A stretch of DNA of 34,773 nucleotides from Defluviitaleaceae bacterium (GTDB lineage Bacteria; Bacillota_I; Bacilli_A; MOL361; Turicibacteraceae): NCBI GenBank assembly GCA_009778135.1, contig WRKJ01000090.1:1-34773 (forward strand), given 5' to 3'. This document shows, piece by piece, positions 1 through 34,773 of this stretch. A program made the position numbers and the translations under genes. Numbering within the stretch: the stretch's first letter is position 1; each line of letters opens with the position of its first letter. The notes beneath the pieces were generated by a model. It worked only from the letters and a program-made list of their open reading frames with translations. It was not told where the DNA came from and ran no database searches.

Positions 1-522
1 AAGATCAGTCCAGCTACCGCGATACCAAGCTAAAATAAAGCTGGTGATGGTGGCACCTGTGGCAGCGATTAATGTGGTCGCAAGGTTCCATTTTTTGTAA
101 CCAAATAAGGCATAACCCATTTCAGCACCGACGCCTTGGACAAGGCCAGAGAGCCAAACAGTGGCGGCAAATGGACTTCCGATGAGTACTTGAAGAAAAC
201 CTGTTAAAAAACCGACCAATGTGGCAACGCCTGGCTTTTGCATGACATAAGGTGCTAAAACAGCAGACATGAGAAAAATACCCCATACGACTTCAAATTC
301 GAGACCACTTAGACCGAGCAGTGCAAAAAGAGGAACCAAGGGTCCCATCCCGACTAAAACAGTGATGAAACAAATGACGGCAAATAAGCCACCCAAAATA
401 CTTGAAAGGATAATGTCTTGAAGCTTCCACTCCGTTTGAGCCATCCGTTTTGACAAAAAGACTAACCCGATGAAGACAACCCCGAGAACGAGACCCATTA
501 AAATTTCAAAATTCATACGCAT
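1..522 (-). CDS. ykoE: YkoE-like ECF transporter S component for a thiamine precursor (partial, runs off left edge)
   Basis: This frame stays open from the ATG at 520-522 to the window edge (174 codons, no stop), so the C-terminus is missing. The product is very hydrophobic, with several membrane helices from the start (MRMNFEILMGLVLG) onward. It resembles B. subtilis YkoE in stretches such as APYVMQKPG and GLVQGVGAEMGYALFG. YkoE is the substrate-binding membrane subunit of an energy-coupling factor importer thought to take up hydroxymethylpyrimidine or thiamine; its ATPase and coupling subunits would lie beyond the left edge. The start at 522 is chosen because AAGGAG lies 5 bases upstream; the ATG at 516 is too far from it. 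It sits downstream of ykoF under one TPP riboswitch. Family placement is from remembered similarity. Confidence 0.82.
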   Translation of the reverse strand, partial: MRMNFEILMGLVLGVVFIGLVFLSKRMAQTEWKLQDIILSSILGGLFAVICFITVLVGMGPLVPLFALLGLSGLEFEVVWGIFLMSAVLAPYVMQKPGVATLVGFLTGFLQVLIGSPFAATVWLSGLVQGVGAEMGYALFGYKKWNLATTLIAATGATITSFILAWYRGSWTDL

Positions 523-686
523 TTAAGCTCCTTTTTAAATGTGAATACAATGTCGTCAACTTCAGTTTCTATTTCATCCACTTTAACAATCGCGTGCCAG
601 TAAGGCTTGTCATTTTCAGCGATGCTGTTCATTTTAGCTTAAAAAGATGCTAAGTTGACGACGTTGAGGTGAAGCGGTTTACCCAT
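513..686 (-). pseudogene. Small reading frame between ykoF and ykoE with an in-frame stop
   Basis: Downstream of the ykoF stop and in the same frame, an ATG at 684-686 begins MGKPLHLNVVNLASF. It meets TAA at 639-641 and then reads on as AKMNSIAENDKPYWHAIVKV to a TGA at 513-515 that overlaps the ykoE start. The second half reads like real protein (balanced charge, Trp/Tyr/His) and could restart at the ATG at 630-632, giving 39 residues. Either a roughly 57-residue gene has been broken by one nonsense change or only the 39-residue ORF is translated. I do not recognise the family. Overlap with ykoE would allow translational coupling. Confidence 0.35.
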
Positions 687-704
687 GAGGCAATACTGGC
701 ATCG

Positions 705-1307
705 CTACTGCGTTGAGGGTGAATTCACCGACAGTGTGACTTGGTAAATAAAATGATCGATGTGTTCGTCTGCGTAGTTAATGATGTCGTTAAAATAAGC
801 GAATAAGTCTTGAACATCTCCTTTTAATTCAGTGGCATAATGAGAAGGTCCTACGTACAAGTTGCGATCGATGGCTAAGTTGACCACATAGGCAATTTGG
901 TCCATATAGTCGTTACTTCCCATGGGATAAAATGAAAACTTGCATAACACATCGAACTTTTTCTCTTGGACTTCTTTTTCTTTTGGAGATAATGCCAAAG
1001 GGATATCTGCTTCTGTATCGCCAGGACAACCTTTCGTAAAAGTCGCTTCAAGGGTCATGTGGGTTTTGCCATCATTGGCTGCGATGAAGAGTTCTTTAAC
1101 TGCATTCACCACATTGAATTTGTGTCCCCGGTAAGTGGTTGACAACGCATCGGTATGGGACCAGACATGACGTGTATCCACTTGTTTGAGCGCAGATAAA
1201 ATATGCCTCACATAGTCGTCACGCATGACCGAAAGTGAAAACCGACAACCGGTAATGTCTTTGTTTGTACCACAACCAGACCACGGGTACTGCTTATTTT
1301 TTTCCAT
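705..1307 (-). CDS. ykoF: YkoF-family thiamine/HMP-binding protein
   Basis: The 200-residue product matches the length and sequence character of B. subtilis YkoF, a soluble protein with two ferredoxin-like halves that binds thiamine and its pyrimidine precursor. Recognisable family stretches are GCRFSLSVMRDDY near residue 20, GCPGDTEAD near 95, a second-repeat start at FSFYPMGSNDYMDQI near 125, and a C-terminal SVNSPS. It is the first gene after a TPP riboswitch and precedes ykoE, the arrangement of the B. subtilis ykoFEDC operon, so it probably serves uptake of hydroxymethylpyrimidine. The ATG at 1305-1307 has the SD AAGGTG 7 bases upstream, and that SD can be masked by an upstream CACCTT (see the regulatory hairpin). 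Confidence 0.88.
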   Translation of the reverse strand: MEKNKQYPWSGCGTNKDITGCRFSLSVMRDDYVRHILSALKQVDTRHVWSHTDALSTTYRGHKFNVVNAVKELFIAANDGKTHMTLEATFTKGCPGDTEADIPLALSPKEKEVQEKKFDVLCKFSFYPMGSNDYMDQIAYVVNLAIDRNLYVGPSHYATELKGDVQDLFAYFNDIINYADEHIDHFIYQVTLSVNSPSTQ

Positions 1308-1313
1308 GAAAAA

Positions 1314-1358
1314 ACACCTTCTATCCTTCTGATTTATTTAAAATCCTGAAAAAGGTGC
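1314..1358 (-). promoter_or_regulatory. Putative SD-sequestering hairpin of the TPP riboswitch
   Basis: On the minus strand, CACCTTTT (complement of about 1350-1357) can pair with AGAAGGTG (complement of 1315-1322), which contains the ykoF ribosome binding site. The pairing is 8 bp including one G-U. This lies between the TPP aptamer and the ykoF start and has no following U-tract, so translational rather than transcriptional control is inferred. The switch between folds was not modelled. Confidence 0.5.
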
Positions 1359-1392
1359 ATTTGATAAATAACGATTTTTGATTGATCGATAT

Positions 1393-1482
1393 GAATCACT
1401 CCCTACGCTAGTTCGAACTAGATCAGGTTCTTTGGATTGAAACGCATGTTTCTCTCAGCCAGACGCTTTGGCACTCCAGGAT
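1393..1482 (-). promoter_or_regulatory. TPP riboswitch (THI element)
   Basis: Read on the minus strand, the segment holds the hallmark THI-box pieces in order: GGAGTGCC, GGCTGAGA, a variable stem, AACCTGATCTAGTT, then the closing GCGTAGGGAGT. The CTGAGA and the ACCTGATCT-GCGTAGGGA blocks are the universally conserved TPP-binding parts. It lies between a good promoter and ykoF, so high thiamine pyrophosphate should shut off ykoF and ykoE. Confidence 0.95.
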
Positions 1483-1494
1483 TTTATGAGCCTT

Positions 1495-1523
1495 ATTATA
1501 GCAGATTAAGAGAAAGAATGCAA
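1495..1523 (-). promoter_or_regulatory. Sigma-A-type promoter for the ykoF-ykoE operon
   Basis: On the minus strand, TTGCAT (1518-1523) is followed after exactly 17 bases by TATAAT (1495-1500). Transcription would start about 10 bases downstream, immediately before the TPP aptamer. Confidence 0.75.
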
Positions 1524-1656
1524 CTTTTTGAAAGCCGTCATGGCTTTTATGAGATCACGCTGAAAAGTTTAGAAGATGAAGAAGGCTGATTTTCGCTGAT
1601 GTGCTAGGATTTTAGATTTTTTTTGACTAAAAAACCTAAAAAACCTCTTGAGAGAG

Positions 1657-1685
1657 TAGAAAGAAGAGCTGAAATATGCTATACT
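1657..1685 (+). promoter_or_regulatory. Promoter (extended -10) for the zinc-ribbon/SPFH pair
   Basis: TATACT at 1680-1685 is preceded by TGC, giving an extended -10. A weak -35, TAGAAA, lies 17 bases upstream at 1657-1662. It is placed about 55 bases before the ATG at 1741. Confidence 0.5.
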
Positions 1686-1740
1686 ATTGCTGTTGATTTT
1701 TCATCATATTGAAGATAATAAGAAACGAGGTAGAGCGAAT

Positions 1741-2262
1741 ATGACGATAACTTGCGAAGGCTGCGGTGCAATGCCAACGCCAGAACAAACAGTATGCAGA
1801 TTCTGTGGGACTGAACTTGACCTTTCTGAACGAGAAGTAGCTGTTGAGGTGAACGATCAGTTAGTGGATCATGCGACTGAGTCATCGGTTGAAAATGAGC
1901 AACAAGAAGAAATCAGTGAGCCAACAACAGAGATAGAGCCAGCAGCATTACAAGAAAAAGTGACTGACAACACGGCTCAAGAGGTTGTACCCACAGCGGA
2001 AGAAGTGACTGACAACACGGCTCAAGAAGTTGTACCCACAGCGGAAGAAGTGACTGACAACACGGCTCAAGAAGTTGTACCCACAGCGGAAGAAGTGACT
2101 GACAACACGGCTCAGGAGGTTGTACCCACAGCGGAAGAAGTGACTGATAACACGGCTCAAGAGGTCGTACCCGCAGCAGAGGTTACACCGAAAGAGGCGA
2201 TTCAAGTTAATCAACAGTCAGCTGAAAAAGGATTCTTTAACAAATGGTTTAGTAAGAAATAA
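1741..2262 (+). CDS. Zinc-ribbon protein with acidic 15-residue tandem repeats
   Basis: The 173-residue product starts with one zinc ribbon (CEGCGAMPTPEQTVCRFCG, four Cys in CxxC pairs near residues 5-23). It continues as a low-complexity acidic tail containing five copies of VTDNTAQEVVPTAEE (about residues 74-148) and ends with a basic/aromatic tip, FFNKWFSKK. No membrane segment is seen. The tail looks like a flexible linker with a C-terminal binding motif, which is an inference. The ATG at 1741 is preferred over an upstream in-frame ATG at 1687 because GAGGT lies ahead of it and the zinc ribbon follows directly. It is followed 74 bases later by an SPFH protein that also ends in zinc ribbons, so the two probably work together. 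Specific function unknown. Confidence 0.75.
   Translation: MTITCEGCGAMPTPEQTVCRFCGTELDLSEREVAVEVNDQLVDHATESSVENEQQEEISEPTTEIEPAALQEKVTDNTAQEVVPTAEEVTDNTAQEVVPTAEEVTDNTAQEVVPTAEEVTDNTAQEVVPTAEEVTDNTAQEVVPAAEVTPKEAIQVNQQSAEKGFFNKWFSKK
1960..2184 (+). repeat. Five 45-bp in-frame tandem repeats
   Basis: Units start at 1960, 2005, 2050, 2095 and 2140, each beginning GTGACTGA and encoding the 15-residue unit. The first four are almost identical at the DNA level and the last has drifted. Copy number is likely to vary between strains through slippage or recombination. Confidence 0.9.
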
Positions 2263-2336
2263 TTAAACGAGAAGTCGAGCGCATGAGCTGCGATCAGGTA
2301 CTTCAATCAATCGCAATAGAAAATGAGGTGTTAGAC

Positions 2337-3494
2337 ATGTTGAGAAGCGCAATCATTGAAGTGGTCAAATATCAAGGAAGTCCTGATGTGTTTGCTTGGC
2401 GATTTCCGGACACAGCACTTGGTACATGGACACAATTGATTGTGAATGCGTCACAAGAAGCGATTTTGTTTAAAGGTGGTCACGTTTATGACATGTTTGG
2501 CCCTGGCAGACATACACTATCAACAGCTAACATCCCGATTTTAAACGGCTTACTTAACCTTCCATTTCATGGTCGCTCGCCATTTACTGCTGAGGTTTGG
2601 TTTATTAACAAGCAACATACGCTCGACATTAAATGGGGGACGCCGACACCGATTCAATTAAAAGACCCGAAACATGGCATCGTGATCCCTGTTCGTGCAT
2701 TTGGTCAGTTTGGCATTACGGTTGAAGAGACCAAGCCGTTCATGACGAAACTCGTGGGCACTTTACCGACATTTGATTCACAAGATGTCATCAATTTCTT
2801 CCGTGGGATGTATTTGACGAAAGTACGCGCGACGATTTCTAAGTACATCACCGAAAAGGAAATCAGTGTTTTAGAAATTAATGCGCATTTACTTGACTTA
2901 TCCGATGATTTAAAAGAAAGTATTGATGCGAAGCTAAGAGATGAATATGGCATACGTGTTCTTAATTTTTTCGTTAATGACATGAACATCCCTGAAAATG
3001 ATGCCAGTGTCGTGCAATTAAAATCAGCTTTAGCGAAACATGCTGAAATGGCGCTTAAAGGCTTTGACAGGGGTGGTGTCACGGGACAAGGCATGGCAGA
3101 TTTGTCACAACATATTCAAACAAAGCGTACGAAAAAATGCCAAGCATGTCACCATGTGATGGAAGAAGCTGTTCGCTTTTGCGGAAGCTGTGGACATGAC
3201 ACGCAAGGCATAAGAACGAAAAAGGAAGAAGCGACCATTGTGTGCACATGTGGTCATCGTTATCGTGAAACGTATAAATTCTGTCCAGAATGTGGCGTTA
3301 AAACACCTCATGTAAAAGCTTGCATCAGTTGTCATGAAGCAATTGATGACCATGCCAAGTTTTGCCATCATTGTGGCATTTCACAATTGGCAACGACTGC
3401 TCAGGCGTCTAAATATTGCGCAAACTGTTTAGCAGAAGTTTCTCTTGACGCTAAGTTTTGCATGTCATGTGGTGTGGCAAATTTTAAAATCTGA
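2337..3494 (+). CDS. SPFH/Band-7 (YdjI-like) protein with four C-terminal zinc ribbons
   Basis: The 385-residue product has an N-terminal SPFH-type domain (about residues 1-245). It starts MLRSAIIEVVKYQGSPDVFAW and includes GPGRHTLSTANIPI and a late IRVLNFFVNDMNIPE strand, as in B. subtilis YdjI-type proteins that assemble on the membrane. Four zinc ribbons follow, with paired cysteines at CQACHH/CGSCG, CTCGH/CPECG, CISCHE/CHHCG and CANCLA/CMSCG. No transmembrane helix is evident. The ATG at 2337 is chosen because GAGGTG lies 6 bases upstream; an in-frame ATG at 2283 has a poorer site. It is likely co-transcribed with the zinc-ribbon protein at 1741. A role in membrane stress or scaffolding is inferred from the family, not shown here. 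Confidence 0.8.
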   Translation: MLRSAIIEVVKYQGSPDVFAWRFPDTALGTWTQLIVNASQEAILFKGGHVYDMFGPGRHTLSTANIPILNGLLNLPFHGRSPFTAEVWFINKQHTLDIKWGTPTPIQLKDPKHGIVIPVRAFGQFGITVEETKPFMTKLVGTLPTFDSQDVINFFRGMYLTKVRATISKYITEKEISVLEINAHLLDLSDDLKESIDAKLRDEYGIRVLNFFVNDMNIPENDASVVQLKSALAKHAEMALKGFDRGGVTGQGMADLSQHIQTKRTKKCQACHHVMEEAVRFCGSCGHDTQGIRTKKEEATIVCTCGHRYRETYKFCPECGVKTPHVKACISCHEAIDDHAKFCHHCGISQLATTAQASKYCANCLAEVSLDAKFCMSCGVANFKI

Positions 3495-3512
3495 GAAAGA
3501 AAATGATGACCA

Positions 3513-3544
3513 TGGTGGTGCTTCGAAGGAGCGCCATTTTTTTA
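3513..3544 (+). terminator. Rho-independent terminator after the SPFH gene
   Basis: TGGTGCT (3516-3522) pairs with AGCGCCA (3530-3536) with one G-U, around the loop TCGAAGG, and is followed by eight T. It separates the plus-strand pair from the minus-strand island. Confidence 0.85.
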
Positions 3545-3577
3545 TAGAAAAATGCATGTGTATGACCATAAAAAATG

Positions 3578-3832
3578 TCACCGCTCAATTTTTTTATAAA
3601 CGATACCAGCCTCATCACGATTAAGGAATTTATAATCGACTAAATAACGTCTGATAATGGCATAATCAGCATAATATTCCTTAATTATGTTGTTTATTTC
3701 AGATTCATGATAACTTTTATCACTTTCAAATAAATGATGAAAAAAAGCAAAGATTTCTAATTTGACTGTTTGTTTTTTTGGAATCATTAATAATTTGCCA
3801 TCTTTAAAATATTTATTTAAATTTTTCTCCAT
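3578..3832 (-). CDS. DUF2087-type small protein
   Basis: The 84-residue product carries the pattern I associate with DUF2087: FKDGKLLMIPKKQTVKLEIF near the start, a central acidic helix ending in NNIIKEYYADYAIIRRYLVDY, and a C-terminal NRDEAGIVYKK. Such proteins are small winged-helix-like regulators or the tail domain of larger ones. AAGGAG lies 10 bases before the ATG. It starts 52 bases after the ABC permease stop on the same strand and could be the last gene of the lasso operon or a separate unit. No terminator is obvious between them. Confidence 0.65.
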   Translation of the reverse strand: MEKNLNKYFKDGKLLMIPKKQTVKLEIFAFFHHLFESDKSYHESEINNIIKEYYADYAIIRRYLVDYKFLNRDEAGIVYKKIER

Positions 3833-3884
3833 TTGTCACCTACTCCTTAGTTATTAAATTATGATACTAGGTCATTTTCCATGT

Positions 3885-6365
3885 TTACTCATTCATTTGC
3901 ATAAGTAGATCCTCTTTTAATAACTTTGATGTTCTTTGTCCAATGGTGACGAATAAAAGAAATGATAGAATGGTTAATGCACCTAAAGGAACCAAATAAT
4001 CGAGCGATGAGTTGGTGTGATCAATCGTGGCTAAAAAAACGACAAACAATCCACCATTTATAATCCCTGCGAATGCTCCTAAAAGAAGATATAAGAAGAT
4101 CTGTAAATACACGGTCTTGGCAATATCCTTTGATGGCGTACCAATCGCACGTAAAACAGCATACTCCTTTCGACGTCTGTACATACCAGACACAATAGTG
4201 TTGATGACCCCTAAAGATAGAGATAGGATTACAAGAAACAGCACAACAAGAAAGATTCCATACCGTTCAAGAAACATGGCATTATTCGCTTCAATCATAC
4301 TTTCTAATGTATGCCATCTAATCTCAGGATATCTACTTCTCAACGCATAGAGTGAGTCAATTGTTCTATCCATATCATTTGTACGTATGAATGCTCCATC
4401 GAATACAAAATTTTCTGGTGGTAGTATCTGATTACTCCAATCAATGTAGATGTCAACAAAGGGGGCAAAGCTTAACTCATCAATAATTGCGCCAACCTCA
4501 AAGGTAAAGCTTTCTGTAATTGGGAGAATTTCTCCTGTCCACTCTCCTTCTAAATTAGGATTATACCAAATTGTAAGCATGCTACCGACAGCCAAATTGT
4601 GGAGCTCTGAGAAGTGTCTTGTAATCACTGCAATGTTATCCAAATTCTCGATATCCATATCAAGTTCACCTTGGGCAATGAGCGCCCCCAACGAGAGGTA
4701 TCCCACAAAATAGTGCATACCATCAAGGTTGTTGGTCAATAGATATCCTTGTTCATAGCTCAATATTACTGTATTATCAAAACCTTCAATGGCAATTAGC
4801 TCATTAATAAATTCGAGATCTAGTTGTGAATCAAATTCTAAAATATCTGATACTGCAATATCTAAAAATATATTAGATTTTAAATGTTCAATACTGTTGT
4901 TGTTTATGGTTTGAAGCATAGAGCCACCAAATGTGGCGACTAAGAAAACGAAGAAAATTGAAAACACAATATTTCTTGTTGTTAATAAATTATTTTTCAT
5001 GTTTAATACAGCAATATCAGCAATACCCTTTGATGTTTTTGCTAACATTTTCTTAGTTATATTCAGAAAGATTTGAATCATAGAAGTAAAGAGAAACAAG
5101 AAGCCAAATGTATAAAATAAGATTGCGATAACTGCGCCCCCTCTGTTATCACTTCCATACGAATATTCACTCTCTGAATTGACAAATATGAAAACTGCTA
5201 ATCCCACTAGAATGCCACCCAAGATGTTCTTCCATCTCTTTTGCATTAAGCCACGATCTACTTCCTGTACAATTTGTATCGGGAGCACACGGCTACACTG
5301 AATAGCGGGAATTAACAAAGTGGTAAGAATAATTGAAGAAAAGATTGTAGCAATGAGAACTGCCATTGGGATACTTAGCGTAACAGTAATAGCGAGGGAT
5401 AGTAGAGCGGAAAATGCACGAAATACGAATATGTGCAACGACATGGCTAATGAAACACCTACTAGTGCGCCACTTCCCACCACAATAAGACCTTGTGCAA
5501 AAAGGATTTTCCACAATTGTTTCCCCGATGTTCCAAAAGAGCGCATAACTGAAAATTGCCCTCGATATTTTTCAAGAAATGATTGGAAATTTGAAACAAC
5601 CATAAAGGAACAAGCTAATATTACAATTGCTGAGAGGATATGAACAAAAATCTGAATCGATGATAAATTCTCTACTTCATCTAAAGCATCAGCAATTGAA
5701 GTAATGGTTACATTATCATTAAACTGACGAATATAACTCAACATTTCAACTGTTTGTCCAGGATTATAAAAGGCTATGCCTAAATGATTCCCACTTTGTG
5801 TACCAATTAGCCGAGAAAAATCATCAAACGAAATGACAACAATTCCGAAGCCATAGAAATGACTCCCCTGAGATCCTATAATCTCAATAACTTCAAACTT
5901 GCTATCGTCAATTATAATATATTCCCCAATATCGACTTCTAAAAATTCTGAAACAACTACTGAAATGACTGCCTGATTCGCTAAAATATCTACCTCATAC
6001 TCATAGCGACTTCTTGCAATAGGTGTGTTTTCTGTACCAATGGCGTAAACATTTAGTTGTTGGTCAAAATTATGTTCTGCCCTCACATCAAGGTTATCTT
6101 GGTGAATGGGTAAGACCTCGCTGACGCCATCTACATTCCTAATCGTCTGCACATACTCAGGCGTGATTTCACCAGCAACAAATGCATCAATGCCACCTGC
6201 ACGATTTCGTGCATCCTGGATTAAAGCATGTTGAGCCTGTGAAACAAAGGTAATTATCAGGGTAATCAATGCAATGGATAAAGCAACGCTAATGAAGGCA
6301 GTAATCATAGTCGATTTATTAGATCGTATATTTCTGATAGCAATGCCAAACAAAGAATAGACCAT
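3885..6365 (-). CDS. FtsX/MacB-type ABC transporter permease, candidate immunity or export subunit
   Basis: The 826-residue protein has an N-terminal membrane helix (about residues 20-42), a large extracytoplasmic part (about 45-235), a three-helix FtsX core (about 238-365), a second extracytoplasmic part, and a second FtsX core at the C-terminus (about 690-815, including RRRKEYAVLRAIGTP). This duplicated-FtsX layout is that of antimicrobial-peptide ABC permeases. SD AGGAG lies 10 bases before the ATG. The gene follows the matching ATPase by 7 bases. Its position at the end of a RiPP operon suggests self-protection against, or a second export step for, the peptide; this is inferred from context. 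Confidence 0.8.
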   Translation of the reverse strand: MVYSLFGIAIRNIRSNKSTMITAFISVALSIALITLIITFVSQAQHALIQDARNRAGGIDAFVAGEITPEYVQTIRNVDGVSEVLPIHQDNLDVRAEHNFDQQLNVYAIGTENTPIARSRYEYEVDILANQAVISVVVSEFLEVDIGEYIIIDDSKFEVIEIIGSQGSHFYGFGIVVISFDDFSRLIGTQSGNHLGIAFYNPGQTVEMLSYIRQFNDNVTITSIADALDEVENLSSIQIFVHILSAIVILACSFMVVSNFQSFLEKYRGQFSVMRSFGTSGKQLWKILFAQGLIVVGSGALVGVSLAMSLHIFVFRAFSALLSLAITVTLSIPMAVLIATIFSSIILTTLLIPAIQCSRVLPIQIVQEVDRGLMQKRWKNILGGILVGLAVFIFVNSESEYSYGSDNRGGAVIAILFYTFGFLFLFTSMIQIFLNITKKMLAKTSKGIADIAVLNMKNNLLTTRNIVFSIFFVFLVATFGGSMLQTINNNSIEHLKSNIFLDIAVSDILEFDSQLDLEFINELIAIEGFDNTVILSYEQGYLLTNNLDGMHYFVGYLSLGALIAQGELDMDIENLDNIAVITRHFSELHNLAVGSMLTIWYNPNLEGEWTGEILPITESFTFEVGAIIDELSFAPFVDIYIDWSNQILPPENFVFDGAFIRTNDMDRTIDSLYALRSRYPEIRWHTLESMIEANNAMFLERYGIFLVVLFLVILSLSLGVINTIVSGMYRRRKEYAVLRAIGTPSKDIAKTVYLQIFLYLLLGAFAGIINGGLFVVFLATIDHTNSSLDYLVPLGALTILSFLLFVTIGQRTSKLLKEDLLMQMNE

Positions 6366-6372
6366 ACTAAAA

Positions 6373-7137
6373 CTACTCCTTTCTGTTTACTTTATTTAGT
6401 TGAGACAATACAAAATCAATGGTTAGTTTATTATCTTCTTTGCGATGTTCTGAAAAAATTTTAGAATCATGGAGAAGTATTAATCTATCTGCATATGTCG
6501 CAACTTTAGGATCATGTGTCACAATAATACAGCTTTGCTCTCTCTTTTCTTTGACATCAATAAAAGCTTCCATAACAGACAGGGTAGTCGCATAGTCTAA
6601 ATTTCCAGTTGGTTCATCCGCCAGAAGAACTGGTGGCTCTATTATAATGGCTCTGGCAATGGCGACACGCTGTTGCTGACCGCCTGACATATAGCTTGGT
6701 CTTTGATCCTGATAGCTTTCGATTCCCAAGAGTTTCATGGTAGATAAAACACGTTGTTCTATCTCATTTTTAGGCACGCCTTGCATAATCAAAGGAAGTG
6801 CAATATTCTCCTGTGCAGTCATATCTTTTAATAAATTATAGTGTTGAAAAACAAATCCTATTTGCTTTCTTCGATATGCTGTTGCATTAGGCTCAATAAA
6901 AAAATCATCACAATGCACACCATTAATCGAAACAGAACCTTTGTCTGGAGAATCCATTGCTCCCAAAAGGTTAAGCAATGTCGTTTTTCCTGAACCACTG
7001 CGCCCCATGATAACCAAAAGCTCACCTTTTGATAAAGAAAATGAAACTTCTTGAAGCGCAACAACTGATTGCTTTCCAATTGTATATGTTTTCTTTAAAT
7101 CTTTTACTTCCAGAACATTGTTTTTATTAGCCATCAT
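6373..7137 (-). CDS. ABC transporter ATPase (LolD/MacB/BceA type)
   Basis: The 254-residue product has Walker A GRSGSGKTT (residues 45-53), the Q-loop stretch FVFQHYNLL, signature MSGGQQQR, Walker B VLLADEPTGNLD and a switch histidine in IIVTHDP. These are the marks of the MacB/LolD class that pairs with FtsX-type permeases, here the gene immediately downstream. The start is placed at the ATG at 7137 because AAAGGAAG precedes it closely; an in-frame GTG at 7152 would overlap that site. It probably energises the 826-residue permease. Immunity is inferred from the neighbours. Confidence 0.88.
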   Translation of the reverse strand: MMANKNNVLEVKDLKKTYTIGKQSVVALQEVSFSLSKGELLVIMGRSGSGKTTLLNLLGAMDSPDKGSVSINGVHCDDFFIEPNATAYRRKQIGFVFQHYNLLKDMTAQENIALPLIMQGVPKNEIEQRVLSTMKLLGIESYQDQRPSYMSGGQQQRVAIARAIIIEPPVLLADEPTGNLDYATTLSVMEAFIDVKEKREQSCIIVTHDPKVATYADRLILLHDSKIFSEHRKEDNKLTIDFVLSQLNKVNRKE

Positions 7138-7199
7138 AAATCTTCCTTTCACATCTCAATAATAACCTATAAATAATTTTTGTCAAATATTCTACGCCA

Positions 7200-9053
7200 T
7201 TATTTGTACCATTGAGCCTGTTTTTCAAACATATCTTTGTATTGAACACATGTTCTTATTAATTCTTCATGCGTGCCAGTAGCTAAAATCTGACCATTAT
7301 CCATTAGAATGATTCGATCTGCAAACCGAGTGATTCCTAATCTATGAGAAATCATAACAACTGTTTTCTCGTGTGTCAGTTCTGAAAAAAGTTTGAATAT
7401 TTCTACCTCAGCAACAGGATCTAATGCGGATGTCGGCTCATCTAAAACAATTAGATCATATTTTTTGATTAATCCACGAGCAATAGCAAGTCTTTGCCAT
7501 TGACCACCAGACAAATCAACACCAAAATCATATAGCTTGTCTAATTTTGTATGCATACCTAGATCAAGTTGATTTGTTTTTTTATCGAAACCAACCTTAC
7601 TGAGTAGTTGTTCAATTTCTTGCTCTGTTACTTTGTCTATTGATTCACCAGCACCAATGAGAATATTATCATGAATAGAATAAATGTACCTAATATAATC
7701 TTGCAAGATAGCAGACACTCTTTTTCTGTATGAATTTACATTGTATTCTTGTATGGCATGTCCATTAATCATCATATTTCCATCAAAATCAGAATATAAT
7801 CTTAACAAGATATTTACTAAAGTTGTCTTCCCTGAACCATTTTCCCCAACAATTGCAATTTTTTCTCCCTTTTCAATGGATAAATCAATTCCGTTTAGCG
7901 CATGAGTTGCGCTTCCAGGGTACTTGTAACAGATGCTCTTAAAATCAATTCGATCAATAGAATTAATATTCATCTGTTGAAGGGTTGGTGGTGAACGATA
8001 ATCACCTAAAATACTCATCATTTGGCTCATAGTTAGTTTCATTTCAGATACTCTGCCCGCACCTCCCCAAAATGATTCTAAAGAGCGTTGAATTGTCAAG
8101 ATAGCCGTGGTCAACGAGACATATGCCCCAATGCTGAGCGATTCATGGGCTACCATGTAAATCAAGAAAAATGCTGAAAAAAAACTAACAAGTTGCATCA
8201 AAATCGCAGAAAGAGCCCTTGATTGTGCCCCCTTCTTCTGAAGTTTGATTTCCTTGGATGTGTAATCATAAAACAGCTCAGACCATCGCTTAAGTAAAAA
8301 GGAATCTGAACCAAATATTTTGATTTCCTTCTGACCATTTCGGTCACTAAACAGACCTGTTGTATACATCATTTCGTTAAATGTAGATGCATTATCCCAC
8401 TCTAAATCAAAACGTCGTTTTTTAAATACTAAAATAATAATGAATTGCGGAAGTGTACTCAAAATCAATGCAATAGGTAATGACCAATGTACTAAGAACA
8501 TAATAATAGCAATACCGATAATCTCTATGACATTTGTAACAGCATCCACCATATCTTTTAACAATGAAAAACCATCTTCTTGAATTGCCTCATTCGCTTT
8601 TCTTAATCTTTTCAAAAACATGTTGTTTTCAAAATGATCTATGTTTACGCTACAAAGTGCTTTATATAATGATTTCTGAATTTCAAATGAAGCATCACGT
8701 TTTATAATATCATATAAATGAGAGCTAATCATATTAGATATTACGGCAGCTAATTGAAGCACACAAATTATTCCAACAAGTATCATTACATAGAACAATG
8801 GTTGAGAATCAACGTAAACAGCTGTTGCTGCATTCACGACCTGAACATTATAATAAATAAGTGCTGGTGGAACTAGCGAAACAGCTATAGATAATAATAG
8901 CCATATCACGACAGCTATTTTATTTCTAGCAATACTTTTTTTATATATAGAAATTATCCATTTAACAAATTTTCTATAACCAACTTCAAGATAGATATCT
9001 TGTTCATCTGCCATATCCTCATGATATTTTCTTCGTTCTTCTACTTCTATCAT
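7200..9053 (-). CDS. Lasso peptide ABC exporter (D protein), fused membrane and ATPase domains
   Basis: The 617-residue protein has six predicted membrane helices in the first about 330 residues and a nucleotide-binding domain after about 368: Walker A GENGSGKT (403-410), signature LSGGQ (514-518), Walker B LIVLDE (534-539) and the H-loop in MISHRLG. There is no N-terminal C39 peptidase domain, so it exports without removing a leader. This fits a lasso system, where the B protein cleaves the leader. The start codon overlaps the preceding stop (ATGA), so translation is coupled to the thioredoxin-like gene. Type-I exporters of this form are the standard D component of lasso clusters. Confidence 0.85.
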   Translation of the reverse strand: MIEVEERRKYHEDMADEQDIYLEVGYRKFVKWIISIYKKSIARNKIAVVIWLLLSIAVSLVPPALIYYNVQVVNAATAVYVDSQPLFYVMILVGIICVLQLAAVISNMISSHLYDIIKRDASFEIQKSLYKALCSVNIDHFENNMFLKRLRKANEAIQEDGFSLLKDMVDAVTNVIEIIGIAIIMFLVHWSLPIALILSTLPQFIIILVFKKRRFDLEWDNASTFNEMMYTTGLFSDRNGQKEIKIFGSDSFLLKRWSELFYDYTSKEIKLQKKGAQSRALSAILMQLVSFFSAFFLIYMVAHESLSIGAYVSLTTAILTIQRSLESFWGGAGRVSEMKLTMSQMMSILGDYRSPPTLQQMNINSIDRIDFKSICYKYPGSATHALNGIDLSIEKGEKIAIVGENGSGKTTLVNILLRLYSDFDGNMMINGHAIQEYNVNSYRKRVSAILQDYIRYIYSIHDNILIGAGESIDKVTEQEIEQLLSKVGFDKKTNQLDLGMHTKLDKLYDFGVDLSGGQWQRLAIARGLIKKYDLIVLDEPTSALDPVAEVEIFKLFSELTHEKTVVMISHRLGITRFADRIILMDNGQILATGTHEELIRTCVQYKDMFEKQAQWYK

Positions 9054-9544
9054 GTAATTAAACCTACTGTCTCAAATTCTTCTAAATATTGCTCATAAGA
9101 GATTGATTTTTCTTCAACTTTTAAGTCCTTTATTTTCACTGCAAATGGAAAAATAGTAATATTGAATTCATTTTGTAATTGCTCAAAATTAATACATATG
9201 ATAGGAAAATCATAATTCTGACTCGTTTTCCATTCTGCAATATCCGATTTTTCTCCAACTGCAGCTATTGTCACAAAATCTTGATATTTTAAATAGTCCC
9301 TTTGAATTCTACTCAACATCTCTTTACATTGGAAACAATCAACAGATACAAATAAATATAATTGTTCTTCCTTTTTATTATGTTGCTCCAAGCTATCAAT
9401 AGTGTCAAAATCACTCAAATCTAATATTGAACCAATTTTAGGACCAATCCTTTCGGGATAGTTGAGCTTATAGTCAACGAACCAAAGCCAACACAATAAA
9501 ACTCCCATGAAGACAGTCAACAAGTAAAAAAGTTCTGCATACAT
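9050..9544 (-). CDS. Membrane-anchored thioredoxin-like protein with CXXC (MauD-like)
   Basis: The 164-residue product has one N-terminal membrane helix (about residues 3-24) followed by a thioredoxin-like domain. The latter has an active-site CFQC (Cys70, Cys73) after a hydrophobic strand (YLFVSVD) and a later Pro-containing strand (FPFAVKI), where thioredoxins have their cis-Pro. The ATG at 9544 is chosen: GGGAGG lies 8 bases upstream and the previous gene ends 2 bases before; an upstream in-frame start at 9601 lies inside that gene. It follows a MauE-like membrane protein, as MauD follows MauE in methylamine operons. In this cluster the likely job is disulfide formation or shuffling in the four-Cys precursor, which is inferred. 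Confidence 0.72.
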   Translation of the reverse strand: MYAELFYLLTVFMGVLLCWLWFVDYKLNYPERIGPKIGSILDLSDFDTIDSLEQHNKKEEQLYLFVSVDCFQCKEMLSRIQRDYLKYQDFVTIAAVGEKSDIAEWKTSQNYDFPIICINFEQLQNEFNITIFPFAVKIKDLKVEEKSISYEQYLEEFETVGLIT

Positions 9545-9546
9545 AT

Positions 9547-10074
9547 TTATACCCTCCCAGACAATTGATCGCCATATAATTGACCCAAAAGCACACCCCA
9601 AAAGATTCCTATTGAGGCTAGGCTTATGGGAAGTATTTCATTTAAACGAATTGTATCCATAACAACGAGCAAAGAATCACTGGAAATCAAAAGACAAATA
9701 ATTGTTATAATTAGATAACAGGAAAAATTAAAGAATCCACCAAAGCCAAGCTTAGATTTAATAAGTTTCCCATAACAAAAACAAGCTACACTTTTTCTCT
9801 CTGTTATGACCTTTATATTTAAGGCGATAAAGAAAAGGCAGTAAAAGCAAATTAGGACATATGTATAAATGCTATTAAATAATAGCAATGAAATAAACAT
9901 AGCCAGCTCAAACAATGGCAAAATCATACCTAAAATACGTCCTAACTGGTCAGGGAAATATTCAAGATTGGATGCAAATAAAATTGTATCACGATACCAT
10001 CGCAATTTTGCAACACTGCAAAACAAAAATTTTACTGCCAATACTATAAGTAAGACATCATATATCGTTCTCAT
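9547..10074 (-). CDS. MauE/DoxX-like redox membrane protein, second copy
   Basis: The 175-residue integral membrane protein has four or five helices and a cytoplasmic-side C-F-C motif (Cys98 and Cys100 in SVACFCYG), placed where MauE proteins carry CGCFG. MauE-like proteins are thought to pass electrons between membrane quinones or thiols and a thioredoxin-like partner, much as DsbB/DsbD do. The start is set at the ATG at 10074 with GGAGG 5 bases upstream; the longer frame would begin at a TTG overlapping that site. It lies 12 bases after the first MauE-like gene and 2 bases before the CXXC thioredoxin. Function is inferred from family and context. Confidence 0.68.
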   Translation of the reverse strand: MRTIYDVLLIVLAVKFLFCSVAKLRWYRDTILFASNLEYFPDQLGRILGMILPLFELAMFISLLLFNSIYTYVLICFYCLFFIALNIKVITERKSVACFCYGKLIKSKLGFGGFFNFSCYLIITIICLLISSDSLLVVMDTIRLNEILPISLASIGIFWGVLLGQLYGDQLSGRV

Positions 10075-10087
10075 TTTTTCCTCCAAT

Positions 10088-10525
10088 TTATAAGTAAAAA
10101 ATTAAAAAATTAAGTAACCCTAAGAAAAGTATTGAAATGTTTTTAAAAATAGTTGTGAAATTAACAAAGCGTGGGAGCGTTACATAACACCCACAGTTTA
10201 TATCTGTTACATTTTCCTTTCCAGAAAACATTAAGCAAATATATATGAGTTGAATAAACACAATAAGCAATGATGCAAATCTAACATACCCAGGGAAAAT
10301 TAACATCGGCGTAACAATAAATTCAATTGACAGTAGTAAGATAGGATTTATCTTCTTAAAAATATTGGAATTCAAAGTGTACTCTTGGAATGCACGATAA
10401 TAGTCTCCCAATCGTTGGTTCTTTTTTATAACACTTCTGTAATAAATAATCAAAAGTAAAGCAGAGAAAATATAGTTTAGAGGATGATAGCTAGAGTAAT
10501 CAAAGAAACTTAAAAACATCGTCAT
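10088..10525 (-). CDS. MauE-like redox membrane protein, first copy
   Basis: The 145-residue product is a helical membrane protein with a MauE-type NCGCY motif (Cys111, Cys113) between the third and fourth helices. It differs a lot from the neighbouring MauE-like protein, so the pair is an old duplication or two independent recruits. The start is set at the ATG at 10525, preceded by AAGGAGAGGTGG; the in-frame ATG at 10546 would place that site inside the coding region. It overlaps the end of the thioredoxin-like gene by 26 bases, which points to coupled translation and a working pair. Confidence 0.66.
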   Translation of the reverse strand: MTMFLSFFDYSSYHPLNYIFSALLLIIYYRSVIKKNQRLGDYYRAFQEYTLNSNIFKKINPILLLSIEFIVTPMLIFPGYVRFASLLIVFIQLIYICLMFSGKENVTDINCGCYVTLPRFVNFTTIFKNISILFLGLLNFLIFYL

Positions 10526-10877
10526 ATTCCACCTCTCCTTGTTCATTGCAAAACAACAAACATGGCGTTTCTGTCATATTTATTGTTTCTATAATAAGTG
10601 CGTACTCTTCTAGACTCGCTTCATCTATCCAATATAAATGGACAGGATGGTTATACGCTGTTCTTATCCTTCGCACTGCCTTGTAAAATAACTCAATATC
10701 TTCCTCTTGCTCCTTTTTCAAGCTTATAAGATAGCAACAATCTTTCTTCAATTTAAGTGTTAACAAATCTCGCCTAGATTCAAAAAAATCCATTCGTAAA
10801 GCTAATTTTTTTGATAATAATGCAAATACTAAGATAGTAAAAATTATAAATGAAATAAGTGAGTAAATATATATCAT
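10500..10877 (-). CDS. Membrane-anchored thioredoxin-fold-like protein without CXXC
   Basis: The 125-residue product has an N-terminal membrane helix (about residues 3-22) and a soluble part. The end of that part reads like the second half of a thioredoxin fold: HPVHLYWIDEAS, then ETPCLLFCNEQGEV with Pro105 at the cis-Pro position. The usual CXXC is absent; instead there is Cys47-Cys48 after a short strand, plus Cys106 and Cys110. It may be a chaperone-like or altered-redox partner of the MauE-like protein it overlaps. Its start codon and possible ribosome binding sites lie inside one arm of a 31-bp inverted repeat. The GGAAGG is 15 bases from the ATG; a nearer, weaker AAAGAG may serve. The fold assignment is tentative. 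Confidence 0.55.
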   Translation of the reverse strand: MIYIYSLISFIIFTILVFALLSKKLALRMDFFESRRDLLTLKLKKDCCYLISLKKEQEEDIELFYKAVRRIRTAYNHPVHLYWIDEASLEEYALIIETINMTETPCLLFCNEQGEVEYDDVFKFL

Positions 10878-10902
10878 TGTACTCTTTGCATTCCTTCCTT
10901 CA
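10872..10902 (-). repeat. Inverted repeat arm, right side of the precursor transcript
   Basis: This 31-bp arm matches the reverse complement of 11265-11295 at 30 of 31 positions. On the minus-strand transcript it is the 3' arm and contains GGAAGG (complement of 10893-10898) and the AUG (10875-10877) of the thioredoxin-like gene. The single mismatch becomes a G-U pair in RNA. Confidence 0.95.
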
Positions 10903-10965
10903 TTTTATTTAGATCAGTTTTTTATCTCTAAATCTATATAAAATTTTTATAATTTGTAGCAATTC

Positions 10966-10999
10966 AAAACTTTCAAGTCACAGATAGATTGAAAGTTTT
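10966..10999 (-). promoter_or_regulatory. Stem-loop directly after the lasso precursor stop
   Basis: AAAACTTTCAA (10966-10976) and TTGAAAGTTTT (10989-10999) form a perfect 11-bp stem with a 12-base loop, starting 2 bases after the precursor stop codon on the minus strand. The stem is AT-rich and lacks an adjacent U-tract. I read it as an mRNA-stabilising or partial-attenuation hairpin rather than a full terminator. It would favour precursor over downstream genes. Confidence 0.7.
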
Positions 11000-11001
11000 A
11001 A

Positions 11002-11238
11002 TTAACACTCATGGCCTGTTGCACATCTGGTTTGGTTTCGACATACAGTTGTAGTAGTGAATACTTGTCTATTTCCAACCCATCTTACTGTAGTTGTTGA
11101 TACGCGAGTTCTCCAGTTTGCTCTTCTCGCTCCTGTTCTATCAAGACTCCAATTTTCAACTCCTAATCCACAGCTTCCTTTAACAATGTCAATAGAATTT
11201 CCATGTTTGTTTAGGGAGGGTGCAATATACATTTTCAT
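11002..11238 (-). CDS. Lasso peptide precursor with an unusually long four-cysteine core
   Basis: The 78-residue product begins MKMYIAPSLNKHG, which fits the lasso leader motif YxxPxLxxxG exactly (Tyr4, Pro7, Leu9, Gly13). In the canonical pattern five residues, then a Thr, then one residue precede the core Gly. Here that gives NSIDI, Val19 in place of Thr, Lys20, and core Gly1 = residue 21. Core residue 8 is Glu28, so a Gly1-Glu8 macrolactam ring is expected. The core is 58 residues with Cys at core positions 3, 46, 52 and 58 (the last residue), rich in Thr and Arg. GGAG lies 9 bases before the ATG. It sits between the cyclase and the redox genes. An alternative ring (Gly26 to Asp33) has the wrong leader spacing. 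Confidence 0.83.
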   Translation of the reverse strand: MKMYIAPSLNKHGNSIDIVKGSCGLGVENWSLDRTGARRANWRTRVSTTTVRWVGNRQVFTTTTVCRNQTRCATGHEC

Positions 11239-11264
11239 ATTTAACAGCTCCTTTTTTATGATTT

Positions 11265-11295
11265 TGAAGGAAGGAATGCAAAGAATACAATGATA
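11265..11295 (-). repeat. Inverted repeat arm, left side of the precursor transcript
   Basis: Partner of the 10872-10902 arm. It lies between the cyclase stop and the precursor's ribosome binding site and has no other apparent role. The two arms enclose the precursor gene, its ribosome binding site and its 3' stem-loop. Confidence 0.95.
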
Positions 11296-11299
11296 AAAT

Positions 11300-13051
11300 T
11301 TACTTCCCAGAATTTTCTGCTAACCATAGCTCTAAACACAGCATAGAAAAAATCTCATTGCTAAATTCTTTCCCTGCACGAAAATCCTGTAACATTGTAA
11401 GCCACTCTTCTTTATTCACGTCTGACTCACACAGGTGTTCTTGCCGATACTGCTCCACAACTGAATATACCTTGCTCCAAACCTCATTAATCCCTTTAAA
11501 TGACAAAGAAACATGCTGAGTTTTTTGAGTTTTATTGATAATTCCTGTGGGAAGATATTGCTTCATACCTTCTCTGATTAAATATTTATCTTTAGTTTTT
11601 TGAAATAGCATTTCACCTGGAATAGTATAAATGAATTCAACTAAATCCTTATCCAAAAAAGGATGGCGCATAGAAATATTAAATATTGGTGCCATATCTC
11701 GATCTAAAAGCTTAAACGTTCTAGCATAAAATATTTGCGTATATATATGCCTTTGATTCTGCGTTTTTATCTTACTCATATTACTTTTGAGATGAGCTAA
11801 CATAATATCATCTACTTCCACGCTTTCACGTTTGATAAGATTTTTTATGATGCTTAGGTATATTGATTCATCATACATATGGCTAACATCTTTGAGATAC
11901 TTAAATAGATAAAAAATCCTTCCACGCTTCATTAAATCAACACTTGTAAGCGGAGTTCCAGCCAACAAATAATCCGCTGCATAACCATCAATAAGATTTA
12001 CAATATTATTCTGAAAAGCGTATTCTAATATTTTCAACGTAAAACTAGAAGACAGCGATGGACAATGTGGTTCGTTTGAAATCGGGTATCGTTCGGGATA
12101 GTTTACCAACATCCCACAATCATCACAATTCACTAACCCAGGCTCTGTATTGTACATGCCACATACTTCTTGTATCAATGATGTTTCATCGCAATCCTGA
12201 AGCTGAGCAAACACACCACTCACTGGCTGAATATCATCTATTTCTAAGATACTTTTTGAAATTGCAAACAAAGTAGTAGAATCTAGCCCGCCACTCATAG
12301 CGACTCCATTTTTTTCAGGCAATAATCGGCGTTCTAACGCTTGAGTCATTAGAATTCGAAATTGTTCAAAATATTCATCCTCTGTTTTATAGCGAGTAAT
12401 AGCTTTTACATCACTCAAATCCCAATATTTGTTTGTTTCTATTTTACTACTATCCAAATTGATGGATACATAATGTCCAGGTAACACTCGAAAAACATTA
12501 GCATATGGTGTTTCATTGCCAGTATAAATCCCATTTAACTGAAGAAAATCTCTAAAATACTGTTTGTTCCATTGCTGTTGATCAATAATTTCTTCTAATA
12601 AAAATAAATCTGTACTGGCATTTAAAACGTTATTTGAAAAACACCAAAATATTTCTTTTATCCCTAATGGATCAATAACAAGGAATACTTTATTTTTTCT
12701 CTTATCAAACAATATAAAGGAAAATTCACCATTCAATTCACTAAAGATTTTCGCACCGCACTTCTCATATAACAGCAACAAAAATTCTTCATTAAATTGT
12801 AATTCATACTTATCGCAAAGTTCAGACCAATTAAATATTTCAATATCCCCAAAAATGCAAATATCATCATTTGATATATTAGAGACATCATATTTATACT
12901 TACATGTTTCAATACTCATAAATGAGCAGATATCATCTTTATAATAATCTTGATCGGTTATTTTCAAAGATTTAAATTTACTTTTACAAACTTCTTCTAA
13001 AGTTTGAGGTGGATCAGATCCCCTATTAATACTCCATTTAACCCACTTCAT
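11300..13051 (-). CDS. Lasso cyclase (C protein, asparagine synthetase B-like)
   Basis: The 583-residue product has an N-terminal glutamine-hydrolase-like domain without the catalytic N-terminal Cys2 (it starts MKWVKW), as expected for lasso cyclases that do not use glutamine. It then has an ATP-pyrophosphatase domain with the PP-loop SGGLDST (residues 253-259) and the C-terminal MRHPFLDKDLVEF motif. It should adenylate the ring Glu side chain and join it to the core N-terminus. The start is placed at the ATG at 13051 with AAGGAG 11 bases upstream; an in-frame GTG at 13063 directly abuts that site. It overlaps the B2 gene end by 14 bases. Genuine asparagine synthetase is excluded by the missing Cys and by context. 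Confidence 0.9.
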   Translation of the reverse strand: MKWVKWSINRGSDPPQTLEEVCKSKFKSLKITDQDYYKDDICSFMSIETCKYKYDVSNISNDDICIFGDIEIFNWSELCDKYELQFNEEFLLLLYEKCGAKIFSELNGEFSFILFDKRKNKVFLVIDPLGIKEIFWCFSNNVLNASTDLFLLEEIIDQQQWNKQYFRDFLQLNGIYTGNETPYANVFRVLPGHYVSINLDSSKIETNKYWDLSDVKAITRYKTEDEYFEQFRILMTQALERRLLPEKNGVAMSGGLDSTTLFAISKSILEIDDIQPVSGVFAQLQDCDETSLIQEVCGMYNTEPGLVNCDDCGMLVNYPERYPISNEPHCPSLSSSFTLKILEYAFQNNIVNLIDGYAADYLLAGTPLTSVDLMKRGRIFYLFKYLKDVSHMYDESIYLSIIKNLIKRESVEVDDIMLAHLKSNMSKIKTQNQRHIYTQIFYARTFKLLDRDMAPIFNISMRHPFLDKDLVEFIYTIPGEMLFQKTKDKYLIREGMKQYLPTGIINKTQKTQHVSLSFKGINEVWSKVYSVVEQYRQEHLCESDVNKEEWLTMLQDFRAGKEFSNEIFSMLCLELWLAENSGK

Positions 13052-13478
13052 GAAAGTTTTCACTCCTTAACATAACATTGTACTTTGAAGTTTCATAATC
13101 TGCTTCAAAGAAATTTTCATCCCCTAACATAATCCAAGCATGTGCACTGAATGGAAAAGGACAAGTACCGATAACCAGCGAAACGGGCAACCCATACTTT
13201 TCTCGAATCACGCTGTATAGAAAAAAGGATTGGTGAATGCATTGGGCTTCAAATGGAAGGAATCGGCAAGTTGACATGCACGCTATAATCCAATTATTCA
13301 TCTCATTATCAACCATCAATAATTCCTGCTCAGAATAGGAGCTATAATCAATCAATGGATACCCCTCACTATCATGAGAATACTCCTTAAACATTCGTGT
13401 CAGACCACGCTTCTTAAGCTTAGTGTTGAATTTAATAATAGAATAGTATGCATATAACCAATAATAGCATCGTTTCAT
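13038..13478 (-). CDS. Lasso leader peptidase (B2 protein, transglutaminase fold)
   Basis: The 146-residue product has the Cys-His-Asp arrangement of lasso B2 proteases: Cys80 in FEAQCIHQSFF, His113 in SAHAWI and Asp120 shortly after. It belongs to the transglutaminase-like family that removes the leader peptide. It lies directly after B1 (10 bases) and its end overlaps the cyclase. No strong SD is seen; translation may be coupled to B1. The length is normal for a stand-alone B2. Confidence 0.9.
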   Translation of the reverse strand: MKRCYYWLYAYYSIIKFNTKLKKRGLTRMFKEYSHDSEGYPLIDYSSYSEQELLMVDNEMNNWIIACMSTCRFLPFEAQCIHQSFFLYSVIREKYGLPVSLVIGTCPFPFSAHAWIMLGDENFFEADYETSKYNVMLRSENFHEVG

Positions 13479-13488
13479 AAATGAATCT

Positions 13489-13764
13489 TCATCCCTTCTT
13501 ATGAGATTTTTTTTTGATTATTTTTTCTGCATGAAGTTCGTTCAAGAATTTCTCCACATCTTCAAAGGCTTGTTTTTCAGACATCTCATATTCAACAACC
13601 ATTTTTTTCACTATTTCTTCTTGAGATAACGCCTGTTCAATACATTCCCAAATGTATGATGATACATCATACAAAGAGTAAAACTGACCGCTATCCATAT
13701 CCAACAGTATAAAGCCAGCTTCATTTTTTTGTACAACGATTTCTGGATTTTTAACAAATATCAT
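13489..13764 (-). CDS. Lasso leader-binding RRE protein (B1, PqqD-like)
   Basis: The 91-residue product is a PqqD-like winged-helix RiPP recognition element: strands around VVQKNEAGFILLDMDSGQFY, then helices with SSYIWECIEQ and a C-terminal basic tail. In split lasso systems this protein binds the leader's Tyr-Pro-Leu motif, which the precursor has, and delivers it to B2 and C. It is encoded just upstream of B2. The ribosome binding site before the ATG at 13764 is weak. It is not part of PQQ synthesis, since no other pqq gene is present. Confidence 0.9.
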   Translation of the reverse strand: MIFVKNPEIVVQKNEAGFILLDMDSGQFYSLYDVSSYIWECIEQALSQEEIVKKMVVEYEMSEKQAFEDVEKFLNELHAEKIIKKKSHKKG

Positions 13765-13800
13765 GGTATACCAACTTTCTTCGTGCCCGTCTGATTGCTA

Positions 13801-15141
13801 CTAATACTTATTAAAAAAGAAATTTTGATTGGTAGCAATTTCATTGATAGCATCAGCAATATATTTAACTTCTTTCTGTGTCATTGTCGCATGTAAGGAA
13901 ATCCTCACCCAGCCTGGTTTATTCCCATAAATTCCATCTTTAACTTGATTATGAATGTCGTAAGAAGAATGGTCATCAATTTTCAAAAGTTCATGAGCAT
14001 AAATGGCTGCACAAGAGCAACCACCTCTCGCTTGGATACCGTAAAAATCACTCAATGCTTTAGTTACAATGCTATACGATAGCCCATTAACAACAAATGA
14101 AATTATAGGCATTCTATTTAAATTTTTGGGAGCAAACACACGAATTCGTGAATTAGCAGTTAATGCATCAATTAAATAATTTGTAAAATATGATTCTCGC
14201 AAATGCATGAGTTCAGAACCAATTTCATCTATTAATTGATGTGCCAAGCCTGCTCTAACTGTTTGAAGAATAGCAGGAGTCCCCGGATCTTCCCTTTTTG
14301 ATATCTCATCAAAGAAAACAAATCTTTGTTTTGGATCTGCCCACAGAACAGTTCCTCCAGCTGGAATAGTTGGGGTTTCACATTTATATAGTTCTGGTTT
14401 AAAAAGCAATACGCCTGGACCGCTTGGTCCACCGAGAAACTTGTGAATTCCCCAAAAGGCTGCATCAATATCACCATTACTAAAATCAAGTGATGCGTGT
14501 GGAGCCATTGCAGAATAATCAACAACAACGATTCCATTATATTTTTTGATTATCCTCACAGCTTCAACATAGTTTGTTACTATTCCGGTAACATTAGAAC
14601 AAGCAGTAAATGATCCAATTATAAGGTCGTAAGTTACATATTTCTTTAATGCTTCTTCAAGAATATTCAGATCAATAACACCATTGACGTCTGTATCCAC
14701 AATAACAACCTCTGCTCCAAGAGCAACCCACGTTAAATAATTTGTGTTATGTTCAAAGCTTGAAATGAATACTACTGACTGACTTACCTTATCGACTGAC
14801 ATTATTTCTTGAAATCTGTGTAGTGCAAAGGTTGCACCGGAACCACCAGTAAGCAATTCGTATTTTTCTGTAGCCTTACATGCATCTAATACAGTTGCTC
14901 TTGCTTGTTCGTATACAGAATTAATATATCTACCAATATAGGAGTCATTTGAATGTGTATTGCCATAAAAAGATCCGATTTCATTGATTATTTTTTCTTC
15001 AATCGTGCGATATAATCTTCCACTAGCTGCCCAATCTGCATAAATTAGCTTTTTTTCTCCATTATGGGTTTGTATAACATTATTAATCCCGATTATACTT
15101 TTGCGATATGGTTTTATCATTTTATCTTGCAAATATTTCAT
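13801..15141 (-). CDS. Class-V aminotransferase/cysteine desulfurase-like PLP enzyme
   Basis: The 446-residue product has the fold-type I PLP pattern of the NifS/SufS superfamily: LLTGGSGATFAL near residue 98, His131 in SSFEHNTN, the Asp208 region VVVDYSA, the PLP lysine Lys234 in WGIHKFLGGPSGPG, and RGGCSCAA with Cys375 and Cys377 near the position of the desulfurase catalytic loop. It is the first gene of the lasso operon, 36 bases before B1, with AAAGG 8 bases before the ATG. It could mobilise sulfur from cysteine or act on another amino group of the peptide. It is not a standard lasso gene, and its substrate cannot be read from the sequence. No suf or isc partner genes are nearby. Confidence 0.8.
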   Translation of the reverse strand: MKYLQDKMIKPYRKSIIGINNVIQTHNGEKKLIYADWAASGRLYRTIEEKIINEIGSFYGNTHSNDSYIGRYINSVYEQARATVLDACKATEKYELLTGGSGATFALHRFQEIMSVDKVSQSVVFISSFEHNTNYLTWVALGAEVVIVDTDVNGVIDLNILEEALKKYVTYDLIIGSFTACSNVTGIVTNYVEAVRIIKKYNGIVVVDYSAMAPHASLDFSNGDIDAAFWGIHKFLGGPSGPGVLLFKPELYKCETPTIPAGGTVLWADPKQRFVFFDEISKREDPGTPAILQTVRAGLAHQLIDEIGSELMHLRESYFTNYLIDALTANSRIRVFAPKNLNRMPIISFVVNGLSYSIVTKALSDFYGIQARGGCSCAAIYAHELLKIDDHSSYDIHNQVKDGIYGNKPGWVRISLHATMTQKEVKYIADAINEIATNQNFFFNKY

Positions 15142-15282
15142 ACATATACAATGCCTTTCTTAATCAGTAAGTATTATTTTAAATTGTAGTGGTTTGTGTC
15201 CCTCTCTAATATTAAATGGAATGGTTTAATATCATTTGAATAATCTTTCTCTGGGTAATAACATTGATCTAGTGCCATGACA

Positions 15283-15321
15283 TATCTTGATTATAACATG
15301 AGTTTATCTTGATTATAACAT
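15283..15321 (-). promoter_or_regulatory. Duplicated extended -10 promoter element of the lasso operon
   Basis: Two perfect 17-bp copies (15283-15299 and 15305-15321; plus strand TATCTTGATTATAACAT) lie 22 bp apart. Each reads TGTTATAAT on the minus strand, an extended -10. Neither has a good -35, so help from an activator is likely. The leader to the PLP gene start would be about 140-165 bases. Confidence 0.55.
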
Positions 15322-15334
15322 TAAATTAATGTCA

Positions 15335-15364
15335 TTTTTCATATTCTATCATATTCTATCATAT
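15335..15364 (-). repeat. Three phased 10-bp repeats upstream of the lasso promoter
   Basis: On the plus strand, TTTTTCATAT, TCTATCATAT and TCTATCATAT follow each other with a 10-bp period, one helical turn. They lie about 18 bp upstream of the nearer TATAAT, where an activator would bind. A regulatory role is inferred. Confidence 0.45.
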
Positions 15365-15535
15365 TTTGTCGTTAATTGATGGCTAGAACAAAAAAATTAA
15401 AATTATTTTATAATTATGGTTATTTTTCGCTTTTATGCACTAAATATCTGGCTGATAAACCACATATAATAACGTCAAATCATCTTGTTCATCAACAAAT
15501 CCTTCATGTTCATAGATTATGAATTTACGTGCGCA

Positions 15536-15583
15536 CAAGAAAAAAGTAATAGCGCCATGTCTGCCCGACTAATGCTATTACTT
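15536..15583 (-). terminator. Terminator for the minus-strand gene at 15705
   Basis: AAGTAATAGC and GCTATTACTT form a perfect 10-bp stem (15544-15553 with 15574-15583), followed on the minus strand by a T-rich run. The 20-base loop is long. It ends the upstream unit and insulates the lasso operon. Confidence 0.7.
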
Positions 15584-15704
15584 AAACTTTAATTGTTTGA
15601 GCGCTAAAAGTTTGTGGTGATATCAATCTTTAAGCATATTTTTAAAATTTCCACTTGACAGATAACAGCAATCAAAGAGACAAGCGTCGTGAGAAGTTGG
15701 GTCG

Positions 15705-16079
15705 TTAAGAAAGTTCAATATATCTTAAATCAGGATTGTTTTGTCGTAAGGCATTAAGCACCTGATTTTTTTCAAATTCCATAAATTCATGGCTAAAGAT
15801 CACATAATCAAAAATTTCATTGGTGTTGGTGGCGTCATCTCCATCATGTAAAAGATGAATGCGTCCATTTTCTTGCATACCATTTAAGCGATGAAGGAGA
15901 ATGCTTAAATCATCCCTTTGGGTATAATACAATTGTGGATCATCAGATTCGATTAATCGGTGTGACTCATCAAAAGTTGGGGCAATAATTGCGACCCTTT
16001 GATTGTTTAAGTTATAAGTTTGTAACATTTCATCAATGTGTTGATTTGTAACAGCTGCTTCAAAAGCTCTCTTTAACAT
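15705..16079 (-). CDS. Small protein of unknown function
   Basis: The 124-residue acidic, soluble product begins MLKRAFEAAVTNQHIDEML and ends NNPDLRYIELS. Its alternating hydrophobic strands (RVAIIAPT, RIHLLHDGDD, DYVIFSHEF) suggest a small alpha/beta fold. No family is recognised and no membrane segment or metal motif is seen. The ATG at 16079 is preferred over 16085 because GGAG lies 9 bases upstream of it and only 3 bases before the other. It has its own terminator at 15536-15583, so it is not part of the lasso operon. Confidence 0.6.
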   Translation of the reverse strand: MLKRAFEAAVTNQHIDEMLQTYNLNNQRVAIIAPTFDESHRLIESDDPQLYYTQRDDLSILLHRLNGMQENGRIHLLHDGDDATNTNEIFDYVIFSHEFMEFEKNQVLNALRQNNPDLRYIELS

Positions 16080-16098
16080 CAGCATCTACTCCTTCGTT

Positions 16099-16158
16099 TT
16101 AGCGATTACGCCATTTGTGAACCAAATAAATCAGACCAACTGCTGGTTGACTTGTCAT
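16099..16158 (-). CDS. Possible 19-residue upstream peptide
   Basis: The ORF MTSQPAVGLIYLVHKWRNR has GAGGAAGG upstream of its ATG and ends 19 bases before the next gene's start, close to that gene's ribosome binding site. It could be a leader peptide for the 15705 gene or chance; the length gives little statistical support. Confidence 0.3.
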   Translation of the reverse strand: MTSQPAVGLIYLVHKWRNR

Positions 16159-16195
16159 GTCATTACCCTTCCTCTCGTTTTTCAGTCTCATTAAT

Positions 16196-16214
16196 AGTAT
16201 AACCGATCTCGGTT
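16196..16214 (-). promoter_or_regulatory. Palindromic operator overlapping a weak -10
   Basis: AACCGATCTCGGTT (16201-16214) is a palindrome with 6-bp arms. It abuts a minus-strand TATACT (16196-16201) ahead of the 16158/16079 genes. No matching -35 is seen. A repressor site is plausible but unproven. Confidence 0.35.
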
Positions 16215-16299
16215 GGCGATATCATGATTGAAGCGACAGATTTTAGGGAAGGCGTGACTCATTTTTTTGTCACATGCCATGAAGTAGATGAAATTCTAA

Positions 16300-16476
16300 A
16301 AAATAATAAACGCTAAAAAAGTAAATGATATTGATATGCTTCAATACGTAGATTATTCATTTGCAGTTGGTAATGCTCACAAGAGTGTTTTAAATATAGC
16401 TGATCAAATAGTTGGAAGGATGGAAGAAAACGATTTTAAAGAAGCATTAGATGTTGTAATATCAGATAAATTATAG
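16300..16476 (+). pseudogene. C-terminal remnant of a Cof-type HAD phosphatase
   Basis: The open stretch has no start codon context and reads VNDIDMLQYVDYSFAVGNAH and onward to a TAG at 16474-16476. This is the last catalytic motif of Cof-type HAD phosphatases (normally GDxxND-xxML with a following GNA). The N-terminal catalytic Asp and most of the protein are missing; a stop lies immediately upstream at 16297-16299. It is a decayed fragment about 35 bases before an intact APH-like gene. Confidence 0.7.
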
Positions 16477-16510
16477 TTAAATATACCCAACAGAAATGGA
16501 GAGGATTGAA

Positions 16511-17284
16511 TTGAAAGAAGAACAGAATATAGAATTAACAGGTGGCAGAATTGGTAAAATTAGCAAAGTAAAAGATCGAGTATGTAGACCTGCCAATCCA
16601 TGGACGCCAACAGTTCATCATTTTTTAAAATTTTTAAATGATAATGGTGCAGATTTTGTACCTATTCCTTATGGGATAGAAGAGGATAAAGAATTTGTTT
16701 CGTTTATTCTGGGTGACGTATATAATGATCCACTTCCTAAAATATTTACAGAAGATTTTATGATTATTTCGGCAGCGAAATTATTGTCAAGGTTTCATAA
16801 ATTGAGCGAATTATATATTGAAAATATTGATAAAAATAGTACATGGATGTTGAGTCCTGTTCATCCAATTGAAGTGATTTGTCACGGTGACTTTGCACCC
16901 TATAATACTGTTATTGTCGATGAAAAAGCTACAGCAATTATTGACTTTGACACCATTCATCCTGGGTCGAAAATTTGGGATGTATCATACGCTATCTATC
17001 GCTGGGTTTCGTTTATTGATGATGGTGAAGAAAAATTTGCTGAAAATATGAGAAAAACAAAATTATTTCTTGATACTTATGAGATGATAGATAAATCAAA
17101 AGAGTTACTTATTAATGTTTTAATTGATCGCTTACAAAGTCTAGTGAATTTTATGAAATCAGAGGCATTGGCTGGAAATATGGATTTTCAGAAAAATATT
17201 GATGATGGTCATTTACAAAAGTATATTGATGATATTGATTATTTAAAGAAAAACGAAAGGAGAATTATCAATGCAATTAAATAA
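16511..17284 (+). CDS. Aminoglycoside phosphotransferase (APH)-family kinase-like protein
   Basis: The 257-residue product has the APH-family catalytic loop HGDFAPYN (near residue 124) and the metal-binding DFDTIHPGSKIWDVSYA that follows, where APH/choline kinase enzymes have IDFD and a WD motif. A start at TTG 16511 is preferred because GGAGAGG lies 6 bases upstream; the in-frame ATG at 16496 overlaps that site. The length is typical of small APH-like proteins. The N-lobe is short and the substrate is unknown; resistance should not be assumed. The base composition is more AT-rich than recG beside it, consistent with acquisition. It overlaps the next small ORF by 14 bases. Confidence 0.75.
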   Translation: MKEEQNIELTGGRIGKISKVKDRVCRPANPWTPTVHHFLKFLNDNGADFVPIPYGIEEDKEFVSFILGDVYNDPLPKIFTEDFMIISAAKLLSRFHKLSELYIENIDKNSTWMLSPVHPIEVICHGDFAPYNTVIVDEKATAIIDFDTIHPGSKIWDVSYAIYRWVSFIDDGEEKFAENMRKTKLFLDTYEMIDKSKELLINVLIDRLQSLVNFMKSEALAGNMDFQKNIDDGHLQKYIDDIDYLKKNERRIINAIK

Positions 17285-17384
17285 AGAAAAATTAAATTTT
17301 CCAGTTTGGCCAATCTTTTTTGATGCAGGAGCAGATGTTGACCTGTCTCAATCTTTTGAACTGTCGGAATATCAATCAAACTGA
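17271..17384 (+). CDS. 37-residue ORF, probably a truncated gene
   Basis: It starts with an ideal AAAGGAG 8 bases before the ATG and reads MQLNKEKLNFPVWPIFFDAG, then stops after 37 codons inside the 3' end of the convergent recG. The coupling to the APH-like gene and the protein-like start suggest the N-terminus of a longer gene cut off at the junction with recG. Family not recognised. Confidence 0.4.
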   Translation: MQLNKEKLNFPVWPIFFDAGADVDLSQSFELSEYQSN

Positions 17385-19423
17385 TGGTTTTCATTGGCAA
17401 TCGTCCGTGTGACATAGTCACGAAGCGGGAGGAAGTCAGGGTTATGTTGGAATTCGTCACTGGCCATGATTTCATAGGCATCTTGGCGTGCAACGTCTAG
17501 AATTTTATAGTCTTCAATTAAATTCGCCATTTTAAATGTGGGTAGTCCGGATTGTTTGGACCCAAAAAAATCACCAGGGCCACGTAATTTTAAATCTGCT
17601 TCAGCAATTTCAAAACCGTCGTTAGAAGCAGCAATGACGCCAAGACGTTCTTTTGCTTCCGCATTTGTCGCATTGGAGAGGAGGATGCAGTAAGCATGTT
17701 CAGTCCCACGTCCGACTCTACCGCGTAATTGATGGAGTTGAGATAAGCCGAAGCGGTTGGCATCGTAAATGAGAATTAAGTTGGCATTGGGGACATTCAC
17801 ACCAACTTCAATAACGGTTGTCGAAATCAAAATTTGAATGTTGTTCTCGGCAAAGTCATGCATGATTTCGTCTTTTTCAGATTTTTCAAGTTTGCCATGC
17901 ATCAGACCAACTGTTGCGATGTTTTTAAAAGCATCTTTCCACAACTCGTAAACCAAAGTGGCATGTCTCAGATCTTCAAGCACTTCTGATTCATCAATTA
18001 AAGGGGTGATGATGTAAACTTGCTGTCCTTTATCAAGAATCTGTTCTTTGATGAATTTTTGTGCATCTGCAAGCTTGGTGTCGCCAATGACGAAAGTTTG
18101 AATCGGCTTTCTACCAAGTGGAAGTTCTTTAATGGATGAAACATCCATGTCACCAAAGGCTGAAATAGCAAGTGTGCGTGGAATGGGTGTGGCACTCATC
18201 ATTAAAATATCAATGGCTTCTCCTTTTTGGCGAAGCTTTTTGCGTTGATCGACCCCGAAGCGATGTTGTTCGTCTATGACAGCGAGGCCGAGCTGGGAAA
18301 AGATGACTTCTTCTTGAATCAATGAATGGGTGCCAACCAAGAGATGAATCTGACCAGCTGCAAGTTCAGCCAATAGGTCACGACGTTTTTTACCTTTGAT
18401 GTTGCTGCTTAAAAAAGCAAGGCGATAATCAGGCAAACAAGCAAACATGTTCGTTAAAGCAGTTAAATGTTGTTTTGCCAAAATTTCTGTTGGTGCCATG
18501 ATGGCACCTTGGTAACCGGCAGTGATGGTAAAAAGGAGGGCAATGGCAGCAACCACAGTTTTTCCACTGCCCACATCGCCTTGTAATAAACGATTCATTC
18601 GAGCAGCATCTTTTAAATCTGTTGTGATTTCTTTTAAGACACGATGTTGTTCAGTGGTGAGTTCAAATGGAAGCTGGTTCATAAAATGCTGAATTTTCTC
18701 ATCATCAGCTTCTTTGGAAAAGCCTGTTTTGGTGTATTTGATTTTCTTTTTAAGGACATGTAGTTTGAGTTGGAATTTAAGTAATTCTTCGTATTTGATG
18801 CGACGTGCTGCTTGTTTGACTTGTTCATTGTTTTCGGGAAAATGGGCAAATTTAATGGCATCAGCCGCTGATATTAAGCGATATCTTTCGATCAAATGTT
18901 GAGGCAAATCATCATTAATTTGTCTGTGATAGTGGGTATAAGCAGTGTGAAGCATTTTTTGAAAGGTTTTGCTTGTTAAATCGTGAGATAGACGGTAAGC
19001 TGGCACAATGCCATCATCGTCATGAATACCCAGTTTAAGGGTGGTTGCTGTCATCAGTTTGCGGCTTAAATCCCATTTGCCTGTTACTGTGACAGGTGCT
19101 TCCATCACCAATTTGTTTTTCAAAAACGCCCGGTTAAAAATGATGACTTTGATGATGGCATCACCGATTGCGATGGAAAATTGTGTCTTTGATTGTTGGC
19201 GTCCGTAAAAACTGTTGGTAGCGGGAACGACTATTTGGCCTGCAATGGTGATTTTTTCTTCGTGTTTGGCTAAGTTAAGGTCAATAATGTCGTAGGAATC
19301 GTAGCGATTTGGATAGCTTTCCAACAGGTCGGCAACGGTGTGAATATGTGAAGCCTGCAGTTTTTCGAGTAGGGTAGGACCGATGCCTTTAACTGTTGCG
19401 ACTGAAATTTCGTTTAGTGACAT
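17372..19423 (-). CDS. recG: ATP-dependent DNA helicase RecG
   Basis: The 683-residue product has normal RecG length and architecture. An N-terminal wedge (OB) domain includes SFYGRQQSKTQF near residue 92. The helicase lobes carry Walker A GDVGSGKTVVA (near residue 285), a DEQHRFG box, SATPIPRTLA, and the C-terminal TVIEVGVNVPNA and QLHQLRGRVGRG motifs. It reverses stalled replication forks and helps resolve recombination intermediates. AAAGGAGG lies 9-10 bases before the ATG. It has its own promoter and converges with the APH-like unit, whose last ORF overlaps its 3' end by 13 bases. Confidence 0.97.
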   Translation of the reverse strand: MSLNEISVATVKGIGPTLLEKLQASHIHTVADLLESYPNRYDSYDIIDLNLAKHEEKITIAGQIVVPATNSFYGRQQSKTQFSIAIGDAIIKVIIFNRAFLKNKLVMEAPVTVTGKWDLSRKLMTATTLKLGIHDDDGIVPAYRLSHDLTSKTFQKMLHTAYTHYHRQINDDLPQHLIERYRLISAADAIKFAHFPENNEQVKQAARRIKYEELLKFQLKLHVLKKKIKYTKTGFSKEADDEKIQHFMNQLPFELTTEQHRVLKEITTDLKDAARMNRLLQGDVGSGKTVVAAIALLFTITAGYQGAIMAPTEILAKQHLTALTNMFACLPDYRLAFLSSNIKGKKRRDLLAELAAGQIHLLVGTHSLIQEEVIFSQLGLAVIDEQHRFGVDQRKKLRQKGEAIDILMMSATPIPRTLAISAFGDMDVSSIKELPLGRKPIQTFVIGDTKLADAQKFIKEQILDKGQQVYIITPLIDESEVLEDLRHATLVYELWKDAFKNIATVGLMHGKLEKSEKDEIMHDFAENNIQILISTTVIEVGVNVPNANLILIYDANRFGLSQLHQLRGRVGRGTEHAYCILLSNATNAEAKERLGVIAASNDGFEIAEADLKLRGPGDFFGSKQSGLPTFKMANLIEDYKILDVARQDAYEIMASDEFQHNPDFLPLRDYVTRTIANENHQFD

Positions 19424-19464
19424 AAAAAAGCGTCCTCCTTTGATTTAAAATGAGTCATTGTATC

Positions 19465-19493
19465 ATTTTACCACGAATGGCAGTTGCTGACAA
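19465..19493 (-). promoter_or_regulatory. recG promoter
   Basis: On the minus strand, TTGTCA (19488-19493), a 17-base spacer and TAAAAT (19465-19470) fit a sigma-A promoter about 40 bases before the recG start. Confidence 0.65.
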
Positions 19494-19805
19494 TCAATTG
19501 TTGACATGCTTTTTGCGTACGTTATCACGAGAAAATAAGGACGAATTGCGTAACAGTACTGGTTTTTTTGTGGAAGGTTACCTTGAAAAATTGAATTCTT
19601 ATGAAAGCAATCAGTTTTTTTCTTGATAACAATAGTATTTGCTTTTGAAATTTGGTATAATTGAACAATATGTGAAAGTTTTGTGATTTAAAAATGGTAT
19701 AGACCTCATGTTTGGTCGATGTTGTGATAACTTTCAAAAGCAGTATTTTAATGGATGGCTGGGTATGTGCCATCAAAAAGTTTGAGAGAATGAGGTTTTT
19801 TGACG
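19494..19805 (+). other. Divergent intergenic region and leader of the helicase-like gene
   Basis: It contains an extended -10 on the plus strand (TGGTATAAT, hexamer 19656-19661) without a clear -35, and in the implied leader a 6-bp stem GATGGC/GCCATC (19754-19759 with 19769-19774). No RNA gene or known riboswitch was recognised. Confidence 0.45.
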
Positions 19806-22800
19806 ATGAAAAATATAACATTGAAACTCTTTGAATACTTATCAGCTGCTCAACATAGTGATTTATCTGTTCATTATAATTTAAACAATTATCCAGCATA
19901 TTGGTTTTTAGACGAGATTTTGTCGTTTGGTCAGTTAGAACATGTTGCAGGCAAACGAACAGTTATTCAGTTACGACGACCGATTTTAAAGGATCAAGAA
20001 ATTGAAATAAGTGCGTCTTTGGCTGCTATTTTAAACTTACTTCAACAAGGTTACGCTGAAAGTGAACATGTTCTCATTTCAAAAGATGAGCTGGAAAAAA
20101 CATTACGCTTGGAAATAGATGCGATTAAAAGAAAGCTCAAAGATGAAAACAAAAGTACCGTTATTTTAAATGACTGGCAACAATTATTACTTCATGTGGA
20201 TCAGTCTCGGATTTCCAGCGATGTTGCTTTCAAACGCACAGAAAATTTAACACATGTGAGTGAGCAACTTGTGAGAGAATATCAAAAGTGGCAAACTGAA
20301 GTGAAGCAAAAAAGCGTTGCGCAGCGTCAATTGTTAAAAGAAGAAGCGTTGTATGATCAACTGCTTGCTTTGTCTGCTGAAGCTGATTCATCAAACAAAC
20401 TGTATGTAGGAATGGGTGTTTTACATCTGCCAGGCGAGCCATCTGTTTATCATCCATTGTTGACAATGGGTGTTGAATTAGTTGTTGATACAATGCAAGA
20501 TGTCTGTGAATTGGTGTTTGACATGCAGGATTTGGTCATTGATGCTATTTTTGAACAGGTGTTGCTTGACCAAGCAAAGGTTGTTCAAGACATGCAGCCT
20601 CAGATTGATGCCATTAAGAGGGATCCTTTTAATGATGCGGTCATGGCAACTTTTTTGAAACAGGTTGTGACGTCTATTCATGCTGAAGGTCGCTATTTTT
20701 CTTCCCCGGTTGATGCTGTGTTGGATTTTGGGCATGTGCCGCAAGTGCTTCATCGTTCTGTTTTATTTGTGAGAGAAGCGCACGGTTTGGGTGATGAAAA
20801 AAAGCTAAAACGTGTGATCGAGCACTTGTCAAAGGGGCATCTGCCTTCTGATGTACTTGCAAGCATTGGTGATCCTCATTTTACGGCACGTGGTCAGTAT
20901 CAGTCACAACATATGCAAGGTGACCAGTTAAATCCGTTGTTTGCTTGGGAATCTGATGGACCTGAACAACAGATTTTAAGTCACTTAAATACACATGCTG
21001 CAGTCGCTGTTTTTGAATCAGATCAACACGTTAAGTTTTCTGTGATTGCCCATTTAATCACCTATTCGTTAGCGACGAAACAACGGCTTTTAATTGTGAG
21101 TGAAGATGAAAATGAATTAGCTGAAATACAAGCACTTTTGCCTGCTTATTTACAAGGTGTTCATCATCAAATGCCAGCGAAAAGAGCTGACTATCAACTG
21201 TTGAAAGAGCAGTTAATGCTTCTATATCAAAAGAAAGAAAATTATACCCTTTCACAGTTTGAAGCGGACAAAGTGATCGCTGAGTTTGAAAGGGTTAAAA
21301 ATAGTTTGCAAGCGACCCTCAATCAAGCAGTTGATGATCGACAGTTGAACAGTGATAAGGTTTTTTGGAAAGACAAAGCGTATCGTCCTTATGAATTAGC
21401 ACAGCTTGTTTCGACATTAGGTCAAAAATCCCAATGGGTGATTGATCTTATTCCGCTTACCATGCGTTTTGAAGTTGAGGCGTCAGAAATTAATAGAATC
21501 TGGGAATTAAAGCCTTATTTTACACCAGAAAATCTAGCCTTATTAAACTATGATTTTATCAATTTAAATGAACTGAATGACGATGTTGAGTATCAACAAA
21601 TGCTGAGGTTAGAAGCGGCGTATTTAGCGTCGCATCAAGTGGTTGGGGATCAATTCCAAGAGCTGTTTGATGCGCAAACAGACATTAGGTTTGTCCAATA
21701 TGTGTTTGATCAATTGCCTAAATTAATGACTGCTGTTTCAAGTGTGGTCACTGCTTATGGGAAAGACATTTTTAAAAAAGCACTGGTTGACGCTGCTTAC
21801 CATCATCTGTTAACGATTGCTTTGTCTGAGCTTGATGAAGCGTCTAACCCTTTTGAAAATGCGCAAGCTTCAACAGATGAAAAGAAAAGCTATCTTCAAC
21901 AATTAAATCAATTATTTGATGTTTCATCGGCTGATTTAATGGCGCTTGGGATTCAAGATGAAGCACAGTTGGTTGAATTTTACGATCAGAGAAAGTCTGA
22001 CATGGTCGGTGCTTTGCAAGCGGCCCAATTGATTTTGATTTTCAATGAAAATTCAAAAGCGTTATCCAGTGCGTTTAAAGGCGTGCTCGGAGAAGACATG
22101 GTGATGATGGATGGGCTTTATCAAGCAGCAGCTTTACGGTTGCGTCAAGTGGAGTTTGAAATTTATTGGTTTCGTGTAAAAGCACGTTTTATGCGTATTT
22201 ATCAGCCACTTCTTCACAAACCGCATCTTCATCCTTTGTGTTTGGCGCTGTATGGTGCGCTGCAGCATGAATCCATTGATGAATTTAAGCGGATTTTAAA
22301 TGAAATCACAGCACTTATGATCAAGCGGCAAAACTTTATCACTTTTGGTGCGTTTATCGATGACATGCGTGTGATGATGCCGAATTTTACAGCTTTTGTT
22401 ATGTCTGAAGCGCATGCCTCATTGACGACAGTTCCGCATTTCAAAGCCGCTTTTGAGCAAGGCCAGTTAACTTATTTTTTGACTCAACTTCAAGCTTATG
22501 AAGCTGAGCCTTTGGATCAAGCGTTGGATCAGCTTAAAAATCAGCTGCTGGGCTTACAACATGAAATGCTTGAAATAGAGAGTTGGAAAAATTTACAAGC
22601 TGTTGATCAGGCTGCACTTATGGCGACCATTCAGTTACTTGAAGAAGCATTTCCTGCATGTGAGAAAGTCAATGAGCACTTGCTTTTGCTTTCACAAGCT
22701 GTCTTTATGCCGCTCAATGCGCATCAGACATTTAAATTGACTGATCCACCGTTATTCGATTTGGTCATTTTTACCGATGCATCTCGTGCTAATCTCATGA

Positions 22801-23399
22801 GAATAAGCGACTTGATGCATGGTCATAAAGTGATTGTGTTTGGCAATGAAGTTGAAAAACCGCTTCGACCTTTAAAGTTTCAAAGAGAAGACGCTGACAA
22901 GTTAGTGCAACAGTATGGAGAAACGTTTCACCACTTTGGCGAGTCCTATTTTGAAGGATCTTTGTTTAATCTGATGATTCATTCAGCTGCTTGGGAGGCG
23001 CAGGTTACCTTACCGACGGGATTGAGTTCAGCTGTTTCAACTAAGAAAGAAACGGTTGCAACAGGTGCTGGAAAATGTGAAACAGTGGTTCAAGAGGCGT
23101 TGTTTGATGCTTTAACAAAAATGGGCTATGATGTCAAGTGTCAAGTTGAAATTGGAAGCATGATGGTCGACTTTTTGATCCGAGGTGAGTCCACTGTGCT
23201 AGGCATTAACATTGTTGGAGATCAACCATTAGAAAGAGAAGTGCTGAAGCTTCAAATAGAAAGAGAGATCTCGTTAAGACGCAGTGGCATAGCGATTCAA
23301 ACGATTCGAGCGGTCCAATTTTATTTGAGCTCACGAAAGGTTTTAATGGATTTATGTGCCAATTTAGAAGGGTTAGAAATTTACCCATTAAAGAAGTAA
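19806..23399 (+). CDS. Large degenerate SF1 helicase-like protein with a nuclease-like C-terminus
   Basis: The 1197-residue ORF is intact. Its layout resembles large DUF4011/AAA_11-AAA_12 helicases. About residue 402, FESDQHVKFSVIAHLITYSL sits where those proteins have GPPGTGKSQTIANLI: the Lys and hydrophobic frame remain but the glycines are gone. At about 984, FDLVIFTDASR replaces FDLVIFDEASQ, and VIVFGNEVEKP replaces the GD-x-x-QLPP motif. The last 100 residues (ETVVQEALFDALTKMGYDV, VDFLIRGES, LGINIVGD) resemble the restriction-like nuclease domain of such proteins, with Asp kept and the Glu of the IE(C)DG motif changed to Asn. An inactive scaffold is inferred. The ATG at 19806 is used with GAGGT upstream. 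It is followed 15 bases later by leuS. Confidence 0.55.
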   Translation: MKNITLKLFEYLSAAQHSDLSVHYNLNNYPAYWFLDEILSFGQLEHVAGKRTVIQLRRPILKDQEIEISASLAAILNLLQQGYAESEHVLISKDELEKTLRLEIDAIKRKLKDENKSTVILNDWQQLLLHVDQSRISSDVAFKRTENLTHVSEQLVREYQKWQTEVKQKSVAQRQLLKEEALYDQLLALSAEADSSNKLYVGMGVLHLPGEPSVYHPLLTMGVELVVDTMQDVCELVFDMQDLVIDAIFEQVLLDQAKVVQDMQPQIDAIKRDPFNDAVMATFLKQVVTSIHAEGRYFSSPVDAVLDFGHVPQVLHRSVLFVREAHGLGDEKKLKRVIEHLSKGHLPSDVLASIGDPHFTARGQYQSQHMQGDQLNPLFAWESDGPEQQILSHLNTHAAVAVFESDQHVKFSVIAHLITYSLATKQRLLIVSEDENELAEIQALLPAYLQGVHHQMPAKRADYQLLKEQLMLLYQKKENYTLSQFEADKVIAEFERVKNSLQATLNQAVDDRQLNSDKVFWKDKAYRPYELAQLVSTLGQKSQWVIDLIPLTMRFEVEASEINRIWELKPYFTPENLALLNYDFINLNELNDDVEYQQMLRLEAAYLASHQVVGDQFQELFDAQTDIRFVQYVFDQLPKLMTAVSSVVTAYGKDIFKKALVDAAYHHLLTIALSELDEASNPFENAQASTDEKKSYLQQLNQLFDVSSADLMALGIQDEAQLVEFYDQRKSDMVGALQAAQLILIFNENSKALSSAFKGVLGEDMVMMDGLYQAAALRLRQVEFEIYWFRVKARFMRIYQPLLHKPHLHPLCLALYGALQHESIDEFKRILNEITALMIKRQNFITFGAFIDDMRVMMPNFTAFVMSEAHASLTTVPHFKAAFEQGQLTYFLTQLQAYEAEPLDQALDQLKNQLLGLQHEMLEIESWKNLQAVDQAALMATIQLLEEAFPACEKVNEHLLLLSQAVFMPLNAHQTFKLTDPPLFDLVIFTDASRANLMRISDLMHGHKVIVFGNEVEKPLRPLKFQREDADKLVQQYGETFHHFGESYFEGSLFNLMIHSAAWEAQVTLPTGLSSAVSTKKETVATGAGKCETVVQEALFDALTKMGYDVKCQVEIGSMMVDFLIRGESTVLGINIVGDQPLEREVLKLQIEREISLRRSGIAIQTIRAVQFYLSSRKVLMDLCANLEGLEIYPLKK

Positions 23400-23414
23400 A
23401 GGAAGTGGAACGAC

Positions 23415-25853
23415 ATGTCGTTTAATCATATCAAAATTGAAAAAAAATGGCGATCATATTGGCAAAAAAATAAAACCTTCGCAACAGGTACAACACCTGG
23501 TGCACCTAAGTTTTATGTGCTCGATATGTTTCCCTACCCATCTGGAGCAGGTCTTCATGTGGGACATCCAGAAGGCTATACGGCAACAGATATTTTAGCA
23601 CGGATGAAACGCATGCAAGGGTATAATGTGCTTCATCCAATGGGTTGGGATGCTTTTGGACTTCCAGCAGAGCAGTATGCATTAGATACTGGCAATGACC
23701 CACGTGAATTTACGGAGCAAAACATCCAAAATTTTAAACGACAAATTCAAGAGTTAGGTTTTTCTTATGATTGGGATAAAGAAATTAATACAACAGATCC
23801 CAATTATTATAAATGGTCACAGTGGATTTTCACGAAAATGTTTGAAAAAGGGCTGGCTGAAATTAAACATGTTGAAGTCAACTGGTGCGAAGCCTTAGGG
23901 ACGACCCTTGCGAATGAAGAAGTTTTGACTGTCGATGGGAAAATGGTTTCTGAGCGTGGGGAGCATCCTGTTGTGAAAAAGCCCATGCGCCAGTGGATTT
24001 TAAAAATTACAGCCTATGCTGAAGCGTTACTTGAAGACTTAAATGACTTGGATTGGCCAGAGAGCTTAAAAGAAATGCAACGTAATTGGATTGGTAAAAG
24101 CGAAGGGGCTTTGGTTCATTTTACCATTGCAGATCATGCTGTGTCATTTGATGTCTTTACTTCTCGTGTTGATACTTTGTTTGGTGCAACTTATGCTGTT
24201 TTAGCCCCTGATCATGCATTGGTTGCTCAAATTACAACGGATGAACAACGGGTAGCAGTTGATGCTTATGTGTCGCTGGCACAAGCGAAAACTGATTTAG
24301 AACGGACGGAACTTGCTAAAGAGAAGACAGGTGTGTTTACAGGCGCTTATGCCATTCATCCGATTACAGGTGAAAAATTGCCTGTTTGGATTGGTGACTA
24401 CGTGTTATCAAGCTACGGCACAGGTGCCGTCATGGCGGTGCCTGCTCATGACGCACGAGATTATGAATTTGCTGTGAAGTATGATTTGCCCATGATTCAA
24501 GTGATTGAAGGGGATATCAGCACAGCCGCTTATACGGGAGATGGTTCACATATTAACTCGGATTTTTTGAATGGGCTTCATAACGAAGAAGCAAAAGCGG
24601 CCATGATAGCCAAGTTGATTTCCCTTGAAAAAGGGTCGAAAAAAACCAATTACAAGCTTCGTGATTGGGTCTTTGCGCGCCAACGTTATTGGGGAGAGCC
24701 GTTTCCAGTGATGTTTTGGGAAGACAAGACGGTTTCGGCTTTAACGGTTGCTGAATTGCCACTTGAGTTACCTGTGATGGAGAACATTCAACCATCTGGA
24801 ACAGGTGAATCACCACTGGCTAACAATGCTGACTGGTTGCAAGTGACACGTAAAGATGGTGTAAAAGGCTTACGAGATACGAATACGATGCCGCAATGGG
24901 CGGGTAGTTGTTGGTACTATTTGGCTTATATCATTAAACAAAATGGTGAATACTTGCCACTTGATAGTGAAGCAGCGAAACAATTGATTGCGGAATGGAT
25001 GCCAGTTGATCTGTATATTGGGGGTGCTGAACATGCAGTGCTTCACTTGTTATATGCGCGTTTTTGGCATAAAGTACTGTATGACCTTGGCATTGTCAAT
25101 ACAAAAGAGCCTTTCCAAAAGTTATTCAACCAAGGGATGATCCTTGGAGAAGGTAATGAAAAAATGTCTAAGTCTAAAGGTAATGTTGTTAATCCAGATG
25201 ACATCATTAAAAGTCATGGCGCGGATACGTTACGCTTGTATGAAATGTTTATGGGGCCACTTGATGCGTCTATTGCTTGGAGTGAGCAAGGATTAGATGG
25301 GGCGCGTCGTTTCTTAGACCGTGTATGGCGTCTATTTGTGACAGATGAAGGAACTTTAAGCACGAAAATCGTCACGACGCATCATCAAAAGTTGGATAAA
25401 ATTTACCATGCAACGGTTAAGAAAGTGACCAACGATTATGAAACTTTGAATTTTAATACGGCGATTTCTCAGATGATGACTTTCATCAACGAGGCGTATA
25501 AACAAGACGAACTCTTCATCGGGTATGTCAAAGGATTTTTACAACTACTCAATCCAATTGCACCGCATCTAACGGAGGAAGTTTGGTCATTGCTTGGCGT
25601 TGAATCGGCATTGTCTTATGCGCCATGGCCAACTTATGATGAAGCCAAGTTAGTTGATGATACCCTGACGATTATTGTGCAAGTTAATGGGAAATTACGT
25701 GCTAAATTAGAAGTCGCAGCTGATATTTCAAAGGACGAAATGGAAAAATTAGCGATGACACATGAAAAAGTCGCGAACCTTATTGCGGGTAAGGAAATTG
25801 TCAAGGTTGTTGTCATACCAGGGAAATTGGTAAATGTGGTTGTAAAAGGCTGA
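23415..25853 (+). CDS. leuS: Leucyl-tRNA synthetase
   Basis: The 812-residue class I synthetase charges tRNA-Leu. It has the HIGH-type motif HVGH (residues 48-51, in [12 protein letters not shown]), the CP1 editing domain including [14 protein letters not shown] and [16 protein letters not shown], and KMSKS (583-587). Its length is usual for bacterial LeuRS. It lies 15 bases downstream of the helicase-like gene, so no T-box leader is possible in the gap and it is probably transcribed with that gene. Confidence 0.98.
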
Positions 25854-25955
25854 GGTGTTGATGTAAGAAGGTCGATCTGAAACGCAGATTGTTTGGTGAA
25901 GGTTGTGAATAAAGTTTAGGAAGCACGCTGTTTTGGGAAAGGAGTAGAAGTAGAC

Positions 25956-27656
25956 ATGAAGGAAGTTAAAGTCAAATTGCCAATTGGTGTGGAAAATTTT
26001 GAAGACATGATTAAACAAGGGTATTATTATGTAGATAAAACATTGATGATTAAAGACTTGCTTGATAAGGGTGGCTCTGTTAACTTATTTACTCGTCCAA
26101 GGCGTTTTGGCAAAACATTAAATATGAGTATGTTACAGCATTACTTTGAAAATCTTAAACAAACATCTGCTGATCTTTTTAAAGGATTGAAAATTGAGCA
26201 GACAGGAAAAACTTATCTGGCGCATCAAAATAAATATCCTGTCATTAAGTTGTCTTTAAAAGAAGCTTCGAAAAAAACATTTGAAGAATCATTAGCTAAG
26301 TTGGTTGGTGAAGTTTCGAGAGAATTTATCCGTCATGATGAGCTATTAGATGCAGATGGTTTCACCGTCCAGCAAAAAGAAAAATACAAACGTATTCGTG
26401 ATGAAAAAGGTACACAAAAAGATTATGAAGATAGTTTGAAGTTTTTATCCGGATGTTTAGAACAGTATTATAACGAGAAAGTCATTATTCTTATTGATGA
26501 GTATGATGTGCCACTGGAAAAAGCTTATTTTGCGAAGCAGCCTTATTACGAAGAAATGGTTGACTTTATTCGATCTTTCTTTAGTAGCGGGTTAAAAACG
26601 AATGATGCATTAAATTTTTCGGTGATCACAGGATGCTTACGTGTTAGTAAAGAAGACATTTTCACGGGATTGGATAATTTGAATATCGTGTCGATTTTAA
26701 CGGATAATTATGGTGAATATTTTGGGTTTTTGGAATCGGAAGTCGAAAATATGCTCATTGATTGTGGCATACCTGAAAAGCTAGCTGAAATGAGAGATTG
26801 GTATAATGGTTATTTATTTGGTGAGACTGTTGTATATAATCCTTGGAGTAGCATTAAGTATTTATCAGATGTGATTTATGGAAAAATGCCTTTTCCAGTT
26901 GCCCATTGGTCAAATACGAGTTCAAATAGTGTGATCAAAAAGTTGATTGCCCTCGCTGATGATGAAACAAAAGATGAAATCGAACTTCTTATTCAAGGTG
27001 AAACCTTAAAGAAACGGATTAATGAAGATATTGTATACGGTGATGTTTTAAAAAGTATGGATAATTTGTGGAACTTTTTATATTTTACGGGCTATTTGAA
27101 GAAAGTGTCGAAAGTGCAAATTGGTGTCCATCATTATTTTGAGTTGAAGATTCCAAATAAGGAAATCCAGTATATTTATGAGCGTCAAATTATGGAATGG
27201 TTCGATGAACGTGTCAAGGAAACAGATCGAAGCCGTTTATACCATGCTATACTGACACAAGATGTTGAAATTTTTGAAGATGAATTGATTCGTTTATTAG
27301 GTGAAACAATTAGTTATATGGATAGTCATGAAAATTTTTACCATGGATTTCTAACAGGTATTTTACAAGGAATGAACGGTTATGTCGCAAAGTCAAATAG
27401 GGAGTCAGGGAATGGGCGTGGAGATTTGTTTTTACGACCGAGAGATATGCGAAAGCCAGCGATTGTTATTGAGATTAAAGTAGCAGATAAATTACAACAA
27501 TTGCCCAAGGAAAGTCTGGATGCACTTCATCAAATAAAAGAAAAGCAGTATGTAAAAGAACTAGAAGAAGAGGGCTTTTCTCATATTATGAAGTACGGTG
27601 TGGCGTTTTATCGAAAAATGTGTATGATTAAAATTTCATCGTTGATTTTTCAATGA
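25956..27656 (+). CDS. AAA-ATPase-like protein with PD-(D/E)XK nuclease-like C-terminus (DUF1703 type)
   Basis: The 566-residue product starts with the typical LPIGVENFEDMIKQGYYYVD, then a P-loop variant RPRRFGKT (47-54), Walker B VIILIDEYDVPLEKAY (near residue 170) and, at the C-terminus, GRGDLFLRPRDMRKPAIVIE followed by IKV, a PD-(D/E)XK-like signature (D, ExK). The family is widespread, often in many copies, and its role is unsettled; mobile or defence links have been suggested. It stands alone between leuS and glmU with AAAGGAG about 11 bases before the ATG. It looks intact. Confidence 0.85.
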   Translation: MKEVKVKLPIGVENFEDMIKQGYYYVDKTLMIKDLLDKGGSVNLFTRPRRFGKTLNMSMLQHYFENLKQTSADLFKGLKIEQTGKTYLAHQNKYPVIKLSLKEASKKTFEESLAKLVGEVSREFIRHDELLDADGFTVQQKEKYKRIRDEKGTQKDYEDSLKFLSGCLEQYYNEKVIILIDEYDVPLEKAYFAKQPYYEEMVDFIRSFFSSGLKTNDALNFSVITGCLRVSKEDIFTGLDNLNIVSILTDNYGEYFGFLESEVENMLIDCGIPEKLAEMRDWYNGYLFGETVVYNPWSSIKYLSDVIYGKMPFPVAHWSNTSSNSVIKKLIALADDETKDEIELLIQGETLKKRINEDIVYGDVLKSMDNLWNFLYFTGYLKKVSKVQIGVHHYFELKIPNKEIQYIYERQIMEWFDERVKETDRSRLYHAILTQDVEIFEDELIRLLGETISYMDSHENFYHGFLTGILQGMNGYVAKSNRESGNGRGDLFLRPRDMRKPAIVIEIKVADKLQQLPKESLDALHQIKEKQYVKELEEEGFSHIMKYGVAFYRKMCMIKISSLIFQ

Positions 27657-27736
27657 AACTGATCATTGAGGAAGGTTGGGGGGTATGACGTTCTTTTCGT
27701 CAACGTATTGATAAATTTTAAAGTGGAGTTGGTTTG

Positions 27737-29095
27737 ATGAAGCGTTATGGTGTCGTAATGGGTGCAGGTAAAGGGACACGGATGAAGTCTAATGTGCCGA
27801 AAGTGTTACATGAAGTGATGGGTAAAGCGATGATTGAGCATGTGGTGGGTGTGCTTGAAGGTGCAGATGTGGAGAAGGTCGTTGTCGTAACAGGTCACAA
27901 AGCTGAACGTGTAGAAGCGTGTTTAGGTGATCGTTGTGCGTATGCCTTTCAATCTGAGCAACTTGGAACTGGGCACGCTGTGATGATGACTGAGCCAGCA
28001 TTGGTTCGTTTAGAAGGAACGACAATGGTCATGAATGGAGATGGCCCTTTATTGACTGTTGAAACGTTAAAGAAATTGTTTCAACAGCATGAACAACAGG
28101 GTGTTAAGCTGACATTGTTAACTGCAATTGTTGATGACCCTACTGGACTGGGACGTATCGTTCGTGATACAGCTGGACAGGTTGAACGTATTGTCGAACA
28201 AAAAGATGCAACGCCTGAGCAATTGTTGATCAAAGAAATTTATACAGGTGTGGCTTGCTATGACAATCAGACCTTGTTTAAAGCACTCTTGAAGCTTGGA
28301 AATAACAATGCGCAAGGTGAATATTACTTAACTGATTTGGTTGAAATGATACGTGAGATGGGAGATCAGGTTGAAGCGTTGATTTCGGATGACTTTGAAG
28401 AAACGTTAGGTGTTAACGACCGGGTTCAATTAGCAACTGTGAACCAGATCATGAGAGATCGGATTAATGCGCAACATATGAAAAATGGGGTGACGCTGAT
28501 TGATCCAAGCACAACGTACATTGAAACAGATGTGCAGATTGCTGCTGATGTCATTATTGAGCCTAATGTGTATTTAAAAGGCGAGACAACCATTCAAACA
28601 GATGCTTTTATTGGCATGGGGTCGCAGTTGCTCAATGCAAAAATTGGTGCAGGTGCCCACATTCAAGCTTCTTTTATTTCTGATTCTGAAATTGGAAGTG
28701 ATGTAACAGTTGGTCCTTATGCGCACATTCGAGCCAAAGCTAAAGTGGGTGCTAAGTCTCGCATCGGAAACTTTGTGGAAATTAAAAAGTCCGACTTGGG
28801 CGAAGGGGTTAAAGCAGGACATTTGTCTTATATGGGTGATGCTGAAATTGGTGATCGTGTGAATATGAGCTGTGGTGCCATTACAGCGAATTATGATGGG
28901 AAGAAGAAACATCAAACGTTGATTGGTGCAGATGCCATGATTGGGAGTAATGTCAACTTAATTGCGCCTGTTTCTGTTGGTGCAGGTGCTTATGTTGCAG
29001 CGGGAACGACAGTCAATAAACATGTCCCGGCAGATGCATTGGCAATTGCCCGCATTAAACAAGAGAATAAAGCAGGTTATGCTAAAAAACTTTAG
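27737..29095 (+). CDS. glmU: Bifunctional UDP-GlcNAc pyrophosphorylase/glucosamine-1-P acetyltransferase
   Basis: The 452-residue enzyme makes UDP-N-acetylglucosamine for peptidoglycan. The N-terminal uridylyltransferase has GAGKGTRMKSNVPKVLH and EQLGTGHAV. The C-terminal acetyltransferase is a left-handed beta-helix of hexapeptide repeats with GPYAHIRAKAKVGAKSRIGN and the acceptor-site stretch NYDGKKKHQT. The start is the ATG at 27737 (GTGGAG 8 bases upstream); a TTG just before it is in frame but less likely. It is separated from neighbours by gaps of about 80-135 bases. Confidence 0.97.
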   Translation: MKRYGVVMGAGKGTRMKSNVPKVLHEVMGKAMIEHVVGVLEGADVEKVVVVTGHKAERVEACLGDRCAYAFQSEQLGTGHAVMMTEPALVRLEGTTMVMNGDGPLLTVETLKKLFQQHEQQGVKLTLLTAIVDDPTGLGRIVRDTAGQVERIVEQKDATPEQLLIKEIYTGVACYDNQTLFKALLKLGNNNAQGEYYLTDLVEMIREMGDQVEALISDDFEETLGVNDRVQLATVNQIMRDRINAQHMKNGVTLIDPSTTYIETDVQIAADVIIEPNVYLKGETTIQTDAFIGMGSQLLNAKIGAGAHIQASFISDSEIGSDVTVGPYAHIRAKAKVGAKSRIGNFVEIKKSDLGEGVKAGHLSYMGDAEIGDRVNMSCGAITANYDGKKKHQTLIGADAMIGSNVNLIAPVSVGAGAYVAAGTTVNKHVPADALAIARIKQENKAGYAKKL

Positions 29096-29230
29096 AACGG
29101 TACCGCATTAAGTGTCTATAACGAAATGAAAACGTAAAGCTAATGAAGGAATTGATGATAATCTATTGAAGTTAAATGTAAAATCATGTATTCTTTTAAT
29201 AAAAAACTTCTAAAGGCGGTGAGTATTAAG

Positions 29231-30562
29231 ATGACTGAGATGCTTCAAATATACAAAGGAAAGATCATGAAAAATACGAAGATACCGGGGGCCTTTTACC
29301 AGAAATTTAATGTTAAAAAAGGTTTGCGTGATCATAATGGAAAAGGTGTGATGGCGGGTTTAACAAATATTTCAAAAATTGAAGGATTTGATAAGGACGG
29401 TAATCAAATACCGGGTGTGCTTGAATATCGGACATACAGCGTGAAAGATATTGTCGGAAATTTACGGGCACAAAATCGTTTCGGTTTTGAAGAAGTGACG
29501 TATCTTATTTTATTTGGGGAGTTGCCAACTCAAGAAGAGTTGCAAGTGTTTAGTGATATTCTAGCAGCGAAAAGAGCACTTCCGAAAATTTTTGTTCGCG
29601 ATGTCATTTTACCGAGCCCATCGGCAGATGTGATGAATTCCATGAGTCGCAGTATTTTGACATTAGCAAGTTATGATGACGATCCAGCGAATATTTCAAT
29701 TGAAAAGGTGCTGGACCAATCTTTGTATTTAATTGCGCAATTTCCGCTACTCGCCATTTATGCTTATCACGCATATAACTATGGTAAACAGGGTGAGAGT
29801 TTATATATTCATTACCCAGATCCCAAATTAACAACAGCTGAAAACATTTTAAGATTGCTAAGACCAGATAAAAGCTACACAGATGTGGAAGCAAAGGTGT
29901 TAGACATTGCCCTTATTTTGCACATGGAGCATGGTGGTGGGAATAATTCTACTTTTACGACACATGTTGTGACTTCAAGTGGAACAGATACTTATGCAGC
30001 CATTGCCGCTTCATTGTCTAGCTTAAAAGGACCTAAGCATGGTGGTGCCAACATTAAAGCATCTTATATGCTCGATGATATTAAGAAAAATGTAAAAAAC
30101 CATGATGACGATGATGAAATTGCGGCTTATTTAGATAAAATTTTGAATAAAGAAGTTTTTGATAAGAAAGGCTTGTTATACGGCATTGGTCATGCGATTT
30201 ATACGGAAAGTGACCCGCGATTTGAAGTCTTTAAAATGTATTTGACTGACCTTGCGCAAGAAAAAGGATTAGAAGAAGAGTTTAGACTCTATGAAAAAGT
30301 TGAGCAATTAGCACCAGAAGCGATTTTAAGAAAACATCAAACGTATAAAGGCATTTCTCCAAATGTTGATTTTTATTCGGGTCTTGTTTACAAAGTTTTG
30401 GGTATACCAGAAGAACTTTACACACCACTTTTTGCCATTGCGCGGATTGTGGGTTGGTCAGCGCATCGGATGGAAGAATTGATTAATATGAATAAAATTA
30501 TTCGACCTGCTTATGCGAGTGTCGCAGAATCGAAAGCATACATTGAGTTGGATGAGCGATAA
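29231..30562 (+). CDS. gltA: Citrate synthase
   Basis: The 443-residue enzyme condenses oxaloacetate with acetyl-CoA. The active-site parts are visible: MEHGGGNNSTFT with the first catalytic His, GIGHAIYTESDPR with the second, and PNVDFYSGLVY with the catalytic Asp. It is of the longer type found in many anaerobic Bacillota. The start is set at the ATG at 29231, preceded by AAAGGCGGTGAG; an in-frame ATG at 29186 lacks such a site. It leads a three-gene run with aconitase (34-base gap) and isocitrate dehydrogenase that yields 2-oxoglutarate for glutamate synthesis. Confidence 0.95.
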   Translation: MTEMLQIYKGKIMKNTKIPGAFYQKFNVKKGLRDHNGKGVMAGLTNISKIEGFDKDGNQIPGVLEYRTYSVKDIVGNLRAQNRFGFEEVTYLILFGELPTQEELQVFSDILAAKRALPKIFVRDVILPSPSADVMNSMSRSILTLASYDDDPANISIEKVLDQSLYLIAQFPLLAIYAYHAYNYGKQGESLYIHYPDPKLTTAENILRLLRPDKSYTDVEAKVLDIALILHMEHGGGNNSTFTTHVVTSSGTDTYAAIAASLSSLKGPKHGGANIKASYMLDDIKKNVKNHDDDDEIAAYLDKILNKEVFDKKGLLYGIGHAIYTESDPRFEVFKMYLTDLAQEKGLEEEFRLYEKVEQLAPEAILRKHQTYKGISPNVDFYSGLVYKVLGIPEELYTPLFAIARIVGWSAHRMEELINMNKIIRPAYASVAESKAYIELDER

Positions 30563-30596
30563 AAACAGGTATTTTTAACAGGTAGGTGGCAGAAAG

Positions 30597-33152
30597 ATGA
30601 AAACATTAAATATTTTAGGGAAAACGTATCAGTATTGCGATATTACGCATATTTCAGGTGTCAAACGTCTGCCGTATAGCTTGAGAATGTTGTTAGAAAG
30701 TTTAGTGCGTCAAAAAAATGAATTATCCATTACACAGGCACATGTTGATGCAGTCTGTGCTTTTTCAACTGGTAAAACGGGAGAGGAAACGGTTTTTTTA
30801 CCGAGTCGTGTCGTTTTGCAAGATTTTACAGGGGTACCAGCGGTTGTAGATTTAGCTGCCATGAGAGATGCCATGAAAACATTGGGTGGTAATCCTGCTT
30901 TAATCAACCCTGAAATTCCTGTAGATTTGATCATCGACCATTCTGTTCAAGTGGATCAATCGGGTAGTCGTGCAGCCCTTGTTGCGAATGCGGTATTAGA
31001 ATTTGAGCGCAACCGTGAACGCTATGAATTTTTAAAGTGGGCAGAAGGTTCGTTTGAGAATTTTAGAGTGGTGCCACCTGCAACAGGGATTATTCACCAA
31101 GTGAATTTAGAGTATTTGAGTGATGTGATTACACACAAAGATGGCGTTCTTTTTCCAGATAGTGTTTTCGGAACGGATAGTCACACAACCATGATTAACG
31201 GGATTGGCGTGTTAGGTTGGGGTGTTGGCGGTATTGAAGCTGAAGCTGTGATGTTAGGCGAACCAAGTAGCTTAACGGTACCTGAGGTAATCGGGGTTGA
31301 ACTGGTAGGTAAGCTAAGCACATTTGCAACCGCAACTGATCTCGCTTTAACCGTAACGAACGTGTTACGTGATGCGAAAGTTGTTGGGAAGTTTGTTGAA
31401 TTTTTTGGTGATGGATTAGCGAATTTAACGTTATCTGACCGTGCAACAGTGGCCAATATGGCACCTGAATATGGGGCAACTTGTGGTTATTTTCCGATAG
31501 ATGAAGAAAGTTTGAACTATTTAAGACAGACAAATCGTTCTGAGGAACATGTTCAATTAGTCGAAGCGTATGCAAAAGCGAATGAGTTATTCTACGACCG
31601 AGATGCACAGAAACCGACTTACAGTCAAATCATTACCATTAATATGGATGACATTACGGTCCGTTTATCAGGACCATCGAGACCACAAGATATGGTGTTA
31701 CTACCTGATTTAAGTCGTGATTTTGAATCCTTTGTCAAAAGTCGTCGTGCGTTAAAAGAAAATGACGGCGAAATTGCTGTTGCTTCTATTACAAGTTGTA
31801 CCAATACGAGCAATCCATATGTGATGATGGCAGCGGGTCTCCTTGCGAAAAATGCAGTGGAAAAAGGTCTCAAAGTGCCAGATCATGTCAAAACAAGTTT
31901 GGCACCGGGTTCGAAGGTCGTGACTGCGTATCTTGAAAAAGCTGGTTTGATGCCGTATTTAGATGAGCTTGGCTTTCAAGTGGTCGGTTATGGCTGTATG
32001 ACATGTATTGGAAATACGGGCCCGTTACTACCTGTCATGGAAGAAAAAGTTGAAAAAGACGATTTGATTGTTGCCAGTGTACTCAGTGGTAACAGAAATT
32101 TTGAAGGCCGTATTCATCCTTTGGTTAAAGCCAATTATTTGGCAAGCCCACCATTGGTTGTGGCTTATGCTTTGGCTGGCAGTGTGAGAAAAGATTTGAC
32201 GATGACGCCTTTAGGGCAAGATCCAACTGGAAAAGAAATTTTCTTAGCTGATATTATGCCAGATCCTAAAGAAATAGAAGCATTGGTCAATCAGTATGTG
32301 ACGAAAGAATTATATGCTGAATCTTATGCAACTGTCTTTGACGCCAATGAAGAATGGAATAAAATTGAGACATCAACGAGTGTTGTATATGAGTGGCCCG
32401 AAAAGTCGACTTATCTTTCTAACCCACCTTATTTCGACCATTTAAAAGGAACTGATTCAGAATCCACGGGTCTTTCTGGGTTGAAGGTGCTGGCTAAATT
32501 TGGAGACTCGATCACGACAGATCATATTTCACCGGCAGGTGCCATTAAGCCTGACTCACCAGCAGGCCTTTACTTAAAAGAAAATGGCGTCAAGTTACTG
32601 GATTTTAATTCATATGGTTCACGCCGTGGACATGATGTTGTGATGACGCGTGGAACCTTTGCCAATGTGCGTATTCGTAATCAACTGACACCAGGTGTCG
32701 AAGGTGGATTTAGTCAATTTAAAGACGAAGTTTTACCGATGTATGATGTCGCCATGAAGCATAAAGAAGCGGGAACTGGACTTGTGGTGTTAGCAGGTAA
32801 AGACTACGGAATGGGATCAAGCCGTGACTGGGCAGCTAAGGGGACGAAATTACTTGGTGTGAAAGCGGTGATTGCCGAAAGTTTTGAACGGATTCACCGT
32901 AGCAACTTGGTCATGATGGGTGTTGTCCCTTTACAGTTTTTAGAGGGTGAAACGGCTGATACATTAGGCTTAACTGGAGAAGAAACCTATCACATTGAGT
33001 TGCCAACTGAACCACAGATTGGTCAAAAGGTGAAAGTGACGGCTGATGAGAAAGTATTTGAAGTCCAGTTGCGTTTTGATTCACAGGTTGATTTAGCATA
33101 CTATGCCAACGATGGGATTATGCCTTATGTCATTAAGAAGAAATTGAAGTGA
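30597..33152 (+). CDS. acnA: Aconitate hydratase
   Basis: The 851-residue enzyme converts citrate to isocitrate using a [4Fe-4S] cluster. The cluster cysteines are Cys401 in ITSCTNTSNP and Cys467/Cys470 in YGCMTCIGNTG. The C-terminal swivelling domain has GDSITTDHISPAGAI and YGMGSSRDWAAKG. It is a little shorter than the AcnA norm of about 890-900 residues but all domains are present. It lies between citrate synthase and isocitrate dehydrogenase. Confidence 0.96.
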   Translation: MKTLNILGKTYQYCDITHISGVKRLPYSLRMLLESLVRQKNELSITQAHVDAVCAFSTGKTGEETVFLPSRVVLQDFTGVPAVVDLAAMRDAMKTLGGNPALINPEIPVDLIIDHSVQVDQSGSRAALVANAVLEFERNRERYEFLKWAEGSFENFRVVPPATGIIHQVNLEYLSDVITHKDGVLFPDSVFGTDSHTTMINGIGVLGWGVGGIEAEAVMLGEPSSLTVPEVIGVELVGKLSTFATATDLALTVTNVLRDAKVVGKFVEFFGDGLANLTLSDRATVANMAPEYGATCGYFPIDEESLNYLRQTNRSEEHVQLVEAYAKANELFYDRDAQKPTYSQIITINMDDITVRLSGPSRPQDMVLLPDLSRDFESFVKSRRALKENDGEIAVASITSCTNTSNPYVMMAAGLLAKNAVEKGLKVPDHVKTSLAPGSKVVTAYLEKAGLMPYLDELGFQVVGYGCMTCIGNTGPLLPVMEEKVEKDDLIVASVLSGNRNFEGRIHPLVKANYLASPPLVVAYALAGSVRKDLTMTPLGQDPTGKEIFLADIMPDPKEIEALVNQYVTKELYAESYATVFDANEEWNKIETSTSVVYEWPEKSTYLSNPPYFDHLKGTDSESTGLSGLKVLAKFGDSITTDHISPAGAIKPDSPAGLYLKENGVKLLDFNSYGSRRGHDVVMTRGTFANVRIRNQLTPGVEGGFSQFKDEVLPMYDVAMKHKEAGTGLVVLAGKDYGMGSSRDWAAKGTKLLGVKAVIAESFERIHRSNLVMMGVVPLQFLEGETADTLGLTGEETYHIELPTEPQIGQKVKVTADEKVFEVQLRFDSQVDLAYYANDGIMPYVIKKKLK

Positions 33153-33260
33153 AGCAGGTATGAGTGATGGACTGGGTAGTGAAAAGCGTCCAATCATTGA
33201 TAGGGTTGAAAAAGAAATTTTCTCTCAAACACTATTTTTATAAAAGGAGAAGTTGTTGTC

Positions 33261-34475
33261 ATGGAAGTAAAGATGAATAAAAACAATCCTACCATCGGCT
33301 ATATCGAAGGGGATGGTATCGGTAAAGAAATTTTTTCTCATGCCAAAAAGCTTTTTGATGAAGCTGTTGCCCTTGCATTCAGCGGGGAAAAACAGGTTAA
33401 CTGGTTGGAGCTCATGGCTGGGGAGCAAGCATTTGAAAAGACAGGTGAGTATTTACCACAAGCGACATTGGATGCCATTGGCAAGCACAAAATTGCGATC
33501 AAAGGGCCACTTGGAACACCAGTTGGTAAAGGATTTCGATCGGTTAACGTGGCACTGCGTCAACAGCTCGACTTGTATGCTTGTGTAAGGCCAGTTGAAT
33601 ATTTTACTGGGATTGAAGCACCTGTGAAAAAGCCTGAAGCTGTTAACATGACCATTTTTCGTGAAAATACAGAAGACATTTATGCTGGGATTGAATTTGA
33701 TCAAGGGACAGATGACGTGGCAAAAGTGGTTCACTTTTTAACAGAAGAATTTGGCGTTAATAAAATTCGTTTCCCAAAAACGTCAGCCATTGGCATTAAG
33801 CCAGTAAGTGAAGAAGGGACGAAGCGTTTGGTAAAAGCAGCCTTTGAGTATGCGGTTGCGAATGGGAAGCAACGGATGACACTGGTTCATAAAGGAAATA
33901 TCATGAAATTTACAGAAGGTGGCTTCCGTAAATGGGGTTATGAAGTGGCGGAAGGCTATGATGCTTTTACGAAGTCCATGTATGACTATATCAAAAAACA
34001 AGGTGGTCTTGAAGCAGCTGAAAATGCGAAAGAGCGTGCTTTAGCTTCAGGTCGTATTTATGTAGATGATGTGATTGCTGACAATTTCTTGCAACAAATC
34101 CTTTTAAATCCGGAAAGCTTTGATGTGGTTGCCACTTTGAACTTGAACGGTGATTACATTTCAGATGCATTAGCTGCACAGGTGGGTGGTATTGGCATTG
34201 CGCCTGGCGCTAATATTAACTATGATACCGGTCATGCTGTATTTGAAGCGACTCACGGAACGGCTCCCGATATTGTGGGACAGAATTTAGCCAATCCATC
34301 AAGTTTAATTTTATCAGGTGTGATGATGTTTGATTACATCGGTTGGCCTGAGGTCGCTCATTTGATTAAAAATGCCTTAGCTAAAACTTTATCAAATGGC
34401 GCGTTGACAACAGATTTAGGTGGCATGCTTGGAACCGCTGAATTTACAGAAAAAATGATTGCAAACTTAAAATAA
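33261..34475 (+). CDS. icd: Isocitrate dehydrogenase, probably NAD+-dependent
   Basis: The 404-residue enzyme decarboxylates isocitrate to 2-oxoglutarate. Substrate-binding residues are in [20 protein letters not shown] (Ser, Asn, Arg as in E. coli Icd). At the cofactor site E. coli has Lys344-Tyr345 for NADP+; here the same place reads [11 protein letters not shown] (Asp337-Ile338). Later determinants equivalent to Val351, Tyr391 and Arg395 read Ala, Thr and Gly. That pattern marks NAD+-using enzymes. AAGGAG lies 11 bases before the ATG. It is the last gene of the citrate branch and is followed by a terminator. Confidence 0.93.
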
Positions 34476-34479
34476 GAAG

Positions 34480-34508
34480 AAAGCCAGACAAGTAGGTCTG
34501 GCTTTTGC
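34480..34508 (+). terminator. Rho-independent terminator after icd
   Basis: AAGCCAGAC (34481-34489) and GTCTGGCTT (34496-34504) form a perfect 9-bp stem around a 6-base loop, followed by a short T run. Confidence 0.88.
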
Positions 34509-34567
34509 TCGCTTACATTTGTTGTTTGTAAAATGCTTAAAAAGTAAAAGCACACGCCATTATGTGC

Positions 34568-34773
34568 TCATGCTTCATTTAAATTTTTAATCGTTTCAAG
34601 GTCGAGTCCGGTAATTAAAGCAATCGTGTCGATATCAAGTCCGTTAGCTAAGCTGGTTCGAGCAACTTCAATTAACCCTTCTTGCCGCCCTTCTTGCCTA
34701 CCGACATACATCAATTCATTGTCATACGAATAAACTTCTGCAAACATTTTTCTCCTCTCCTTATCACTTAAAA
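34568..34773 (-). CDS. C-terminal part of a Rpn-family (PD-(D/E)XK transposase-like) nuclease, runs off right edge
   Basis: The frame is open from the window edge and reads LSDKERRKMFAEVYSYDNEL, then GRQEGRQEGLIEVARTSLAN and a final LITGLDLETIKNLNEA. The GRxEGxxEG helix and the following GLDxxxIxxxTGL-type tail are typical of the C-terminus of Rpn recombination-promoting nucleases. The catalytic domain would lie beyond the edge. An internal ATG at 34745-34747 has a good SD-like sequence, AAGGAGAGGAG, but reading continuity upstream argues that this codes for protein. Confidence 0.72.
   Translation of the reverse strand, partial: LSDKERRKMFAEVYSYDNELMYVGRQEGRQEGLIEVARTSLANGLDIDTIALITGLDLETIKNLNEA

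Follow-up and report, generated by a model that had tools for sequence, protein, structure and literature searches.

A predicted 58-residue, disulfide-rich lasso peptide and a putative family of long-tailed relatives in Bacillota

Can a lasso peptide carry a tail of 50 residues, and would such a tail stay in the product? The question is raised by one short open reading frame in contig WRKJ01000090.1 of a Defluviitaleaceae bacterium (the window being the whole stretch of 34,773 nucleotides analysed here), which a preliminary description had read as a lasso precursor with a 58-residue core, far above known lassos, whose tail either folds as a domain or is trimmed later. The size comparison is borne out: among the lassos that a June 2026 perspective names, pandonodin has the longest tail, 18 of 33 aa in total (PMC13352647), and a rumen survey predicted lasso cores of up to 42 aa (PMC7533575). 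The predicted 58-residue product would be close to twice the size of the largest characterised lasso in the searchable literature. We found no description of a long-core family in the open-access literature; an earlier listing in survey supplementary tables is possible.

The precursor gene (A) lies directly downstream of the B1, B2 and C genes (Table 1). Its ATG stands 9 nt downstream of an AAAGGAG ribosome-binding site, and its translation consists of the leader MKMYIAPSLNKHGNSIDIVK followed by the core GSCGLGVE NWSLDRTGARRANWRTRVSTTTVRWVGNRQVFTTTTVCRNQTRCATGHEC. A six-frame search of the window for the lasso leader and ring pattern gave one match, versus 0 in 100 shuffles. A profile built from 12 relatives, with the window excluded, matched only this frame in the window (E=1.8e-16), which rules out a chance frame even though the plus strand also has a 78-aa frame (11057-11293). 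RNA folding of the 81-nt stretch around the precursor stop (10930-11010) gave z=-2.7, and the hairpin directly after the stop is possibly a 3' stabiliser or, given its place between A and the redox genes, an attenuator; it may raise precursor dosage relative to the downstream genes.

Table 1. Features of the predicted lasso cluster, in window coordinates
Feature	Coordinates	Strand	Basis
Lasso precursor gene (A)	11002..11238	-	ATG ORF, 78 aa + stop; held-out family profile E=1.8e-16
Leader, 20 aa: MKMYIAPSLNKHGNSIDIVK (Y-17, P-14, L-12, V-2)	11179..11238	-	alignment A5; leader rule PMC10368454
Predicted macrolactam ring GSCGLGVE (Gly1-Glu8), with Cys3	11155..11178	-	G1/C3/E8 invariant; sole acceptor
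50-residue tail with Cys46, Cys52 and C-terminal Cys58	11005..11154	-	sequence, alignment
Ribosome-binding site AAAGGAG	11248..11254	-	sequence
Hairpin, 11-bp stem, directly after precursor stop	10966..10999	-	RNA fold, sequence
RRE / PqqD-like protein (B1)	13489..13764	-	PqqD; lasso RRE structures 9x90, TbiB1, TfuB1
Leader peptidase (B2), Transglut_core3	13038..13478	-	NF033537 above cutoff
Macrolactam cyclase (C), asparagine-synthetase-like	11300..13063	-	Pfam Asn_synthase
Small protein with a membrane anchor; resembles thioredoxin by eye ('ETPCLLF' is cis-Pro-like, CxxC absent)	10500..10877	-	position, homologs; no Pfam match
MauE/DoxX-type redox membrane protein (MauE_b)	10088..10546	-	PF07291 E=1e-9; conserved in clusters
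Second MauE/DoxX-type membrane protein (MauE_a)	9547..10086	-	PF07291 E=6.7e-10
Membrane-anchored thioredoxin-fold protein, CFQC active site	9050..9601	-	weak AhpC-TSA/thioredoxin matches
Peptide exporter, ABC permease-ATPase (D)	7200..9053	-	ABC_membrane + ABC_tran
ABC ATPase of MacB/FtsX-type transporter, likely self-immunity	6373..7152	-	ABC_tran
FtsX/MacB-like permease, partner of the 6373..7152 ATPase	3885..6365	-	FtsX, MacB_PCD

Searches for relatives recovered at least 18 further complete precursors from other Bacillota, 13 with cores of 51-63 aa and five with cores of 39-43 aa. With the window included, 14 of the 19 complete precursors have 51-63-aa cores, and the proposed 58-aa core with its 50-residue tail survives this comparison. 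The 13 complete long relatives come from Paenibacillaceae, Priestia and one other Bacilli genome. A tblastn search of plasmids detected a tandem pair of precursors on a plasmid of Priestia aryabhattai and a single one in Paenibacillus cellulosilyticus. Among 400 genomes from the family to which P. cellulosilyticus belongs, a profile search added ten good matches besides P. cellulosilyticus itself; one of the ten, G738, is truncated at a contig end and does not enter the Cys counts. A sample of 399 genomes of the class yielded one more long member (G843) and one shorter (G897), and a search with profile A3 returned two loci. No other precursor was found in the window's own family and order (8 genomes searched in each) or in a phylum sample of 392 genomes. 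Class-level matches L004-L008 (E of about 0.01-0.07) were dropped as weak, most of them containing in-frame stops, and L031, L051 and L052 were set aside likewise. As judged from these sequences, the best explanation is that the window precursor is one member of an undescribed Bacillota family of giant lasso peptides rich in cysteine. The relatives' clusters are plasmid-borne in two Priestia strains. Both tandem long precursors of the P. aryabhattai plasmid (NZ_CP083270; L002, 574-1038) are without a CDS in the PLSDB gene table, itself incomplete, and genome-mining tools may therefore miss such precursors.

A sister group, with cores of 39-43 aa and the ring Cys at position 2, comprises Priestia megaterium KF18, Lihuaxuella thermophila and G897. 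In all three a DsbA gene adjoins the precursor, joined by VKOR in KF18 and Lihuaxuella, while the G897 contig ends too soon; DsbA/VKOR is a different redox solution for a product of this kind. Two sister-group precursors (40-43-aa cores, ring Cys2, GCGGWGxE), flanked by DsbA and VKOR, stand in each of the clusters L009 (6515-7051) and L011 (9995-10483). Near the P. megaterium cluster lie agr-type quorum-sensing genes (AgrB and a cyclic lactone autoinducer; L009, 13281-13968), which possibly regulate production.

Where the core begins follows from the leader. The spacing of Tyr4 (-17), Pro7 (-14), Leu9 (-12) and Val19 (-2) places core Gly1 at residue 21, as proposed at the outset, and is kept in the 19 complete precursors; spacing of Tyr, Pro and Leu relative to the core start is a described lasso leader rule (PMC10368454). 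Position -2 is Val, versus the canonical Thr, and leaders with Ile or Val at -2 have been described, with cleavage of an Ile(-2) leader demonstrated experimentally (PMC10368454). Core positions 7-9 contain a single acidic residue, Glu8, which is hence the sole ring acceptor, so the ring would be Gly1-Glu8 and the tail 50 residues long. The precursor thus combines the marks by which lasso precursors are recognised: a YxxP-type leader, Gly, Ala, Cys or Ser at position 1 and Asp or Glu at positions 7-9. The check proposed in the preliminary description, an alignment of homologous precursors, was run, and its core start and ring both held: the leader spacing, G1, G6 and E8 are common to the 19 precursors. 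In alignment A5, built from 11 diverse precursors, Y-17, P-14, G-8, S-6, G1, C3, G6, E8, D13, a tail Cys and the last Cys are invariant. Two other starts were discarded, namely Gly24, which is without an acceptor at positions 7-9, and Gly26 (a Gly-Asp ring), which disrupts the leader spacing and does not hold up in the sister group. We consider it very unlikely that the core instead begins five residues later, with an 8-residue Gly6-Asp13 ring (GVENWSLD) and 53 aa in all. Both G6 and D13 are invariant in the long group, but the shift moves Tyr to -22 rather than -17 and loses the conserved Ile/Val at -2, and three sister-group members have Asn, Tyr or Arg at position 13 while retaining G1 and E8.

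The genes adjoining the precursor form a lasso set of B1 RRE, B2 peptidase and C cyclase, in which B1 and C are divergent. Against the NCBIfam lasso models, B2 scored above cutoff and B1 and C below; the 174 bits of C against NF033535, under the curated lasso-cyclase cutoff of 525, mark it as divergent. SGGLDS, D364, K493 and K514 of the cyclase are kept in 13/13 homologs, and Cys80, His82 and His113 of B2 are invariant in 10/10. A class-V aminotransferase/cysteine-desulfurase-like gene lies 36 bp upstream of B1 (13801-15141, minus strand); no homolog of it was found in the relatives' clusters.

The operon B1-B2-C-A-MauE-MauE-Trx-ABC1-ABC2-FtsX is common to the Paenibacillaceae and Priestia clusters with homologous precursors, with some changes of gene order. 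Exporter D is present in all long-family clusters except that of G738, which the contig end cuts. All 7 thioredoxin orthologs examined have a CxxC motif, and the small anchored protein has probable orthologs in the Priestia, G503 and G669 clusters. In the subgroup G703, G619, G478 and G528, the two MauE genes are separated, and a scripted comparison recognised no thioredoxin homolog in the clusters. In one Paenibacillaceae subgroup (L036, L038, L039 and L040), the precursor lies upstream of B1 instead of after C, and a large FtsX-like permease stands between the two MauE-type genes, as a rearranged cluster.

Of the two fates first offered for the tail, retention as a folded domain is favoured over trimming by the near-terminal Cys, the always-even Cys counts, the disulfide-forming neighbour genes and the excess of tail dS over dN. 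The window core has four cysteines, at positions 3, 46, 52 and 58. In 14/14 complete long precursors the last Cys is at the C-terminus or at most two residues before it. Cys counts are even (4, 6 or 8) in 19/19 complete precursors, related sequences that do not amount to 19 independent draws, and they differ between lineages by steps of two, the pattern that gain and loss of cysteines in bonded pairs would be expected to leave. For the G478/G528 pair, tail dN was 0.10 and dS 0.39; the G437/G471 pair was too similar for dN/dS. From these sequence data the long tail looks like a real, retained part of the product. AlphaFold, which is unable to form isopeptides, gave a weak model (pLDDT 58) with a low-confidence beta-hairpin at core residues 18-34/37-49; the model was too weak as a fold-search query, and a PDB profile search with the precursors gave no match.

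We think it unlikely that the tail is instead a follower or carrier, discarded after a lasso of about 20-30 aa has been threaded and excised. Tail sequence and length do vary widely among members, making the tail the most variable part of the precursor; lasso tails can be trimmed, and an Arg-rich tail would be easily cleaved. Yet Cys3 is invariant in the long group, and since the next Cys of the window comes only at position 46, Cys3 would have no partner in a short product. The terminal position of the last Cys, the even counts and the low tail dN speak against a discarded segment as well, and no additional protease gene was recognised in the operon. A different departure from the lasso fold, improbable in our judgement, is that the ring closes while the tail stays unthreaded, giving a branched-cyclic (lariat) disulfide peptide. 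Sequence never reveals threading, and so long a tail might pass through the ring poorly, but the enzymes B1, B2 and C make up the lasso set, and lasso fusions with GFP-size tails are known. It is more remote still that the product is a linear modified peptide akin to the recently described Linear Polyphosphorylated Peptides (LPPs), which also have B1/B2-type genes and share with the window system a lasso-like leader, an RRE, Bacillota hosts and long variable C-termini (PMC13381572). LPPs are phosphorylated, linear and described as without a cyclase (PMC13381572), whereas here a macrolactam cyclase with SGGLDS is present, motif-complete in 13/13 clusters, and E8 is invariant.

Among known lassos, pandonodin (class IV) shares the unusually long tail, which in its case has a disulfide and tolerates protein fusions; its one disulfide, 33 aa and 18-aa tail (PMC13352647) contrast with the 58 aa, 50-aa tail, four Cys (one in the ring) and redox gene set of the window. 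The class I lassos sviceucin, siamycin/MS-271 and aborycin have two disulfides, including a ring-tail bond, and their clusters resemble the window cluster in encoding DoxX-family and CxxC thioredoxin proteins (SviE/SviF; PMC9266682). Their cores are short and begin with Cys1, whereas the window ring starts with Gly and has its Cys at 3, the tail is far longer, and the window cluster differs in its two MauE genes and Bacillota hosts. As classes are described, class I has two bonds and an N-terminal Cys, class III one ring-tail bond and class IV one tail-tail bond (PMC13352647, PMC9266682). By number and position of Cys, none of these patterns fits the window peptide, with Gly1 and its four Cys, or the many relatives with 6 or 8 Cys. 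LP2006, a class IV lasso of 17 aa with a tail disulfide, has the ring GRPNWGFE followed by N, which resembles the GxCGWGxE-N seen here. Paeninodin-type lassos share the split B1/B2 and C and the phylum (in the NCBI sense), but they are short, cysteine-free and kinase-tailored, and the window B1 and C score under the NCBIfam lasso cutoffs.

We infer that the cluster probably makes a disulfide-rich lasso "mini-protein" of 58 residues that retains its full tail, with a predicted isopeptide, presumed threading, a putative disulfide pattern and a suggested activity. The calculated monoisotopic mass of the core is 6511.16 Da; loss of H2O on lactam closure and of 4 H for two disulfides would bring it to 6489.12 Da, with a gain of 4.03 Da on reduction. 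In the proposed route, B1 would bind the YxxPxL leader and B2 would cut after Lys20; C would then activate Glu8 and join it to the Gly1 amine, closing the 8-residue ring around the NWSLDRTG segment that comes next and leaving the remaining tail outside the enzyme, in the manner of engineered lasso-protein fusions. Astexin-1 and pandonodin tolerate GFP/A1 fusions at the tail (PMC8498205), which argues that C sets no tail-length limit. The ABC exporter would carry the reduced, threaded peptide outward, where the four cysteines would be paired, ring Cys3 with a tail Cys and two tail cysteines with each other, by the membrane-anchored CxxC thioredoxin, which the two MauE/DoxX proteins would re-oxidise. 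The bonds would make of the tail a small folded domain, probably a beta-hairpin, that is fastened to the ring. A folded domain could not plausibly pass through an 8-residue ring, so threading should come before the disulfides form, an order that fits export of a reduced peptide followed by oxidation by the anchored thioredoxin/MauE system. How lasso disulfides form is unexplained according to the June 2026 perspective (PMC13352647), and deletion of the DoxX/thioredoxin genes of sviceucin and MS-271 left the products made, so that these genes are dispensable there for disulfides (PMC9266682) and the oxidation step proposed here is uncertain. With two to four disulfides, the need for redox genes may be stronger here than in class I lassos. 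The ABC2/FtsX pair would confer self-protection, which suggests that the product is antibacterial.

The contig appears to belong to its genome bin: the GlmU encoded in its flank is 70% identical to that of a same-genus genome and 59-62% identical to those of five others of the family. GC content is 31-36% across the cluster (3885-15141) versus mostly 39-42% in the flanks, and this low GC, together with a lineage in which no other members were found, makes a recent horizontal acquisition likely.

On balance, and with less assurance than for the single product, we lean towards a family of lasso "mini-proteins" in which an 8-residue threaded ring is joined to a 43-55-residue domain knitted by two to four disulfides and served by a dedicated MauE/thioredoxin or DsbA/VKOR system. 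Since the clusters pair two alternative redox modules with multi-cysteine lassos, disulfide formation becomes testable by gene removal. Characterised lassos are treated as small peptides, and the existence in nature of a family whose tails have 50 residues would bring the lasso fold into the small-protein range. If this is true, nature already makes "lasso-tagged" domains, folded protein domains capped by a mechanical bond.
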